Positions 1-64,000 of a DNA stretch of 64,000 bases are shown piece after piece. Within the stretch, counting starts at the first letter, position 1; every line of letters begins with the position of its first letter. The DNA is taken from the NCBI GenBank assembly GCA_947591315.1, contig CANQDD010000011.1, positions 25,313-89,312 on the forward strand. The letters run 5' to 3'. The translations under genes were made by a program, and so were the position numbers. The stretch is from an uncultured Clostridia bacterium (GTDB lineage: Bacteria > Bacillota > Clostridia > UBA1381). The notes beneath the pieces are model-generated. The model was not told where the DNA came from. It made no database searches and saw only the letters and a program-made list of their open reading frames with translations.

Positions 1-13
1 TGTTTGTGCAATT

Positions 14-1255
14 TTAAGAGTTGTTTGCACTTTGCTTTTTCTCGCGTACAGAGCGGGCGTATTCCTTGTATTCCAAGGGCGAAACGCCGGTGTACTTTTT
101 GAATACCTGGCTGAAATACTGCGAGTTACTGCCGTAACCCACGTTTTCCGCTATCTCGTATATTCTGTCCTTCTTACCCTCGCGGAGCAGCTCTTTCGCC
201 ATTTCCATGCGCTTTTCCATTACGTAGTGCGAGAAGTTCTTGCCCGTCTCCTTTTTGAAGAGCTTGCCGAGATAGTCCACGTTTGTAAACAGTATCGAGC
301 TTGCAAGCCAGCGGAGCGAGAGATTCTCGTTTTCGATGTTGCTGTTTATGCTGTTTATGGTGTCGCGCACGAGCGAGGAGTAGACCTTCTTCGACTCGGA
401 AACGTTGCTTTGCGTAATTTCAAGGCTCTTGTCCAAAATGTAAGAGTGTATCTCCGAGAGCGTTTTGGCTTCCTGCACCTCGACAACGCCCTTCATATAG
501 CGGTCGATCTTGTCGTCGCCGCAGCAGCGCGCTATGCTGACGTAAAGCTCCAGACAGTATATCTTCGCAACCGCAGGAAGCGGAGCGGTTTTTCTGAGCT
601 TTTTGAAAAAACCGTCAACGCACAGCTTGGTCTTGTCGGCGTCGCCGGAGCGTACCGCCTGCTCGACCGCATTGTAATCGGGGCGGAAGGTTATTTCGCC
701 GCTGTTTACGATTATGTCGCTTTCGCACAAAGTCCTGTCGCTTTCGGCATAAAATGAATATCCCAAACAAGTCCTGAGACGTTCAAACGTTTCCGGCAAA
801 TCGTCAAGCTGTGTTTTGACGCTGCATACCGACATAAGGCTGTAACCGTAGCACCGCTTTACCGAGCAGCGGATTTTTTCCAGAACCTGCACAAGCTCCG
901 TCTTTCCGCCGTCGGGTACAGCGAGCACTATAAAATCACTTATTACAGTCGCAAAAATCAGTTTTTCTTCTCCTATGTACTGCTGTGCTGTGTTTTTAAT
1001 AAAGAAGAAATCCTCTAAATCCTTTGCGCCGGTAGGCTTTAGAATGACAAGCCTTACTGTCTGCCGCGCGTCCGCATTGAATAACGCGCAGTACGTATTT
1101 AAGATTTCATTTGTGTCGCCGCCGCCGATAAGCAATTCGCGCATGAGCTGCTCATTCAGCATCGGTCTTACGCGCTCCTCCTCCGACGCGACAAGCTCCG
1201 CGAAGCTTGCGCCGGACGTCGCGCTGTCAGGACTATGTATATTTTTATTATACAT
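14..1255 (-). CDS. AraC-family transcriptional regulator (YesN-like)
   Basis: A 413-residue DNA-binding regulator. The last ~100 residues form a two-helix-turn-helix AraC domain: LRWLASSILF begins the first HTH, and IAENVGYGSNSQYFSQVFKK is the conserved second HTH. The N-terminal ~290 residues lack a cupin sugar-binding signature. They resemble the linker/degenerate GGDEF-like region of YesN-type regulators, but no receiver domain is present. I chose the ATG at 1255 because AAAGGAG lies 9 bases upstream. A GTG at 1279 is in frame but sits upstream of that ribosome site. No target gene is adjacent, so the ligand is unknown. Family certain, role unknown. Confidence 0.85.
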   Translation of the reverse strand: MYNKNIHSPDSATSGASFAELVASEEERVRPMLNEQLMRELLIGGGDTNEILNTYCALFNADARQTVRLVILKPTGAKDLEDFFFIKNTAQQYIGEEKLIFATVISDFIVLAVPDGGKTELVQVLEKIRCSVKRCYGYSLMSVCSVKTQLDDLPETFERLRTCLGYSFYAESDRTLCESDIIVNSGEITFRPDYNAVEQAVRSGDADKTKLCVDGFFKKLRKTAPLPAVAKIYCLELYVSIARCCGDDKIDRYMKGVVEVQEAKTLSEIHSYILDKSLEITQSNVSESKKVYSSLVRDTINSINSNIENENLSLRWLASSILFTNVDYLGKLFKKETGKNFSHYVMEKRMEMAKELLREGKKDRIYEIAENVGYGSNSQYFSQVFKKYTGVSPLEYKEYARSVREKKQSANNS

Positions 1256-1425
1256 AGCTTTTCTCTCCTTTATAGTCACTCTCGTACACTATATAGTATA
1301 TTATATACGGTTTTTTTAACAAATTCAAGTATTAAATTTTGTTAAATATAAATAAATTTTTGATTTTTGTGGTATAGTTCATTATATGTCTGATTTTTCC
1401 ACAATATCTTGTATTTTACATACAA

Positions 1426-1450
1426 AAAAATTACCGCCGAAGGCGGTGTG
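1426..1450 (-). terminator. Intrinsic terminator downstream of the recombinase remnant
   Basis: Read on the minus strand, ACCGCC-TTC-GGCGGT is followed by AATTTTTTT. It lies 40 bases past the stop of the recombinase tail, so it is probably that gene's original terminator, carried along with it. Confidence 0.6.
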
Positions 1451-1491
1451 AGATAAAACAGTAAGATTCAATTTTCGGTGAGTGGCGCAGC

Positions 1492-1862
1492 TTAAGCTGC
1501 GCCATTCCTTGCTTCTGCTTGAAATAGCGACATTGGCAGGAAGCCTACCAAGTCGTAGTAGATGTCAATTTGCTGCGTCCGTTTGCCGTTCATCTTTTCC
1601 GTCGAGTGGACGTAAACGCGCTGAACCATATCGTTAAGTATGGTCGGCGTTAATTCCTGCAAGTCGAAATATTTGTGAACCTTTCCGATGAACCGCTCTA
1701 TGTTGTCGGACTGCTCCTGTTGACGGTCAATCTCGGCGATCAGCTTGTCGATAGACTTTCTCAAGTCCTCCTGTTTCCGCTCGTAATCGTCGGCAAGTAT
1801 TTTGAAACGGCTTTCGCTGAGCGTGCCGTTCGCCTTGTCCTCGTAAATGCACTTGAGAAGTC
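1492..1862 (-). pseudogene. 3' fragment of a large serine recombinase (DUF4368 tail)
   Basis: About 123 codons remain open. They read LLKCIYEDKANGTLSESRF, then a charged coiled-coil stretch, and finish with TPTILNDMVQRVYVHS and QQIDIYYDLVGFLP. This is the C-terminal end typical of Tn4451/TndX-type large serine recombinases of clostridial mobile elements. The catalytic serine domain and recombinase domain are missing. In frame, the fragment is preceded at once by a TGA, and the helicase stop codon lies only 3 bases before the homology begins. The front of the gene was therefore lost at a sharp junction near 1862. It is not functional alone. Confidence 0.8.
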
Positions 1863-1865
1863 AAT

Positions 1866-4604
1866 CTAAATGCTATTTTTCAACATGGATTCAATTCGTT
1901 CCCGTTCTCCGCTTTCATTGGTGCGTATACGCAATAATGGAATACCGCACTTGTCGAAAATGTTATTTTTCATATTGTCTCTATCTGACTGTTGACTCCC
2001 AGGCGGATGAAAACGGACTCCATCTACTTCAATTGCCATTACAGGTGATTTATCCATCTTGTTAAAAAGCAGAAAATCCGTATGAGTTAATGGATTTTTA
2101 ACATATTGTTTCTCATTTTCATTCAAAAGCTCATAATTTTTCACTATTGATGCCAAAGAAACGTGAATCGCACAATCAATATTTTGAAAATCTTCTTTAT
2201 GTATGATTTCTTCAATAATTGAATAGAGCAGGTTTTCAGAATCATATTGCGAAACTCTCTTATGTTTTTTCAAATATGCTCGCCTTTGTTGAGCATATTC
2301 TTTGTATAACAAATCAAATACCGAGAATACAGCGCTATCAACAACTTCACAATTGTTGTATGTAATGTAGCGAGCTAAATCACCATAGTTGGTTTTATAA
2401 TTTTGTGGGGAATTTGACATGACCACCACAAGAGTCTTAACTGCTCGGGATACGGCTACATTCAACATATTGGGATCATCTACAAAATCTCCTATTTCGT
2501 TATCTACAGATACTAAAATGATAGCTTTTTTCTCACGTCCCTGAAATTTGTGAACCGTAGCTACCTCATATTTTGAACCTAGCTGTTCTGCAATTTCTTT
2601 TACTTGATCCTTGTAGGGTGTAATAATTCCAATGTTCTCTGCCTGATAGCCTTTTTCCTTTAAAACAGGCAAGATTTCTTTCTTTATAACGTCTATTTGC
2701 CGTTGGTTGACATGGTATCTGGCATGATTACCTGTTACTGTTTTATACATTGTAATCACATTTTCCTCTCCACGATCTTCTGTCATGATAATCAACTGCC
2801 CCTGATAGAATTTCTGATTGCAAAATCCAATAATTTTTGGGTGGCAGCGGTAATGCTCTCTCAGTAATACGGAAGGTACATTTTGCCATCTGCTTAATGC
2901 TGAAGACAGGAGGCTATGTTTTGTAAAACGATACATTTCATCAAGATTGTATTTAGCCCAAATCTCTTCTGCAATCTGCATATCATTATTGGTGAGCACA
3001 TTTGGAAGCTGCTTCACATCGCCTACAACAATAACATTTTTTGCGCAGGAAAATGCTAATACTCCTGTTGTTAAATTTACTTGAGATGCCTCGTCAATAA
3101 TAAGGTAATCATAAATGTGTTCTACGCTGAGCGTTTCTTTTATCGAATAGGTTGTACTAAGAACAACGGGATATTCTTCATTAAATTCCTTGGACTTACA
3201 GTGAAAATCGTTCATCACAAACTTTTTTCTTTTATCTCGCCAATTGTACCGCTTTGCCAACTTTGCCCTAAACAGCTGCAATGATTTATTAGACAGTTCT
3301 TCCATTTTCGTGTCAAATGAGTAATCAGTCAATTGATTTTTTAGCTTTATTTTTTCTTCTTGGAGTTCGGTTTTCTTGCAAATGTAAAACTGTTTTTGCA
3401 AATAGGGTATAACCGACTCCGAAAGCTGAGAGAATAGTTTTATTGCATAATAGCCGAAACGGAATAGAATAAACATCTTCTTTAATAATCCAACACTGTC
3501 ATTTCGTTCGGCGTATTGCTCATATTCCAACAGCAACGACAGAATCTGCCGTGACGTCATCTTCCTTAATTTGTAGTCGGTAAGTCGATATTCAACAGTA
3601 GCATAGTATTCATCAAAATAATGTTGCTCAGGTTGCAATTCCAACAGTTCCTGCTCTATCTCAGCAACACGATTTTTCTTGTTCAACATCGCATCTAATT
3701 CCGTTGACAAAAGCTTTACATCTTCTGAAAGCTTTTCTTCAGATTCGGCTGTAAGTTCCCACTCGCTCATATTAGGATATTGACCGTTCTGACTGTCCAA
3801 AAATTTCTTTTTATTATCTTTTTTGCCAAGAAATGCCGCAAAAAAGGATACATCTTTTTTCTCTAACTTTTCGACTACATTCAAGGTTGCCGAATTATTG
3901 TTAGAAACAACTGCAACCGTTTTTTTGTTTAAGACAGCATTCGCAATAATATTCAAAATTGTTTGGGTTTTTCCGGTTCCCGGCGGTCCTTGAATTATAC
4001 TCACTTGAGAAGAAAAAGCATTCTCCACTGCTTGCTTCTGACTTTGGTTTAGACCAAATGGATAAATGAGCGAATGTGTACCTTTATGAATCTGAGGCTT
4101 TATGTCAGTACTAAAATAAGTTGCCAACACCGTATTGTCTTGAACAGAAACAACTTTTTCATACTGTTTTTCTAAAAAAATATTACTTTCATCACTATTT
4201 TCAAATTTTATCGGAAGCTTTTTAGCTGTTTCCTTAAAATAATTAAAAAGCTGTTTTGAGTTTTTATCATTTAAACAATTATGTAAAAGTTGTATTTCAT
4301 TACGACGAAATGACAAATCAGGTTTATTTTTGAGGATAATACGATAAAAACATCCAAAATCCAGGATTTTATCAACCCCTTTGATATGATTGCCGTTTGC
4401 GACTACAATTACACCTTGTGGATCTATAACTTTCTGAAGATTAAGAATTTGAACATTTTGTTCGTTATAGCTATATACTTTTGATGAATTCGAGTATTGA
4501 ATGTTGTATTTACCATTTTCAAACTTGTAAGACACAACCAAATTCGTCTTATCTTCTCCTTTTATAATCAGTAATTGCTTGTGTGTGTCCATTTTTTCAC
4601 ACAT
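1866..4604 (-). CDS. SF1 (UPF1-like) helicase fused to DUF2726-type nuclease, candidate defence gene
   Basis: A 912-residue protein. Residues ~180-215 carry the Q-motif/Walker A region (GPPGTGKT at 206-213). A long coiled-coil insertion follows (~280-430). LIIDEASQ is Walker B, VVGDVKQLPNV is motif III, and VHKFQGREKKAIILVSV with NVAVSRA gives motifs V-VI of the AAA_11/AAA_12 (COG1112) helicases. The last ~75 residues hold HTDFLLF and AIEVDGVRFH followed by RDNMKNNIFDKCGIPLLRI, a DUF2726-like PD-(D/E)xK fold. Helicase-nuclease fusions of this kind are common in phage-defence islands; the Mokosh type II system is an analogue, with a PLD rather than a DUF2726 nuclease. The gene is clearly more AT-rich than its neighbours and abuts recombinase debris. 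There is no good ribosome site before ATG 4604; ATG 4592 is an alternative start. The defence role is inferred. Confidence 0.8.
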   Translation of the reverse strand: MCEKMDTHKQLLIIKGEDKTNLVVSYKFENGKYNIQYSNSSKVYSYNEQNVQILNLQKVIDPQGVIVVANGNHIKGVDKILDFGCFYRIILKNKPDLSFRRNEIQLLHNCLNDKNSKQLFNYFKETAKKLPIKFENSDESNIFLEKQYEKVVSVQDNTVLATYFSTDIKPQIHKGTHSLIYPFGLNQSQKQAVENAFSSQVSIIQGPPGTGKTQTILNIIANAVLNKKTVAVVSNNNSATLNVVEKLEKKDVSFFAAFLGKKDNKKKFLDSQNGQYPNMSEWELTAESEEKLSEDVKLLSTELDAMLNKKNRVAEIEQELLELQPEQHYFDEYYATVEYRLTDYKLRKMTSRQILSLLLEYEQYAERNDSVGLLKKMFILFRFGYYAIKLFSQLSESVIPYLQKQFYICKKTELQEEKIKLKNQLTDYSFDTKMEELSNKSLQLFRAKLAKRYNWRDKRKKFVMNDFHCKSKEFNEEYPVVLSTTYSIKETLSVEHIYDYLIIDEASQVNLTTGVLAFSCAKNVIVVGDVKQLPNVLTNNDMQIAEEIWAKYNLDEMYRFTKHSLLSSALSRWQNVPSVLLREHYRCHPKIIGFCNQKFYQGQLIIMTEDRGEENVITMYKTVTGNHARYHVNQRQIDVIKKEILPVLKEKGYQAENIGIITPYKDQVKEIAEQLGSKYEVATVHKFQGREKKAIILVSVDNEIGDFVDDPNMLNVAVSRAVKTLVVVMSNSPQNYKTNYGDLARYITYNNCEVVDSAVFSVFDLLYKEYAQQRRAYLKKHKRVSQYDSENLLYSIIEEIIHKEDFQNIDCAIHVSLASIVKNYELLNENEKQYVKNPLTHTDFLLFNKMDKSPVMAIEVDGVRFHPPGSQQSDRDNMKNNIFDKCGIPLLRIRTNESGERERIESMLKNSI

Positions 4605-4614
4605 AATATAAATT

Positions 4615-4632
4615 ATTCTTGAAAATAAGAAT
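4615..4632. promoter_or_regulatory. Inverted repeat just upstream of the helicase start
   Basis: ATTCTT-GAAAAT-AAGAAT is a 6+6 inverted repeat 10 bases upstream of the helicase ATG, between promoter and gene. It could be an operator or an mRNA hairpin hiding the start. No regulator has been identified. Confidence 0.35.
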
Positions 4633-4714
4633 TGTTATATTATTTTCTCCCTTCCGCAAAATTTTGATTATAATAAAATTATATTAAACTATGTCTGCTA
4701 TAAGCAGCCAATAT

Positions 4715-4743
4715 ATTATATCATATTTCGTTCTATTTGTCAC
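4715..4743 (-). promoter_or_regulatory. Putative sigma-A promoter of the helicase
   Basis: On the minus strand, GTGACA, 17 bases, then TATAAT (-10 at 4715-4720, -35 at 4738-4743). It gives a leader of about 100 bases before ATG 4604. Confidence 0.5.
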
Positions 4744-4799
4744 CGTGTTTTTTTGATTTTATTTCTTTCATCAGGAATTTTTGGACATATTCTGTACTT

Positions 4800-5093
4800 T
4801 GAGTATCAAAGTGGTTATGTTGACCTAAAAAAGTTTCCATCTATTATTAGCACTATTAATACGGCATTTATCATATTTTCATTCTTTTGACGGAAAAGCA
4901 AAAAACGACCTTAAAGCCGATATGTGCCTGTTTCTTGAGGACTGGGCGAAGAGAGAATTATTCCACGGAACAGTACGAGGATTGGAAGGATAAGACGCTT
5001 GCGTATTATTCGAGATTTGCGGTAGACGAACAGACGGATGAAGCAGACGGTGATGCGATAAAGGTGAAAATTGTTCCGGCAGATGACAAATAA
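4800..5093 (+). pseudogene. Deleted and frameshifted copy of the XRE regulator locus
   Basis: 4800-4885 is an upstream flank matching 27381-27465 (shared GAGTA..., CTAAAAAAGTTTCCA, TATTAGCA). It jumps straight into codons matching residue ~120 onward of the intact XRE gene at 27708: FDGKAKNDLKADMCLFLEDW. A small deletion near 4953 then shifts the frame, after which ENYSTEQYEDWKDKTLAYYS continues the homology. About 600 bases, including the whole HTH, are missing. This is a dead copy that shows the two islands share ancestry. Confidence 0.8.
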
Positions 5094-5098
5094 AATCC

Positions 5099-5142
5099 AA
5101 AAAAATTCGCCGCAGCCGTATGTCGGAGCAGCGAATTTTTTT
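5099..5142. terminator. Bidirectional intrinsic terminator between XRE remnant and phoR
   Basis: AAAAAATTCGC pairs with GCGAATTTTTTT around an inner GC-rich stem. There is an A-run on one side and a T-run on the other, so it can end the phoR transcript from the right and any transcript entering from the left. Confidence 0.7.
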
Positions 5143-5147
5143 ATTCA

Positions 5148-6482
5148 TTAGCCCTTATCAAACGCTAACGTAACGCTCGTGCCTTTACCTTCGGCGCTCT
5201 CTAAGGTGATTTCGGCGTTATGATACATCGCACCGTGCTTTACTATCGCAAGTCCCAGTCCCGTGCCGCCGACCTGCTTGGAACGGCTTTTATCGACGCG
5301 ATAGAAACGCTCGAAAACGCGCGGTTTGTGCTCGGCACCGATGCCTATGCCGGTGTCGCGGACAGTCAGGTACACTTTTTTATCCGCGTCGTTCACGATA
5401 ACGTCGACTGTCCCGTTTTCCTTGTTGTATTTGATCGCGTTATCGCAAAGATTGTAGACCATCTCGTCGAGAATTTTTCGCACGCCGCACACCTTCGCGC
5501 TGCCGCCGATCAAATTTAAGCTCACGTTTTTCTTCGCTGCTTCGCTTTTAAGGCGGTCTATAATTTTGCCGGACAGTTCATATAAATCAACATCTTCCTT
5601 TTCGAGCGGAATGTTCTTTTCGTCAAGCTCCGACAGCTCTATAATGTCATTCACAAGCGAAATGAGCCGCTGCGTTTCGTCATAGATCGACTTTGAAAAA
5701 TCCGACGCGACCTCCTGCGGGACATCTCCGTTTTTCATAAGCTCCGCGAAGCCGGAAATCGAGGTTAGCGGCGTTTTCAGTTCGTGCGACACGTTCGCGG
5801 TAAACTCGCGTCGCGTTTCGTCGCGTTTTGAAAGTTCCGCAATTTGCTTTGAGATAGTGCACTTTTGGTCGGATATTTTTCTCAAAAGCGGCGTTAATTC
5901 CTCGTATGTTTCGTTGTTTTCGGGGTTTTCCAAATCGAGATCGTTTATCGGTTTTACAATCGACTTTGACACCCTCGACGACAGAACCGCCGTTATTATA
6001 AGCACCGCCAAGAGAATAAACAGGATAGGCTGCAAAAGTCCCATAACGATTGTGAAAACGGTGTACTGGTTTGTTGAAACGCGCAAAATGCTGCCGTCGG
6101 ACAATTTCACGGCATAGTACAGCGTTTTCTCGGTCAGCGTTTTTGAGTATCTGACGCTCATGCCCGTTCCCGTTTCCATCGCCTGCTTAATTTCCTCGCG
6201 CCCGGCGTGATTGTCGAGCGACGACGCGTCGGCTTGATTGTCGAAAACAACAGTTCCGTCTGGATTTACGAGCGTTATTCGCCTGTCTGTGTTATCAAGA
6301 CTTTCAAGAAAAGAAATGCCCTCGTTTTCAACCGCTTGGGCGATATAACCCGCTTCGCTTTCAACCTCAGTCCGAATTTGATTTTCAAACGTATCGAATA
6401 AAATTCCTATAACAAATACCGCCGCAGCGATGAGAGCGAAAAGCGTTGTCAAAAACGTGAAGCGGAATATTTTTTTATTCAT
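5148..6482 (-). CDS. phoR: Phosphate-sensing histidine kinase PhoR
   Basis: A membrane sensor kinase of about 444 residues. There is one TM segment at ~12-32, an extracytoplasmic domain to ~145 and a second TM segment at ~146-170. The linker is followed by the HisKA domain with the phosphorylated His in FTANVSHELKTPLTSISGF, an N-box and a GTGLGLAIV G-box. It phosphorylates the response regulator encoded just upstream, whose 3' end it overlaps by about 8 bases. ATG 6482 was preferred; a GTG at 6491 is also in frame. Assignment to PhoR rather than another EnvZ/WalK-like kinase rests on the pst-phoU neighbourhood. Confidence 0.85.
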   Translation of the reverse strand: MNKKIFRFTFLTTLFALIAAAVFVIGILFDTFENQIRTEVESEAGYIAQAVENEGISFLESLDNTDRRITLVNPDGTVVFDNQADASSLDNHAGREEIKQAMETGTGMSVRYSKTLTEKTLYYAVKLSDGSILRVSTNQYTVFTIVMGLLQPILFILLAVLIITAVLSSRVSKSIVKPINDLDLENPENNETYEELTPLLRKISDQKCTISKQIAELSKRDETRREFTANVSHELKTPLTSISGFAELMKNGDVPQEVASDFSKSIYDETQRLISLVNDIIELSELDEKNIPLEKEDVDLYELSGKIIDRLKSEAAKKNVSLNLIGGSAKVCGVRKILDEMVYNLCDNAIKYNKENGTVDVIVNDADKKVYLTVRDTGIGIGAEHKPRVFERFYRVDKSRSKQVGGTGLGLAIVKHGAMYHNAEITLESAEGKGTSVTLAFDKG

Positions 6483-7155
6483 GCCCTTCACCGCCTATCT
6501 TGTAGCCGATATTTTTCACCGTTTTGATAAGACCGCCCGCCTCGCCGAGTTTTACTCGCAGCTTGCGTATATGCACATCGAGCGTCCGTGATTCCGTGTA
6601 ATACTCGCCCCACACCTTAGTGAGCAGGGAGTCCCGTTCCACCACGTTTCCGTCGGCTTCCAAAAGCGCGGTAAGCAGGGAATATTCCTTATATGAAAGC
6701 TCCACGTTTGTACCGTTTACCTCTATAATATGCTTCGCGGGATTTACATATAAACCGCCGATTTGATATACCTTTTCGCGCGGTGCGGTTTTCCCGTATC
6801 GGCGCAGCACGGCGCGCACGCGCGATATAAGCTCGGTCATGCCGAAGGGCTTTGCTATATAATCGTCCGCGCCCATGTCAAGACCCGTCACCTTGTCAAA
6901 TTCGCTGCCCTTCGCGGTGAGCATAATAACGGGAATGTCGGCTGTGGCGGGGGTTTCACGGAGCTTTTTCAAAACCGAAAGTCCGTCCTCGTCGGGGAGC
7001 ATGATGTCAAGCAGGAATAATTCAGGCGCGGCGGTACCGAGCGCGTTCCAAAGCGGGTGCGGCGAGTCAAAACCGCATACGTCGTAGTCCTCGCGTTTTA
7101 AGGCGTAGATTACGAGCTTTCTGATGTTGTCGTCGTCTTCGAGAATGTATATCAT
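6475..7155 (-). CDS. phoP: Response regulator PhoP/PhoB (OmpR family)
   Basis: 226 residues. The receiver domain has acidic EDDD at 6-9, phosphoacceptor D50 in LFLLDIMLPDEDG and Lys in YIAKPFG. A winged-helix DNA-binding domain follows (SRTLDVHIRKLRVKLGE). AAAGGAGG sits 8 bases before the ATG. With the kinase that overlaps its 3' end, and with pst-phoU upstream on the same strand, it should control the phosphate-starvation response. Confidence 0.88.
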   Translation of the reverse strand: MIYILEDDDNIRKLVIYALKREDYDVCGFDSPHPLWNALGTAAPELFLLDIMLPDEDGLSVLKKLRETPATADIPVIMLTAKGSEFDKVTGLDMGADDYIAKPFGMTELISRVRAVLRRYGKTAPREKVYQIGGLYVNPAKHIIEVNGTNVELSYKEYSLLTALLEADGNVVERDSLLTKVWGEYYTESRTLDVHIRKLRVKLGEAGGLIKTVKNIGYKIGGEGHE

Positions 7156-7194
7156 TTTGTATTCCTCCTTTGGTGATGTAAATTATGATTTATA

Positions 7195-7445
7195 TGTGTA
7201 AAACCCCTCCGACGCCTTCGGCGCCACCTCCCCTAGTAGGGGAGGCTTGCGATATGCGGCGCTCACCGTATGGCTCCCCTACTAGGGGAGCTGTCACACG
7301 CAGTGTGACTGAGGGGTTTATACGGGCGAACACGGTTCGCCCCTACGGGAACGGGCTGTCGAGGGCGCCAGCCCCTACGGCGCAGTATTTACAAATAACG
7401 GGTGTAGGGGACGGCGCCCTCGACGTCCCGCATTTCGCCGTTAAA
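7195..7445. repeat. Intergenic modular palindromic repeat cluster 1
   Basis: Fills the 333-base gap between phoP and phoU. Unit one (about 7200-7320) opens with AAACCCCTC and closes with GAGGGGTTT. It contains hairpins GACGCCTTCGGCG, CCCCTAGTAGGGG, CCCCTACTAGGGG and GTCACACGCAGTGTGAC. Unit two (about 7320-7440) has GTCGAGGGCGCCAGCCCCTA facing TAGGGGACGGCGCCCTCGAC. The same modules recur near 35.1, 45.2 and 49.9 kb. It encodes nothing convincing and resembles a non-autonomous MITE/REP-like element. Confidence 0.75.
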
Positions 7446-7488
7446 TCATAATTTACCACACACATTATACACCCGCTCCACATGATTT

Positions 7489-8130
7489 TCAACACGGGCG
7501 TTTATTCGTTATCGAATAAATCACCCATTCCGCGATATTTTCCGCATGGTCGCCGATGCGCTCAAAATATTTCGCGATCATCAATAAATCAATCAGCGCC
7601 TCCGCGCTGTCCTTGCCTTCGCGCACGGCTTCTATAAGCTCGTTTTTGACCTTATCAAAAAGCGCGTCAACCGCGTCGTCCTGACCGATAACGGATTTCG
7701 CGAGCGAAATATCCTTTTTCACAAACGATTCCACGCTGTCCGTCACCATTTTTATCGTCGCGCGCGCCATTTCCGTTATGTGCGTCTTGCTCACGGGCGC
7801 GCTGCCCTTGATATGTTTCACGATCTCCGTAATGTCCGTCGCCTGGTCGCCTATGCGCTCCATGTCGGAAATCATTTTCAGCGCGGACGATATTACCCTC
7901 AGATCCGTCGCCACCGGCTGCTGCTGCAATAACAGCCGCATACAAAGCCGCTCTATGTCGCGCTCCTTTTGGTCTATCTGCCTGTCCGCTTCGAGAGCCG
8001 TGTCGCGCATATCATCACCGCCCTCCGTGAGATACTTCACACAGCCGCTTATCGCTTCCTCGCACAGCGCACCCATCGTCGTAAGCTCGTCGTTAAGATG
8101 CGCTAATTGCTCGTCAAATTTATTCCGCAT
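7489..8130 (-). CDS. phoU: Phosphate transport regulator PhoU
   Basis: 213 residues forming two repeated three-helix PhoU domains, with conserved ERIGDQATDI (first repeat) and KYFERIGDHAENIAEW (second repeat) metal-binding motifs. PhoU damps PhoR signalling and modulates Pst transport. GGGGAGG precedes the ATG, which overlaps the pstB stop codon, so the two are translationally coupled. Confidence 0.92.
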   Translation of the reverse strand: MRNKFDEQLAHLNDELTTMGALCEEAISGCVKYLTEGGDDMRDTALEADRQIDQKERDIERLCMRLLLQQQPVATDLRVISSALKMISDMERIGDQATDITEIVKHIKGSAPVSKTHITEMARATIKMVTDSVESFVKKDISLAKSVIGQDDAVDALFDKVKNELIEAVREGKDSAEALIDLLMIAKYFERIGDHAENIAEWVIYSITNKRPC

Positions 8131-8882
8131 TATCCGAACCTCCCCGTTATATAGTCCTCCGTCCTCTTGTCGGCGGGCATTGAGAACATCTTTTCCGTAT
8201 CGTCGTACTCAATGATTTCGCTGAGCAGGAAAAACGCCGTTTTATCCGCTATTCGCGCCGCCTGCTGCATATTGTGCGTGACTATCACTATCGTGTATTT
8301 TTCGCGCAGTTCCGTTGCCAGATCCTCTATTTTCGATGTTGAGATGGGATCGAGCGCGCTTGTCGGCTCGTCCATTAAAAGTATCTCCGGCTCTACGGCG
8401 AGCGCACGCGCGATACATAGCCGCTGCTGCTGACCGCCGCTCATGCCGAGCGCGCTCTTTTTGAGTCTGTCCTTGCACTCGTCCCATATCGCCGCCTGTC
8501 TTAACGACCGCTCCACAATTTCGTCAAGCTTCACGCGCGACTTTATCCCGTGTATTCTCGGTCCGTAGGCGATGTTGTCGTAAATGCTCATCGGGAACGG
8601 GTTCGGTTTCTGGAACACCATACCGACGCGCTTCCGCAGCACGTTCACATTTATATCCTTGTAAATGTCCACTCTGTCAAGCGTGACTTCGCCCTTGATA
8701 TGACAGCCTTCAACGAGGTCGTTCATGCGGTTAAGCGTTTTCAGAAACGTCGATTTTCCGCAGCCCGACGGTCCTATCAACGCTGTGATTTGCTTTTCGG
8801 GAATATCCATATTTATATTTTTTAAAGCCTGATGCGCGTTATACCACAAATCGAGCTTTTGCACCCTTAAAATATCAGCCAT
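8130..8882 (-). CDS. pstB: Phosphate ABC transporter ATP-binding protein PstB
   Basis: About 250 residues. Walker [11 protein letters not shown]-loop [19 protein letters not shown], signature [15 protein letters not shown] and Walker [13 protein letters not shown] are all intact. It is the cytoplasmic ATPase that energises phosphate uptake by PstSCA. ATG 8882 sits 9 bases after AAAGGA; ATG 8888 in the same frame is too close to it. The start overlaps the pstA end. Confidence 0.93.
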
Positions 8883-9747
8883 TTTCATTTTCCTTTCTAC
8901 GAAGCCTTTTCGCCGCGAGCTTTGCCGCGAGGTTTATGATAAGCGTCAGTATCAGCAGTATCGCCGCGATCGAAAACGCTATGTCAAATTCGCCGCGCTC
9001 CTTCGCGTACATATACAGCGCGACCGTGAGCGTCGAGCCCGACTTGCCGGGCATTACGCTTTCCCATATTCCGAGTATTTCATTCGCCATACCCGCCGTA
9101 AACAGCAGCGCCGCGCTCTCGCCGACAATTCTTCCTATCGATAAAATGCAGCCGGTCACGATTCCGTCTATCGCCGACGGCAGCACCGTTGTGCGTATCA
9201 TATGCCACTTGCCCGCGCCCAGTCCCAACGCGCCCTCGCGGTAGCCGTTCGGCACGGTTTTAAAGCTCTCCTGCGTCGTTTTTATGATAGTCGGCAGCGT
9301 CATTATTACGAGCGTCAGCGCGCCCGCGATAAGGCTTGTGCCGAGCGAGAAAAACTGCACGAATATCAACATTCCGACAAGTCCGTATATAATCGACGGA
9401 ATGCCCGACAGCGTTTCCGTCGCAAGCTCGATCATGCGCACGATCCGCTTATTCCTCGCGTATTCGTTCAGGTAGACCGCCGCGCCCACGCCTATCGGCA
9501 GCACGATCACAAGCGTCACGATTATGATGTAGAGCGTGTTTAAGATATTCGGCAAAATTCCTATCGTATCGTTTATAAGGCTCGGCTTTGACGTGAGCAG
9601 TCCGGGCGTTATATGCGGTATGCCGCGCGCGAGAATATAGCCGATAATCCCCAAAAGCATAAGGCACATCAGTCCCGCGCAGACGTACACAAGCGCGTTC
9701 AATACCGCGATTTCTATCCTGCGCCTTTTCGATATTCCGCTATTCAT
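8875..9747 (-). CDS. pstA: Phosphate ABC transporter permease PstA
   Basis: About 290 residues with six predicted membrane helices and the permease EAA-like loop ([18 protein letters not shown]). It forms half of the inner-membrane channel of the Pst importer. ATG 9747 follows GCGGGG by 9 bases; a GTG at 9756 is the alternative. The start overlaps the pstC stop. Confidence 0.92.
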
Positions 9748-10612
9748 CGCTTTCACCCCGCTTCACAACGAAATTCAGTATAAGATTTATTATCATAATG
9801 AACACGAACAGCACGAGCGCGATCGAGAACAGCGCTTGCCTTTGCAGTCCCGATGAGTACGACATCTCGCTCGCGACCGCCGTTGTGAGAAAGCGCACGC
9901 TTTGAAACAGACTCGGCATATTCGCGACGTTTCCCGCGACCATCATGACCGCCATAGCCTCGCCTATCGCCCTGCCTATTCCGAGCACCACGGCGGTGAG
10001 TATTCCGCTTTTCGCGGCGGGTACGACGACCTTGAAAACCGTTTCCGTTTTTGTCGCGCCGAGCGCCAATGACGCTTCCTCGTACTCCTTCGGCACGGCT
10101 TTTATCGCCGTTTCCGATACGGAGATAACCGACGGCAAAATCATTACCGCGAGTACGATTATAGCCGAAAACAAGTTTGCGCCGTCGGGCAGATCGAAAA
10201 CCTTGCGCACAAGCGGAACTATGATTATCATGCCCAATAAGCCGTATACCACCGACGGTATTCCCGACAGCAGATCCACCGCCGTCCGCACGATCCCCGC
10301 GCTTTTGCCGCCCGACATTTTCGCGAGATACACCGCGCACATCAGCCCTATCGGCACGCCTATCACGATCGCGCCCGCCGTTCCGTAAACGGAGGTCAGT
10401 ATGAACGGTAAAATGCCGTATTGCGGCTCGGCGGCGGTTGACGCCCAAACTCTGCCGAAAAGGAAATCCGTTATTCCGATCTCGCCTATCGCCGGTATTC
10501 CGCTTATCACGAGGAACACCGTTATCACCAGCACAAACGCGACCGCCAAAAATCCGCAGAATGTAAACACGGCGTTCATCGCTTTTTCAATCGTATCAGT
10601 TGTCTTTTTCAA
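9740..10612 (-). CDS. pstC: Phosphate ABC transporter permease PstC
   Basis: 290 residues, six membrane helices, EAA-like loop KEYEEASLALGATKTETVFK. It is the partner of PstA. The start codon is TTG with AGGTGA eight bases upstream, and that ribosome site overlaps the pstS stop codon. Confidence 0.92.
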   Translation of the reverse strand: MKKTTDTIEKAMNAVFTFCGFLAVAFVLVITVFLVISGIPAIGEIGITDFLFGRVWASTAAEPQYGILPFILTSVYGTAGAIVIGVPIGLMCAVYLAKMSGGKSAGIVRTAVDLLSGIPSVVYGLLGMIIIVPLVRKVFDLPDGANLFSAIIVLAVMILPSVISVSETAIKAVPKEYEEASLALGATKTETVFKVVVPAAKSGILTAVVLGIGRAIGEAMAVMMVAGNVANMPSLFQSVRFLTTAVASEMSYSSGLQRQALFSIALVLFVFIMIINLILNFVVKRGESDE

Positions 10613-10618
10613 ATTACG

Positions 10619-11434
10619 TCACCTCTTGACCGGCACCGCGCCCGCTTTTTCTATCATCTCGTCCGCCGCCGCGCTCGACGCGTAATCCATAAACGACTGC
10701 GCCGCTTCGGACAATTCCTTGTTTTTTGGAGTAACGAACACGAAATCGCGCTGAATTTTATACATTCCGTTCTGTATCGTCTCGGTTGACGGAGTAACCC
10801 CCTCGACCGACAAAAGCTTCACGCTGTCCTTTACCGACGCGAGCGACGCGTAGCCTATCGCGTTCGGGTTTGTCGAAACGGTCTGAACAACGTCGCCGGT
10901 CGAGGTAAGCTCCTGCGTGTATTTGCACATATCCTCCGTTCCGGTTATCGACTCAAATCCGTCGCGCGTACCCGAAGCCGCCTCGCGCCCAATCAGAACC
11001 ACCGGCGCATCCGAGCCGCCGACCTCGCTCCAATTCGCGATCTCGCCCTTGTAGAGCTTTCCTATCTGCTCGATAGTCAGATCCGACACAGGATTCTGCG
11101 GATTTACGATCATCGCGATCCCGTCGATCGCGATCACCTCCGCGTCGAGCGTCTCCGCTTCCTCCGGCTTCAAATCGCGGCTCGAAAGCCCGATGTCGCA
11201 TCGCCCCTCCGACACCGCCTGTATCCCCGCGCCGGAGCCTGTCGGGTTATATGTGATCTTCACGCCGCCGTTTTCAGCTATATACGCCTCGCTTAAGTAG
11301 CCTATAACCTTCTCCATAGAAGTCGAACCGTCCGTCGATACCGTCTGTGTTGTGCTGTCTGTCGTCCCTCCGCAGCCGGTAAGAGCCGCCGCCGATATTC
11401 CTACGATAAGTAGTGCTGCAATAAATTTTTTCAT
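10619..11434 (-). CDS. pstS: Phosphate-binding lipoprotein PstS
   Basis: About 271 residues. The signal peptide has lipobox LTGC, and the mature protein shows the PstS-like phosphate site (DGSTSMEKV, GSGAGIQAV, GREAASGTRDGFE). It binds extracellular phosphate for PstCA. The start was moved to ATG 11434, which has GGAAGG upstream and directly precedes the MKKFIAALL signal peptide. First gene of the pst-pho operon; a Pho-box-like array lies upstream. Confidence 0.93.
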   Translation of the reverse strand: MKKFIAALLIVGISAAALTGCGGTTDSTTQTVSTDGSTSMEKVIGYLSEAYIAENGGVKITYNPTGSGAGIQAVSEGRCDIGLSSRDLKPEEAETLDAEVIAIDGIAMIVNPQNPVSDLTIEQIGKLYKGEIANWSEVGGSDAPVVLIGREAASGTRDGFESITGTEDMCKYTQELTSTGDVVQTVSTNPNAIGYASLASVKDSVKLLSVEGVTPSTETIQNGMYKIQRDFVFVTPKNKELSEAAQSFMDYASSAAADEMIEKAGAVPVKR

Positions 11435-11493
11435 TAAAATCACCTTCCGAAAATTATTGTATCTTTGATACAATTCGATATTAGCATAGGTGA

Positions 11494-11533
11494 TGTTAAT
11501 TCCGAAAGCGCAGCCGGGTTAATTGTATGTTAA
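11494..11533 (-). promoter_or_regulatory. Pho-box-like array upstream of pstS
   Basis: On the minus strand TTAACA (11528-11533) and TTAACC (11517-11522) are exactly 11 bases apart. A further TTAACA (11494-11499) lies 23 bases on, close to two more turns. Tandem TTAACA-like hexamers at 11-base spacing are the Gram-positive PhoP recognition pattern. A TAATAT -10-like element follows before the pstS leader. Confidence 0.6.
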
Positions 11534-11536
11534 TAA

Positions 11537-11775
11537 TTTTTATGTAGAAAGTTTTGACCTCATTTTTGGGGTTGGGAGTATACACATAAGGAGTATGTTG
11601 ATTTTGAAGTTTTGCCATTAAAAAGGTAAGTGTTTATGCGGGTTTCAGAACTATAAATATCTTATGAATGAGGACATTATATGTAAAGAAAAAGCATATC
11701 GCCATTCAAGCGATATGCCTTTTCTTGTACCCTGTCTGACAGCCTGTCATAAAATTATTGATTATACTGTCTTAT
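11537..11775 (+). repeat. 239-bp mobile-element repeat R, copy 1
   Basis: Nearly identical to 29442-29681. It carries an 8-codon mini-ORF (ATG 11595), a start-stop ATG-TAA at 11681 with GAGG upstream, and a strong hairpin GCATATCGC/GCGATATGC (11694-11702, 11710-11718) followed by CTTTTC. It sits upstream of a relaxase stub. It could be an oriT-proximal segment or the attenuator leader of a lost cargo gene. Confidence 0.75.
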
Positions 11776-11846
11776 TGTAATTGAAAAGGAATTAACTTGA
11801 TAAATTTCCGTTTATCGGATAGATAAAAACTAAATATCGCAATTCA

Positions 11847-11875
11847 GAGCAATCGAAAAACGGTTGCTCTTTTTT
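11847..11875 (+). terminator. Intrinsic terminator before the relaxase stub
   Basis: GAGCAA-TCGAAAAACGG-TTGCTC followed by TTTTTT, 24 bases upstream of the MobA/MobL start codon. Confidence 0.65.
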
Positions 11876-11898
11876 GTTGCCCGAAAGGAAGTGATTTT

Positions 11899-12021
11899 AT
11901 GGCGATCTATCATTGCAGTATCAAAATTATCAGCCGTGGAAAAGGAAAATCAGCCGTTGCCGCCGCTGCCTATCGGAGCGGTGAAAATCTGATGATAGCA
12001 ATGCTCCGCATGAACAAATGA
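11899..12021 (+). pseudogene. 5' stub of a MobA/MobL relaxase
   Basis: Forty residues beginning MAIYHCSIKIISRGKGKSA and continuing VAAAAYRSGE, the highly conserved N-terminus of MobQ-type MobA/MobL relaxases of mobilizable elements. A good ribosome site (AAAGGAAG) is retained. After SGENL the homology ends, and TGA occurs 11 codons later. More than 90% of the gene is gone. The break lies about 80 bases from the 3' end of aguA. A non-functional scar of a mobilizable element. Confidence 0.85.
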
Positions 12022-12089
12022 TTCATCGAAGCGTTTTCTGTTTTAAGGCTGCCGTTTTATTGCTTCTTGCGCAAAATATGTTTAATATC

Positions 12090-13187
12090 TTAAGCGGACG
12101 GAAGCTGTTGCGTTATGCAGTGAATATTGCCGCCGCCATACACTATCTCGCGTGTACGCACCCCGACGACCTCGCGTTCGGGGAACATTTTCCCTATTTG
12201 TTCCAATGCGAGTGAGTCGTTTTCGTCATCATACTGCGGAACTATAACAGCATTGTTGCATATAAGAAAGTTGGCATATGACGCTATACACAATTCGCCT
12301 GTTTTTCTCGGCTGAGAGCCGCAACGTGAGTCTATTGTGCTTGCGTCAGCCATAAGCACCGGCTTTTTTGTGCAGCAGAGCTTATGAATTTTCAGCTTTC
12401 TGCCGCGCGCGTCCGTCATGGAAGATAATTGTTTTACGGATTCTTGTGATACGTTGTAAAATGGGTGATTTTTGTCTTCGGTATAAATGCAGCATACCTC
12501 GCCCGGGCGCACAAAACACGCTATATCATCGACATGACCGTTTGTTTCGAGCGGATCGATCCCGTCGCTCAGCCACAGGACCTTTTCACAGCCGAGGTAA
12601 TCGCATAGCTTTTCGGCGATTTCCGCTTTAGTCATATGAGGATTTCTGCCTTTTGACAAAAGACACATTTCGGTCGTAAGCACTGTGCCCTCGCCGTCGG
12701 TATGGATAGAGCCGCCCTCCAATACAAAGCCGTCGGTTGTGTAATAATCCGTACGGGTCAATTCGCATATTTTTTCCGCTATGAGCAGATCCTTATCCCA
12801 CGGAAAATACAAGCCGTCATACAAGCCGCCCCATGCGTTGAAGCCCCAGCTTACGGCGCGTCTACCGCCGTTGCCGTCAACGAGAAAGGTAGGACCTGTG
12901 TCGCGGCACCACGCATCGTTTGAAGACATTTCAACTACGCGTATATCACTGTTCAGTTTTGAACGGCAGTTTTCATATTGACTGTGCGACACAAGCATGG
13001 TCACCGCTTCAAAACGGCTTATCGCTTCGGCGACCTGCGCGTAGCTTTCCTGCGCGGGCTTTGCGCCGAGCCGCCAGTTATCGGTGCGCTCGGGCCATAT
13101 CATAAAAATTTCGTCCTGCGGCTCAAATTCCGCAGGCATTCTGTAGCCGTCCCGTTTCGGCGTTGAATTTGTTATAATTCGTGACAT
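12090..13187 (-). CDS. aguA: Agmatine deiminase
   Basis: 365 residues of the peptidylarginine-deiminase fold: FEPQDEIFMIWPERTDNWR at the N-terminus, WCRDTGPTFL, LEGGSIHTDGEGT, GHVDDIACFV, and the catalytic Cys in GGGNIHCITQQ at the C-terminus. It converts agmatine to N-carbamoylputrescine and ammonia. ATG 13187 follows AAGGAGA by 7 bases; upstream in-frame codons fall inside aguB. It is the second gene of a two-gene operon with aguB, 10 bases apart. Confidence 0.93.
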   Translation of the reverse strand: MSRIITNSTPKRDGYRMPAEFEPQDEIFMIWPERTDNWRLGAKPAQESYAQVAEAISRFEAVTMLVSHSQYENCRSKLNSDIRVVEMSSNDAWCRDTGPTFLVDGNGGRRAVSWGFNAWGGLYDGLYFPWDKDLLIAEKICELTRTDYYTTDGFVLEGGSIHTDGEGTVLTTEMCLLSKGRNPHMTKAEIAEKLCDYLGCEKVLWLSDGIDPLETNGHVDDIACFVRPGEVCCIYTEDKNHPFYNVSQESVKQLSSMTDARGRKLKIHKLCCTKKPVLMADASTIDSRCGSQPRKTGELCIASYANFLICNNAVIVPQYDDENDSLALEQIGKMFPEREVVGVRTREIVYGGGNIHCITQQLPSA

Positions 13188-13197
13188 AACGATCTCC

Positions 13198-14046
13198 TTA
13201 ATTTCCGTGGGTGAGAAGTATTTTATACATTTCAGGTCTGCGGTCGCGGAAAATCCCCCATTCGCGCCGCTCCCTTGAAAGCGCATCGAGGTCAAATTCA
13301 TGCGCAATAAATCCCTCATCCGTTCTGTTCATTTCCTTGATTATTTCACCGTGATTATCCGTTATAAATGAAGAGCCGTAGAATGTGATTTCACCTTCGC
13401 GTCCCACTCTGTTTGCGGCAATAACCGGAACCATATTCGCCGCCGCGTGACCGCGCATGACGTTCTGCCAATGCGGCTTGGAATTCTTTTTAAGATACGG
13501 CTCACTGCCGATCGCGGTGGGAAAGAACATCAGCTCCGCTCCCATCAGCGCCATAGCACGCGCCGTTTCCGGGAACCATTGATCCCAACATATACCGAAG
13601 CCGAGCCTTCCAAAACGGGTGTCCCACACCTTAAATCCCGTATCACCGGGAGTAAAATAGAATTTTTCCGCGTAAGGAATACCATCGGGAATGTGCGTTT
13701 TGCGGTACACGCCGAGAATTTCCCCGTCCGCGTCTATAACGGCGATACTGTTGAACGCTGTGTTTACGCCACGTTCGTAAAAGCTGACGGGAATCACTGC
13801 GCCAAGCCTTCGCGCGAGGCTTTGGAACCGCGCTATTGCCGGGTTTTCCTTTATCGGCACAGCATAATCAAGATATTGGAAATCATGCTTTTGGCAGAAA
13901 TATTCCGTTTCAAACAGCTCTTGCAAAAGTATAATATCCGCTCCCGCGTCTTTTGCCGCGCAAACGTAGTATTCCGCCTTGTCCAGAGTATCTTCGCGGT
14001 CTTTTCCGACGCTCATTTGCACCGCGGCGGCTGTAACCTTTCTCAT
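13198..14046 (-). CDS. aguB: N-carbamoylputrescine amidase (nitrilase family)
   Basis: 282 residues with the nitrilase Glu-Lys-Cys triad: ILLQELFETEYF, GVYRKTHIPDG and GICWDQWFPE. It hydrolyses N-carbamoylputrescine to putrescine, CO2 and ammonia, completing the pathway begun by aguA. ATG 14046 has GAGGTGA upstream. Its short leader contains a complete intrinsic-terminator hairpin just before the ribosome site, suggesting attenuation. Confidence 0.93.
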   Translation of the reverse strand: MRKVTAAAVQMSVGKDREDTLDKAEYYVCAAKDAGADIILLQELFETEYFCQKHDFQYLDYAVPIKENPAIARFQSLARRLGAVIPVSFYERGVNTAFNSIAVIDADGEILGVYRKTHIPDGIPYAEKFYFTPGDTGFKVWDTRFGRLGFGICWDQWFPETARAMALMGAELMFFPTAIGSEPYLKKNSKPHWQNVMRGHAAANMVPVIAANRVGREGEITFYGSSFITDNHGEIIKEMNRTDEGFIAHEFDLDALSRERREWGIFRDRRPEMYKILLTHGN

Positions 14047-14058
14047 GTAAATCACCTC

Positions 14059-14090
14059 AAAAAAAACGGAGCGATCCCGCCGCTCCGTTG
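14059..14090 (-). terminator. Terminator hairpin in the aguB leader (possible attenuator)
   Basis: Minus strand: ACGGAGCG-GCGGGAT-CGCTCCGT followed by eight T. It ends only about 12 bases before ATG 14046 and lies 15-40 bases after the predicted transcription start. No gene on this strand lies upstream within the promoter region, so it is not the end of another transcript. Confidence 0.65.
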
Positions 14091-14103
14091 CCATGTTATA
14101 TAC

Positions 14104-14132
14104 ATTATAGTTTTTAAAGTGCAATTTTGCAA
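14104..14132 (-). promoter_or_regulatory. Sigma-A promoter of aguB-aguA
   Basis: Minus strand TTGCAA (14127-14132), 17 bases, TATAAT (14104-14109). Transcription should start near 14097. Confidence 0.7.
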
Positions 14133-14219
14133 CAATATTTGTAAAATGTGGTCTGTTTTAATAATAAAAATGGGCAAAAAGAAGTATTTTTTACGGATTA
14201 TTTTGGGATATTTTTTACA

Positions 14220-14248
14220 TTTACAAATCCGCCGCGCCGGAGTATAAT
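14220..14248 (+). promoter_or_regulatory. Sigma-A promoter of the LuxR-type gene
   Basis: TTTACA (14220-14225), 17 bases, TATAAT (14243-14248), about 50 bases before the start codon. It is divergent from the aguB promoter, 90 bases away. Confidence 0.65.
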
Positions 14249-14297
14249 ATAATTTAAGAACAATGGGGTTCCGAATACTCTTTCGGAGGTGTGAGGA

Positions 14298-15062
14298 ATG
14301 CTCATTAACGAACTCAACGATTTAATATTTTTCAATAATTTAATTTATAAAATTTATTCCGTTGACGATCTCGACGATATGCGCCGCGGATTCCTTGAAC
14401 AGCTTCATTTGACGCTCGATTTTGACGCGTCCGACTTTTATCTCGCCGATAAAAACAATTCAACCGGACTTGCGGAGCCTATCTTCTATAATTACAGCGG
14501 CGCGGGCGCGGGTGAATATGACGAGCTCGACTATTCGCGCGGCATACTCTACAGCGGCAAGTGCATTGTTTACCGCGAGTCCGATATTATTTCGGAGGAC
14601 GCGCGCGTGCGTACCGATTACTATAAAAAGGTATACGAGAAAAACGGCTGGCACTACGCCGTACAGATGATACTTGCGCGCAATAAGCGGTTTCTCGGCG
14701 TTATCACATTTTACAGAAACAAGGGCAAGCCCGATTTTTCCAACGACGAGGTCATGATGCTCGATATGCTCAAGGATCATATGGCGTTCAGGCTGTACAG
14801 GGAGCTTACTCCGCATGAAAAACGCCCCGTGCGCGATATTGCCGAATTTGCTGAGCTCCATTCGCTTACAAAGCGCGAGGTCACCGTTCTTGAGCTTGTA
14901 ATGGAAGGACTTTCCAATCAAGAGATAAGCGACAGGCTCATAATAAGCGTGCATACGCTAAAAAAACACATACTCAACATTTACAGAAAGGCGGACGTGA
15001 ATAACAGAATACAGCTTCGCAATAAGGTCGCGGGACTGAAAAACGACGATTTTGAATACTGA
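14298..15062 (+). CDS. LuxR-type HTH regulator with GAF-like sensor region
   Basis: 254 residues. The C-terminal HTH_LuxR spans about 190-250 (SLTKREVTVLELVMEGLSNQ, then EISDRLIISVHTLKKHILNI). The first ~180 residues have the alternating pattern of a GAF/autoinducer-like sensor fold, with no receiver-type Asp. GGAGG precedes the ATG. Its position between the divergent aguBA and P-II-pot-putrescine operons makes it the likely local regulator of polyamine or GABA use; the effector is unknown. Confidence 0.8.
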   Translation: MLINELNDLIFFNNLIYKIYSVDDLDDMRRGFLEQLHLTLDFDASDFYLADKNNSTGLAEPIFYNYSGAGAGEYDELDYSRGILYSGKCIVYRESDIISEDARVRTDYYKKVYEKNGWHYAVQMILARNKRFLGVITFYRNKGKPDFSNDEVMMLDMLKDHMAFRLYRELTPHEKRPVRDIAEFAELHSLTKREVTVLELVMEGLSNQEISDRLIISVHTLKKHILNIYRKADVNNRIQLRNKVAGLKNDDFEY

Positions 15063-15102
15063 TATACTACTTTTGGAGTATAAAAATAAATATTTGTGCT
15101 AC

Positions 15103-15131
15103 TTGAAAACCCGAAACGCGAGTGCTAATAT
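15103..15131 (+). promoter_or_regulatory. Sigma-A promoter of the P-II/pot operon
   Basis: TTGAAA (15103-15108), 17 bases, TAATAT (15126-15131), giving a start near 15138. It is followed at once by a terminator hairpin. Confidence 0.65.
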
Positions 15132-15148
15132 ATTTTTAAAGCAAGGAT

Positions 15149-15199
15149 AACGGAAAAGGCAATGGGGCTCAAAAGGTCCTGGTGCCTTTTCCGTTTTTT
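15149..15199 (+). terminator. Terminator hairpin ahead of the P-II gene (possible attenuator)
   Basis: AACGGAAAAGGCA (15149-15161) pairs perfectly with TGCCTTTTCCGTT (15183-15195), and the T-run continues to 15199. It could end the LuxR transcript. Because a promoter lies between that gene and the hairpin, it also sits in the leader of the operon that follows, mirroring the aguB leader. Confidence 0.65.
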
Positions 15200-15228
15200 G
15201 CTTAATAAATTTTAAGGGGATGTTTACC

Positions 15229-15582
15229 ATGAAGGAGCTTGTTATTATCATTCGCCCCGAAAAGCTGGAGAAGGTCAAGGAAATTCTTGATTTGATGCAC
15301 TGCGGCGGCATGACCATTTCAAGCGTTATGGGCTGCGGCACGCAGAAGGGCGTTGTGGAGGAAAACGCGGTGAACGTGATAAAGGGCTTTAAAACCAACA
15401 TTAACCTCCTGCCGAAAATAAGAGTAGAAGCGGTTGTAAAGGACGGCGTGGTGGAGGATATTATCACGGAGCTGCGCGATAAAATTATAACCGGTCATGT
15501 CGGAGACGGCAAGCTGTTCATCAGGAACATCGAGGACGCGGTAAGGCTCAGAACAGGCGAACGCGGCAACAAGGCGCTGTAG
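15229..15582 (+). CDS. P-II family signalling protein with atypical T-loop
   Basis: 117 residues. The B- and C-loop signatures TGHVGDGKLFI and AVRLRTGERG are classic P-II. The T-loop between QKG and LLPK is about four residues longer than in GlnB/GlnK and contains no tyrosine, so uridylylation is not possible. ATG 15229 fits the AAGGGGA ribosome site; ATG 15220 is too close. It is the first gene of an operon for polyamine import and breakdown, suggesting it senses nitrogen or energy state (2-oxoglutarate/ATP) for that pathway or its transporter. Confidence 0.82.
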   Translation: MKELVIIIRPEKLEKVKEILDLMHCGGMTISSVMGCGTQKGVVEENAVNVIKGFKTNINLLPKIRVEAVVKDGVVEDIITELRDKIITGHVGDGKLFIRNIEDAVRLRTGERGNKAL

Positions 15583-15610
15583 ATTTATTAAAAAGAAGGT
15601 GTTAAAGACA

Positions 15611-16726
15611 ATGGCAGACGAAAAGAAGGTAATAGTTGAAATCAAAAACGTGAATAAGCTCTACGGAGATAATCATGTTGTAAAGGACTTCAATCTCGAC
15701 GTTTACGAGGGCGAGTTCCTGACGCTTCTGGGTTCGTCCGGCTGCGGCAAAACGACGACGCTCCGCATGATAGCCGGATTTGAAGAACCGACAAGCGGCA
15801 GCATAAGCGTCGAGGGTGAGGATATACACAACAAAGAGCCGTATGAGCGCGACGTAAACACCGTTTTCCAAAGCTACGCGCTTTTTCCGCACATGACCAT
15901 CTACGACAACGTGGCGTACGGACTGAAAATGAAAAAGGTCAAAAAGCCGGAAATAAAGGAACGCGTAACGGAAATGCTTGACCTCGTCCAGCTCGGCGGC
16001 TTCGAGAGGCGTTATCCGTCGCAGCTTTCGGGCGGACAAAAGCAGCGAGTGGCAATAGCGAGAGCGCTTATAAACAAGCCGAAGGTGCTCCTGCTCGACG
16101 AACCGCTCGGCGCGCTTGACTTAAAGCTCAGGAAACAGATGCAGCTTGAGCTTAAGCGGCTTCAGAAGAAGCTCAACATCACTTTTATATATGTCACTCA
16201 CGACCAGGAGGAGGCTCTTACTATGAGTGACAGGATTTGCATAATGAACGAGGGCGTTCTGCAGCAGGTAGGAACGCCCTTTGATATTTACGAAACGCCC
16301 GCGACGAAGTTTGTCGCGACGTTTATCGGCGAGACGAACATATTTGACGGTCACGTGCTGCTGGCTGAAAACGGCAGACTGCATATAGCTGTCGAACCGG
16401 GCGATTTCGTGGTGAATGGCACCGATTTTATTTCGGGCGATATGCTTTCGGTGTCGGTAAGACCGGAAAGGATGCTGTATTCCGAAACACCGGTTGAGGG
16501 CTTCGACCTGTCCGGCACGGTAAAGGATCAGATTTATGTCGGCTCCGTTTTAAAGACTGTGGTCGTGCTGTCAAACGGTAATGAGGTAAAAATAGAACGG
16601 CTTGCCGGACAGGAGCTTCCAAAGGGAGGCAGAGTGTATCTCTATTGGAATGACGGCGACGCGAAGCTCATTCATACCTTTGATAACGTTTTCGCGTCGG
16701 CTGTGGAAAATATCGTGATGGAATAG
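15611..16726 (+). CDS. potA: Spermidine/putrescine ABC transporter ATP-binding protein PotA
   Basis: 371 residues. Walker A GSSGCGKT, signature LSGGQKQRVAIARAL, Walker B VLLLDEPLGALD, H-loop VTHDQEEALTMSD, and a C-terminal TOBE domain from ~280 (SVRPERMLYSE). It powers the PotBC permease. ATG 15611 has GAAGG 11 bases upstream; GTG 15599 overlaps that site and was rejected. Confidence 0.93.
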   Translation: MADEKKVIVEIKNVNKLYGDNHVVKDFNLDVYEGEFLTLLGSSGCGKTTTLRMIAGFEEPTSGSISVEGEDIHNKEPYERDVNTVFQSYALFPHMTIYDNVAYGLKMKKVKKPEIKERVTEMLDLVQLGGFERRYPSQLSGGQKQRVAIARALINKPKVLLLDEPLGALDLKLRKQMQLELKRLQKKLNITFIYVTHDQEEALTMSDRICIMNEGVLQQVGTPFDIYETPATKFVATFIGETNIFDGHVLLAENGRLHIAVEPGDFVVNGTDFISGDMLSVSVRPERMLYSETPVEGFDLSGTVKDQIYVGSVLKTVVVLSNGNEVKIERLAGQELPKGGRVYLYWNDGDAKLIHTFDNVFASAVENIVME

Positions 16727-16738
16727 GAGGGCTGAAAA

Positions 16739-17611
16739 ATGGCTTTTTCAAAACACAATTTTCGCTCGAACACACTTCCCGCGATGACAATGGCAGGGCC
16801 CGTTACGCTGTGGCTCGCGTTCTTTGTGGCGATACCGCTTATATACGTATTCATTATGAGCTTCTGCAGTATCGACGAAGCGTATAATGTGGTGTTCAAA
16901 TTCACAACGGCGAATTATCAGAGGCTTTTCGATCCGAACTATGTTCAGATTTACGGCACCTCCCTGATTGTCGCGTTTCTCACGACTGCAATATGTATAA
17001 TTATCGGCTATCCGTTCTCGTTCCTGATAGCGCGGACGACCTCGAAATATAAGGCGCTTTTGTATATGCTTATCATAATTCCGTTCTGGACAAACTCGCT
17101 TATCAGGATATACGGCTGGCGCACGTTTTTAGGCACGAACGGCTGGCTCAACACAATACTGACAACGCTGCACATAACGAGCGAGCCGGTACAATTCCTT
17201 TTTAATCGCGGCGCGACCGTTCTCGGCATGGTATACTGCCTGTTCCCGTTTATGGTGCTTCCGCTCTATACCGCGATCGAAAAGCTCGACAAGAGCCTGC
17301 TTGAAGCCTCATCGGACTTGGGCGCGAAGGGACCGTCAACGTTTATACGCGTGATACTTCCTCTCACTATGAGCGGAATATTTTCCGGAAGCATAATGGT
17401 GTTTATTCCGAGCCTGGGCTATTTCTTCGTAGCCGACATACTTGGCGGCGGCAACTCGGACGTTATAGGAAACCTTATCGAGCGTCAGTTCCAAAGCGGC
17501 AACAACTGGCCCCTCGGCGCGGCGCTGTCGATCATACTGATACTTATAACGCTGCTTCTTGTAAAGCTGTACCAAAAAGCGGGCGGCGACATGGAAAGTT
17601 TGGGGGTGTAG
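16739..17611 (+). CDS. potB: Spermidine/putrescine ABC transporter permease PotB
   Basis: 290 residues, six membrane helices, with the PotB-typical LIRIYGWRTFLGTNGWLN and EAA loop SLLEASSDLGAKGPSTFIRV. TAGGAGG precedes the ATG. It forms the membrane pore with PotC. Confidence 0.93.
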   Translation: MAFSKHNFRSNTLPAMTMAGPVTLWLAFFVAIPLIYVFIMSFCSIDEAYNVVFKFTTANYQRLFDPNYVQIYGTSLIVAFLTTAICIIIGYPFSFLIARTTSKYKALLYMLIIIPFWTNSLIRIYGWRTFLGTNGWLNTILTTLHITSEPVQFLFNRGATVLGMVYCLFPFMVLPLYTAIEKLDKSLLEASSDLGAKGPSTFIRVILPLTMSGIFSGSIMVFIPSLGYFFVADILGGGNSDVIGNLIERQFQSGNNWPLGAALSIILILITLLLVKLYQKAGGDMESLGV

Positions 17612-17614
17612 CGC

Positions 17615-18427
17615 ATGAAAAGAAAAACAAAGGCGGCTGTAAAGAAAATCGCGGGAATTATATTCTGCGGACTTGTATATTTGTTCCTGTTCCTGCCTAT
17701 CGCGGTAATCGTCACAAACTCCTTCAACGCCACGACCTCGAAGCCGTATCTGACATGGCGCGGATTTACGTTTGACTGGTATGTGAAGCTGTTTGACAAC
17801 AACACACTTCTCACCTCATTCGGAGTGACAATAGCTATCGCGGTAATAAGTACGCTTCTCGCCACGGCGATAGGAACGCTTGCGGCGGTGGGAATGTACA
17901 AGTATAAATTCAAGGGAAAGGGACTTATCGACGGACTTTTATACATACCTGTCGTAATTCCAGAAATAGTTCTCGGCATATCGCTTTTAACGCTGTTTTC
18001 AAACACGCATATTCCGCGGGGAATGCTTACGCTCATATTTGCGCATACGACGTTTTCAACCCCCTATGTAATATTCAACGTGCGCGCGAGACTCGCGGGA
18101 TATGACCAATCCATAGAGGAAGCGAGCATGGATCTTGGCGCGAACAGGATAGCGACGTTTAAGAATATAACGCTTCCTGTGCTCGCGCCCGGTATAAGCG
18201 GCGGCGCGCTGCTGGCGTTCACGCTCTCGATCGACGACGTGATAGTAAGCTATTTTACAAACGGACAGGTCAAGACGTTTCCGCTAAAGGTTATGGAGTC
18301 GATAAAAAGCGGAGTTGCGCCGGACGTGAACGCGCTCTCGACTCTGATACTTATCGGCACGATACTGCTCGTCATTCTGACAAAGAGCGACTTGTTAAAG
18401 AAAATAAAGGCATTAGTTAAAAGATAA
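17615..18427 (+). CDS. potC: Spermidine/putrescine ABC transporter permease PotC
   Basis: 270 residues, six membrane helices, EAA loop SIEEASMDLGANRIATFKNI and SIDDVIVSYFTNG near the C-terminus, typical of PotC. The start lies three bases after the potB stop, with GGGGGTG as ribosome site. Confidence 0.93.
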   Translation: MKRKTKAAVKKIAGIIFCGLVYLFLFLPIAVIVTNSFNATTSKPYLTWRGFTFDWYVKLFDNNTLLTSFGVTIAIAVISTLLATAIGTLAAVGMYKYKFKGKGLIDGLLYIPVVIPEIVLGISLLTLFSNTHIPRGMLTLIFAHTTFSTPYVIFNVRARLAGYDQSIEEASMDLGANRIATFKNITLPVLAPGISGGALLAFTLSIDDVIVSYFTNGQVKTFPLKVMESIKSGVAPDVNALSTLILIGTILLVILTKSDLLKKIKALVKR

Positions 18428-18442
18428 GAAAGGAAGATTAAA

Positions 18443-19507
18443 ATGAAAAAATATTTATTGAAATCAATGTCAATGCTGGCTGCGGCGTCGGTTGCCGCAC
18501 TCTCGCTCTCGCTTGTGAGCTGCGGCGGCTCGTCAGGCAATAACGGAGAGCTTAACATTTTCACATGGACGGAATACGTCCCCCAATCGGTGATAGACAA
18601 ATTCGAAGCCGAAACGGGAATAAAATGTAACGTTTCCACCTTCTCGTCAAACGAGGATATGCTGGCGAAGGTACGCTCCGAGGACGAAGGCGCTTACGAC
18701 CTTATCCAGCCGAGCGACTACATGGTGGAGCAAATGGCTTCACAGGGTATGCTCGAAGAAATCGACACGTCGAAGCTCACAAATTTATCGAACATCGGCA
18801 GCGAGTTTTTAAATCCGTCGTACGATCCGGGCAATAAGTATTCCGTGCCGTATCTCGGCGGAGTTGAAGCAATCGCGGTAAATACCGATATGATTAAGGA
18901 TACCATCACATCATACGACGATTTGTTTAATCCCGCATACGCGGGTCAGGAGGTAGTCCTCGACGATTTCCGCGCGATTATCGGCATGACGGCGAAAAGT
19001 CTCGGCTACAGCATGAGCACGACCGACAGGACGGAGCTTGATGAAATTAAATCAAAGCTGCTGTCGTTCAAGCCGAATGTCGCTCTGTTTGACTCGGACA
19101 GCCCGAAGTCGGCGCTTATTTCCGGCGAGTGTGCGCTCGCGTCGGTATGGAGCGCGGAGGTTGCGCTTGCTATGGACGAGGTTCCGTCCATCGAGGTCGT
19201 ATATCCCGACGAGGGCGCGTACCTGTTTGTCGATAACTGGTCAATTCCGAAGGGCGCGAAGAATGTTGACGGCGCGATGCAGTTTATAAACTTCATGCTT
19301 GACGCGGAAAATATGTCAATGGTACTTGAGGAATTTCCGTATATGTGTCCGAATGCGAAGGCTGTTGAGCTGATGGGCGAGGAATACGCGTCAAATAAGG
19401 CGAAAAATCCGCCCGCAGAGGTTATTGAAAAGGGCGAGTACATAAAAAATCTCGACACCGAAACGCTTGCGATTTACGACCAAATGTGGACGGAGCTAAA
19501 GAAATAG
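18443..19507 (+). CDS. potD: Spermidine/putrescine-binding lipoprotein PotD
   Basis: 354 residues. The lipoprotein signal has lipobox LVSC. The mature part starts with LNIFTWTEYVPQSVIDKFE, and contains DLIQPSDYMVEQM and SVPYLGGVEAIAVNTD, matching the PotD/PotF polyamine-binding fold. It captures extracellular polyamine for PotABC. Confidence 0.93.
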   Translation: MKKYLLKSMSMLAAASVAALSLSLVSCGGSSGNNGELNIFTWTEYVPQSVIDKFEAETGIKCNVSTFSSNEDMLAKVRSEDEGAYDLIQPSDYMVEQMASQGMLEEIDTSKLTNLSNIGSEFLNPSYDPGNKYSVPYLGGVEAIAVNTDMIKDTITSYDDLFNPAYAGQEVVLDDFRAIIGMTAKSLGYSMSTTDRTELDEIKSKLLSFKPNVALFDSDSPKSALISGECALASVWSAEVALAMDEVPSIEVVYPDEGAYLFVDNWSIPKGAKNVDGAMQFINFMLDAENMSMVLEEFPYMCPNAKAVELMGEEYASNKAKNPPAEVIEKGEYIKNLDTETLAIYDQMWTELKK

Positions 19508-19517
19508 GAGTAAAATC

Positions 19518-20990
19518 ATGGAAATTAAGAAAATGTATATAGGCGGCGAATGGCTTTCGAGCGACAAGGTGCTTGACGTGATAAATCCTGCGGACGGTAA
19601 GGTTTTCGCTCAGGTTTACGAGAGCAGCGTCGAGGATACGAGAAAAGCGATAGCCGCAGCGAAGAAATCATTTTACGAAACGCGCGAATGGCGCGACATG
19701 GACTCGCAGGAGCGCGGCGATATTATATTGAAAATCGCCGATAAGATAGAGGAATACGCCGACGAGTTTGCGCGGCTCGACACTCTGGATAACGGCAAAC
19801 CGCTGCGCGAAGCCGAGGGCGATATATCCGACGGAATACACACCTTCCGCTATTACGCGTCGCTCATAAAAGCGCCGCATGGAGGAGCGTACGACGTAAA
19901 CAAAGGCTTCGGGGAGATGCACTCGTATACCGTTCATGAGCCGGTCGGAGTATGCGCGCAGATAACGCCGTGGAACTATCCGTTTCTAATGTCGGTCTGG
20001 AAGCTTGCGCCGGCTCTTGCGGCGGGCAATTCCGTAGTATTCAAGCCTTCGCCGAAGGCTCCCCTTTCCACGATCAGGCTTTTCGAGGTGTTTGAGGAGG
20101 TTGGAATACCCGCCGGAGCGGCAAATCTCGTGATAGGCGACGCGGAGGTCGGCACGGAGATGGCACAGAACAAGGACGTTGACATGATAACGTTTACCGG
20201 CAGCACGAGAGTAGGCAGCCACCTTATGAGGTGCGCGTCGGGCAACATAAAGAAGATTGGTCTGGAGCTTGGCGGAAAATCGCCGAATGTGATTTTTGCC
20301 GACTGCGATCTTGACGGCTCGGTGGAATGGGCGATGGTCGGAATATTCTTTAATCAGGGCGAGGTCTGCTCCGCCGGTTCGAGAATAATTATTGAAAAAT
20401 CAATAAAGGACGAATTTGTAAAGCGGCTCGCAAAAAGGGCGAACGCCATGACTATTGGGAACGGTCTTGACAATCCCGATATTGGGCCGCTTATCGACGA
20501 AACGCAAATGAACCGCGTTCTCGATTATATAAAAAGCGGTATAGACGAGGGCGCGACTCTCGTCTGCGGCGGCACACGCTATACGGAAAACGGCTGCGAA
20601 AACGGCTACTTCGTGCGACCGACGATTTTCGATAACTGCACAAGCGACATGAAAATAGTGCGCGAGGAAATTTTCGGTCCCGTAGTAACGGTGCAGACGT
20701 TTGAAACCGAGGAGGAAGCCGTAGCGATGGCGAACGACACGGACTACGGTCTTGCCGGAGCGTGCTTTACCTCCGACATAACGCGCGCCATGCGTGTAAT
20801 AAAGGAAATAAGAGCCGGAATAACGTGGATAAACTGCTATAATCCGACCTTCAACGAAGCGCCGTGGGGCGGCTACAAGATGTCCGGTATCGGACGTGAG
20901 CTGGGCGTTCACGGACTGGAGGAATATCAGGAGATAAAGCAGATAAATATAAACCTTACGCCAGGCGTACTCGGCTGGTATGAGAATTGA
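19518..20990 (+). CDS. Aldehyde dehydrogenase, probably gamma-aminobutyraldehyde dehydrogenase
   Basis: 490 residues, full-length NAD(P)-dependent ALDH: ITPWNYPFLM, FTGSTRVG, general base E250 in GLELGGKSPN and nucleophile C284 in NQGEVCSAGSR. It resembles betaine-aldehyde / 4-aminobutanal dehydrogenases (PatD/PuuC). Placed between potD and the putrescine aminotransferase, its substrate is most likely 4-aminobutanal, giving GABA. Confidence 0.85.
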   Translation: MEIKKMYIGGEWLSSDKVLDVINPADGKVFAQVYESSVEDTRKAIAAAKKSFYETREWRDMDSQERGDIILKIADKIEEYADEFARLDTLDNGKPLREAEGDISDGIHTFRYYASLIKAPHGGAYDVNKGFGEMHSYTVHEPVGVCAQITPWNYPFLMSVWKLAPALAAGNSVVFKPSPKAPLSTIRLFEVFEEVGIPAGAANLVIGDAEVGTEMAQNKDVDMITFTGSTRVGSHLMRCASGNIKKIGLELGGKSPNVIFADCDLDGSVEWAMVGIFFNQGEVCSAGSRIIIEKSIKDEFVKRLAKRANAMTIGNGLDNPDIGPLIDETQMNRVLDYIKSGIDEGATLVCGGTRYTENGCENGYFVRPTIFDNCTSDMKIVREEIFGPVVTVQTFETEEEAVAMANDTDYGLAGACFTSDITRAMRVIKEIRAGITWINCYNPTFNEAPWGGYKMSGIGRELGVHGLEEYQEIKQININLTPGVLGWYEN

Positions 20991-21012
20991 TATTGAAAAG
21001 GAGATTTTATAA

Positions 21013-22365
21013 ATGAGTTTTGAACAGGTTTCAAAGGATTTGGAAAAGGTAATAGGTTATATAAAATCCGATGAACTTACAAATGAGCAGAAGGACGAAA
21101 TGACAAAGGAAACCATAGAATATTTTGACAACTACGTTTCGCCCGGCTGGCTGAAATACAGAAAATCGGTATCGACAAATTCAGCCGCGCTCGAGTGGCG
21201 CGACCATGACAGCGTTTGCGAGGGGCTTTACGGCGAGGAATTTATCGACTGTCTCGGTGGCTTCGGAATATACACCTGCGGTCACAGAAATCCTGAAATA
21301 CTCGACGTGGTAAAGGCTCAGCTTGAGCATCAGGCGCTGCACTCGCAGGAGCTTTTAGACCCTCTGCGCGGCTATCTCGCGAAGGCTATGGCTGAGATCA
21401 CGCCGGGGGATCTGAGCAAGTGCTTCTTCACAAACGGCGGCGCGGAGGCTGTGGAAATGGCTCTGAAGCTCGCAAGAATTGCAACCGGCGGACGATGGTA
21501 CATTTCGACTGTCGGCGCGTTCCACGGCAAGTCAATGGGCGCGATTTCGGTAGGCGGTAAAAATACATACCGCGTTCCATACACGCCGATGGTGCAGCAA
21601 ATTCAGCACGTTGAATACGGAAACGCTGAGGACGCGCGAAAGGCTATTAGGAACCTCACCGCTGTGGGCGAAAAGGTAGCGGCGATGATAGTCGAGCCTA
21701 TTCAGGGCGAAGCGGGAGTTATCGTTCCTCCCGAAGGATATTTAAAGGAGCTTCGCGAAATCTGCGACGAGTACGGAGTGGCGCTGATATTTGACGAAAT
21801 ACAGTGCGGTATGGGAAGAACGGGAACCATGTGGCGCTGTCAGGCGGAGGGTGTCGCGCCGGACATCATGACGTTCGGTAAGGCGTTCGGCGGCGGCATT
21901 ATGCCTATCACGGGCTTGATATGCACGTCAAAAATGTGGGTCGACGAGCTTGTCGACAATCCGTGGCTTTTGGGTTCGCCGACCTTCGGCGGCAATCCTG
22001 TATGCTGCAGCGCGGCAATCGCGACGATAAAATACATGATTGACAACGACATTCCCGGAATGTGCGCGAAAAAGGGTAAAATATTAAAGGACGGACTTAT
22101 GAAGCTTAAGGAAAAGTATCCGGAGGTAATCGACGACGTTCGCGGCACGGGACTTATGCTCGCGGTCGAGTTTTGCAAATCGGAGGTCGGTTACAGCATC
22201 GCAAAGGGACTGTTCGCGCGCGGAGTTATGACGGCGGGAACGCTCGTAAACGCAAAATGTATACGCTTTGAGCCGCCGGCGGTAATCACCGAGGAACAGA
22301 TCGCCGCCGTTACGGAACGCATGGACGCGGCGATAGCGGACACAAAAAAGGAATTTAATTTATAA
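21013..22365 (+). CDS. patA: Putrescine aminotransferase
   Basis: 450 residues, class III PLP aminotransferase close to YgjG/PatA. It has the long N-terminal extension, FDEIQCGMGRTGTMW, and PLP lysine in DIMTFGKAFGGGIMP. It transfers the amino group of putrescine to 2-oxoglutarate or pyruvate, yielding 4-aminobutanal, the substrate of the preceding dehydrogenase. AAAAGGAG precedes the ATG. Confidence 0.9.
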   Translation: MSFEQVSKDLEKVIGYIKSDELTNEQKDEMTKETIEYFDNYVSPGWLKYRKSVSTNSAALEWRDHDSVCEGLYGEEFIDCLGGFGIYTCGHRNPEILDVVKAQLEHQALHSQELLDPLRGYLAKAMAEITPGDLSKCFFTNGGAEAVEMALKLARIATGGRWYISTVGAFHGKSMGAISVGGKNTYRVPYTPMVQQIQHVEYGNAEDARKAIRNLTAVGEKVAAMIVEPIQGEAGVIVPPEGYLKELREICDEYGVALIFDEIQCGMGRTGTMWRCQAEGVAPDIMTFGKAFGGGIMPITGLICTSKMWVDELVDNPWLLGSPTFGGNPVCCSAAIATIKYMIDNDIPGMCAKKGKILKDGLMKLKEKYPEVIDDVRGTGLMLAVEFCKSEVGYSIAKGLFARGVMTAGTLVNAKCIRFEPPAVITEEQIAAVTERMDAAIADTKKEFNL

Positions 22366-22376
22366 AGGGCAGAATT

Positions 22377-23486
22377 ATGAAAACATTTAAAATAGCTCCC
22401 TCCGTGGTATCGCTCGATACCGCGGAGGACTTTTGCGAAAGATATTGTATCAACGAAAACGACCTTGTAATAACAAATGATTTTACATGGAACAAATTTT
22501 TCAAAAATCAGCGCGCGGGCAATCTGATTTTCATTCAGAATTACGGCATCGGCGAGCCGAACGATGAAATGGTAGAGCGCATCTTCCGCGACATAAAAAG
22601 CGAATATACACGCGTTATCGCGATAGGCGGCGGCACTGTGCTTGATGTGGCAAAGCTGTTCGCGCTGCGGCAGACCTCGCCCGTAACGGATCTGTTCGAC
22701 AAAAATATTTCCGCAATAAAGGAAAAGCGGCTTATCCTTGTCCCGACCACCTGCGGTACGGGCAGTGAAATCACAAATATTTCTATTCTGGAATTTAAAA
22801 AGCGTCATACAAAATTCGGTCTTGCCGACGACGCTTTATACGCCGACGAAGCCGTGCTCGTGCCGGAGCTTATGGACGGCATACCGTTTTCTGTGTTTGC
22901 CGTAAGCTCGGTCGACGCGCTTATCCACGCGTTTGAGAGCTATCTCTCGCCGAAAGCGTCGGTGTTCTCGCAGACGTTCTCGATACAGGCGGCGAAAATG
23001 ATTTTATCGGGCTATAAGAAAATAGAAAACGGAGCGGAGCTGTCGCCGGAGTTGCTCAAGAGCTTTTTAGTCGCGTCAGACTTCGCGGGAATAGCGTTTT
23101 CAAACGCGGGCTGCGCGGCTGTTCACGCGATGAGTTATCCGCTCGGAGCGGAGTTTCATATTCCGCACGGTGAAGCGAATTACACGGTATTTTCCGGTGT
23201 TTTCAAAACATATATGAAAAGGGAACCAAACGGCGCGATAAGCCTTCTTTGCGGGATCATATCAAAAATACTCGGCTGTGACGGTGCGGAGGCTTTAGAC
23301 GAGCTTGACCGCCTGCTCGACAGCGCGGTTTTGAAGAAAAAACGCCTCGGTGAATACGGCATGACAAGGGAGCAGATAACGAAATTTGCCGCGTCAGTAA
23401 CGGAAAATCAAAAGCGGCTTTTATCGAACAGCTATGTACCGCTTACAACGGAGCAGATAGCGGAAATTTACGCCGAGCTGTATTGA
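22377..23486 (+). CDS. 4hbD: NAD-dependent 4-hydroxybutyrate dehydrogenase
   Basis: 369-residue iron-dependent alcohol dehydrogenase. GGGTVLDVAK binds the nucleotide, VPTTCGTGSE is the family signature, and the metal ligands lie in SSVDALIHAFESY and AAVHAMSYPLG...FHIPHGEAN. The overall pattern (N-terminal KIAPSVVSLDTAEDF, C-terminal RLLSNSYVPLT) matches the Clostridium kluyveri 4HbD. It reduces succinate semialdehyde to 4-hydroxybutyrate, using the product of the GABA aminotransferase downstream. Confidence 0.85.
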   Translation: MKTFKIAPSVVSLDTAEDFCERYCINENDLVITNDFTWNKFFKNQRAGNLIFIQNYGIGEPNDEMVERIFRDIKSEYTRVIAIGGGTVLDVAKLFALRQTSPVTDLFDKNISAIKEKRLILVPTTCGTGSEITNISILEFKKRHTKFGLADDALYADEAVLVPELMDGIPFSVFAVSSVDALIHAFESYLSPKASVFSQTFSIQAAKMILSGYKKIENGAELSPELLKSFLVASDFAGIAFSNAGCAAVHAMSYPLGAEFHIPHGEANYTVFSGVFKTYMKREPNGAISLLCGIISKILGCDGAEALDELDRLLDSAVLKKKRLGEYGMTREQITKFAASVTENQKRLLSNSYVPLTTEQIAEIYAELY

Positions 23487-23500
23487 TTGGACTTGAGATA

Positions 23501-24367
23501 ATGCTGAAAAAACAAAATATCACCAAGATTTCGGCGGCGGCTATGTTAGTGTCGGCGGCTATGATATGGGGCGGCTCATTCGTGGTCGTAAAAAGCAGTC
23601 TCAATTATGTAACTCCGATGTGGCAGCTTGTGTACAGACTTGCGGTGGCGTCAGTCAGTGGTATTGTGCTTTTTCTTACGCAGCTCAGGTATGTTTGCAA
23701 GCAATATATAAAACAGGGTATTATTCTCGGATTTATATTTGCTGCCGCATTGATATTCCAGAATTACGGCGCAAATGTCAGTACCGCAAGCAAATGTGCG
23801 TTTCTCACCGTAAGCTATGTGGCGTTTACGCCGATAATAGGAGCGTTATTTTTGAAGCGGCGGCTTACACCGAAAAAGGTAATAACCGTAACAATCTGTA
23901 TGATTGGCGTGGGACTTGTTACACTTGATGAAAGCTTATCGTTCGCGGCGGGAGATATATTTCTTTTAGCGACAGGCGCGGCATATGCACTGCATATCCT
24001 GTATATTGATCGGTGCCGCGGCAAAAACGGCGTGATAATTATACATGTAGTTCAAATATGGACGGCTCTCATAATCGCGGTTATTATGGCGGCAATGCTT
24101 GAACCGTTCTGCATAACGCAAGAAAAATCGTTTTGGGTAAGTATTGCATACTGCGGAATATTTGAGGTGCTTATAGGCTTTTTTCTGCAGTTTAAGGGGC
24201 AGCAGAACACCAATCCTTCACTTGCGGGAATTATACTTTCGTCCGAGTGCGTTTTTGCGTGGCTGTTCGGAGTAATATTCCAGAATGATCCATGCGATAT
24301 AAAAATATGTGCCGGAGGATTATTGATATTTGCTTCGGCGGTTATCGAATCATTAAATAATAAATAA
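23501..24367 (+). CDS. EamA/DMT-family permease
   Basis: About 288 residues with ten predicted membrane helices in two EamA halves (SAAMIWGGSFVVVKSSLNYV opens the first). The substrate is not predictable from sequence; export of an amine or of GABA would fit the operon. ATG 23501 was chosen. A TTG at 23483 overlapping the 4hbD stop is possible. The gene breaks the run of catabolic enzymes between 4hbD and gabT. Confidence 0.75.
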   Translation: MLKKQNITKISAAAMLVSAAMIWGGSFVVVKSSLNYVTPMWQLVYRLAVASVSGIVLFLTQLRYVCKQYIKQGIILGFIFAAALIFQNYGANVSTASKCAFLTVSYVAFTPIIGALFLKRRLTPKKVITVTICMIGVGLVTLDESLSFAAGDIFLLATGAAYALHILYIDRCRGKNGVIIIHVVQIWTALIIAVIMAAMLEPFCITQEKSFWVSIAYCGIFEVLIGFFLQFKGQQNTNPSLAGIILSSECVFAWLFGVIFQNDPCDIKICAGGLLIFASAVIESLNNK

Positions 24368-24381
24368 AAGGAGATTTTAAT

Positions 24382-25746
24382 ATGACGGAATTAAAATACG
24401 CGCTTCCGGAAATCAAAACGGAAACGCTTCCCGGACCGAACGCGTCGGATATTATCAAGCGCAGAGAAAACGCGATCCCGAACGCCATAAAATGCGGCTA
24501 TCCGCTTGTTGTCAAGCGCGGCGAGGGCGCGATGATAGAGGACGTTGACGGAAATATATTTCTCGACTGGGTAGGAGGCGTGGGAGTAATGAACGCCGGC
24601 TACAGTCAGCCGGAGGTGATCGCGGCTGTTAAAGAGCAGTCGGAACGGTTTTTCCATGTGATGATGAATATAGGGACTCACGAGGGTTATGTCGCTCTTG
24701 CGGAGGAGATGAATAAGCTGGTACCCGTAAGAGGCGAAACAAAAAAGACCATGTTCGTAAACTCGGGCGCTGAGGCGGACGAAAACGCGGTGAAAATCGC
24801 GAAGCAGTACACTAAGCGCCCGAATATAATCGTATTTTCCGGCGCGTTTCACGGCAGAACGGCTATGACGATGGCTATGACCTCAAAAAAGGCGTATGCC
24901 TACGGCATGGGACCGTTCCCCGACGGAGTGTACCGCGCGGAATTCCCGTATCTCTACAGAAAGCCGAACGGCATGAGCGACGACGAGGCGGTAGAATACT
25001 ATATAGAGCGATTTAAAGCGGTATTTGAGGAATGCTCGCCGCCGGAATTTGTCGCCGCGGTAGTCGTCGAGCCGGTGCAGGGCGAGGGCGGATTTATTCC
25101 CGCGCCTATCGAGTGGGTAAAAGCTGTGAGAAAGATATGCGACGAGCACGGCATACTTCTCGTCGCGGACGAGGTGCAGACGGGCTTTGGCAGATCGGGA
25201 AAAATGTTCGTATCGGAATACTGGAAGGAAGCCGGCTGCGCGCCCGACATTATGACAAGCGCGAAATCCATAGCCGCAGGAGCGCCGCTGTCCGCAGTCA
25301 CGGCAAGCGCGGAAATAATGAACTCATGCCGCGCCGGAACGCTCGGCGGAACATTTTCCGGAAACGCTCTCGCGTGCGCGTCGGCTCTTGAAGTGATTAA
25401 AATTATGGAAAAATATAATCTCCCCGGGCGCGCCGCGAAAATAGGAATGCGTTTCCGCGAATTTATGCACACGCTCGAAAAATACGGAGTGATCGGCGAC
25501 GTGCGCGGTATAGGCGCAATGACGGGCGTGGAGCTTGTAAAGGACGTTAAAACAAAGGAACCGTATCCCGAGCTTACGGCGAAGCTCATACAAACCGCCG
25601 CCCAAAACGGACTTATCATCGAAAACGCCGGAACATACGGAAACGTGATACGTTTCCTGTGTCCGCTCGTTGTTACGGACGAGCAGCTTGAGGCGGGTTT
25701 AAAAATATTCGAGAACGCGCTCGCGGCGGCGTTAAAGACTGTTTGA
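24382..25746 (+). CDS. gabT: 4-aminobutyrate (GABA) aminotransferase
   Basis: 454 residues, class III aminotransferase: VNSGAEADENAVKIAK, GAFHGRTAMTMAMTS, VADEVQTGFGRSGKMF and PLP lysine in DIMTSAKSIAAGAPLSAV, all as in GabT. It converts GABA plus 2-oxoglutarate to succinate semialdehyde plus glutamate. AAAAGGAG precedes the ATG. Last gene of the operon, followed by a terminator. Confidence 0.87.
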   Translation: MTELKYALPEIKTETLPGPNASDIIKRRENAIPNAIKCGYPLVVKRGEGAMIEDVDGNIFLDWVGGVGVMNAGYSQPEVIAAVKEQSERFFHVMMNIGTHEGYVALAEEMNKLVPVRGETKKTMFVNSGAEADENAVKIAKQYTKRPNIIVFSGAFHGRTAMTMAMTSKKAYAYGMGPFPDGVYRAEFPYLYRKPNGMSDDEAVEYYIERFKAVFEECSPPEFVAAVVVEPVQGEGGFIPAPIEWVKAVRKICDEHGILLVADEVQTGFGRSGKMFVSEYWKEAGCAPDIMTSAKSIAAGAPLSAVTASAEIMNSCRAGTLGGTFSGNALACASALEVIKIMEKYNLPGRAAKIGMRFREFMHTLEKYGVIGDVRGIGAMTGVELVKDVKTKEPYPELTAKLIQTAAQNGLIIENAGTYGNVIRFLCPLVVTDEQLEAGLKIFENALAAALKTV

Positions 25747-25766
25747 AGCTTTGAAAATTAAATTAC

Positions 25767-25801
25767 GGCAGGAAGCCGCTCGGCGGCATTCCTGCCTTTT
25801 G
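25767..25801 (+). terminator. Terminator of the polyamine operon
   Basis: GGCAGGAAGCCG-CTCGG-CGGCATTCCTGCC then TTTTG, 20 bases after the gabT stop. Confidence 0.75.
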
Positions 25802-25936
25802 TATTCCAAAATAATTTATAAAATACTGATTTTCATTTTCCCTCGCAAAAATCGGATAAAATTTTTTTATCGCTTGAATAAAAGGAAAAACAGTGATAAA
25901 ATAAAGGGTGTAACGTATAAGAAAGCCGTGGTAAAA

Positions 25937-27301
25937 ATGAAAAAGGAAATCTTGATAACCGATTTTACGGAAGGAAATGTCACGCGGCAGCTGTTGAAAT
26001 TCGCGGCGCCGCTGTTTTTGTCGAGCATGCTGCAGATAGTGTACAACATGGTCGATATGGTTATCGTCGGACAGAAGCTCGGCGCGGTCGGATTGTCGGC
26101 TGTTTCCGTCGGCGGCGATGTTTCCAACTTTCTCACGTTTCTCGCGATGGGATTTTCAAACGCGGGACAGGTTATAATATCGCAGTACATAGGCGCGGGC
26201 AAGCGAAAGCAGATAAGCCGCTTTATCGGGACGATGTTCTCGTTTTTAACCGTCTGCGCGGCTTGCATAACCGTAGCTTGCATTATGCTTCGCACTCCGA
26301 TACTGCGCCTTATGAACACGCCCGAGGAAGCGTTTTCCGAGGCTCTCGCGTACGCGACGGTGTGTATAATCGGTCTTGTTTTTATATACGGCTACAATAT
26401 CGTAAGCGCGGTGCTGCGCGGAATGGGCGATTCGACGCGTCCGTTTATATTCATAAGCATCGCCGCGGTCGTAAATCTTGTGCTCGATATTCTGTTCGTC
26501 CTCGTTTTCAATTTCGGCAGCATGGGCGCGGCTCTGGCTACAGTCATCAGTCAGGGATTGTCGTTCGTTTTGTGCGCGTCGTACATATTCAAAAACAGAG
26601 AACGATACGAGCTTAAATGGTCGGTGAGCGATTTTCTGCGCTGGGATAAGCGTATGCTTTCGAGGCTTATCAAGCTCGGACTTCCTATGGCGATAAAGAA
26701 TGCGTCGATACAATTCTCGAAGCTTTTCGTAAACTCATGGATAAATTCCTACGGAGTTGCCGTATCGGCGTTCGCAGGCATCGCGAACAAGATAAACAGC
26801 ACGACAAATCTCATCTCGAACGCGTTTAACACAGCCGGTTCTTCTATGGTCGGACAAAACGTCGGAGCGAGGAAATACGACCGCGTCAAGAGGGTTATTC
26901 TTGAGGTATTCAAGATAACGACGCTTATCGCGGTATTGCTGTCAATTTTGATAATAGCTTTTCCGAGACAGATTTACGGCTGCTTCACAAGCGACGCAGC
27001 AGTTCTCGAGATAGGCATTAAATACATACCTATCGCTGTGCTGATATTCTTCGGAAGCGCGGCGCGCTCGGGAATGAACGCGCTGATAAACGGCAGCGGA
27101 AACTATATCGTAAACTTCGCGACCGCGATATGCGACGGTATAATACTGCGCATAGGGCTTGCGCTGCTGTTCGGACTCGGCTTCAAAATGCAGCACTACG
27201 GCTTCTGGCTCGGCGACGCGCTTGCGGGCTTCACGCCGCTGTGGATAGGACTTATATTCTATTTCAGCGGGAAATGGAAATCCGACGCTTATACGGGATA
27301 G
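25937..27301 (+). CDS. MATE-family multidrug/cation efflux transporter
   Basis: About 454 residues, twelve membrane helices, with the MATE signatures FAAPLFLSSMLQIVYNMVDM and SAVLRGMGDSTRP. An Na+- or H+-driven exporter of unknown substrate. The reading frame is open 62 codons further upstream, but that part is AT-rich and unlike MATE N-termini. MKKEILITDF at 25937 is the usual beginning, though its ribosome site is weak. Confidence 0.85.
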   Translation: MKKEILITDFTEGNVTRQLLKFAAPLFLSSMLQIVYNMVDMVIVGQKLGAVGLSAVSVGGDVSNFLTFLAMGFSNAGQVIISQYIGAGKRKQISRFIGTMFSFLTVCAACITVACIMLRTPILRLMNTPEEAFSEALAYATVCIIGLVFIYGYNIVSAVLRGMGDSTRPFIFISIAAVVNLVLDILFVLVFNFGSMGAALATVISQGLSFVLCASYIFKNRERYELKWSVSDFLRWDKRMLSRLIKLGLPMAIKNASIQFSKLFVNSWINSYGVAVSAFAGIANKINSTTNLISNAFNTAGSSMVGQNVGARKYDRVKRVILEVFKITTLIAVLLSILIIAFPRQIYGCFTSDAAVLEIGIKYIPIAVLIFFGSAARSGMNALINGSGNYIVNFATAICDGIILRIGLALLFGLGFKMQHYGFWLGDALAGFTPLWIGLIFYFSGKWKSDAYTG

Positions 27302-27530
27302 CGCTCTGTTTTATTTCGTAAATTCTCTGTTATGACTGAAAAAATTTCAAAAAATATTTCATTTACCCTTGACAACACGACGAGTACCGCAGTGTTATGC
27401 TTGCTAAAAAAGTTTCCACCTGTTATTAGCATTATCAATGCGTTATATTTCTCGTTTTTACCTGTTATTAGATAATATCTATATCGATAGTACATATTTA
27501 TTCAATAAGGGCTGAAAGACCGTAATTCAA
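27302..27530. other. AT-rich gap containing the flank shared with the 4.8-kb island
   Basis: 27381-27465 is homologous to 4800-4885 upstream of the dead XRE copy. It includes CTAAAAAAGTTTCCA and two copies of CCTGTTATTAG (in 27418-27475). A weak TTGACA near 27370 is the only promoter-like signal. No gene seen. Confidence 0.5.
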
Positions 27531-27532
27531 CG

Positions 27533-27597
27533 TTCCGATGGAGCGAAAGCCTCCATCGGAAAACGAAAGTAATTCTGCTGCAAGCAGAGGTACTTTC
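27533..27597. other. Tandem hairpin pair upstream of the XRE gene
   Basis: Hairpin 1: TTCCGATGGAG (27533-27543) and CTCCATCGGAA (27551-27561) around CGAAAGC. Hairpin 2: GAAAGTA (27565-27571) with TACTTTC (27591-27597), holding an inner CTGCT/AGCAG stem. Neither side has a proper T-run. It is probably a structured RNA or protein-binding element rather than a terminator; function unknown. Confidence 0.5.
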
Positions 27598-27707
27598 ATT
27601 TAGTTATATCACGAATTAAAAATATGTCAATAGTTTTCATAAAATTATATTTATGCACTTGAAATTCATAAATATATGTGCTATACTATGTATGAGGTGA
27701 AGTGAAG

Positions 27708-28268
27708 ATGAATAACGAAGAAATGACAATAGGACAGCGCGTCAGAAAGGCGCGGAAGGAAAAAGGGTATAACCAGACGGAGCTTGCGAACGTGCTCGGT
27801 AAATCGCTCCGTACAATCCAAAAGTATGAAAACGGCGAGATAGAAATTTCGATAAGTATGCTGAACGAGCTTGCAAAGACACTTGATACAACGACGACTT
27901 ATCTGCTCGGCTACAAAACAGAAACGGTGAAGCCGCAGATAACCACGTTTGCCGATGTCGCGGTAATGCTGTTTGAGCTTGAAAAGGTCGCGGGACTGAA
28001 ATTTGATATTGCCGTAAAGCGTCCGCCGCGAGATGATAATTGGGAGTGCTCCATAAAGTTTGACGGAAAAGCAAAAACCGATCTCAACGCCGATATGTGC
28101 CTGTTCCTTGAGGATTGGGCAAACGCAAGAGAGAATTCCTCGCCGGAGCAGTACGCGGATTGGAAGGATATGACGCTCGCGTATTATTCGAGGCTGACGG
28201 TGGGCGAAACGGACGAAGCGGAGGATAACGCGATAAAGAGAAAGGTTACATCAGAGGATTTAATATAA
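27708..28268 (+). CDS. XRE-family HTH regulator
   Basis: 186 residues. An N-terminal Cro/C1-type HTH spans ~5-65 (QRVRKARKEKGYNQTELANV, LGKSLRTIQKYENGEIEISI). A ~110-residue C-terminal domain (KFDGKAKTDLNADMCLFLED) is not recognised. GAGGTG lies 8 bases before ATG 27708. The broken copy near 4.9 kb retains only the C-terminal half. Likely a regulator that came in with a mobile element. Confidence 0.82.
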   Translation: MNNEEMTIGQRVRKARKEKGYNQTELANVLGKSLRTIQKYENGEIEISISMLNELAKTLDTTTTYLLGYKTETVKPQITTFADVAVMLFELEKVAGLKFDIAVKRPPRDDNWECSIKFDGKAKTDLNADMCLFLEDWANARENSSPEQYADWKDMTLAYYSRLTVGETDEAEDNAIKRKVTSEDLI

Positions 28269-28292
28269 GATTTAAAATAATTTAAGCCTATA

Positions 28293-29186
28293 TTGACGAA
28301 TAATATAAAAGTCAATTATAATGGACATACCCTTGAAAAAATTGCTTTAGAAAATTATATATTGGTTGAAAATTCAGAATATCAAATGATTGGGGATTAT
28401 ATTGTTTTAAAAAAAGAGTTTGTTCGTTCTATTACAAACGGAACTGCAAAATTTGCATTTCATTTTGAAGATAATATCGTATTATACGAAAATATATCCA
28501 TAATTAAACAGATTTACACGCCACAGAAAAGTAACTATAAATTATTCTTTAATAATTCCGAAGTTGCTCTTGATGTTGGATTATTTACGGTAGAAAACCA
28601 GTTTTATGCTCCGGTTAGAGCCATTGCGGAAGCATGCAAACTTTCTGTGACTTGGGATGAAGATTCTGCAACAATTACATTTGATAATTCAAAAAAAATA
28701 TTGAAAATGTCTGTAAATAACTATAATTATACTGCAAACGGAGTTGAAAAAAGCCTTGAAACACCTATGTTATTGGTAGATGATCGTTTAATAGCACCAA
28801 TAAAGATTTTATCTGATGAATTTGGCGTGGAATATCAGCGAGATATTGTCAATGAACGAATATGTCTTTTCTCAATGGACTTTATAAAGTCATTTGAAAA
28901 TAACAATACTTTTGATGATTTATTAAACAGCACCTATGTGAATGTTGCAGTAACAAGTACACGTGAAGAAAATGTATCGTTTATTGTTGCTTATTATAAT
29001 AATTTAGAAATATTACTTAGCACTGAAATTACTAATTCACCTATTGCTGATGGAGCACAAAACATTAGTATTCATTTACCGCATTTACAAAATACGGATG
29101 AGGTAACAGAAATCAAGCTTATGCTCTGGAGAAATCTAAATACTATGCGACCATTAAACGATGCGATTGTTATAACAAATGAGTAA
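28293..29186 (+). pseudogene. 5'-truncated surface protein: CBM_X2-like plus copper-amine-oxidase stalk domain
   Basis: 297 codons from a TTG with no ribosome site and no signal peptide. Residues ~15-75 resemble a CBM_X2 immunoglobulin-like module (IGDYIVLKKEFVRSI). About 80-200 is a Cu_amine_oxidN1 stalk domain (FYAPVRAIAEACKLSVTWDE). The C-terminal ~90 residues are unrecognised. Such domains normally lie on secreted, cell-wall-bound proteins, so the front is probably missing. The DNA is AT-rich like the rest of the island. It could still be a short intracellular protein. Confidence 0.6.
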
Positions 29187-29441
29187 CACTGTAAAATAAA
29201 TCTGAATAATCTCAGATCTCATATATAAATGAAAAGACATAGCTCCTCATTCCAATACTAAGAGTTATATTCAGATGTTGGGATAAAAGGAGTTTATATC
29301 CTCACTGCAAAGAAATATTAAAGTTGGATGATTGGTAATAGCATAGTTTAAGGTGATTTTACTGATACTCAGACAATACGAAAATACAGAGTCAATCCTG
29401 CATTTTTATCACAAATTGCATAAGCTGTGAAGCTCATGGGG
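29187..29441. other. AT-rich intergenic stretch without a recognisable gene
   Basis: Only short open fragments (for example GDFTDTQTIRKYRVNPAF near 29352-29405) with no start or ribosome site; possibly decayed mobile-element coding sequence. It leads directly into repeat R copy 2. Confidence 0.35.
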
Positions 29442-29681
29442 TTTTTGTGTAGAAAGTTTTAACCTCATTTTTCGAGGGTAGGAATATAAACATAAGGGGT
29501 ATGGCGATTTTGGCGTTTTGCCGTTAAAAAGGTAAGTGTTTGTGCGGGTTTCAGAACTATAAATATCTTATAAATGAGGACATTATATGTAAAGAAAAAG
29601 CATATCGCCATTCAAGCGATATGCCTTTTCTTGTACCCTGTCCGACAGCCTGTCATAAAATTAGTGATTATACTGTCTTAT
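29442..29681 (+). repeat. 240-bp mobile-element repeat R, copy 2
   Basis: Second copy of 11537-11775. The mini-ORF (ATG 29501, eight codons), the ATG-TAA start-stop pair and the GCATATCGC/GCGATATGC hairpin are all conserved. It ends about 35 bases from the 3' end of the convergent secreted-protein gene. Confidence 0.75.
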
Positions 29682-29715
29682 GTCATGCCATCGGAAGCGG
29701 TAATTTTTTTATTAT

Positions 29716-30513
29716 TTACTGAACCGAATACTTGTCGTCTGAACGTGAGATTGTTACGTTCGTGAGGTCGTAGTTGTATGTGTTGCCTCTGAGGTAACCC
29801 CAGCATGTCGTCTTGATACCCTTGATATCCGACGGCTTTGAAGCCTTGTAGGGAGCTTCCTCAAGTGCGCCGATTACCTTGCCCGACTCATCGGATACCG
29901 AAACGCTGTATTCCTCAAGCTTGTTGTTCGTGGCAACCTTTACCTTATACCACTGCTCCGGCTTAATCGTCGCAAGATTTTCCATGCTCTTGCCGTTGGT
30001 TGCCTGTATGCTCTCAGGTCCTATCGTAAGGCTCAGACATACGTCTCTGTCAGCGCTGAAGCCGCTGCTTGTCGGATCTTCAAACCAACCCATCATGAAG
30101 TTGAAGTTCTGCGAATCCTCATGTACGCGTACCTCAAATTCAACGTAACCGTACGGGTCGATCTGGTTTACAGCCGTGAGGTTTCTCTGATACATATACA
30201 TCGAACCCGCGCCGTCGTTGCCGCCTGTTTTATCACTGTTTGAATACATGTGGCAGTAGTTTATGTTTCTCGCGTCGTCATGGCTGTAGGTCTGGTAGTG
30301 AACGCTCGCGCTGCCCTTTGAAAGCCACGGCGAACCGTCAAGAATAATTCCGAGACCATAGATGCCCTGACCTGTAGCTCCGCCTATGGCGCAGTCGGTA
30401 AAGTCGGAATTGGTGATGTACTTAGCCGTGTCTTCTGCGCTTACCATCGGGATGGCAAATGCCTGAACAGCAAGTATTCCCGCCGCAATAACTGAAATTA
30501 GTTTTTTTGTCAT
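29716..30513 (-). CDS. Secreted protein with lectin/CBM-like beta-sandwich
   Basis: 265 residues. A clear signal peptide (MTKKLISVIAAGILAVQAFA, cleavage near VSA-ED) is followed by one domain rich in beta-strands, Gly, Tyr and Trp (YGYVEFEVRVHED, NFMMGWFED). Its pattern recalls concanavalin-like jelly-roll modules of large clostridial surface or polysaccharide-binding proteins. No catalytic or anchoring domain follows. The stop lies 35 bases from repeat R, so a longer protein may have been cut here. AGGAAGAG precedes the ATG. Confidence 0.6.
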   Translation of the reverse strand: MTKKLISVIAAGILAVQAFAIPMVSAEDTAKYITNSDFTDCAIGGATGQGIYGLGIILDGSPWLSKGSASVHYQTYSHDDARNINYCHMYSNSDKTGGNDGAGSMYMYQRNLTAVNQIDPYGYVEFEVRVHEDSQNFNFMMGWFEDPTSSGFSADRDVCLSLTIGPESIQATNGKSMENLATIKPEQWYKVKVATNNKLEEYSVSVSDESGKVIGALEEAPYKASKPSDIKGIKTTCWGYLRGNTYNYDLTNVTISRSDDKYSVQ

Positions 30514-30616
30514 ATCGCACTCTTCCTTTCAATGCTCTTTAAGCAGATTTATCATATTACAAATATTTTACACTAATTTGCACAAAAAATATATACAAAA
30601 AGCCGATATAAATGTT

Positions 30617-30656
30617 CAAAAAAACGTAATGACCTTCCCGCGCGGGAAGGTCATTG
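30617..30656 (-). terminator. Terminator of the amino acid ABC operon
   Basis: A perfect 28-base palindrome centred on CGCG (AATGACCTTCCCG and its complement, 30628-30655), followed on the minus strand by ACG and seven T. Confidence 0.7.
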
Positions 30657-30663
30657 CAGGTCG

Positions 30664-31470
30664 CTAATGTATACTTTCTACCGAAATCGAAAGCCGTTTT
30701 TCAAGCATATTAAACAGCAGCGTGAGGATAAGCGTGATAACGAGATACACGACCGCCGCTATGATAAGCGCGTCAACCCTCATCGTCTTGTTCATGTTCT
30801 GCTTTGCCGCCGTCATAAGGTCAACGAGCGAGATTGAGTACGCGAGCGCGGTATCCTTTACGAGGACGATCGTCTCGTTCGCGATAGGCGGTATGACCGT
30901 CCGTATCATCTGCGGCACGACAATGTATACCATCGTCTGTATACCGCCCAGTCCGAGAGCCTTCGACGCCTCGTACTGTCCCTTGTTGACGCCGATTATT
31001 CCGCCGCGGAATATCTCGGCAAAGTACGCCGCGTAGTTGAGCGTGAACGCGACGAGCGCCGCCGTAAACGCGTCGGGTACTATGCAGAACGCGCCTGCCG
31101 CCGCAGCGCTTTCACGCACCGTTATGTGCAGAAACTGCAGCACGGGCACCACCGCTCCGGGAAGCTGTATAAACGGCAGTCCGAAGTAGAAAAAGAACAA
31201 CTGAAGCATCAGCGGCGTACCGCGGAATACCCAAAGATACAGGCTTATAATGAACCTTATCGGCGCCTTTATTACCTTTACAAAGCCCCTGTCGGTCGGC
31301 TTTGCCGATACTCCCTCTCTTATGAGGGACACCAAAAGTCCCAGCGGGAGCGACAGGGCAAGCGTCCATATGAACAGCTTAAGCGTGATAAGGAAGCCCC
31401 TGCCCAGCGTCGGCAAAAGCGACTCTATGTATGCCGCAAATCCCGATATATTCGATATAAACGCGGTCAT
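30664..31470 (-). CDS. Polar amino acid ABC transporter permease
   Basis: 268 residues, HisM/GlnP family. Membrane helices surround WVFRGTPLMLQLFFFYFGLP and the EAA loop EASKALGLGGIQTMVYIV. It overlaps closely with the binding-protein gene upstream. No ATPase gene is in the operon, so one must be supplied from elsewhere. The substrate cannot be fixed. Confidence 0.9.
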   Translation of the reverse strand: MTAFISNISGFAAYIESLLPTLGRGFLITLKLFIWTLALSLPLGLLVSLIREGVSAKPTDRGFVKVIKAPIRFIISLYLWVFRGTPLMLQLFFFYFGLPFIQLPGAVVPVLQFLHITVRESAAAAGAFCIVPDAFTAALVAFTLNYAAYFAEIFRGGIIGVNKGQYEASKALGLGGIQTMVYIVVPQMIRTVIPPIANETIVLVKDTALAYSISLVDLMTAAKQNMNKTMRVDALIIAAVVYLVITLILTLLFNMLEKRLSISVESIH

Positions 31471-31471
31471 T

Positions 31472-32311
31472 TTACTTTATAAGGTCCTCGCCAAACCACT
31501 TCTTTGATATTTCGGAGGTGATACCCTCTTCCTTACACTCGTCGAGAGCCTTGTTGATTGCTTCCATGAACGAGTAGTCGCCGAGTCTGCCGCCTACGCC
31601 GTAATCCTCCTCGTCAAAGCCCTCGTCGAGAACCTTGAACTGGTCGGACATTCCGTGCTGCTCGAGATAGTATCTTACGAATACCTCGTCGATAACTGCA
31701 GCGTCAGCTCTGCCCGCCTGTACCTCCATAAGCACGAGCGAGTTTTCGTCGAAACGTACAAGGTTGTCCTCGCCGATTGTAGCGAATGTCTCCTCGTCCT
31801 TCTTAAGAGCCTCTTCCGAGGTCGAACCGCCCTGGAGCGCAACCTTCTTGCCCGCGAGGTCAGCCTTTGTAGCTATATCCGAATCCGCTCTTACAATGAT
31901 TGACTGCTTCGTTGAGAGGTACGGGTTAGAGAAAAGAACCTCGGTACGTCTCTCGTCGCTTATCGAGAAGCCGTTCCAGATTACGTCGATCGAACCCGAT
32001 GAAAGCTCAAGGTTCTTTGAATCCCAATTTATCGGCTGTACCTTAAGCTCAACGCCCATCTTCTCCGCAACGGCGTTCGCAAGGTCGATGTCGAAGCCGA
32101 CAATCTCATTGTTGTCGTCTCTGAATCCCATAGGCGCGAAATCCGCGTCAAGACCGAGCGTGAAATAGCCCTGCTCCTGTATCTTTTGGAGCGAATCATC
32201 TGTAACCGCCGTGTCCGCCTTCTCCGGCTCCGCGTTCTGTCCGCCACAGCCCGCAAGCGCCGATACGCTCAAAAGCGCCGCAAGTCCTATTGATAAAATC
32301 TTTTTGTTCAT
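31472..32311 (-). CDS. Polar amino acid-binding lipoprotein
   Basis: 279 residues. Lipobox LAGC, then a family-3 solute-binding fold (YFTLGLDADFAPMGFRDDNN, VGFDIDLANAVAEKMGVEL, DVIWNGFSISDERR). It resembles cystine/glutamine-type binding proteins. AAGGAGA precedes the ATG; two bases separate it from the permease. Confidence 0.9.
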   Translation of the reverse strand: MNKKILSIGLAALLSVSALAGCGGQNAEPEKADTAVTDDSLQKIQEQGYFTLGLDADFAPMGFRDDNNEIVGFDIDLANAVAEKMGVELKVQPINWDSKNLELSSGSIDVIWNGFSISDERRTEVLFSNPYLSTKQSIIVRADSDIATKADLAGKKVALQGGSTSEEALKKDEETFATIGEDNLVRFDENSLVLMEVQAGRADAAVIDEVFVRYYLEQHGMSDQFKVLDEGFDEEDYGVGGRLGDYSFMEAINKALDECKEEGITSEISKKWFGEDLIK

Positions 32312-32417
32312 GTGTTTTGTCTCCTTTTTATTAAATTACTCAACTATTATACTTCATTCTGTTAAATTAGTAAAGTGTTTTTTTTAATTTTATGAAAATT
32401 TATGTCTCCGGCATAAC

Positions 32418-32445
32418 AAAAAAGACGCCGAAGCGTCTTTTTTTC
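32418..32445. terminator. Bidirectional terminator
   Basis: AAAAAAGACGC-CGAA-GCGTCTTTTTTT, just past the SLH-NlpC/P60 stop. Confidence 0.75.
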
Positions 32446-32452
32446 ATTATCC

Positions 32453-33775
32453 TCAAATTACCCTTTTACCGCCTATAAATCTTGACTGATAATAAGACGA
32501 GTCGATTGACGTGTACTGAACCACCTCGCCGGTGTGGGGAGAGTGAATCATCATACCGTCGCCCACGTACATACCGACGTGCGACGCGTAGTCGCCGCTG
32601 CCGAAGAACACGAGGTCGCCCGGCTCAAGCTGAGCTCTCGACACGTACGTTCCCGGTCCGTGAAGCTGGTCGTCGGCAACTCTCGGTATCGAAATACCGT
32701 TCAGGCTGCATACATACTGCACAAATCCCGAGCAGTCAAATCCCGAAGGACTTGTGCCGCCCCATACGTACGGTACACCGAGATAATCGTCAGCAGTATC
32801 AAGCATGTTGCCCGCAATCGGATTCTCTGCTATGTACTCTTCATTTGCAAGCGGAGCCTTTGACTTATATTTGAAGTCAACGGGGAGGCTGTAAACCTCG
32901 CTGCCGTCCGAAAGCACCGCGCCTACCGTTATCGAATAATCTCTGTCAACCTCGAGTGAAGCGCCTTCTATTGTAACGCTGTTCTCGTCATACACGTCCG
33001 AAAGAAGTACCGAGTCGGCGTCCGCGTCCTTAATAATTACGTGATACGCCCACGCACTGTCTATCGGCGTCCATGCTACCGAGAAGTCACCCTCCTCGAT
33101 TTCGGCTCCGTCCTCGGGAAGCGTTATTTCCGGAAGAGCAAGCGTGTAATCGGTGTCGCTGAACTTATTGTATAAACGGTTGATACTCGATATAGCCTGT
33201 TCTCTTGTCGTCGAACCGAGAGGGGCGAAATTTTTGTCGTCAACTCCGTTCATCAATGAGTAGTTTATCATTGTAATGACCGAAGGCTTAGCCCAGGAGC
33301 TGACCTCGTCCGAGTCGGCGAACGCGTCGATTACGTACGCGTCCTCATATCCGTCCGAAAGGTTAAAGGAAACCTCGCTCGCCGTAAGCGTGCTTACGAG
33401 CATTGTCGCCATTTCCTCTCTTCTTACAAGTCTGTCGGGAGTAAACGTTCCGTCACCCGTGCCCGAAACAATACCGTAGGCGTAAGCCTGCGATACCGCT
33501 ACGGAATCGGTATCGTTAAACGGTGATACCGGAGGCTCGATCATATCTTCTCCCGTAAGCTTTTCGTAAAGATTTACAGCAAGCTCGCAAAATTCCTCAC
33601 GCGTTATACTGTCATGAAGATTGTTCGATACAACCGAGTATGATACGAGGCCCGCCTCGTTAGCCTGCTGATAATCGGATATCGCCCAGCCGCTTAAATC
33701 AGCCGCCAGAGCCGACGTGCCAAGCACCGCTGACATAGATATAACAGATAAGATAATCTTTTTCGTAATATTCAA
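32453..33775 (-). CDS. Secreted SLH-domain NlpC/P60 peptidoglycan hydrolase
   Basis: About 440 residues. A signal peptide is followed by three degenerate SLH repeats (TREEFCELAVNLYEKL, VRREEMATMLVSTL, TREQAISSINRLYNK), a fibronectin III-like domain (~230-320), and a C-terminal NlpC/P60 domain with Cys in GFDCSGFVQYV, His in ASHVGMYVGDG and His in MIHSPHTG. It anchors to the wall and cuts peptide stems. The likely start is TTG 33775, ten bases after AAGGAG. Its NlpC domain closely matches that of the protein at 54967. Confidence 0.88.
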   Translation of the reverse strand: MNITKKIILSVISMSAVLGTSALAADLSGWAISDYQQANEAGLVSYSVVSNNLHDSITREEFCELAVNLYEKLTGEDMIEPPVSPFNDTDSVAVSQAYAYGIVSGTGDGTFTPDRLVRREEMATMLVSTLTASEVSFNLSDGYEDAYVIDAFADSDEVSSWAKPSVITMINYSLMNGVDDKNFAPLGSTTREQAISSINRLYNKFSDTDYTLALPEITLPEDGAEIEEGDFSVAWTPIDSAWAYHVIIKDADADSVLLSDVYDENSVTIEGASLEVDRDYSITVGAVLSDGSEVYSLPVDFKYKSKAPLANEEYIAENPIAGNMLDTADDYLGVPYVWGGTSPSGFDCSGFVQYVCSLNGISIPRVADDQLHGPGTYVSRAQLEPGDLVFFGSGDYASHVGMYVGDGMMIHSPHTGEVVQYTSIDSSYYQSRFIGGKRVI

Positions 33776-33882
33776 GATAAAATCTCTCCTTCTCAATTCC
33801 AAAGATGTTTCCTATACGTTCGCATTGTGTTTGGTTATCCGTGTGAATGTGTTTCTCTGCGTTTTTCCTTGACGCTGAATGT

Positions 33883-33911
33883 ATTGTAACACTTTAAAAA
33901 AAAGCTGTCAA
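33883..33911 (-). promoter_or_regulatory. Sigma-A promoter of the SLH-NlpC/P60 gene
   Basis: Minus strand TTGACA (33906-33911), 17 bases, TACAAT (33883-33888), about 100 bases before the start. Confidence 0.6.
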
Positions 33912-34269
33912 GCCTTTTTGACTTAAAAATGTTAAGAATCTTAAAATTTTCGTATTATTTTTGTCATTTGAATGTAATTTACCTGAAATAATCACGTAAT
34001 TTTACCGAAATATTACGATATTTTGTTTACCGATTTTACATTTTATTCCATTTTTTGTTTACATAAAAAAGTTAACCTCCACAAAATCTTGACAATTTTT
34101 TTGAAAAGTATCTACATATTGAGAAAATTATGGTGAAATCAACGAAAGATATTACAAATTGATTACATTTTTTTAAGAAGTTGTGAAGGAATTGATACAA
34201 CTCGCTGTGCTATGCGATTTGTGAGGCATATTTTTCCAAAAAAATTTCTTAAAAAATATTGACACGCAA
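33912..34269. other. AT-rich spacer, no gene seen
   Basis: About 360 bases of strongly AT-rich DNA with A/T tracts and no ORF, hairpin or convincing promoter. Confidence 0.5.
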
Positions 34270-34303
34270 TAAAAAACTCCGCCGCGAAACACGTCGGCGG
34301 AGC
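34270..34303 (-). terminator. Terminator of the PHP-domain gene
   Basis: Minus strand GCTCCGCCGACG-TGTTT-CGCGGCGGAG then TTTTTTA. Confidence 0.75.
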
Positions 34304-34315
34304 ATATAAAGCTTA

Positions 34316-34957
34316 TCACGGGAGCGGTATACCGAGCTTTTGCAGAAGCTCGTTCGCGCGGCGCACCTGTTTTTTGCGGTACTCGTTTACCGCGTGAGTG
34401 TCCGAACCCACCGACACGGGTATGCCGCTTTCCTTTACGGCGCGCTGCTTTTTTTCGTTCGTGAGGAAATCATAATAATATATGTAGTTTCCCGACGTGT
34501 TAAGCTCCCAGAAAATATCGTTGTCGCGCATCACCTTTAACATATCCGCGCCGTAACGCTCGCCGAGCTTAAATATATCGGCGTGCGCCAGCCCGACCTT
34601 GCACTTGAACAGCCTGCGCCACTCCAGAAACTCGTAAAAATCCATCGCGCGCTCATCGTCGAGGCTCTCGAACAGCACATAGTCGAACATCTCCGTCGCG
34701 CGCGGCAGACTTTCGGGCGGCGCGGGACGCGTTCCTATCTCGAGACCGCACAGCACGCGTATCCTGTCGGCGTATTTAAGCTGACAATGGCGGATATGGC
34801 GGTAATACGCAGGCAGATTTTCGCCTATCGAGAATTGGTGATCGGTGATTCCGATAACGTCCACGCCGCAGTTTATCGCGTTTTCAATTATTTCCTCCGG
34901 CGTGTTTGAACCGTCGTAGCTGAAAACCGTATGATTGTGCAGGTCAACCGTGTACAT
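34316..34957 (-). CDS. PHP-domain phosphoesterase
   Basis: 213 residues. Metal-binding motifs are VDLHNHTVFSYDG, GITDHQFS, CGLEIG, GLAHADIF and VSVGSDTHA, the full set of a PHP (polymerase-histidinol phosphatase) domain. Substrate unknown; some relatives hydrolyse phosphorylated nucleosides or oligonucleotides. ATG 34957 has GGGAGGG upstream. The ORF extends further 5' into repeat sequence, which is not coding. Confidence 0.8.
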   Translation of the reverse strand: MYTVDLHNHTVFSYDGSNTPEEIIENAINCGVDVIGITDHQFSIGENLPAYYRHIRHCQLKYADRIRVLCGLEIGTRPAPPESLPRATEMFDYVLFESLDDERAMDFYEFLEWRRLFKCKVGLAHADIFKLGERYGADMLKVMRDNDIFWELNTSGNYIYYYDFLTNEKKQRAVKESGIPVSVGSDTHAVNEYRKKQVRRANELLQKLGIPLP

Positions 34958-34984
34958 CGAAATCCCTCCCTTTTGTGATATATT

Positions 34985-35230
34985 TGCGCCGCAGAGGCCA
35001 ACGGGCGACCGCAATGGCCGCCCCTACGTATGCGGGACGTCGAGGCGCCGTCCCCTACACCCGTATTTTATAAATTTATGCGCCGTAGGGGCTGGCGCCC
35101 TCGACAGCCCGTTGAAAGGCTCCCCTTGAGGGGAGCTGTCGCCGCAGGCGACTGAGAGGTGGTTTTGAAAATTCGTTGCCACCTCTCCGTCATCGCTTCG
35201 CGATGCCACCTCTCCTCAAGGAGAGGCTAA
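34985..35230. repeat. Intergenic modular palindromic repeat cluster 2
   Basis: Contains the GTCGAGG...GGCGCCCTCGAC unit (about 35035-35110) seen in cluster 1. A type-II unit (about 35118-35228) follows, with CCCCTTGAGGGG, GTCGCCGCAGGCGACTGAGAGG, GCCACCTCTCCGTCATCGC and CTCCTCAAGGAG. No gene. Confidence 0.75.
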
Positions 35231-35279
35231 CGATTTGCCGAAAATAATGGAACTTTCTTCTTATATAATATATCGCCTA

Positions 35280-37016
35280 TCAGTTAAGTCCAAACTGTTC
35301 CTTACAATCTGCGAGAACCTTCTCAATCTCCGCTGTCGCGGCCTCAAAGCTATCGGCGAATGTGCCGAGATAAATCTTAATTTTCGGCTCCGTACCCGAC
35401 GGACGAACGATGAAGTACGTCTTGTCGTCCGACAGGTTGTACTTCAGCACGTTCGACTTGGGCAGTCCCGTAAGCGGCTTAACATTGCCCTTTGTGTCCT
35501 TGACCGTCTGCGACTGATAGTCGGTGTAAAGCACAATATCCATACCGGCAGCCTTTACGGGCGGATTTTCGCGCAGACCCTTAAGCAGCGCAGCCATTTT
35601 CTCCATGCCGTCCTTGCCGGGCATCGTGAACGAAACGGTCTTTTCCGCGTAATAGCCGTATCTCTTGTACACGTCCATAAGCGCCTCGTAAAGCGACATG
35701 CCCTTTGTCTTGTAGTACGCCGCCATTTCCGCGATAAGCATTGTCGCGACAACGCCGTCCTTATCGCGCGCATGCGTGCCGACGAGGTAGCCGTAGCTTT
35801 CCTCGAAGCCTATTAAATAGGTATGGTTCTTCTTCTCGGCAAACTCGGTCATCTTTTCGCCGATATACTTAAAGCCGGTGAGCACGTTCATGACCTCAAC
35901 GCCGTAGCTCTCGGCGATCGCAGCCGCAAGCTCGGTCGTTACGATTGTCTTTATAACAACGCCGTCGGCGGGAAGAACACCCTTTTCCTTCTTCGAGCGG
36001 AGAATGTACTCAACGAGAAGCGCACCCGTCTGGTTACCGGTGAGCGTTCTGTAAACGCCGTCCGCGTCGCGGACAACGATACCTACGCGGTCGCAGTCGG
36101 GGTCTGTGCCGATGATAACGTCAACGTCGTTCTGCTTCGCCATTTCGATAGCGATATCGAACGCCTCTTTATTTTCGGGGTTCGGCGAAACGACCGTCGG
36201 GAAATTGCCGTCCTCGGTATCCTGCTCCTTAACGACAAGCACATTCTTGAAGCCGATACGCTTCAAAATTGCCTGTACCGGACGCGAACCCGTGCCGTGG
36301 AGCGGAGTGTATATGAGCTTAAACGTGTCGGCAACAGCCGTAACCGCCTCGGGGTTCTGCTGCTGCGTCTGCACAACGTCTAAAAATTTCTCGTCAAGCT
36401 CGCTGCCGGGAATTTCGAGCAGTCCCTTTTCCTTCGCCTCGTCGAGCGAGATATACTTTACGTCGTCAAATATGTCGTAGCTGTTTATCGCCGCGACAAC
36501 AACGTCAGCCGCGTCGGGCGGAAGCTGACCGCCGTCGGGACCGTAAACCTTGTAGCCGTTGTACTCCTTCGGGTTGTGGCTCGCGGTAATCATAACACCC
36601 GCCGCGCAGCCCAATTCTCTTATTCCGAACGAAACCTCCGGCACGGAATGTACTATCGGGAACAAATACGCCTTAACGCCCGCCGCGGTCAGAACCTTAG
36701 CCGTTTCCTCGGCGAACACGCGCGAGAAATTACGCGTGTCGTAGCCGATAAGCACGCCCGCCTTCGCCGCGTCCTCACCTCTCGACTTAACGTACTTCGC
36801 GACGCCCTGGCTCGCCTGGCGCACGTTGTAGATGTTCAGTCTGTTCGTACCGGCGCCGAGTATGCCTCTCATACCCGCCGTGCCGAACTCAAGGTCGCGG
36901 TAAAAACGCTCCTCTATCTCCTTTTCGTTGTCCGCAATGGCGCGGAGCTCCGCCTTTGTGTCGTCGTCAACAGCGTCGCTCGTCAGCCAGCGGTTATATG
37001 TTTCCTTGTAACCCAT
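35280..37016 (-). CDS. Phosphoglucomutase/phosphomannomutase family enzyme
   Basis: 578 residues, alpha-D-phosphohexomutase superfamily. Catalytic phosphoserine is in VMITASHNPKEYNGYKVYG, Mg2+ loop in GTDPDCDRVG, sugar loop in GFEESYGYLVG, and phosphate-binding loop in RPSGTEPKIKIYL. The length fits the PgcA-type enzymes of Firmicutes that interconvert glucose-1-P and glucose-6-P. AGGAGGA precedes the ATG. Confidence 0.92.
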   Translation of the reverse strand: MGYKETYNRWLTSDAVDDDTKAELRAIADNEKEIEERFYRDLEFGTAGMRGILGAGTNRLNIYNVRQASQGVAKYVKSRGEDAAKAGVLIGYDTRNFSRVFAEETAKVLTAAGVKAYLFPIVHSVPEVSFGIRELGCAAGVMITASHNPKEYNGYKVYGPDGGQLPPDAADVVVAAINSYDIFDDVKYISLDEAKEKGLLEIPGSELDEKFLDVVQTQQQNPEAVTAVADTFKLIYTPLHGTGSRPVQAILKRIGFKNVLVVKEQDTEDGNFPTVVSPNPENKEAFDIAIEMAKQNDVDVIIGTDPDCDRVGIVVRDADGVYRTLTGNQTGALLVEYILRSKKEKGVLPADGVVIKTIVTTELAAAIAESYGVEVMNVLTGFKYIGEKMTEFAEKKNHTYLIGFEESYGYLVGTHARDKDGVVATMLIAEMAAYYKTKGMSLYEALMDVYKRYGYYAEKTVSFTMPGKDGMEKMAALLKGLRENPPVKAAGMDIVLYTDYQSQTVKDTKGNVKPLTGLPKSNVLKYNLSDDKTYFIVRPSGTEPKIKIYLGTFADSFEAATAEIEKVLADCKEQFGLN

Positions 37017-37123
37017 CGAATTATCCTCCTTGAAATTTCTTGTAGATAATTAGATTATACCACCGCTCCGCACATTTTTCAATTATTATATATGTAAAAT
37101 TTGGCGACTTATTATAGTATAAA

Positions 37124-37152
37124 TTGACAAATAGCGGCTTCAATGGTATAAT
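37124..37152 (+). promoter_or_regulatory. Consensus sigma-A promoter of RNA 1
   Basis: TTGACA (37124-37129), 17 bases, TATAAT (37147-37152): a perfect consensus, starting transcription near 37157-37159. Confidence 0.8.
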
Positions 37153-37156
37153 AATT

Positions 37157-37305
37157 GGGCAACACAAATCTCTATATATTTTTGCCCAAAAGCGCATACA
37201 CTGTAAAAAAACGTATGCCTTAATAATTCGCGCTTTGCGGGTATTGATTTGTGTTGCAGCAAAAGGCGGCGTTTTTATGCGCCGCAGCGCGGCGCATTTT
37301 TTTTA
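37157..37305 (+). ncRNA. Predicted structured small RNA 1
   Basis: About 148 nt with its own promoter. GCAACACAAATC (37159-37170) pairs with GATTTGTGTTGC (37246-37257) to close a rod. Inside are AAAGCGC/GCGCTTT (37089+100-37095+100, 37230-37236) and GCATAC/GTATGC. An alternative GGGCAA/TTGCCC (37157-37162, 37182-37187) competes with the closing stem. At the 3' end GCGCCGC (37279-37285) can pair with GCGGCG upstream (37266-37271) or with GCGGCGC downstream (37289-37295), the latter followed by eight T, so a terminator and an alternative form exclude each other. There is no coding potential. The rod recalls 6S-type RNA, but no diagnostic motif was confirmed. Confidence 0.6.
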
Positions 37306-37312
37306 TTTTGTA

Positions 37313-37341
37313 TTTACAACCGGCGGTAAATATGATATAAT
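37313..37341 (+). promoter_or_regulatory. Sigma-A promoter of RNA 2
   Basis: TTTACA (37313-37318), 17 bases, TATAAT (37336-37341). The ~40-base block around it is nearly repeated before the VbhA-like antitoxin gene at 37839-37867. Confidence 0.75.
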
Positions 37342-37344
37342 AAG

Positions 37345-37517
37345 GATTGCGGTACAATAATTTAATAATAGTTATAATGACTTATTATTATGTAAAAAAC
37401 GTCCGCTTTTTGGACAGTGTTTTTTACGTGTCATTGTAGCTATATTAAGTTGTACCGCAATACAATTAAATATATAAAGCGGCGTTTTTTATGCGCCGCA
37501 TTGCGGCGCATTTTTTA
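37345..37517 (+). ncRNA. Predicted structured small RNA 2 (or leader of the AbrB-zinc ribbon gene)
   Basis: About 170 nt. ATTGCGGTACAA (37346-37357) pairs with TTGTACCGCAAT (37450-37461). Inside are ATAATGAC with GTCATTGTA, GTAAAAAAC (37392-37400) with GTTTTTTAC (37419-37427), and GTCC/GGAC at the tip: a single long rod. The 3' end repeats the RNA 1 design, with GCGGCG (37479-37484), GCGCCGC (37493-37499) and GCGGCGC (37503-37509), then six T. The AGGAGG of the next gene lies 23 bases further, so read-through would express it. Confidence 0.6.
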
Positions 37518-37551
37518 TTAATAACTATATCTGCAATAGGAGGTAAAAAAC

Positions 37552-37800
37552 ATGTCCGAAAAAATTTTTAATGTAAGAAAAAACGTAATCGAAGGTCTCG
37601 GCGAAGAGCTTATCGGTATGCTCGGACTCAGTGACGGTGATGAGGTTAAAGCGGTGAAAAACGGAAACGCCGTTGTGCTGCGCAAGAGTGGCAAGGTTTG
37701 CTTTGTGTGCGGCGGCAGCGATAAGGTAACGGAAATCGGAAACGGAAGATTTATGTGCAAAAAATGCCTCGCCGCTGTGAAAAAGGCGGCGAAGATATAA
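37552..37800 (+). CDS. Small AbrB-like/zinc-ribbon protein
   Basis: 82 residues. Residues ~1-45 (IFNVRKNVIEGLGEELIGML, DGDEVKAVKNGNAVVLRK) fit an AbrB/SpoVT-type swapped-hairpin DNA-binding fold. Residues ~48-72 form a zinc ribbon with paired CFVC and CKKC. AGGAGG is eight bases before the ATG. It could bind DNA or RNA. It lies directly behind the structured RNA and in front of a Fic toxin-antitoxin module; no function is assigned. Confidence 0.65.
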   Translation: MSEKIFNVRKNVIEGLGEELIGMLGLSDGDEVKAVKNGNAVVLRKSGKVCFVCGGSDKVTEIGNGRFMCKKCLAAVKKAAKI

Positions 37801-37834
37801 AAAACCGACGCGTCTAAGCGTCGGTTTTTGATTT
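37801..37834 (+). terminator. Terminator / direct repeat T, copy 1
   Basis: ACCGACGC-GTCTAA-GCGTCGGT with A-run before and TTTTT after. The 34 bases are identical to 38688-38721, on the far side of the toxin-antitoxin genes. Confidence 0.85.
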
Positions 37835-37838
37835 TGTG

Positions 37839-37867
37839 TTTACAATCGGTCGGAAATATGGTATAAT
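37839..37867 (+). promoter_or_regulatory. Sigma-A promoter of the antitoxin-toxin operon
   Basis: TTTACA (37839-37844), 17 bases, TATAAT (37862-37867). It closely resembles the RNA 2 promoter, spacer included. Confidence 0.75.
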
Positions 37868-37889
37868 AGTAGTAAGGAGAGTGATTGCC

Positions 37890-38057
37890 ATGAGCGATAC
37901 GGATAGAATTATTGCCAATGTAAACGCAACAATGGCAATGGAAGGTATGCCTTTGACGAACGATGATAAAATGAGAATACGCGACTGTCTTGAGGGCAAA
38001 AAAAGCTTTGACGAGACGGTTAAAGAACTTGTGGACTTTTACAGGAAAGCAGTATGA
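37890..38057 (+). CDS. VbhA-like Fic antitoxin
   Basis: 55 residues. Residues 14-19 (TMAMEG) match the inhibitory motif [S/T]xxxE[G/N], whose Glu reaches into the Fic active site and blocks ATP positioning. The remainder (PLTNDDKMRIRDCLEG, ELVDFYRK) follows the VbhA antitoxin pattern. AAGGAGAG precedes ATG 37890. The stop overlaps the toxin start (ATGA), the usual coupling of class I Fic modules. Confidence 0.82.
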   Translation: MSDTDRIIANVNATMAMEGMPLTNDDKMRIRDCLEGKKSFDETVKELVDFYRKAV

Positions 38058-38671
38058 ATAATAAATATTACTATGAGTATGAATGGGACAGTAAATACTG
38101 TTACCCCAAATCCCATGTGCTGAAGAATAAATTAAATATAACAAATCAAGACGAGCTTGAAGCTGCAGAACGTGCCATAACCGCCGTTAAGACCTCTCAG
38201 GCAAGTGTTAAGCATATAAAAGGTAATTTTAATTTTGAACACTTGAAGAAAATTCATAAGTTTTTATTTGAGGATATATATGATTGGGCAGGCTGTATCA
38301 GGACTGTCAATATATCCAAAGGCAATCAATTCTGCCGATTTGATTATATCGAAACACAGATGAATGACCTTTTAAAGAAGCTGAAAGATGAAAATTATTT
38401 GCTTAACTGCAAAACCATAGATGAAATCGGAAAGCGGCTTGCTTATTATTTAGGTGAAATCAATGTAATACACCCGTTCCGCGAGGGCAACGGAAGAACA
38501 CAAAGAATGTTTATCGAGCATCTTGCTTATAATGCAGGGTATGAACTGGATTTTATGAAAATAAGCAGTCAGGATATGCTTGAAGCAAGCGCCAAAGCAT
38601 ATGCCTGTGAATATGATTTGATGGAAAAGATAATTATAAACGCATTAAGAAAAACCGATAAAAAAGTGTGA
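38054..38671 (+). CDS. fic: Fic-domain AMP-transferase toxin
   Basis: 205 residues. Catalytic motif HPFREGNGRTQR starts at His140, with the complete HxFx(D/E)GNGRxxR consensus, and a Fic flap lies near 80-100 (IRTVNISKG). No N-terminal inhibitory helix is visible, as expected when the antitoxin is a separate protein. Such enzymes transfer AMP to targets such as DNA gyrase/topo IV and stop growth until inhibited. The toxin and antitoxin are AT-richer than the flanking sugar genes. Confidence 0.88.
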   Translation: MNNKYYYEYEWDSKYCYPKSHVLKNKLNITNQDELEAAERAITAVKTSQASVKHIKGNFNFEHLKKIHKFLFEDIYDWAGCIRTVNISKGNQFCRFDYIETQMNDLLKKLKDENYLLNCKTIDEIGKRLAYYLGEINVIHPFREGNGRTQRMFIEHLAYNAGYELDFMKISSQDMLEASAKAYACEYDLMEKIIINALRKTDKKV

Positions 38672-38687
38672 TTTTATGAATGATAAG

Positions 38688-38721
38688 AAAACCGACGCGT
38701 CTAAGCGTCGGTTTTTGATTT
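38688..38721. terminator. Terminator / direct repeat T, copy 2
   Basis: Exact 34-base copy of 37801-37834. It follows the fic stop and overlaps the last bases of the convergent uxuB gene, so it serves both directions. Confidence 0.85.
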
Positions 38722-40303
38722 ACATATTTTTAAGCGCGAGCCGTACCGCGCCGGTACCGGCGAGCATCTGCGAGAACAGATTCTCGACCTTTTCGCCGAG
38801 ATCCGCGTCGTACAGGTCAACGCCGAACAGATTGGCGTTCGAGAGTATCGGCTTTAGCGCTTCATCATCTATCTGCGATTCGCCCAATCGTATACCGCCG
38901 AGCGCCTTTTGCACGTCCGCAAGCGACGGATCCGGTGACGGCGTGAACGAATTGCCCTCGTCGTCAACCGCGAGCGCGTAACGCAGCCAGCCGGCTATCA
39001 CGAGCGGTATCGCGTTGAGGTCGGACGCTTCAAGCTCGTCCGAAATCATGTACGCCTTGATCGTCTCACCGTAGCGCACGGGGATTTTCTGCGACGTGTC
39101 GGTCGCTATTCTCTGCGGCGCGTCGGGGATATACGGGTTCGGGAGACGGTCATTTATGACCTCGTCCGCAAATTTTTCGGGGTCGATTATGCCGGGATTT
39201 ACAACGACCTTCATGCCCTCAGCGCGCACCGCGCGGACGAGCTTTACAAGGTCTGCGTCCTTCATTTCCTCCCAAATCGTCTTGTACCCCAAAAGGCAGC
39301 CGAATACGGCAAGAGCGGTGTGCAGCGGGTTAAGGCAGGTCGTCACCTTCATCGTCTCCGCCTTGTTTACCGTTTCGCGCGTCGTCATATACACGCCCGC
39401 CTTTTCGAGCGGCGGTCTGCCGTTAGGGAAATCGTCCTCGATCACGAGGTATTCTGGTATTTCTGCGTTCACAAACGGCGCGATATACGTTCCCTTATCC
39501 GTTACGACCGGCGCCATATCCTCCGCGCCCATAGCCTCAAGGCGCGTTTTTACGCTTTCGTCGGGGCGCGGCGTTATCTTGTCGATCATGCTCCACGGGA
39601 ACGACACCTTCTGCGTCATATACGCGGCAAAGTCGTTGTCCACGCTGCCATTGTCGAGCCAGCCCTTCACGACGCGCATAACGCCGTCCTGCAGCTTTTC
39701 ACCGTTGTGGGAGCAGTTGTCCATGCTGACGACCGCGACGGGCGTTTCACAGCTTTTATACCGCGCGTACAGCATAGCCGCGATTATGCTCATAGTGTGC
39801 TTCGGCGACACAGGACCGTTTGCGATGTCGCTCTCGACCACGGGGAGCAGCCTGCCGTTCACGTCGGACGTGGCGTAGCCCTTTTCGGTGATCGTGAAGC
39901 TTATCATTTTAAGCGACGGGTTTTCGGCTATTTCCTTTAACCGCCCGAAATCGTCAGCCTTCACGCCCTCGGCTATGCCCGCGAGCACCTCGGCGCGGAG
40001 GTCGGAGCTTTTGCCCATGAGGACGTTTAGCGTCAGATTGTCGTGAGGCTCGTAAATTTTGTCGATAATGTCAAAGTCAAAGCTCTCGGCGGCAATTATG
40101 CCCGTGTTCATCTCGCCCGCGTTTAAAAGTTTCTGCGCGATCGAGCCGATAAAGCCGCGGAAAATATTTCCCGCGCCGAAATGCACCCATTCGGGGAAAT
40201 TCTTTGTCTGCTCACGCATGGCGGTTATGTCGAACTTCGGCAGCGCGATACCCGCCTTTTCCCAGTCCGCGCGGTCGGCAATTCCGTTCAAATTCAGCTT
40301 CAT
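38720..40303 (-). CDS. uxuB: D-mannonate oxidoreductase / fructuronate reductase
   Basis: 527 residues of the polyol-specific long-chain dehydrogenase family: HFGAGNIFRGFIG binds NAD(H), VVSMDNCSHNGEKLQDGV and KVTTCLNPLHTALAVFGCLL (with catalytic Lys and His) follow. It reduces D-fructuronate to D-mannonate during glucuronate breakdown. Its start overlaps the stop of the GH115 alpha-glucuronidase by four bases, so the pair frees glucuronate and feeds it inward. Mannitol dehydrogenase activity is the alternative. Confidence 0.85.
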   Translation of the reverse strand: MKLNLNGIADRADWEKAGIALPKFDITAMREQTKNFPEWVHFGAGNIFRGFIGSIAQKLLNAGEMNTGIIAAESFDFDIIDKIYEPHDNLTLNVLMGKSSDLRAEVLAGIAEGVKADDFGRLKEIAENPSLKMISFTITEKGYATSDVNGRLLPVVESDIANGPVSPKHTMSIIAAMLYARYKSCETPVAVVSMDNCSHNGEKLQDGVMRVVKGWLDNGSVDNDFAAYMTQKVSFPWSMIDKITPRPDESVKTRLEAMGAEDMAPVVTDKGTYIAPFVNAEIPEYLVIEDDFPNGRPPLEKAGVYMTTRETVNKAETMKVTTCLNPLHTALAVFGCLLGYKTIWEEMKDADLVKLVRAVRAEGMKVVVNPGIIDPEKFADEVINDRLPNPYIPDAPQRIATDTSQKIPVRYGETIKAYMISDELEASDLNAIPLVIAGWLRYALAVDDEGNSFTPSPDPSLADVQKALGGIRLGESQIDDEALKPILSNANLFGVDLYDADLGEKVENLFSQMLAGTGAVRLALKNM

Positions 40304-42300
40304 TTTACATTTTCCTTTCTCTTAAACGCCTCGTAAAGCTCCCAATCGGTCATGTGGTTGTCGTTTACGAGCAGCGTCATTATTTTTCTGTCCTCCGGCG
40401 CGTACACCGCGTCACGGTACCACTGCACGTGGCTTGCGCTGTCGCCCATTTCGCGCGCCAAGCCCATTATTTTTTCAGCCATATACGCCGTGTGCTTTAT
40501 GTCGGCGAAGCAGTCATTAAAGTAGAAGTCCTTCCACACGCCGTACTCGCTTCCGCGCATTACGCGGTTCGCCGTTTTGTAAAGCTCGGCGCACCGTCCG
40601 AACGTCATAAAAGCGTTTTTATAGTCTCCGTCCGCGTAGTATTCGTACCCCTCGCCGAACGTCTTTAAGCCCTCGGTGCAGCAGCGGTGAATCGCGGTCT
40701 GCATTAAAATCGTCGCGTCAAAAAGCCGCTTTGCGTCACCCGTAAGCCTTTCGCTCACGCTTTGGCACCGCTCGTAAAACGCGGTTATGTTATCCATATT
40801 GTCGGCGGCAAAATCGGTGTACGTCTTTATCTGCCCGCGTATCGTACCCTCGCCGGAGATCCAGTTAAGTCCCGATACGTCGCTTTTACCCTTAAACACG
40901 GCGTTTACAGCCACGCGCATGGGATCGTTGTAAAACTGTTCGCCGGCGTGCTCGTCCTCGTTTTCACCGAATTTGAGCATAGCCGTGTGATAATCTCGGT
41001 AAACCACCGCGACGTCCTCGTTTCCGCCGTAGTAATCGGCTGCAAAGCTGACGCTTTGCGTTTTGTCGCTCACGCTCTCCCCCGTCCACTTTTTGCGCAC
41101 CGCGTCGAGAAAATACGCGTGGGGGCGCACGTTCGAGCAGTTTACGAGCCAGTAGTCGGTCATGTTCTTTTCCGCGACCTCGCTAAGCTCCCTGTCCATG
41201 AAATCAACGCTGTTCGGGAACATCGTGATATGGTTCGCCGCCTGCAGGTCGTAAAACGAAACGTGATAATATATTCCGCCGCTTTTCTGCCGCTCCTTCG
41301 GCATGGACGACACGCGCGCGGTGTGATTGTCGCGGCGGCGCGTCACCATTTTGCCGAAGCCGTTGTCCGCGCTTATTTTTATAACGTCCTCCGGCAGAGT
41401 TATGCAGCCCTTGTCGTACAGCTCCATAACCTCGCCGTAGAGGTTTGTGCAGAAAACGGGATTTTTTACGTGCTTTAGCACTATCTCGCGCTGAAGCTCT
41501 ATTATATCGCTTATCATCTTGCCGCGCTTCTCGTCGGTGTCGAATTTACCGCTCGTGTCGTGGCTCCAGAACGGCGCGTCGCCCTGTCCGCGGAAGCCGA
41601 GGCACCATATCGTCCTGCCGTCCTTCTGCTCGGTTACAGCGTCCTCCCACAGCTTTTGGAAAAGGTCGGGGTAGTCGAGGTAGTTGGGTTTAAGGTCGGG
41701 GTACGCGCGCGCGAACATTTCCGCGCCGAGCGGTTCGGCATGATGATGCGTTATCCAAAGCCCCATATCGGCGGCAAGACGGCGGTGCAGACGCGAATTT
41801 TTGTCCGTGCCGGGTATTACCATGTTGCCGCCGCAGCGCAGAAGCGCCTCAAACGCCATACGCCACGGCTCCTCGCTGTCGCCGTCAACCGCCCACTTCA
41901 TTATGAGAACCTCGTCGTTTATGAACCAACCGCGGTACTTTACGATGGGCTTTACCGACTTGTACTCACCCGCTTTTGCCGTTATTCCGTCCGTCCTTTC
42001 GATTTTCTGATCCAGCCAGAACCAGAACGGCAGTATGCCGAGAAATTTTTCGCTTATGTAGAGCAGTCCGTACACGAAACCGAGGCTGTCCGACGCGGCG
42101 ACGGTAATCGTTTCGCCGACCGTAACGGTGAACTCCTCATCGCCGAGCGACGCGTCAAGCGTGAGTTTTATGATGTTGGCGCGCGTCGGTTCTGTAAATT
42201 TCTTCTTTATGTCGCGCGACAGCATATTCACGGCGCTTACCACCGCGCTGTTCGCGCCGTCATATTCTATACGCGTTCCCGCGTTTATAACAAAATCCAT
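40300..42300 (-). CDS. GH115 family alpha-1,2-glucuronidase
   Basis: 666 residues. KYRGWFINDE near residue 120, GGNMVIPGTDKNSRLH and LGFRGQGDAPFW match glycoside hydrolase family 115, which removes (4-O-methyl-)glucuronate from xylan. There is no signal peptide, so it likely acts on imported oligosaccharides in the cytoplasm. At 666 residues it is shorter than many family members, which carry extra C-terminal domains. AAGGGGA precedes the ATG. Operon with uxuB. Confidence 0.85.
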   Translation of the reverse strand: MDFVINAGTRIEYDGANSAVVSAVNMLSRDIKKKFTEPTRANIIKLTLDASLGDEEFTVTVGETITVAASDSLGFVYGLLYISEKFLGILPFWFWLDQKIERTDGITAKAGEYKSVKPIVKYRGWFINDEVLIMKWAVDGDSEEPWRMAFEALLRCGGNMVIPGTDKNSRLHRRLAADMGLWITHHHAEPLGAEMFARAYPDLKPNYLDYPDLFQKLWEDAVTEQKDGRTIWCLGFRGQGDAPFWSHDTSGKFDTDEKRGKMISDIIELQREIVLKHVKNPVFCTNLYGEVMELYDKGCITLPEDVIKISADNGFGKMVTRRRDNHTARVSSMPKERQKSGGIYYHVSFYDLQAANHITMFPNSVDFMDRELSEVAEKNMTDYWLVNCSNVRPHAYFLDAVRKKWTGESVSDKTQSVSFAADYYGGNEDVAVVYRDYHTAMLKFGENEDEHAGEQFYNDPMRVAVNAVFKGKSDVSGLNWISGEGTIRGQIKTYTDFAADNMDNITAFYERCQSVSERLTGDAKRLFDATILMQTAIHRCCTEGLKTFGEGYEYYADGDYKNAFMTFGRCAELYKTANRVMRGSEYGVWKDFYFNDCFADIKHTAYMAEKIMGLAREMGDSASHVQWYRDAVYAPEDRKIMTLLVNDNHMTDWELYEAFKRKENVK

Positions 42301-42408
42301 ACTGATCCCCTTTAATGCTTATTATGTGCTTATTGTAGCACAAAAAAATCAAATATTCCTTGCGATTTTTGCGTAAAATATTGACAATATTGTGCGTAAT
42401 GATTTATC

Positions 42409-42436
42409 TTGACATTTTCGGCGCGGGTGGTAAAAT
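42409..42436 (+). promoter_or_regulatory. Putative sigma-A promoter of apbE
   Basis: TTGACA (42409-42414), 16 bases, TAAAAT (42431-42436), about 30 bases before the GTG start. Confidence 0.55.
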
Positions 42437-42468
42437 TAAATAAATAGGATTGTACGGAGGATAACGGA

Positions 42469-43461
42469 GTGAGGATAAAAAAATTACTTGCGGCTGCCGT
42501 GTGCGCGGCGCTTCTCGCCTCGTGCGGCGGCGCAAAGGAAGCCGAAAAAACGTTGTTCGCGATGGACACCGTTATGGATATAAAGGCGTACGGCGCGGAC
42601 GCGAGGTCGGCTGTTGACGAAGCCGAAAACGAAATAAAGCGGCTCGAAACGCTCTTTTCACGCGGAAACGCCGACAGCGACATAGGCAGAATAAACGGTA
42701 ATGCGTCGGCTGACGTTTCGCCCGAAACGGCTGAGCTTATCGAGACGGCTCTCGGCGTGTCGTCGTCCACGGACGGCGCGTTTGACATAACGATTGCGCC
42801 CGTCATGGATTTGTGGGGCTTTTTCACGAAGGACTACCGCGTGCCGTCCGACGGTGAAATAAAGGACGCGCTCAAGTATGTGGATTACCGCCGCGTCAGC
42901 GTGAGCGGCACGCGCGTGAGCGTCGGAAACGGCATGAAACTCGACCTCGGCGGCATAGCGAAGGGGTATCTGTCGGGACGCATTATTGATATTTTTAAGG
43001 AGCGCGGCGTTTCGTCGGGGATCGTGTCGCTCGGCGGCAACGTGCATTGCCTCGGCACAAGACCCGACGGCGAAGCATGGCGCGTCGCAGTGCAGAATCC
43101 GTCGGGCGAGGGTTATATCGGCGTTTTGCCGGTCACGGACAAGGCGGTCGTGACGTCCGGCGGGTACCAGCGGTATTTTGAGAGCGGCGGCAAAACGTAC
43201 CACCACATAATCGACCCGAAAACGGGCGTGAGCGCGGAAAGCGGTCTGTCCTCGGTCACGGTTGTATCGGAGGACGGAGCGCGCGCGGATGCGCTGTCAA
43301 CCGCGCTGTTCGTCATGGGACTTGACGGCGCGGAAAAGTATTACAAAGAGCGCGGCGGCTTTGAGGCGGTGCTTGTTACGGACAGCGGAGAGGTGTACGT
43401 TACGGACGGGCTCAAAGACAATTTTGAAAGCGAGTATGAATATAAGGTAATAAATGAATAA
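42469..43461 (+). CDS. apbE: FAD:protein FMN transferase (ApbE lipoprotein)
   Basis: 330 residues. Lipobox LASC, then FAMDTVMDIKAYG, LDLGGIAKGYLSGRI, VSLGGNVHCLGT, HHIIDPKTG and the Mg-binding DALSTALFVMG, the full ApbE set. It attaches FMN to Thr of extracytoplasmic flavoproteins such as Rnf/Nqr subunits. It starts at GTG with GGAG upstream. No flavinylation target is encoded nearby. Confidence 0.92.
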   Translation: MRIKKLLAAAVCAALLASCGGAKEAEKTLFAMDTVMDIKAYGADARSAVDEAENEIKRLETLFSRGNADSDIGRINGNASADVSPETAELIETALGVSSSTDGAFDITIAPVMDLWGFFTKDYRVPSDGEIKDALKYVDYRRVSVSGTRVSVGNGMKLDLGGIAKGYLSGRIIDIFKERGVSSGIVSLGGNVHCLGTRPDGEAWRVAVQNPSGEGYIGVLPVTDKAVVTSGGYQRYFESGGKTYHHIIDPKTGVSAESGLSSVTVVSEDGARADALSTALFVMGLDGAEKYYKERGGFEAVLVTDSGEVYVTDGLKDNFESEYEYKVINE

Positions 43462-43463
43462 CG

Positions 43464-43501
43464 AAAAAACGCCGACCGCGTAAAGCGGAAGGCGTTTTTT
43501 G
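43464..43501. terminator. Terminator between apbE and the Cys-rich protein
   Basis: AAAAAACGCC-gaccgcgtaaagcgga-GGCGTTTTTT; works in both directions for two convergent genes. Confidence 0.7.
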
Positions 43502-43511
43502 TACCGATTTT

Positions 43512-44411
43512 TTACTTACAGCCGCAGCCGCAGTCACAGTTCTGACTGCCGCCCGCCACGGACGGATCTTCGTCGCCGTCACTGAGAAACTCGCATCTCT
43601 CGGGCGGGAAGAACTCGTCAACCGGGAAGTCGATACGGTCGAACAGGTCGCACGGGTTGTCGTCGGTCGCCGATACGCATTCCTTTGTCGGAATACAGAA
43701 GTCGTACGACGGGATAAGAAGCTGAACGTGTCTTTCGAGCTTGATTATCGAGAACACGCCGAGCGATACATAGACGTTTTTCGTCTCGTTGCCGGGGAGT
43801 ATGCTGTCGTTAAAGACGTTGCACACCGCCGACGGCACGGACGCGATATCAAAGTCGTCGTCGCAGCAGCAGCAAGAGTTTTTGTCTCTCGCGTCGAGAA
43901 CCTTCGCGCCGAGCGCGATAGGCTCTACGACCTCAACTACCGCGTGGGGCATATTCGTCTTTTTCCAAAGCTGCGCGTCGAACGCGTCCTCCTTGTACTT
44001 CGACTCGAATATTTTGGCGTTGCCCTCGCTGCCGAAAAGAATAACCTTCTTCTCGAACGTCGCGAGACCTTCAACCTCCGTCGGGTTGCCCAGTCCCGTG
44101 TAAACCTGGAGCGTTACCTTGAAGTAATACTGAAGGTCTACCGAGTAAAAGCCCCTGTCGAACGGCACGGGCTCAACGTCCGTGAACACCCATATTACCT
44201 CCGCCTTTGTCACCTTAACGCTTATAGCCTTGTCAACGATTTCCTGACCGCAGTTAGTTAAATACACTCGGATATTTTCAAGACAATCCTTATCACGGCA
44301 CGAATCGTAAACTTTATCTGTATGTATACATACAGCGTCGCTGAAGTTCGTACCGGGGTACTCTCTGCCGCTGCATGTTTCGTTTGCACTTGCGTTTCTG
44401 CAATCTGCCAT
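43512..44411 (-). CDS. Cys-rich conserved clostridial protein, possible spore coat component
   Basis: 299 residues, no signal peptide or membrane helix. KVYDSCRDKDCLENIRVYL near the N-terminus is a conserved motif of hypothetical proteins in spore-forming Clostridia. Further features are a beta-rich middle, a CCCCDDD cluster near 180 and a NCDCGCGCK tail. Soluble Cys-rich tails of this kind suit disulfide cross-linked coat layers or metal binding. Start ATG 44411 has AAAGGA upstream; codons further upstream run into the divergent HAD promoter region. Coat role inferred, not shown. Confidence 0.6.
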   Translation of the reverse strand: MADCRNASANETCSGREYPGTNFSDAVCIHTDKVYDSCRDKDCLENIRVYLTNCGQEIVDKAISVKVTKAEVIWVFTDVEPVPFDRGFYSVDLQYYFKVTLQVYTGLGNPTEVEGLATFEKKVILFGSEGNAKIFESKYKEDAFDAQLWKKTNMPHAVVEVVEPIALGAKVLDARDKNSCCCCDDDFDIASVPSAVCNVFNDSILPGNETKNVYVSLGVFSIIKLERHVQLLIPSYDFCIPTKECVSATDDNPCDLFDRIDFPVDEFFPPERCEFLSDGDEDPSVAGGSQNCDCGCGCK

Positions 44412-44529
44412 TACAATCATTCCTTTCTGTAAATTCGGGTTAAATCCCTTGGTATAGAATATGTAACGCAAAAAAATGTGTGATTGCTTTACGCGCAAAT
44501 ATGTGGTATACTGCTGTCGGAGGGATAAT

Positions 44530-45150
44530 ATGTACGACGGAATTATTTTTGATATAGACGGCACGCTCTGGGATTCGCGCAGAGGCGTTGCCGAAAGCTG
44601 GAACATGGCGCTGCGCGACTGTACGGATTACGATATTACGCTCGACTACGAGGAACTCGGCAAGCTGTTCGGCAAGCCGATGAACGAGATTTTCGCGGCT
44701 GTTTTCCCCGATATGAGTGAAAAGAGAATGAACGAGCTTATACCAGTGTTTTACACGTACGAGCACCGTTACCTCGCGTCTCACCCGCCCGCGCTCTACG
44801 ACGGCACGGAGGAAACGCTCCGCCGCCTTTCCGAGCGGTATCCGCTTTTTATCGTGACGAACGCGCAGAAGGGGTATATCGAGTGTCTGTTTGAAGCGAC
44901 GGGGATAGAAAAATATTTTACCGATTGGCTCTGCTACGGCGATACAGGCGCGCAGAAGGACGTTACCATGCGTATGCTGATTGAGAAAAATAAATTAAAA
45001 AAACCCGTTTACGTCGGCGACACGCAGGGCGACCTCGACGCGTGCAGAAGGGCAGACGTGCCGATGATTTTCGCCGCGTACGGTCTCGGTCACGCCGAAA
45101 ACCCCGACATGACGATTGACGCTGTAACGGATTTATTGAAAATTTTGTGA
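44530..45150 (+). CDS. HAD-superfamily hydrolase (phosphoglycolate phosphatase-like)
   Basis: 206 residues. Motif I IIFDIDGTLWDS (D8, D10), motif II IVTNAQKG, motif III lysine and motif IV VGDTQGDLDACRRADVPMIF. A helical C1 cap is typical of Gph-like phosphatases. Substrate unknown. GGAGGGA precedes ATG 44530. Confidence 0.85.
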   Translation: MYDGIIFDIDGTLWDSRRGVAESWNMALRDCTDYDITLDYEELGKLFGKPMNEIFAAVFPDMSEKRMNELIPVFYTYEHRYLASHPPALYDGTEETLRRLSERYPLFIVTNAQKGYIECLFEATGIEKYFTDWLCYGDTGAQKDVTMRMLIEKNKLKKPVYVGDTQGDLDACRRADVPMIFAAYGLGHAENPDMTIDAVTDLLKIL

Positions 45151-45167
45151 AAAAAGGACAGTTTCGT

Positions 45168-45340
45168 TAGGCTCCCCTTGAGGTGAACGACGCTTTAGCG
45201 TCGTAGGCGTGTTGCGTAGCAACAAACGCCGTAGCAAAGGGAGCTGTCGCCGAAGGCGACTGAGAGGTGGTTTTTGATATTTCTGCCACCTCTCCGTCAT
45301 TTGCTGCGCAAATGCCACCTCCCCTCAAGGGGAGGCATAC
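45168..45340. repeat. Intergenic modular palindromic repeat cluster 3 with nested insert
   Basis: A type-II unit: AGGCTCCCCTTGAGG, GTCGCCGAAGGCGACTGAGAGG, CACCTCTCCGTCATTTGC, and CCCCTCAAGGGG at the end. Its first arm is split by an insert (about 45183-45239) made of ACGACGCTTTAGCGTCGT and a GTTGCGTAGCAAC hairpin. The same insert occurs in cluster 4. Confidence 0.75.
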
Positions 45341-45343
45341 ATT

Positions 45344-46690
45344 CTATATCTTAATTTCCGTCCACTTACCCTTTTTAAATCGAATAGTGGCGAATATGTA
45401 CCTTGCGACCTGGTCGCCGAGAACGCCGAGCCATATACCGTTTATACCCCAGCCGAGCGTATATCCGCAGAACAGCCCGACAAATGTACGTATAATCGTA
45501 ACGCTTATCGTGCTCGCGACGGCGGTATAAAGCGTGTCGCCCGCGCCGCGCAGGCAGCCCATATAGATTACCTGCCGTATCTGGAACAGCACCGTCACGA
45601 TTATGATATACATAATACCGATGCCTATCGAGATGATTTCCTCCTCCTTAAAGAACATACTCATCAAGAGCCGCGCACCGAAGAAGTACAGCACGGCGAG
45701 CACCACAGAAATTATACCGCCTATCATCTGGCACACGCTGCCGTATTCCTTTGCCTTGTCGGGCTTTTTTTCGCCGAGACTTCGTCCGATAAGCGCCACG
45801 GCAGCCGCCTGTAAGCCGTCGCCGAACGAGAACGACAGTCCCATTATATTCATGCCGACCTGATGCGCCGCCATAGCCGCGTTACCCTGCTTCGCCGCCA
45901 TTATAGCCGTCGCCATAAAGCCTATACGCATAAGTATCTGCTCGAAGAACACGCTGTAGCCGACATGCACTATATTTTTGAACGCCCTCATCGTCGGGCG
46001 GATTTTTTCTTTTATTATGTACGGTATCGACACAAATCCCGACGGCTTCATTATGGAAATGATACTCATTATGCACGACACGACCGTGCCGAGCACCGTC
46101 GCGATCGCCGCGCCCATTATGCCGAGCGCGGGGAAGCCGCAGTGTCCGTTTATCAGGAAAAAGTTAAAGATTATGTTTATTGTGTTCGAGGTTATATTTG
46201 TGCGCATCGTTATGCGCGTGTTGCCGACGCCGCGCTGCGCGCTGTTTATACCCATCTGCACACAGTTGAATATCATACCGCCCATGATTATGCGGTAATA
46301 AAGCACCGCGCTGTCATGCGTTTCGGGCGTCGAGCCGCAGAAGGTCATTATCGCCGGCGCAAAAATGCACAGTCCCACGCCGAGAATGACCGACAAAAAC
46401 ACGATTACCGCAAGCGACGTGTACAGAACTGAGTTCGCGTTCTTTTTGTCGTTCTCACCGAAACGCCGCGCCACAAGCGCGGAAATCGACACGTTCAGCG
46501 CGATAAACACCGACAGTCCCATAAATTTCGGCTGCGCCGTAAGTCCGACCGCCGCGACGGCGTTCGCGCCGAGCGAGCTTACCATAAGTGAGTCCACAAG
46601 TCCCGCAAACGCGATAAAAAAAGACTCAATCATCGCCGGTACAGCCATGTTGAGCGATGATTTTATCATGCGTTTATTGTATTTCATCAT
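45344..46690 (-). CDS. MATE-family efflux transporter
   Basis: About 448 residues, twelve membrane helices, with AVPAMIESFFIAFAGLVDSL at the N-terminus and GCLRGAGDTLYTAV in the second half. A second MATE protein, only distantly similar to that at 25937. ATG 46690 lies nine bases after GGGGAA. Confidence 0.87.
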   Translation of the reverse strand: MMKYNKRMIKSSLNMAVPAMIESFFIAFAGLVDSLMVSSLGANAVAAVGLTAQPKFMGLSVFIALNVSISALVARRFGENDKKNANSVLYTSLAVIVFLSVILGVGLCIFAPAIMTFCGSTPETHDSAVLYYRIIMGGMIFNCVQMGINSAQRGVGNTRITMRTNITSNTINIIFNFFLINGHCGFPALGIMGAAIATVLGTVVSCIMSIISIMKPSGFVSIPYIIKEKIRPTMRAFKNIVHVGYSVFFEQILMRIGFMATAIMAAKQGNAAMAAHQVGMNIMGLSFSFGDGLQAAAVALIGRSLGEKKPDKAKEYGSVCQMIGGIISVVLAVLYFFGARLLMSMFFKEEEIISIGIGIMYIIIVTVLFQIRQVIYMGCLRGAGDTLYTAVASTISVTIIRTFVGLFCGYTLGWGINGIWLGVLGDQVARYIFATIRFKKGKWTEIKI

Positions 46691-46708
46691 ATATAACACT
46701 TCCCCAAT

Positions 46709-47197
46709 CTATTCGTCCGTATATTCGGCTTTTAAAATGTCAATACAATTTTTTATGTCCCCGAAGCTGTAACCGCGGTACAAGAAATATCTTATACATT
46801 TGTCCGCGTTCTTCCTGTCAAAATCACCTCTCAGCTTTTTCTCCACGAGCGGCAGCAGCGTTTCCGCCTCGTCATCGTCAAGCTCTCCCACCGCTTCTTC
46901 TATATATTCCGCGTCTATGCCCTTCGAGTACAGCTCCTGCCTTATCCTGCGCAATCCGTATTTTTTGAGGTTTTTGAGGTCGCGCGCCTTTGTGAGCGCG
47001 TACTGCCTGTCATTCACAAAGCCATATTCGCGGCAGAAGCTCATCACCGTTTCAATATCCCCGTCACACGCTCCGGCGATTTTCAGCTTATCCGCAAGCT
47101 CCTTCTCGCTGTGCGCGCGGTACTCCAAAAGCCTTAACGCCTTATCCTTCGCTTCCTCGCAGGTAAGTTCCTTTTTCTCGTATCTTCCTTTTCTCAT
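46709..47197 (-). CDS. recX: Recombination regulator RecX
   Basis: 162 residues, three repeats of three-helix RecX motifs (ALRLLEYRAHSEKELADKL, YGLRRIRQELYSKGID, KCIRYFLYRGYSFGDI). RecX modulates RecA filaments. It overlaps the HD-domain gene stop by four bases (ATGA). recA is not in the window. Confidence 0.88.
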   Translation of the reverse strand: MRKGRYEKKELTCEEAKDKALRLLEYRAHSEKELADKLKIAGACDGDIETVMSFCREYGFVNDRQYALTKARDLKNLKKYGLRRIRQELYSKGIDAEYIEEAVGELDDDEAETLLPLVEKKLRGDFDRKNADKCIRYFLYRGYSFGDIKNCIDILKAEYTDE

Positions 47198-48384
47198 TTC
47201 AGTTCAAAATAGCGGAACAACTGTCCTATATCCAGTCCGCCCGCAACCTTATCCTTATATTTTTCACGAAGATGGTCGTAACCCGACACCATCTGCTCGG
47301 AGCGTATGCCGTAGCTTAGCGACATATACGCCTCGATGTACGCCGACAAGTGGTCGCAGCAGCGCACAAGCTGACCGTCCATCGGATTAAACTTATCCTC
47401 GTTGTATTTTTCGTTTATAATATCCGTCGTCGTGATTTCCAAATCACCGTCGTTTATTACCTTTGAATCAAACTCGTTTTCGGTGTAGTATTCTATATCT
47501 CTGTGCCATTCGGGCGGCAGCAGCGGATATATGATCTTGCGCATCTGCTCGTCCTCAATCTCGCTTATGAGACTGTCCAACCCTTTAACGCTGTTCTTCA
47601 CCGGCGACACGATATCGCGCGTCAAAACTTCCGGCAGATCGTGGAAAAGTCCTGTAAAGAAGTTGTTTTGAAGCCGTTTCGGGCAGGGATTTTTAAGCTC
47701 AAGCGTCACAAAGTACGACAGTATCGCCACGACGAGCATGTGTCCCATTACGAACGTCTGCGGCATTCTCTCGGCTTTCGCCCACCGCTGCTGGTAGCGC
47801 AGCTTGCCGATAAGCGACAAAAACTGCTGCAGATATTCGCTTCCCGCGAAGTAGCGAAAGCCCGCGAACGTGTCGCACGCGGCAAGCCCCTGCGCCATTT
47901 CGTTTTTGACCTGCTCAATGCCGAACGTTTCGCCGTTCATCGGGTAGATTATTTTAAATTCCCAGTTACTCGCGTGGTAGTGCGCCGCCTTCAGGATTTT
48001 CTTTTCGAGCGCGGAGTAATCCTTGTCGGAATAGTATCTCTCCATACGCTCAAAAAAACCGCCGCCTATATCACTCATACCGTCCTCAAGCTGCGACAGT
48101 ACCCAGCGGTCTATCTGATAACCCTTTTCCTCAACAAGCTTGTGGTATATCGGCGGCTTTATGTCGGTCATGACAATCCTGTGGAAAAACTCGAATATGC
48201 CGCCCTCGATAAGGCGTATCATATCCACGCCCTCACCCTCGCACCTCGCGAGAACGTAGGCGTAAAACATTTTGTGCGCCTGCTTGTCAAGCTCGGTAAA
48301 GCCCGTCCACGGGCGGATATGGTCGTTCCACCGCTGTATCGACGCGGCTTCGTACATGAGCGTTATAAGAGATTTTTTTATCAT
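47194..48384 (-). CDS. HD-domain hydrolase
   Basis: About 396 residues. GHMLVVAILSYF, GLFHDLPEVLTRDI and CDHLSAYIEAYMS provide the H...HD...D metal ligands of an HD/YfbR-like phosphohydrolase. The N-terminal ~170 residues are unassigned. Likely acts on a nucleotide or nucleic acid; substrate unknown. ATG 48384 follows AGGGG by eight bases. Confidence 0.78.
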   Translation of the reverse strand: MIKKSLITLMYEAASIQRWNDHIRPWTGFTELDKQAHKMFYAYVLARCEGEGVDMIRLIEGGIFEFFHRIVMTDIKPPIYHKLVEEKGYQIDRWVLSQLEDGMSDIGGGFFERMERYYSDKDYSALEKKILKAAHYHASNWEFKIIYPMNGETFGIEQVKNEMAQGLAACDTFAGFRYFAGSEYLQQFLSLIGKLRYQQRWAKAERMPQTFVMGHMLVVAILSYFVTLELKNPCPKRLQNNFFTGLFHDLPEVLTRDIVSPVKNSVKGLDSLISEIEDEQMRKIIYPLLPPEWHRDIEYYTENEFDSKVINDGDLEITTTDIINEKYNEDKFNPMDGQLVRCCDHLSAYIEAYMSLSYGIRSEQMVSGYDHLREKYKDKVAGGLDIGQLFRYFELK

Positions 48385-48407
48385 GGCTTTCACCCCTGAA
48401 AAATTTA

Positions 48408-49616
48408 TTACTCTCTCGTTATCTTGTAGCCGTTCTTTTCAAGCGTTTTTACTACTCTTTCTCCGTGTTCGCGTCCGCCGACGTCGCACGCGATGTGTAT
48501 TATAACCTCGTTCGGATCGAGGTCGGGACTCAGTCTGTCGTACTGCACCATAACTATATTCGCATTTTCCTTCGCGAGAATATCGGAAAGGTGACCGAGA
48601 CTGCCCGGTATATCGAGCAGCGTCGCCGCGAATTTCAGCTTTCTCTCGCGCGACATAAGACCGAGCTCGATAATTCTATTCACAAAGCTAACGTCTATGT
48701 TGCCGCCCGACAGCACGCACACGACCTTTTTATCCTTAACGTCTATCTTGTTGTTCAAAACAGCCGCAAGCGTCGTCGCGCCGGCGGGTTCAACCATTTG
48801 CTTTGTTCTTTCCAAAAGCAGCAGTATCGCCTCGGAAATTTCCGCGTCGCTCACCGTCACAACATCATCAGCGTACCTGTTTATTATCTCCATAGTTTTG
48901 TCGCCGGGAGCCTTTACCGCTATGCCGTCGGCGATCGTTGCGGCTGTGTCGGTGACGACCTTTTTCTTTTGCTTGAACGATTTGCATATCGCGGGCGCGC
49001 CCTCCGCCTGCACGCCGATTATCTGCACGCGCGGATTTATCTGCTTGATGCACGCCGCGACTCCGGCTAAAAGTCCGCCGCCTCCGGCGGGCACAAGCAC
49101 CATGTCGACCGTCGGCAAATCTTCAAGTATCTCTATACCGATCGTACCCTGACCTGCCATTACCTCCAAATCGTCAAACGGGTGGAGGAACGTCGCACCC
49201 TCCTTTTCGGCAATTTCAACGGCTTTGTTGTAAGCGTCGTCGTAGCAGTCGCCGTGAAGCACCACCTTTGCGCCGTAGCCTTCGGTCGCGCTGACCTTCG
49301 CGATAGGCGTTGACTTCGGCATTACGATTGTCGCCGGTATCGAGTGCACGTGTGACGCGTAAGCCACGCCCTGCGCGTGGTTGCCCGCCGATGACGCGAC
49401 AGCCGACTTTATCTCGCCTCTTTCAACGAGCGCCGCTATTTTATTTGATGCTCCTCTTATCTTGAACGAGCCTGTTTTCTGCTGGTTTTCGTATTTTAAG
49501 TATACGTCCGCGCCCGTCATGCGCGAGAAGGTCTGCGACTGCTCTATCGACGTTCTGTGTATCGTCGGCGCGAGCCTTGCCGCCGCTTTTTCGATTTCTT
49601 TGAGTTCTAAATCCAT
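48408..49616 (-). CDS. Threonine ammonia-lyase with ACT domain
   Basis: About 402 residues. PLP lysine in TGSFKIRGASNK, ASSAGNHAQGVAYA and PAGGGGLLAGVAA define the fold-type II deaminase; a C-terminal ACT domain (~325-402) begins at KFAATLLDIPGSLGHLSDIL. It converts threonine to 2-oxobutyrate. The single ACT domain fits the TdcB/clostridial type more than the two-domain biosynthetic IlvA. ATG 49616 was preferred on spacing from AAAGGA. Confidence 0.9.
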   Translation of the reverse strand: MDLELKEIEKAAARLAPTIHRTSIEQSQTFSRMTGADVYLKYENQQKTGSFKIRGASNKIAALVERGEIKSAVASSAGNHAQGVAYASHVHSIPATIVMPKSTPIAKVSATEGYGAKVVLHGDCYDDAYNKAVEIAEKEGATFLHPFDDLEVMAGQGTIGIEILEDLPTVDMVLVPAGGGGLLAGVAACIKQINPRVQIIGVQAEGAPAICKSFKQKKKVVTDTAATIADGIAVKAPGDKTMEIINRYADDVVTVSDAEISEAILLLLERTKQMVEPAGATTLAAVLNNKIDVKDKKVVCVLSGGNIDVSFVNRIIELGLMSRERKLKFAATLLDIPGSLGHLSDILAKENANIVMVQYDRLSPDLDPNEVIIHIACDVGGREHGERVVKTLEKNGYKITRE

Positions 49617-49737
49617 TATGTACATTCCTTTCGTTTTTATCCTAAGTTATTATTATATAACAAAAAATCGCTTTTTTCAATAGTAACCGAGGATTTTGTG
49701 GGTGGTTAAATTGGGATTTCCGTTGTAAATTACGCGC

Positions 49738-50072
49738 CGTTAGCCTCCCCTCGAGGGGAGGTGGCATCGCGGAGCGATGACGGAGAGGTAGCAACAAATT
49801 ACAAAACCACCTCTCAGTCGCCTCCGGCGACAGCTCCCCTCAAGGGGAGCCTTGCGATATGTATCGTATTTCGTGAGCCTCCCCTACTAGGGGAGGTGGC
49901 GCCGAAGGCGTCGGAGGGGTTTCGTGTGAAAAATAAACCCCTCAGTCACACTTCGTGTGACAGCTCCTTTTGCTAAGGCATACGAGCAAAGCTCTATGCC
50001 TACTACGCTAAAGCGTCGTTCACCTATTAGGGGAGCCTCATCGTAGGGGCGGTCATCGGCCGCCCGCCGCGC
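49738..50072. repeat. Intergenic modular palindromic repeat cluster 4 with nested insert
   Basis: Contains one type-II unit (CCCCTCGAGGGG ... CCCCTCAAGGGG, about 49746-49850). A type-I unit follows (about 49880-50032): CCCCTACTAGGGG, GGCGCCGAAGGCGTCGGAGGGG and CAGTCACACTTCGTGTGAC. The closing arm is split by an insert (about 49968-50020) with GCATACGAGCAAAGCTCTATGC and ACGCTAAAGCGTCGT. Occupies the whole gap before the GH3 gene. Confidence 0.75.
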
Positions 50073-50073
50073 A

Positions 50074-51177
50074 TCACTCCATCAAACCCTTCATCTTCAG
50101 CACATGCGCCACGGCGTTATCAAGCATTTCCTCGGAAACGGCACCGCTTTTCACGCCCTCGAGAAGCTGACTGTACGCGCCGTTATAATCTGTAACGATG
50201 AGCAAATCGTTACCGGCGTTCACCGCCCTGATATACACGTTCTCAATATCCTTCACCGCGCCCATATCAATATCATCGGTCATTATAACACCGTCAAAGC
50301 CGAGCTCATTACGCAGTATATCATGCACCGTCTCTGACAGCGACGCGGGATTTTCGCTGTCCAATCCCTCAACTATATTATGCGACACAAGCACGCAGCT
50401 TGTACCCGCGTCGATACCCGCCTTGAACGGAAGAAAATCCGTTTCTCTTATCTCGTCACCGCTCTTTGAGTTGCGCACCTCGCCCTTGTGACTGTCGCCC
50501 GTGACCTCGCCGTAGCCAGGGAAATGCTTCAGCACGCTGTAAATGCCCGTTTCACGCATCGCCGCCACGGTCTTTGAAATAAACTCCGCCGTTTCCTCAT
50601 ACCCCTTGCCGAAGCTGCGGTCGTAAATATACGTTTCGGGATTCGTCGAAACGTCCGCGACGGGCGCAAGATTCATGTTCACGCCGAGACTTAAAAGCAT
50701 CTCCGACTTCTCCGTAGCGTTCTCAACTACAGCGTCCATGCCGCCTTCGGCGTAAATCTCCTGCGGCGACTTATACTTTTCGGGCGCGAGGTTCGGGTTG
50801 GAGCTTACGCGCACGACCGTGCCGCCCTCCTCGTCCGCGCCGATTACGAGCGGAATATCGCTCATCGACTGCAAATTATCCGTTTTCGCTGTCACCTCGT
50901 CGCGCGTAAGACCTTCAAAATCGCGTCCGAACATCAAAACGCCGCCCGGCTTTAACGCCATAAGACCTTCAAGCTCGCTCTGTTCGGGGTAACGCACGAA
51001 CAACACCTGTCCCACCTTTTCCTCGACCGTCATTGTATCGATCAGCATCGGTTCGGGTGTAGGCTCGGGCGTAACAGCCGCCGTCGGTTCAGGCGCGGAT
51101 TCGGGCGTTTGCGGCGCGCCGCACGACGCAAGCGACAGGCACATCAATACCATACCTATAACCGATGTGATTTTCAT
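50074..51177 (-). CDS. Secreted GH3 beta-N-acetylhexosaminidase-like lipoprotein
   Basis: About 367 residues. Lipobox LASC, a Pro/Glu/Thr-rich linker (25-48), then a GH3 domain with IGADEEGGTVVR, KHFPGYGEV...DSHKGE (the NagZ-type acid/base His-Asp loop) and the nucleophile Asp in VIMTDDIDMGA. It would cleave GlcNAc from muropeptides or glycans outside the cell. GGGAGGA precedes ATG 51177. It is followed upstream by holA three bases away. Confidence 0.87.
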   Translation of the reverse strand: MKITSVIGMVLMCLSLASCGAPQTPESAPEPTAAVTPEPTPEPMLIDTMTVEEKVGQVLFVRYPEQSELEGLMALKPGGVLMFGRDFEGLTRDEVTAKTDNLQSMSDIPLVIGADEEGGTVVRVSSNPNLAPEKYKSPQEIYAEGGMDAVVENATEKSEMLLSLGVNMNLAPVADVSTNPETYIYDRSFGKGYEETAEFISKTVAAMRETGIYSVLKHFPGYGEVTGDSHKGEVRNSKSGDEIRETDFLPFKAGIDAGTSCVLVSHNIVEGLDSENPASLSETVHDILRNELGFDGVIMTDDIDMGAVKDIENVYIRAVNAGNDLLIVTDYNGAYSQLLEGVKSGAVSEEMLDNAVAHVLKMKGLME

Positions 51178-51179
51178 AA

Positions 51180-52241
51180 TCAATTCCTCCCTTTATTCGT
51201 ACATTCCATAACATACTGTTCAAGCGCGTCCCACTCACCGACGCGTCCCTCTTTTACCGCAAGGTCTATCTCCGCGACGCGCCTCATCATCCACCTTATC
51301 GAAGCCGCGCTGTAGCGGGCGGCGAGTTCAATATATTTCCCTCCGATAAACGCTCCCTTTTTAAGGGCGGCAATTATCTCGCTCTGCGGCGCGTCGCCCA
51401 TCAGCTTTACGCGCAGCAAATTCTCAAAATTCGACAGCATAAGGTAAAGCATACCGAACGCGCCGTTGCTGTAGTCGGTAGTTTTAACGCCGCCCAGCAC
51501 CGACATCGCCTTTGCCGCGTCACCCGACATGACCGCATCCGTAAGCTCGAACGCCACGACCTGCACCGACTTTGAAACGACGCGCTCTATATCCGAGCGC
51601 AATATTTCGCCGTCACAGTATTCAAACAGCTTATCAAGCTCATTCCTTAAATTGTTAAGTCCGGGATCGCAGAGCGTTATGAGGTAATACGCGTTTTCCT
51701 TGGACATCTTCACCTTCCTGTTAAGGCACTGCTTTACCACCCACGTCACAAGGTCGGCGTCGCTCATGTAATTAAACTCCACAGCCTGACCTGCCTTTGC
51801 CGCCGCCTTATATAAAACGCCGCGCTTGTCGACCGCCGCCTCGTCGAATATTACGACGGTGTCGTCCGAAATGCGCTTCAGCTTTTCCGTCCAAAACTCC
51901 TTTTTCTCCTCCGGCGACGCCGCGTCCTCCGCCTTCTTCCTGCGCTGCGGCTTGAATATGCCGCTGTTTTTTATGTGTATGAGCTTTTTGTCGGTCATCA
52001 TCGGGAATGACTCCCAGGCGTCGTCGTACTCCGACAGCGGTATATCCGCGCCTTCGAGCTTTATATGATTAAATTCGGGAAAGCCGCCGTCGGGTACCAT
52101 GTCAGCCACGCGCTTTACGTACGTTTCGCGCAGATATTCCTCATCGCCGTAAAACAGGTACAGCGGCGACAGCCTGCCGTCCTTAAGCTGCTTTTTCAGT
52201 TTTATCAAATCTTCGTTATTGTTTTTCTTACTGTACGCCAT
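51180..52241 (-). CDS. holA: DNA polymerase III delta subunit
   Basis: 353 residues. SPLYLFYGDEEYLRETYVKRV at the N-terminus, and LCDPGLNNLRNELDKLFEYC and LLRVKLMGDAP further on match HolA, the clamp-loader subunit that opens the sliding clamp. It directly follows comEC (two-base gap), a common order in Firmicutes. Confidence 0.9.
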   Translation of the reverse strand: MAYSKKNNNEDLIKLKKQLKDGRLSPLYLFYGDEEYLRETYVKRVADMVPDGGFPEFNHIKLEGADIPLSEYDDAWESFPMMTDKKLIHIKNSGIFKPQRRKKAEDAASPEEKKEFWTEKLKRISDDTVVIFDEAAVDKRGVLYKAAAKAGQAVEFNYMSDADLVTWVVKQCLNRKVKMSKENAYYLITLCDPGLNNLRNELDKLFEYCDGEILRSDIERVVSKSVQVVAFELTDAVMSGDAAKAMSVLGGVKTTDYSNGAFGMLYLMLSNFENLLRVKLMGDAPQSEIIAALKKGAFIGGKYIELAARYSAASIRWMMRRVAEIDLAVKEGRVGEWDALEQYVMECTNKGRN

Positions 52242-52243
52242 CT

Positions 52244-54556
52244 CTATTCCTTCCTCGCATACGTTTCCACGCTAAGCTTACCGCCGCTCGAAATATTAAA
52301 TCGCACGTCGCCGTCGCAGTCGGTGCGGTACACAATACTGCCGCGCAGCTTTTCGAGCGTCTCGTCCGCAGGCAGATAATACGTGTTGTTTTCACCCACG
52401 CTTATAACGCCGTAATCGGGAGCAGCCGCCTTGATCCATTCGTCCGACGACGAGGTGCGCGAGCCGTGATGCGCGACCTTCAATATATCCGTTTTCGGGT
52501 CAAAACCCGATTTCAGCAGATTTTTCTCCGCGAACGTCGTCATATCGCCGGTAAACAAAATATCACGTCCGCCGTACGACACCTTGTACACGTATGTCGT
52601 GTCGTTTTCGTCATCGCTTATACCCGTTTTCCGCGCGGGCTTCACTACGCGTATCGTCATACCGTTATTATACCTCAAAACGGTATCGTCTTGCAAGTAG
52701 TGAATTTTCGTGCCGTTTTCCTTCGCCGCTTCCTCGATTTTCTTCCTCCAGTCGCTCCCCTCCATATTGTCGGGCATGAACACATTCTTTACGCGCAGAT
52801 TGTTTATCGCGGCGATTATGCCCTGCACGTGATCCTGATGATAATGGCTCACGAACGCGCTGTCAATAACCGTGATATTCTCCGCTCTCAAATATTCGAG
52901 AAACAGCTTCTCGCCCGGGTCGTAGTCGGAGTACGCGTTGCCGCCGCCTCCGTCTATCAGGACGTTAAAGCGGTACGGCGCGCATATTATCGCGCCGTCG
53001 CCCTGACCGACGTTTACAAATGCCATTTCTATGGAATTAAACCGTCCGACCTCTCTTATCCCGACCGACATGCACAGCGCGGCTGCCGTAAACAGTGCCG
53101 CGAGCATTTGCGTTTTCTTCTTCTTTATATGCTTTACCGCCGCGCATAGTAGCAGCAGGTATATCAAAAATCCCAAAACCGACGGCTTCACGAGCGAATA
53201 CCGCATAAAACCGATTTTATCAATCCATACGGGAATATTTTTAAGCAAATACACCATTGTCGTGACGGCTTGTCCGACTATGGGCGCGTTCCCGAACAGC
53301 GCCAAAAGCGGCACAAAAAGCGGCGACAGCACGAGTATCACACCCACGCAGAATATCATCGCAAACGAAACGAAAATCGAGTAAAACGACACGCCGTTCC
53401 AGAAATACGCGCTTATCGGTATAAGTCCGACCGAGCATATAACGCCGATTACGACCATTCTGCGTATAAAGCGCGGCTTTATGCGCATGAACTGCTTTTC
53501 CGCCGCGTCGTAGAAATAATGTATAAGCACGCTCGACATTATCGACATCACAAATCCCGCGTCAAAATACATGAGCGGATTTATAATACCTATGATTATC
53601 GCGGTCATGCCGATAACGTCAAGGTAGTACACGTACCCGCCGCGCCGTTTGAGTATGATAAACAGTGCGAGCATTATACTCAGCTTCACCGCCGTAATCG
53701 TGCCGAAGTTAAACATGGCGTATATAATAAGTAAAATCACCGTCGCCGCGTCGCGCTTTTTCTTATCGAGAAAACCGAGTACGGCGGTAATAACGGTCAT
53801 AAACAGCATTATATGCAGATACGCGGGATAATAGAACCTTTTAAGTCCCGTCCTGTCGAGCGCCGCGCCGAGCTCCTCGGAAAATTCCTTTTTGTTACCC
53901 GTAAGCACCGCCTTAAGCACAGCCGCATAATCGCCGCCGTACCGCCTTTCAATCGCGTCCGACACGAAGCATTTCACGTACAGTCCGAGCGAGTACGGCG
54001 AAAAGTCGCGTATCACATACGGCGCGTACGCCGCGCTGCCCGCGTACGTCTTAAAGAATATGCCGCGGCTCTTGTAGTACCGCGCGTAGTCAAAGCCGTT
54101 CTCGTTCATTTTAGTCGGCAGATTTTTTATTATTCCGCCGAAGCTCACCGTGTCGCCGTACTCAAATTTAGACGGCGTTGTCACGAGCAGCTTACCGTCC
54201 GCGTCAACGCTCTCACCGGCGTAGCTCATCGCGCCTATCGTCACGACATACCGGTTGTTACTCTCCGAAAACGTCGGAATTTCCGACACGCGCCCCGTCA
54301 CAGTCACATACCTGTCAACGTAATCGCTCAAAACAAGCCTGTCTGTATCGGCGGCATAGCGGCAGAGAAACACTCCCATGCAGAACGCGAACGCCATTAT
54401 CGGAATTTTTATGTTAAATCCACGTTTAAAAATCGCTTTAATTGTCAATACCAATATAAGGGATAAAAGGAAAATAGCCGCAAACGACGGCGGCACCCTG
54501 CCGCTCAGATAAATACCCGCCGCGAACACCACGGCAATTCTTATGTATTCTATCAC
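52244..54556 (-). CDS. comEC: ComEC/Rec2 DNA-uptake channel protein
   Basis: 770 residues. N-terminal membrane helices and OB-like domain (~60-160, DUF4131), a Competence domain with many helices (~225-500), and a C-terminal metallo-beta-lactamase domain (SHYHQDHVQGI, FTGDMTTFAE, KVAHHGSRTSSS). It carries single-stranded DNA across the membrane in natural transformation. All three domains are intact. It starts at GTG with GAAGGGGG. Confidence 0.93.
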   Translation of the reverse strand: MIEYIRIAVVFAAGIYLSGRVPPSFAAIFLLSLILVLTIKAIFKRGFNIKIPIMAFAFCMGVFLCRYAADTDRLVLSDYVDRYVTVTGRVSEIPTFSESNNRYVVTIGAMSYAGESVDADGKLLVTTPSKFEYGDTVSFGGIIKNLPTKMNENGFDYARYYKSRGIFFKTYAGSAAYAPYVIRDFSPYSLGLYVKCFVSDAIERRYGGDYAAVLKAVLTGNKKEFSEELGAALDRTGLKRFYYPAYLHIMLFMTVITAVLGFLDKKKRDAATVILLIIYAMFNFGTITAVKLSIMLALFIILKRRGGYVYYLDVIGMTAIIIGIINPLMYFDAGFVMSIMSSVLIHYFYDAAEKQFMRIKPRFIRRMVVIGVICSVGLIPISAYFWNGVSFYSIFVSFAMIFCVGVILVLSPLFVPLLALFGNAPIVGQAVTTMVYLLKNIPVWIDKIGFMRYSLVKPSVLGFLIYLLLLCAAVKHIKKKKTQMLAALFTAAALCMSVGIREVGRFNSIEMAFVNVGQGDGAIICAPYRFNVLIDGGGGNAYSDYDPGEKLFLEYLRAENITVIDSAFVSHYHQDHVQGIIAAINNLRVKNVFMPDNMEGSDWRKKIEEAAKENGTKIHYLQDDTVLRYNNGMTIRVVKPARKTGISDDENDTTYVYKVSYGGRDILFTGDMTTFAEKNLLKSGFDPKTDILKVAHHGSRTSSSDEWIKAAAPDYGVISVGENNTYYLPADETLEKLRGSIVYRTDCDGDVRFNISSGGKLSVETYARKE

Positions 54557-54836
54557 GCGTTATCCCCCTTCCCTATCATACGCATAATTGTACCACAACA
54601 GATAAATCAAGGCAATTTTTGTGAGTCGTTTTGTAACATTTGTAATGCGTATGTAACATAACTCCGCAAATCAAGCGATGAAAAAAGTGTATTTTCGTAT
54701 AATTTGGGTTGAATGTACCAAATTGCTACGCTTTGTCATGTAAATACTGCACAATAAATACTGCCTTTTTTATTGCAAAAGTCACATTAAAGTTACGATT
54801 GTGTTACAAAATAAAGACATTCAGATTAAAAAAGTG
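54557..54836. other. AT-rich spacer upstream of the SH3-NlpC gene
   Basis: About 280 bases without an ORF or clear repeats; TGTAACA-like stretches only. Confidence 0.4.
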
Positions 54837-54865
54837 TTGACAAACGGAAATAAGTGGTGTATAAT
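54837..54865 (+). promoter_or_regulatory. Sigma-A promoter of the SH3-NlpC/P60 gene
   Basis: TTGACA (54837-54842), 17 bases, TATAAT (54860-54865), starting near 54872. Confidence 0.75.
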
Positions 54866-54913
54866 GCTTTTTGTAATGTTTTGGTAATAATTTGGTAACC
54901 AAAACGAAATTTT

Positions 54914-54941
54914 AGTAAAGTTTTGGAAATAAAACTTTACT
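54914..54941 (+). promoter_or_regulatory. 5'-UTR hairpin before the SH3-NlpC/P60 gene
   Basis: AGTAAAGTTTT (54914-54924) pairs perfectly with AAAACTTTACT (54931-54941) 10 bases before TAGGAGG. No T-run follows. It may stabilise the mRNA or be an operator. Confidence 0.45.
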
Positions 54942-54966
54942 ATACACATTTAGGAGGTTATATTTT

Positions 54967-56187
54967 ATGAGGAACTTTAAACATTCGGCAATCGTGATTA
55001 TTGCGGTTGCGATGATAAGTTCGCTTACCGCGGCGCAGTTCGCGGACATGAAAGACAGCAAAATCGAACGTGAGCAGAGAATTAACGCTGCGGCGGCTTC
55101 CGACAGTATAACAATCGCGGAAAAGGAGCTTGACGGCGCGGCTACGGGCAGCGCGGAGCTCACCGTCGGAGATGAAACCGAAGCCGCGCAGGAGGAAGCG
55201 ACCGAGAGTGAAATCGCGGCAAAGAGCTTTCTCCCCATCGCGTACGTTATATCATCGGAGGGCGAGGTAAACGTAATGGCTATGCCGTCCGACGATGCCG
55301 AAACGGTCGGCAGCATTGCCGTTGGCTCGGAGGTTCAGATTACGGAAAGCTCCGAGGGCTGGTACAAAATCGTTGACGACGGCGGTCTTGCGGGATACGT
55401 AAAGAGCGATTTCGTTACGCAGAACAGCTCCGCCGCAAACGAAGCGAAGATGAGCGTTGACAACTACAAAATCGCGCAGGTTCACGTAAACGGCGGCTCG
55501 GTAAGAGTAAGAGCCGCGGCAAGCACCGACAGCGACATTCTGGACGAGCTTGAGGACGGCAGATACGCTTATATTTTGGGCGGTGAGGACGACTTTATTA
55601 AAATCTGCTACGGCGCGGAATACAACGAGGGTTACGTAATAAACACCTCACTTGAATTTGTCGGCGAGTGGGAGGATAAGGACGAGCTTCGCGCAAAGCA
55701 GCAGGAGGTCAAGGAAGCTAAAGAGGCGGCAGCGAGAGCGGAAGAGCTCGCGCGTCAAAACGCGCAGGCGGCAGGCGTGGCAGACGCTGTTAAATCGGTA
55801 TCGGCGGCGCCCGCGGCAAGCGGCAAGGGACAGGCTATCGTAAACACCGCCATGCAGTACCTCGGCGTACCCTACGTTTGGGGCGGCACATCACCCTCGG
55901 GCTTCGACTGCTCGGGACTTGTGCAGTACGTATGCAGCAAGAACGGCATCAGCGTTGCGCGTGTCGCGGCTGACCAGAGAAACTGCGGCTCGTACGTAAG
56001 CCGTGAGAATCTCCAGCCGGGCGACCTCGTATTCTTTGCGAAGGGCGGCAATATTCACCACGTCGGCATCTATATCGGCGACGGCAACATGATACACGCG
56101 CCGCAGACCGGCGACGTCGTAAAGGTATCGTCGATCAACACCGAGTACCGCATAGCGCAGTACGCGGGCGCGGTTAGAGTTTATTGA
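54967..56187 (+). CDS. Secreted SH3b-SH3b-NlpC/P60 endopeptidase
   Basis: 406 residues. Signal sequence, linker, SH3b domain 1 (~95-155, VNVMAMPSDDAETVGSIAVG) and SH3b domain 2 (~170-235, VRVRAAASTDSDILDEL), an Ala/Glu-rich helix (~240-275), then NlpC/P60 with Cys in GFDCSGLVQYV and His in IHHVGIYIGDG and MIHAPQTG. A peptidoglycan D,L-endopeptidase. TAGGAGG precedes the ATG. Confidence 0.9.
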   Translation: MRNFKHSAIVIIAVAMISSLTAAQFADMKDSKIEREQRINAAAASDSITIAEKELDGAATGSAELTVGDETEAAQEEATESEIAAKSFLPIAYVISSEGEVNVMAMPSDDAETVGSIAVGSEVQITESSEGWYKIVDDGGLAGYVKSDFVTQNSSAANEAKMSVDNYKIAQVHVNGGSVRVRAAASTDSDILDELEDGRYAYILGGEDDFIKICYGAEYNEGYVINTSLEFVGEWEDKDELRAKQQEVKEAKEAAARAEELARQNAQAAGVADAVKSVSAAPAASGKGQAIVNTAMQYLGVPYVWGGTSPSGFDCSGLVQYVCSKNGISVARVAADQRNCGSYVSRENLQPGDLVFFAKGGNIHHVGIYIGDGNMIHAPQTGDVVKVSSINTEYRIAQYAGAVRVY

Positions 56188-56214
56188 TTGGCACCGGCAA
56201 AAACAAACAATGAC

Positions 56215-56258
56215 AAAAAGACCTCCTGTGGTAAAATAAAACCATAGGAGGTCTTTTA
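56215..56258. terminator. Bidirectional terminator
   Basis: AAAAAGACCTCCTGTGGT-AAAATAAA-ACCATAGGAGGTCTTTT, between convergent genes. Confidence 0.8.
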
Positions 56259-56280
56259 ATATGCCATGAAGAAACGTCAT

Positions 56281-57174
56281 TTATTCATTTTCATTTATCA
56301 TATGCTCCAGTCTTGCGGGGATTTCGTTTGTGACGATAAAGTCAACGCCGTAACCGAAATAATCCTCGGCGACGTCCTCCTCGTCAACCGCCCACACCGC
56401 GCAGTACAAGCCGCTGTCGTGCGTTTTCTGCACCGCTTTTTTGTCAACCTGCGGATAGTTGTAGAGAACACCCTTTTCTCCCTCGATTTCCTCCATTGCC
56501 TTTATATTGTCCTCGTACGGCTCAGGATAATAGCCTATGTTGAGAACGGGGATCTTACTGTCGCGCGACCTTATCTCCTTCAAATCCTTTACCGCGCCGA
56601 TTATCACGCTGCTGTTATCCATACCGCGCTCGTAAATTACGGACAGGAACGCGTCGTAATTCTTTACCGTCTTTATCTCGATCACAGCCGTGCAGCCGTA
56701 TTTTCCGCATATATCGAGATATTCCTCAAACGTCGGTATCCTGCGGTTTTCGGTGCGTGTCAGGTAATTTCCCGTATCTATGCTATATTCACCGAGCTTT
56801 TCGAGCGTGAAGTCCGTAACCTTACCCTCTCCGTCGGTGGTGCGATCGAGCGTGTCGTCGTGTATGCACACGAACGCGCCGTCGCTCGTTTCGGAAATAT
56901 CGGTTTCTATACCCCAAAAACCCATCTTGCCCGCAAATTCAAACGCCGCGATACTGTTTTCGGGCGCGTAGCCGGAGTACCCTCGGTGCGCCGCGAACCG
57001 TTCGCCCTCGCCGCCGAGCACCGGCATATTTTCACTCTGCGCGTTGGCGCTCATGCCGCTCGGCATGGGGACGGGCGTGTACTCGTCCTCCGACGGGAAT
57101 ATCCACGCTAATATCGCAGCCGACGAAAACAGGATTATAGCCAGTATCCACAGCTTTTTCCTAATATTATACAT
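56281..57174 (-). CDS. Membrane-anchored glycerophosphodiester phosphodiesterase
   Basis: 297 residues. One N-terminal TM helix (8-26), then a GDPD barrel: FAAHRGYSGYAPENSIAAF with catalytic His, GIETDISETSDGAFVCIHDDTLDR, AVIEIK and a C-terminal DFIVTNEIPA. It hydrolyses glycerophosphodiesters, probably at the outer face. It starts two bases after the stalk-domain gene, in one operon. Confidence 0.9.
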   Translation of the reverse strand: MYNIRKKLWILAIILFSSAAILAWIFPSEDEYTPVPMPSGMSANAQSENMPVLGGEGERFAAHRGYSGYAPENSIAAFEFAGKMGFWGIETDISETSDGAFVCIHDDTLDRTTDGEGKVTDFTLEKLGEYSIDTGNYLTRTENRRIPTFEEYLDICGKYGCTAVIEIKTVKNYDAFLSVIYERGMDNSSVIIGAVKDLKEIRSRDSKIPVLNIGYYPEPYEDNIKAMEEIEGEKGVLYNYPQVDKKAVQKTHDSGLYCAVWAVDEEDVAEDYFGYGVDFIVTNEIPARLEHMINENE

Positions 57175-57175
57175 C

Positions 57176-58141
57176 TTACTCGGTTCTTATTATAACGGCT
57201 TGCTGTTCTCCGTCCCAATCGACCGTAAATCCGACCATATCGCTTATATCGCGTATCTTGAAGTAGGTGCTGCCGTTTATGTTATAGGAAAGCATATCTC
57301 TCGCCTCTCCGTCCACGTAAACGGGCGCTCCGCTCTGATTGACGTTCAAAGCCGTTTCCCTTTCTCCGCTCAGCTCACCGCCGACAATGGTGTATTTCAC
57401 TCCGCGGGAAATTGTTATTCCTCCGAGGCTCGAATCCCACGCCACATCGAACCGCGACGCCGTTGTTCTTAAAAGCATGGCAATATCGCGGATTTTGTAA
57501 TAATTCGAGTCGTTTACCGTATATCCTGAAATCTCGACGCTCTCGCCGTCAACGATAAATTTCGCGTTCGAGTTCGTCGCCGTGAGCGTGTTTATACTGT
57601 CGTACCCGTCCACGAAGCTCTTTATCTTTGTTCTGTTCGGATAGCCGTTCGTCAGAAAATCCCTGCCGTATATGTCGCTGTACGGAACGGTCGGGTACAT
57701 GTTCACGTAGGATTTAAGTATCTTCTGCGCCGTCAGCGCCTTACCGTCAAACATCAGCTTGTAGTAATTTATGACGGACGAATACCGCGGCACCTCGCGT
57801 CCCACGAAAATAAGCCGTCCGTTGTCGTTGTAAACCGTAATATCCGCAAGACACGTTCCTATTATATTTCCGGGAAGCTCTATTGACGAAATGGAATTTC
57901 CGTTCATTGTAAATCCCGCGCTTATGCCGCCGTCCGCGCCGTCACGGAGAACAAACGCCTCGGGTATGCCGTCGCTGTCAAGGTCCGTGAGCGCGACGTT
58001 GTTGTACGTCGGATCGGACGACATGACCTTCATTATACGCGTCACAAACGCTTCGCGCCAGCTTTCCGCCGCAAGCGACGGGATCTGCACCGCGCACGTT
58101 ATGAGCGCGGCGGTAAGTATTGCCGAAATTATCTTTTTCAT
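57176..58141 (-). CDS. Secreted copper-amine-oxidase stalk-domain protein
   Basis: 321 residues. A signal peptide is followed by a ~130-residue region with an EF-like DLDSDGIPEAF, then two stalk modules (~175-240 and ~255-321), each with the YKIRDIA / FKIRDIS pattern and a terminal VAWDSSLGGITI / VDWDGEQQAVII strand. Such modules bind or space surface proteins; the oxidase catalytic domain is absent. First gene of the operon with GDPD. Confidence 0.75.
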   Translation of the reverse strand: MKKIISAILTAALITCAVQIPSLAAESWREAFVTRIMKVMSSDPTYNNVALTDLDSDGIPEAFVLRDGADGGISAGFTMNGNSISSIELPGNIIGTCLADITVYNDNGRLIFVGREVPRYSSVINYYKLMFDGKALTAQKILKSYVNMYPTVPYSDIYGRDFLTNGYPNRTKIKSFVDGYDSINTLTATNSNAKFIVDGESVEISGYTVNDSNYYKIRDIAMLLRTTASRFDVAWDSSLGGITISRGVKYTIVGGELSGERETALNVNQSGAPVYVDGEARDMLSYNINGSTYFKIRDISDMVGFTVDWDGEQQAVIIRTE

Positions 58142-58222
58142 ATTTAAAACCTCGCTTGTTTACTGTTTGTGGATTTAACTGTTATTATACTAAACTTTTG
58201 CGCCGTTGTCAAATCCGGTCTT

Positions 58223-58258
58223 AAAAAAGCGAAAATACCCGCGCACAGAGCGCGGGTT
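58223..58258 (-). terminator. Terminator of the YdcF-like gene
   Basis: Minus strand CCCGCGC-TCTGT-GCGCGGG then TATTTTCGCTTTTTT. Confidence 0.65.
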
Positions 58259-58262
58259 TACA

Positions 58263-58985
58263 TCAGTTAAAATAGTAGCGCACGGAGGCTATCTCCGCCA
58301 GAATTTCCCTTGCGCAGCACGCCGGAAGCTGCTGCCACGGCGTCGGAGAGCCTATGTGAGCGGCGTTTTTTATGCCGCACAGGTCAGCCATCTGCAGCGA
58401 GCGCAGAACATGAAACTCACTCGTTATAAACGCCGTCCTTTCGTCGTTCACTATACTCTTCGCGTTTACAAAGCTCTCGTGTGTATTGAACGCGCTCTCG
58501 TCAACCATGATACGGCTGTCGTCTATGCCGTTTGATACAAGATAATTATTCATTGCCCGCGCCTCCGACATCGAGCCGATACTGCTCCGCGAACCCGAAA
58601 CGATCGCCGTCACTCCCGGGTGACCGTTCAGATAACGCACGGCGGTATCGAGACGGCTTTTGAGTATATCTGTAGGCTCACCGTCCTTTAAGGGCGAGCC
58701 GAGCACGATCACATACTCCTCATTGCCCTTATCACTGTCGAGCCTTCCCATAACGCATACAAAACACGAGTACAGCACGCATATTGACAGCACCGCAACA
58801 AACAACCCCTTCAAAAATTTAAGGAACTTTTTCGCGCGAAACGCGTCGTAAAATGACGCCCACAGAAGAAACGAGATGCCGAACGCCACGACAACTCCCT
58901 CTCCGACCTCCATAGAACCGATATATCCGCAGTAAAGACCGTCCAGCGACAGGGCAAGACCTATGATGAACAGTATAATTCTCAT
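58263..58985 (-). CDS. YdcF/ElyC-family membrane protein (DUF218)
   Basis: 240 residues. N-terminal TM helices (~1-25, 28-42, 60-78), then a DUF218 domain: YVIVLGSPLKDGEPTDILKS, VSGSRSSIGSMSEARAM, DDSRIMVDESAFNTHESF and FITSEFHVLRS. Relatives act in envelope biogenesis, but the reaction is uncertain. ATG 58985 follows GAGGTGA; upstream codons overlap the spacer before the tRNA. Confidence 0.82.
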   Translation of the reverse strand: MRIILFIIGLALSLDGLYCGYIGSMEVGEGVVVAFGISFLLWASFYDAFRAKKFLKFLKGLFVAVLSICVLYSCFVCVMGRLDSDKGNEEYVIVLGSPLKDGEPTDILKSRLDTAVRYLNGHPGVTAIVSGSRSSIGSMSEARAMNNYLVSNGIDDSRIMVDESAFNTHESFVNAKSIVNDERTAFITSEFHVLRSLQMADLCGIKNAAHIGSPTPWQQLPACCAREILAEIASVRYYFN

Positions 58986-59087
58986 GTCAATCACCTCACA
59001 GTTTATGCTACTCTCTAATATATCAAACAGCGCGGTTTTTGTCAATTCCCGCCGCGCTAAGTTTTTTGATTTTTTTCAAAAAAACTG

Positions 59088-59116
59088 TTGACAAAATCAT
59101 TTTCGTATGTTATTAT
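59088..59116 (+). promoter_or_regulatory. Sigma-A promoter of tRNA-Lys
   Basis: TTGACA (59088-59093), 17 bases, TATTAT (59111-59116), 30 bases before the tRNA. Confidence 0.65.
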
Positions 59117-59146
59117 ACTATTCGTTGCCGAAGAAATACGGTATAT

Positions 59147-59222
59147 GCGTGATTAGCTCAGTTGGTAGAGCACCTGACTCTTAATCAGGGTGTCCAGGGT
59201 TCGAGCCCCTGATCGCGTACCA
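59147..59222 (+). tRNA. tRNA-Lys (anticodon CTT)
   Basis: 76 nt with acceptor GCGTGAT/ATCGCGT (containing two G-U type pairs), D-arm TAGCTCAGTTGGTAGAGC, anticodon loop CTCTTAA with CTT at 59180-59182, T-arm GGTTCGAGCCC, and an encoded CCA. Confidence 0.93.
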
Positions 59223-59261
59223 AAAAAGTCACCTTAAACGAATGTTTAAGGTGACTTTTTT
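59223..59261 (+). terminator. Terminator of tRNA-Lys
   Basis: AAAAGTCACCTTAAAC-GAAT-GTTTAAGGTGACTTTTTT directly after the CCA end. Confidence 0.85.
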
Positions 59262-59273
59262 CATGCTTACTTA

Positions 59274-60032
59274 TCAGCCGTACAGTCCCGCCCTGTCGTT
59301 CGCGGCGAATATGCGCAGCATATCCATCGTCAGACCGAGCCGACCTTCCTCACCGCCGACTAAAATACCTTTGTCCATCAATTTTTGAATGGTCGGCTTT
59401 GCCCATGACGGCATATTGTCGTCCATATAATCATAAATCATAGGCTTCAGCTCGTTTATCTCCTTTTTAAGCTTCTCGTACTGCGTCTGCGTCATCTCGC
59501 CGCCTCCTTTACTGTGTCCGCCCGTTACCGCTTCCGCGATTGCTTCTGCAACGCGCTGCGCGCCGAGCTTGTGGTACAGATCCACATCTGACGCCGTATC
59601 GACGAAGCACACCTCAACGAGCATCGCTTTCGCGTTTGTTCTGCGCAGAACATACAGTCCGGAACCGTCCTTTACGCCCCTGTCGGTAAATCCGAGCGCG
59701 TGCAGCTTCTCACATGCCGCGACCGCTTCCGCGTGACGCTGGCCTCCGTATGTAAACACCTCGCTGCCCTTACCGCCGCCGGAATTAAAGTGTATCGACA
59801 CGAACAAATCGAGCGGCTGCGCGTTTGCCATTCGGCATATCGCCTCAAGATTGTTACCCTCGCTGTTAGAGTAATCGTCCGTGCAGTCTGCAACGGTGTG
59901 ACCCGCTTTTTTCAAAACTTCTATAAGGCGCTTGCCCACCTCGCGCGTCTCTTTGCTCTCGTCGATAAGTCCAACCGCTCCGCACCCCGGATAACCGCTG
60001 ACCGTATGACCGCAGTTAACTCCTATTCTCAT
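59274..60032 (-). CDS. N-acetylmuramoyl-L-alanine amidase (endolysin-like)
   Basis: 252 residues. Amidase_3 domain (~1-170): NCGHTVSGYPGCGAVG (zinc His), DLFVSIHFNSGGGKGSEVF (zinc His) and AMLVEVCFVDTASD (catalytic Glu). The C-terminal ~60 residues (SWAKPTIQKLMDKGILVGGE) resemble tails of clostridial phage lysins. No signal peptide. Start ATG 60032 has AAAGGAGG; upstream codons run into the neighbouring gene. It sits 17 bases after the 756-residue protein, in one operon. Confidence 0.85.
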   Translation of the reverse strand: MRIGVNCGHTVSGYPGCGAVGLIDESKETREVGKRLIEVLKKAGHTVADCTDDYSNSEGNNLEAICRMANAQPLDLFVSIHFNSGGGKGSEVFTYGGQRHAEAVAACEKLHALGFTDRGVKDGSGLYVLRRTNAKAMLVEVCFVDTASDVDLYHKLGAQRVAEAIAEAVTGGHSKGGGEMTQTQYEKLKKEINELKPMIYDYMDDNMPSWAKPTIQKLMDKGILVGGEEGRLGLTMDMLRIFAANDRAGLYG

Positions 60033-60048
60033 AGCTTTTCCTCCTTTC

Positions 60049-62319
60049 TCACTGCTGATGCAGTGTTTCCAGCATCTGCTTGCATAACTCAATAAACTCC
60101 TCGATTGACATATCATTCTTTGAAATATCGCCCTGCGATTCTCTCTCAGTGAGGAAACGGCTCTCGTCGGGAGGCGTTTTTTCAAGGTAATATCCCAGGA
60201 TCTGCGCTCCGGGGAATTTTATCGTAAGACCGTTGTTTGTGTTTTGCACCTTTGCGGAGCTTGACTCCGACGAGGACGACGAAGCCGAGCTTCCGCTGAA
60301 GCAGAACACGCCGCCGCCCTTCGCGACCTGTTCCTCCATGACGCTGCGCACCGTGCTGCTCACTGATTCACCTGTTGACAACCGTATAGTAACGTCCTTC
60401 GCGATTACAAACGCGGCGGGGAAACACGGGAAGATACACTTGTTCATTTCGTCCAGCATTTTACTCTCGGTCATCTCGTCCTGATGTTCCTTGGGATTAT
60501 ACGAAATACGCTTTCCCGCAATGTTAAACATCTCATTGCTCAGCTTAAACACTCCCGGATTAAACCATGCGCGCGAAATGTCCACTTTCGTCACGTGAAA
60601 TCCTATATCTATTTTGGTGGTTTTATCTTTAAAAAAATTGTCGGAGCGGGACAACGCCTTTGATTCGGAATCGCTGTAGCCGCCAAGCCAGAACGAAATG
60701 CCGTGGTTTGACTCTGACGAGCTCGATGACAATGAACTGTTTGACGTTGTGGAGGAAGCGTCCGTGTTTATAATGACCTCCATAAATTCGTTTTCGGCTG
60801 CGCGGGCTGTAAGGTCTGTCGATTCGCTGCCCATCAAAACAGAACACTGTACCCTCGCCTGAATATCCTCGATTTGTCTGTTAACGTCGTCAAGCTCCCT
60901 GACAAGAGGAATAAGGACATCAGAAAACTTCATCGCTTTATCGGCGATAACGGCACGTCCCGCCTCGGCAAAAGCCTTCGCCGCGCCGACAAATTTCTGC
61001 TGCGCATCTAATGAGTCTTTCAAAAGTTTTTTTAAATCATTGATATTTATATCACTTTTTTTATCCTGCTCGCTGTTTGCTTTTTTGCACTGCATATCAT
61101 ATACAAAATCGAGACCCTTATCTTCACTTTCAAAGAAGCCGACTATTGTTTTTATCAAAGCCGCCGCACCTTCGCCGTAATTTGCTATCGCGGTATTGAA
61201 GCTGCTGTCATAAGCCGCTTTTTTCGCTTTCAACTCATTTATTTCGTTTTCAAGCACCTTGCTTTTGTCAAGCTCCTGAAATCTCTCGATTTGGCTCGCA
61301 AGCGACAGACGGCGCGCCGAGAGCGTTGTGTACTTCTGCATGAGCGCGTCGGGCGTATCGAGCAAATCAACGGCGGCAAAATTACTGTCAAGAAGCTTGG
61401 GCCAGTCGGACGGCGTAAGCGTGACAGGATATGTAGCGCCGCCGTCGGGATTGTATCTCTTAGCGTTTAAGACAGATGTTTTCGCCTCATAAAGCTCCGA
61501 GCCTACGCTGCTGTTTAATACCCCCTCTATGATCTGCATATCGTCTACGGAAAACAAACCGAGCAGCTTGCCGAGCTTCGCCTCAACCGCGAGCAGATAA
61601 GGCTCCGCCTCAATCTGATACCACTCCAGATACTCCTCCTCTGCCTTTTTCTTGTTTTCATCTGTATTGTCGGCATATTTGGCTCTTATTTCGGCTTTTT
61701 TGGCGCTCTGCACCTGCGCCCATTTGCGCTTTTCCTCCACCCATTCATCGTACAGACGGTAGAATATTTTTTGGAATGTCGCCTCTACGGGGCCGTCCTC
61801 AAACTCATATTTTATTTTCTTCATAAGCATTGAGCGCAGGACGTTTTTTGCCTTCGCAAGCTCCGGGTTGAGTTTCGGGGTAAGCACGTTCAGAGCGGAC
61901 AAAAACTGTATCGGGAGCGAGCGTCCGTTGTCACTTCCCGTGATGTGGCACGGATCGAAAAGCTTGTTTACGAGCCGCGATTCGTTTGCCGCAACCGTCA
62001 ACGGCTTTTCGCCTTCGGTGTCGTATTGGTAATCCGAAGGATTTAACGTCGTGCCCGGAGACATCATGCAGAACATTTGATCCTTGTTTGTTCCGCCTAT
62101 TACCTCGTTTATTGCATGATATATCTGATCGATTAAGGCGGGCTGTTCCTCATCATTATCCGGTTCGCCGCCGCTCTTCGGTTTACTGCCGCCCTTCGGA
62201 GGCTTATTGCTCCCGCTGTCAGACATGCCCGCATCATATTCGTACGGCTGTTTTTCAGGCTCGTCCGCGACGCCTTCGGGCAAATCAAAATCGTCCTGAT
62301 AGATGTTGTTTTCACTCAT
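60049..62319 (-). CDS. Large unrecognised coiled-coil protein with Ser-rich inserts
   Basis: 756 residues; not recognised. The acidic, Gly/Lys/Pro-rich N-terminus (1-60) is disordered. A helical region (~130-250) includes WVEEKRKWAQVQSAKKAEIR, and long helices around 330-490 follow. A beta-rich C-terminal half has IGFHVTKVDISRAWFNPGVF and CFPAAFVIAKDVTIRLS. Two Ser-rich linkers (about 530-548, with SSLSSSSSES, and about 675-690) interrupt it. No signal peptide or TM helix. It has GTG/ATG starts at 62328/62319, with ATG preferred. The operon with an amidase suggests a role with cell-wall lysis, phage-like structure or protein release, but this is only context. Confidence 0.55.
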   Translation of the reverse strand: MSENNIYQDDFDLPEGVADEPEKQPYEYDAGMSDSGSNKPPKGGSKPKSGGEPDNDEEQPALIDQIYHAINEVIGGTNKDQMFCMMSPGTTLNPSDYQYDTEGEKPLTVAANESRLVNKLFDPCHITGSDNGRSLPIQFLSALNVLTPKLNPELAKAKNVLRSMLMKKIKYEFEDGPVEATFQKIFYRLYDEWVEEKRKWAQVQSAKKAEIRAKYADNTDENKKKAEEEYLEWYQIEAEPYLLAVEAKLGKLLGLFSVDDMQIIEGVLNSSVGSELYEAKTSVLNAKRYNPDGGATYPVTLTPSDWPKLLDSNFAAVDLLDTPDALMQKYTTLSARRLSLASQIERFQELDKSKVLENEINELKAKKAAYDSSFNTAIANYGEGAAALIKTIVGFFESEDKGLDFVYDMQCKKANSEQDKKSDININDLKKLLKDSLDAQQKFVGAAKAFAEAGRAVIADKAMKFSDVLIPLVRELDDVNRQIEDIQARVQCSVLMGSESTDLTARAAENEFMEVIINTDASSTTSNSSLSSSSSESNHGISFWLGGYSDSESKALSRSDNFFKDKTTKIDIGFHVTKVDISRAWFNPGVFKLSNEMFNIAGKRISYNPKEHQDEMTESKMLDEMNKCIFPCFPAAFVIAKDVTIRLSTGESVSSTVRSVMEEQVAKGGGVFCFSGSSASSSSSESSSAKVQNTNNGLTIKFPGAQILGYYLEKTPPDESRFLTERESQGDISKNDMSIEEFIELCKQMLETLHQQ

Positions 62320-62469
62320 AACAGTCACTTCTTTCTTTTTTACTTTTGTAGTCTTTGCTTGGGCGTCCGCTGCAGCCGAACGCTTTTTATTTAACGGTAA
62401 AATTTTACCTTTACATTAAATATATTCCGGCAAATACAAAAATATGACCTATATTTCAAATTTTTGCAC

Positions 62470-62497
62470 AAAAAAAGAACGTATCGTCAGATACGTC
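62470..62497 (-). terminator. Terminator of the HMA/DUF1858 pair
   Basis: Minus strand GACGTATC-TGAC-GATACGTTC then TTTTTTT, just after the HMA stop. Confidence 0.65.
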
Positions 62498-62522
62498 CAA
62501 TTTATGCATATTTTCACCGCGA

Positions 62523-62777
62523 TTATTTTCCGAATTTGCCGAAAAGACCTTTCTTATACGGCTCGGACGTAACGCCCGTAACCTTGTAGCCCGCCTCGTC
62601 GATAACGTCGGTAAGCTTCGCGCCGTCGATCTCGTTTTCGGAAACGATAACCGTTTCGCCCTTTTTCGCGGACGAGGTCACTTCCTTAACGTCGAACGCC
62701 GCGCGAACCGCCTCGTTCGTGTGAGCCTCGCAGTGGGCGCACATCATACCCTCAACCTTTGCGATTGTCTTAACCAT
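62523..62777 (-). CDS. HMA-domain metal-binding protein (CopZ-like)
   Basis: 84 residues. A ferredoxin-like HMA domain with KVEGMMCAHCEAHTNEAVR (MxCxxC) and a KKGLFGKFGK basic tail. It should bind Cu(I) or another soft metal. No P-type ATPase is adjacent. AAGGAGG lies across the stop of the preceding gene, so the two are coupled. Confidence 0.87.
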   Translation of the reverse strand: MVKTIAKVEGMMCAHCEAHTNEAVRAAFDVKEVTSSAKKGETVIVSENEIDGAKLTDVIDEAGYKVTGVTSEPYKKGLFGKFGK

Positions 62778-62780
62778 GAT

Positions 62781-62990
62781 TTACGCCTCCTTTTTTGACG
62801 CGAGATACTCCGTGATCTGCGCGAGTACGGCGTTGCAGTCCAGACCGTGAACAACGCACGCCTCCTCGAGCGTCTCGCCTATCGACGAGGGGCAGCCTAC
62901 GCAGTGCATACCCGACTGCATCAGTATATACGCGATTCCGCCGTCATAATCGAGCATTTCGCCCATTGTTGTATCCTTTGTTATCTCCAT
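62781..62990 (-). CDS. DUF1858-domain small protein
   Basis: 69 residues: TMGEMLDYDGGIAYILMQSG, HCVGCPSSIGETLEEACVVH, LDCNAVLAQITEYL. This is the DUF1858 fold with a conserved CxxC, often near redox or iron-sulfur proteins. Function unknown; the partnership with the HMA protein suggests metal or sulfur handling. GGAGGA precedes the ATG. Confidence 0.82.
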   Translation of the reverse strand: MEITKDTTMGEMLDYDGGIAYILMQSGMHCVGCPSSIGETLEEACVVHGLDCNAVLAQITEYLASKKEA

Positions 62991-63064
62991 AACTCATTCC
63001 TCCGTTCTGATTATTTCCGCATTATATATTACCACGTTTGAACGGAAAAATCAAGCATGACGGC

Positions 63065-63105
63065 AAAAAAACGCAAAGGGATATTATGGGTATCCCTTCG
63101 CGTTC
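63065..63105 (-). terminator. Terminator of the tail-fibre-like gene
   Basis: Minus strand AACGCGAAGGGATA-CCCATAA-TATCCCTTTGCGTT then TTTTT; separates this gene from the DUF1858 pair. Confidence 0.75.
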
Positions 63106-63119
63106 CCGTTATTTAGCCG

Positions 63120-63848
63120 TCAGGCGTACACTCCGCCGTCGATTGTAACCGTGCTCGGCATCGTGTCGTCGAAGCCGCCGAAATCGACAACGGTACGCTC
63201 CGTATCATCGTCGTCTCCGCCGTCGAGCGAAGCGCCCTCGTACATTTCGCCGTACAGACCGCCGTCGTACACGCATACGCCGCCGAGCGTGTAAAGCTCG
63301 CCGATTTTTCTTGAAATATCGGCGCACACGCCGTCGAGGTAGTCCAGAAACGCCGTGTTTTCGAGCTTTTCGTCCGCCGACTTGTTCCACTTATACACTT
63401 CCTCCGCGGTAATATCCCCCAAAACCTCGGAGTTCGCGTGAGTGTGGGACGCGGCCTTGAGCAGTGATATTTCGCCGTCGAGCCGTGTGTCCTCGGTCAA
63501 GCGTTCCGCCGCCTCCGCGTTTATCATGCTCAGGAAATCCGCCCTCGCCGCGCGGATCCGCTCGGTAAGAGCGTCGTCCGCGTCGGTGCGGAGCTGCGTC
63601 TCGTTCAAAATTTTTAATGTGAGCTTTTCTTCGAGCTCGCTGTCCGCCTGCTTCCTCTGTGCCGTCTCCTCCCCCTGACGGTTCAGAAGCTCCCGCTTGT
63701 CAGCTTCACGCGCCGCGCTCTCGTCCGTGAGACGGTCGTCGAGCGCGTTGTGGGCGTCCTGCAGGAGCGCGAAATGCTGCGCCACAATGCGCCACCACTT
63801 GCTGAGTAAGGTAGTGGGCCTGAAGGCGCTGAAGTCGAGTTGAACCAA
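63120..63848 (-). CDS. Phage tail-fibre/baseplate-like coiled-coil protein
   Basis: About 242 residues. The N-terminal ~35 residues are hydrophobic/aromatic (TTLLSKWWRIVAQHFALLQD). A long heptad coiled coil (~40-145) is rich in Ala, Glu and Arg. Then comes SHTHANSEVLGDITAEEVYK, a motif typical of phage tail-fibre or baseplate proteins, and an acidic Gly/Asp tail (YDGGLYGEMYEG, GGDDDDTERTV). TTG 63848 is the likely start after GGAAGGGGG. No other phage structural gene is in the window. Confidence 0.6.
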   Translation of the reverse strand: MVQLDFSAFRPTTLLSKWWRIVAQHFALLQDAHNALDDRLTDESAAREADKRELLNRQGEETAQRKQADSELEEKLTLKILNETQLRTDADDALTERIRAARADFLSMINAEAAERLTEDTRLDGEISLLKAASHTHANSEVLGDITAEEVYKWNKSADEKLENTAFLDYLDGVCADISRKIGELYTLGGVCVYDGGLYGEMYEGASLDGGDDDDTERTVVDFGGFDDTMPSTVTIDGGVYA

Positions 63849-64000
63849 ACAGTTCACCCCCTTCCGCAATTTTGATACAAAAGCCGCGCCGCGTTCCCGT
63901 TACTGTATTTTTTCGGATAAGCTCCGCGCGCTTTTAACGGTGTGACATGACTTTTCGTATCTTTTATGGATATTATACCACACTTTGTATCTTTTGTCAA

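Follow-up and report, generated by a model that had tools for sequence, protein, structure and literature searches.

Tandem rod-shaped RNA leaders with alternative terminator helices in an uncultured Clostridia bacterium: likely transcription attenuators of a dispersed RNA family

The window analysed in this study is a stretch of 64,000 nucleotides from an uncultured Clostridia bacterium. Two tandem promoter-rod-terminator elements, RNA1 and RNA2, were located on its + strand. The upstream neighbour of the rods is a divergent phosphoglucomutase gene, and an 82-aa ORF, a 55-aa ORF and a Fic-domain gene follow downstream in this order. The features of the locus are as follows; L, a, b, c and p denote pairing segments, and P1 the closing stem of the rod.

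37124-37152, + strand: RNA1 promoter, TTGACA-17-TATAAT with TG before the -10 (extended -10), 12/12 consensus
37159-37257, + strand: RNA1 rod, P1 arms 37159-37170 and 37246-37257
37194-37199 with 37213-37218, + strand: RNA1 apical hairpin (p with L), p:L pairing taken from the orthologue L019:1589-1703
37203, + strand: RNA1 invariant loop G
37207-37221, + strand: RNA1 segment L (AAAAACGTATGCCTT), partner of a
37263-37276, + strand: RNA1 segment a (AAGGCGGCGTTTTT), able to pair with L or b
37277-37304, + strand: RNA1 terminator, b 37277-37285, c 37289-37297, U-run to 37304
37313-37341, + strand: RNA2 promoter, TTTACA-17-TATAAT with TG before the -10 (extended -10), 11/12 consensus
37346-37461, + strand: RNA2 rod, P1 arms 37346-37358 and 37449-37461
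37392, + strand: RNA2 invariant loop G
37394-37409, + strand: RNA2 segment L (AAAAAACGTCCGCTTT), predicted to be held by a 3' partner (GGACAGTGTTTTTTAC) and not by a 5' p
37476-37490, + strand: RNA2 segment a (AAAGCGGCGTTTTTT)
37491-37516, + strand: RNA2 terminator, b 37491-37499, c 37503-37511, U-run to 37516
37552-37800, + strand: AbrB/MazE-like and zinc-ribbon ORF, 82 aa, predicted target, AGGAGG at 37538-37543

The first-pass annotation described two promoter-driven rods with near-perfect sigma-A promoters and two-state terminators, and the promoters (12/12 and 11/12), the folds and the a-b-c module were all present. In this module, GCGGCG in a, GCGCCGC in b and GCGGCGC in c are followed by the T-run. 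The extent given by the annotation (37157-37517) needs correction: with their promoters, the elements span 37124-37516 (RNA1 37124-37304, RNA2 37313-37516). Its 12-bp closing stems apply to one rod, and the other has 13 pairs. The 1.2 kb scanned contained 12 promoter-like sites, compared with 3.7 ± 1.8 in shuffles. The fold of RNA2 had an energy of -65.9 kcal/mol (z -8.2; 0/200 shuffles as good), and that of RNA1, at -48.2 kcal/mol (z -2.4; 3/200 shuffles as good), exceeded its shuffles in stability only moderately.

The N-terminus of the 82-aa ORF bears a weak likeness to MazE/AbrB, and the protein contains a CxxC...CxxC stretch; its Pfam matches, to PF04014 (E 0.007) and two zinc ribbons (E 0.008), all fell under the cut-off. 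Past the RNA2 terminator, the promoter scan showed no further promoter-like site before the ATG of this ORF at 37552, and AbrB/MazE-like zinc-ribbon ORFs lie behind rods in three genomes (our own, G003 and G017) at distances of 33, 31 and 151 nt. These results agree with the earlier suggestion that the rods are leaders of the AbrB-zinc ribbon gene. The stretch 37839-38671 holds a promoter-like site at 37839-37867, similar to the RNA2 promoter, and behind it the 55-aa ORF and the Fic-domain gene (PF02661, E 8.2e-17); we take these two genes to resemble a Fic toxin-antitoxin pair. In the genome G009 (L021 1520-1620), the window's site is without RNA1, RNA2 and the AbrB-like gene and keeps the Fic pair.

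Orthologous loci were found in two other genomes of the genus, with 94% and 87% identity over 701 bp. Among the 48 pairs of RNA2, these orthologues showed 3 compensatory changes, 4 one-sided changes and 3 broken or gapped pairs. The 28 pairs of RNA1 showed 2 one-sided changes, and the closing stem was invariant and so uninformative either way. The two rods had been called unrelated in primary sequence. This does not hold, as RNA1 and RNA2 are homologous in the apical segment L and in the module a-b-c and match one covariance model; only the rod stems have diverged. RNA2 is a variant in which an insertion after L (alignment A1) provides a predicted 3' partner, with which L would form a hairpin.

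The models of Rfam release 15 (4227) were searched at gathering and permissive thresholds. Over the whole window, only a tRNA was found at the gathering score, and no Rfam family reached its cut-off on the rods. At E ≤ 10, the region 37000-37600 gave 30 Rfam matches, the best of which reached 28.9 bits where the gathering score is 100. Among the weak matches, SprD scored 28.9 bits (gathering score 100) and GcvB 25.2 bits (gathering score 42), and both were dismissed as chance. In 38 relative loci searched at E ≤ 0.5, two matches overlapped rods, both far under the cut-off (sbrA, 28.6 against 45, in L112; MIR8007, 34.7 against 195, in L109). The T-box leader model had no match in the Rfam searches of the window or of the relative loci. 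The first-pass annotation had also considered 6S-like paralogues, which would sequester RNA polymerase. The rods do resemble 6S RNA in their rod shape, with a long closing stem that includes the 5' end. However, the genome's own 6S RNA lies elsewhere (C13:15077-15269; L046 1501-1693) and matches RF00013 above the cut-off with 66.8 bits, RF00013 was not among the matches in 37000-37600 at E ≤ 10, and the genome carries 17 copies of the rods with switchable terminators. A 6S identity is thus highly improbable.

A DNA search of 41 genomes (our own and 40 relatives) was the starting point for defining the family. Matches occurred in 21 of the 41, comprising two orthologous loci and numerous short hits with either the terminator module or the promoter, and the same anatomy recurred at selected matched places in the relatives. 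A rule-based rod finder that demanded a promoter, a closing stem and a terminator, and not L:a pairing, was then used. The L:a score was at least 24 in 28 of 30 rule-found rods, with about 15-23 aligned positions paired. These 30 were picked by hand from 50 rows, with shifted duplicates and random-looking rows dropped, and include six rods from three orthologous loci as well as L026, which has a misplaced stem and a score of 0. Convincing pairing was absent from L041 (score 17; 52/100 shuffles as good), one copy of L045 was weak (6/100), and L095 had only 9 pairs. The consensus was AAAAACGYAGGCUUUG for L and CAAAGCNGCGUUUUU for a.

Alignment A1 was made from 22 of the 30 selected rods, and the covariance model R1 was built from these 22 sequences with the L:a and b:c pairs. 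RNA1, absent from the seed, matched R1 with 69.3 bits (E 6.6e-15), and RNA2, which is in the seed, with 82.4 bits (E 3.5e-18). The model found 17 copies in our own genome at E ≤ 1, all of them with E ≤ 3e-7. The two window rods are therefore members of a dispersed RNA family. Matches to R1 were found in 35 of the 41 genomes, with up to 31 per genome. In samples where at most 8 candidates per genome were scored under stricter filters, so that misses are possible and copy numbers are lower bounds, R1 matched 96 of 391 genomes from the class (our own included) and, among 398 genomes from the phylum, a sample that includes some members of the class, our own and 0 of the 397 others. The search of individual loci covered 80 of 132. 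Among 25 loci fetched for other reasons, hits at E < 0.1 occurred only in L050, an already known rod locus. An exact pattern scan gave 4 matches in genome contigs, all in records of uncultured Eubacteriales or Clostridia bins, and 0 in viral contigs; the pattern is too strict to gauge the distribution.

After near-identical copies were collapsed, 79 of 94 hits formed the non-redundant set, of which 78 were placed for anatomy. Nearly all copies share one plan, namely a sigma-A promoter with an extended -10, the closing stem P1, the apical segment L, and then a, b and c. The promoter agreed with the consensus at 9/12 positions or more in 71 of the 78 rods, the spacer was 17 nt in 73, and TG preceded the -10 in 70. 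P1 started as a rule 2-6 nt past the -10, which places it near the predicted start site. A P1 rule of at least 8 pairs was passed by 77/78 rods, but also by 148/236 placements with the upstream sequence shuffled; we therefore adopted a score of at least 24, which was reached by 70/78 rods and 8/236 shuffled placements. Such a P1 together with a promoter of at least 9/12 occurred in 64/78 rods against 1/236 shuffled placements, and neither element played a part in building R1.

In the 34 folds inspected, P1 as a rule carried an upper stem and, at the apex, a hairpin in which p pairs with the first (5') half of L. Many of these folds, though not all, placed the remaining 3' half of L and the bases that come next in a 3' bulge. 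In 71 of the 78 rods (seven with an evidently misplaced P1 were dropped), the four 3'-terminal bases of L were unpaired with a mean probability of 0.57-0.72 and the bases immediately following with 0.64-0.73, compared with 0.30-0.33 for the 5' core of L. The G in the apical loop was invariant (79/79 rods), and this hints at a ligand-binding aptamer but is suggestive only. A G-N-N-A tetraloop capping p:L was found in only 31/79 rods and was dropped.

The segments offer several pairing options: L with a, a with b, b with c (the terminator), and p with L (the apical hairpin). In the 79 rods, cognate partners exceeded permuted partners for L:a (27.5 versus 22.4), a:b (22.3 versus 17.7) and p:L (18.3 versus 14.1), and in each case 0/2000 permutations reached the observed value. 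The result was again 0/2000 for all three helices when the permutation was restricted to sequence subclasses. The same was true when the test was confined to pairing that is mostly outside the b:c stem, where the start (5') of a meets the loop-side part of b. The helices a:b and p:L took no part in building R1. All 9 pairs of the L:a core had both-sided changes and G-U pairs were common, which speaks for RNA pairing over DNA symmetry.

In alignment A2, L:a and b:c together were paired in 93.9% of cells versus 84.4% in shuffles, with both-sided changes in 18/22 pairs; this test is biased toward these two helices, as both are part of the model behind A2. No such bias affects L:a in the rule-found rods, or a:b and p:L in the permutation and A2 tests. 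In A2, p:L was paired in 74.4% of cells versus 69.4% in shuffles and a:b in 81.9% versus 75.7%, and slid controls gave 18-62%. The number of p:L and a:b pairs with both-sided changes was not above shuffles (reached by 98/500 and 161/500), so the support for both comes from how many cells are paired and changed, and from the covariation score (0/500). The p:L hairpin is not universal: many CUCU and UUCC copies have just 5-8 pairs, and RNA2 uses its 3' partner. A lack of covariation in homologous loci had been named beforehand as a refutation, and the outcome was the opposite; the first-pass view that the RNAs are functional, keep their shape and end in a two-state terminator is supported. The median energies of L:a, a:b and b:c in the 79 rods are close together (-16.5, -15.1 and -16.4 kcal/mol), and that of p:L is -9.7 kcal/mol. 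The a:b helix is weaker than b:c in 53/79 rods and weaker than L:a in 51/79. As L:a spans the long rod, it is a predicted pseudoknot.

The position of the rods relative to genes was analysed for the 70 rods that are last in their row. An ORF start preceded by a ribosome-binding site (RBS) was found within 60 nt for 41 of them and within 100 nt for 50, compared with 7/70 and 11/70 in the divergent control. Among the 61 distances found, 34 fell at 13-31 nt. The RBS rule can pick the wrong ORF, as in L080, where the pick lies 13 nt downstream and a gene of the 45-aa family at 18 nt. This family of 45-aa proteins (MNDYEEMY...; L133-L162) has no Pfam match and up to 4 copies per genome. It gave 31 gene matches, of which 30 had their own loci tested, and a same-strand rod ended 18-88 nt upstream in 29 of the 30 (the rod match of L136 is cut by the contig end). 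The sole locus with no rod begins 168 nt from a contig end. At two loci (L140 and L143), three rods in a row precede one 45-aa gene. In our own genome, four of the 17 rods precede genes of this family and several others precede ORFs with a signal-peptide-like start.

The Pfam search (E ≤ 0.001) of 50 ORFs within 100 nt of rods found 10 LRR_5 (BspA type), 3 SLH, 3 CHAP, 1 helix-turn-helix and 1 MazE/AbrB, and 18 of the 50 were at most 101 aa and not flagged as exported. A crude signal-peptide heuristic flagged 29/50 targets (the AbrB-like ORF wrongly) versus 111/291 in a mixed control, and we claim no enrichment.

The rods might also be stand-alone small RNAs acting in trans, with the downstream ORFs incidental or expressed by weak readthrough. 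The complete terminators in the window fit this explanation, as do rows of rods with separate promoters (9/79 rods have another rod close behind) and the 9/70 last rods with no RBS-started ORF in 400 nt. These ORF-less copies may be plain sRNAs or decayed. For the family, however, we consider it unlikely, since 41/70 rods end within 60 nt of an RBS-start against 7/70 in the control, a rod stands at 29 of 30 genes that were fetched by protein, and a:b covaries though it is of no evident use to a plain sRNA. 

Two rods of our own genome, L059 and L064, share 203 bp at 93.6% identity from just before the -35 to the T-run, and their flanks and genes are unrelated. The copied unit is therefore the promoter with its leader. 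The same leader thus stands before unrelated genes, as is also seen in the Pfam spread of the 50 targets. These data would also suit selfish MITE-like repeats, in which the promoter and terminator are by-products and L and a, as inverted repeats, serve as DNA ends or as sites for proteins; the copies are many, and presence or absence at one site differs between species. We regard this explanation as quite improbable, because pairing is maintained through G-U and compensatory changes and the usual place of the rods is just before an RBS. In addition, a blastn search with one rod, from L077, found no match among 50,697 records of phages and 72,556 of plasmids, and no target-site duplication was evident by eye in the L059/L064 alignment. 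Most likely, the rods are attenuator leaders copied before unrelated genes (surface proteins, small proteins and AbrB-like regulators); the covarying helices, the last rods near an RBS-start and the rods of the 45-aa genes support this reading. As the cassette from the -35 to the T-run is copied in front of unrelated genes, it likely forms a regulon. Naville and Gautheret (2010; PMC2965389) describe mobile attenuators and attenuator regulons, with similar 5' terminators before non-homologous genes, many of them tied to insertion sequences or BIMEs. The rods differ from the attenuators described there in being copied as a whole cassette of promoter and switch.

We propose that the window rods are tandem 5' leaders of the AbrB-zinc-ribbon-like ORF and that each is, with good probability, a transcription attenuator in which L, a and b covary as alternative partners. 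The basis is computed and comprises family membership, the promoter-rod-terminator layout, the covariation of p:L, L:a, a:b and b:c, and the position upstream of ORFs. The leader lies directly upstream of the ORF, and its alternative helices, including the intrinsic terminator, covary. On the simplest reading, as RNA polymerase exits the rod, nascent a would dock on the 3' half of L, a toehold predicted to be mostly unpaired. Segment a would then displace p and form L:a, leaving b free for c, and transcription would stop (OFF). If L were masked or p:L stabilised, a:b could form in place of the terminator and the ORF would be transcribed (ON). The loop G and the A-run that follows it are the likely recognition site of an L-masking factor, which may be a ligand, a protein or another RNA. 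In the window, readthrough from RNA1 would enter RNA2, giving two checkpoints ahead of the gene. The switch logic follows from the covariation of the alternatives; the order at the toehold, the assumption that the signal means ON, and the nature of that signal are our inferences.

Leaders of the PyrR type and riboswitches with terminator platforms use an anti-antiterminator, an antiterminator and a terminator. The rods are similar to them in that mutually exclusive helices would decide termination before an ORF. Unlike them, the rods have no known sensor domain and occur in up to 31 copies per genome before unrelated genes, and their proposed anti-antiterminator sits at the apex of a rod that begins, with its 5' end, near the start site. 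LoaP is a NusG paralogue that acts in antitermination on a leader hairpin. A paralogue of this type would suit a multi-gene regulon with leader hairpins, but our own genome (17 rods) and G013 (31 rods) each have a single NusG match at E ≤ 1e-5. No second NusG-like protein was found in our own genome, which is 85% complete and has one PF02357 match. LoaP-type antitermination is thus a very remote explanation of the family, and the proposed attenuators are unlikely to be triggered by a NusG paralogue.

A further reading, which we put forward tentatively and with slightly more doubt than confidence, is that the family is a new sensor class. Portable promoter-attenuator cassettes (up to 31 per genome) would act by toehold strand displacement, and one signal, received through the loop G and A-run, would govern surface proteins, tiny proteins and AbrB-like regulators in many Clostridia. 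If so, a large uncatalogued family of regulatory RNAs would run a scattered regulon in many uncultured Clostridia, spanning BspA-type LRR, SLH and CHAP surface proteins, tiny proteins and regulators. It would also be a natural and directly testable case of toehold strand displacement deciding termination, with an orphan signal to find, and it would explain why promoter and regulation are copied as one cassette to unrelated genes. Our literature search, judged from titles, abstracts and passages and with most subscription papers outside its scope, returned no description of the present rod family. The SLH motif, a riboswitch candidate reported by Stav et al. (2019; PMC6429828), lies before S-layer genes and genes of unknown function, with 80 examples in part from Clostridia and also from Synergistaceae and Negativicutes. 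Both the motif and the rods stand before surface-protein genes (3/50 rod targets have SLH domains), and the comparison made here is with the text description of the motif (PMC6429828). If the SLH motif shares the plan of the rods, the novelty shrinks to a very large extension of that motif.

Two other kinds of element were seen in the neighbourhood of rods. Several of them have a repeat nearby that measures about 105-120 bp, with copies roughly 84-94% identical (L067 1239-1358, L073 1842-1960, L074 1014-1133 and L088 1282-1391). Gut-1 RNA (RF01706, cut-off 50) matched within about 1 kb of rods at L122 2203-2402, with one match of 70.5 bits above the cut-off and one of 38.6 below it, and sub-cut-off matches of 37-40 bits, likewise within about 1 kb, were found at L035 611-679 and L042 582-650.
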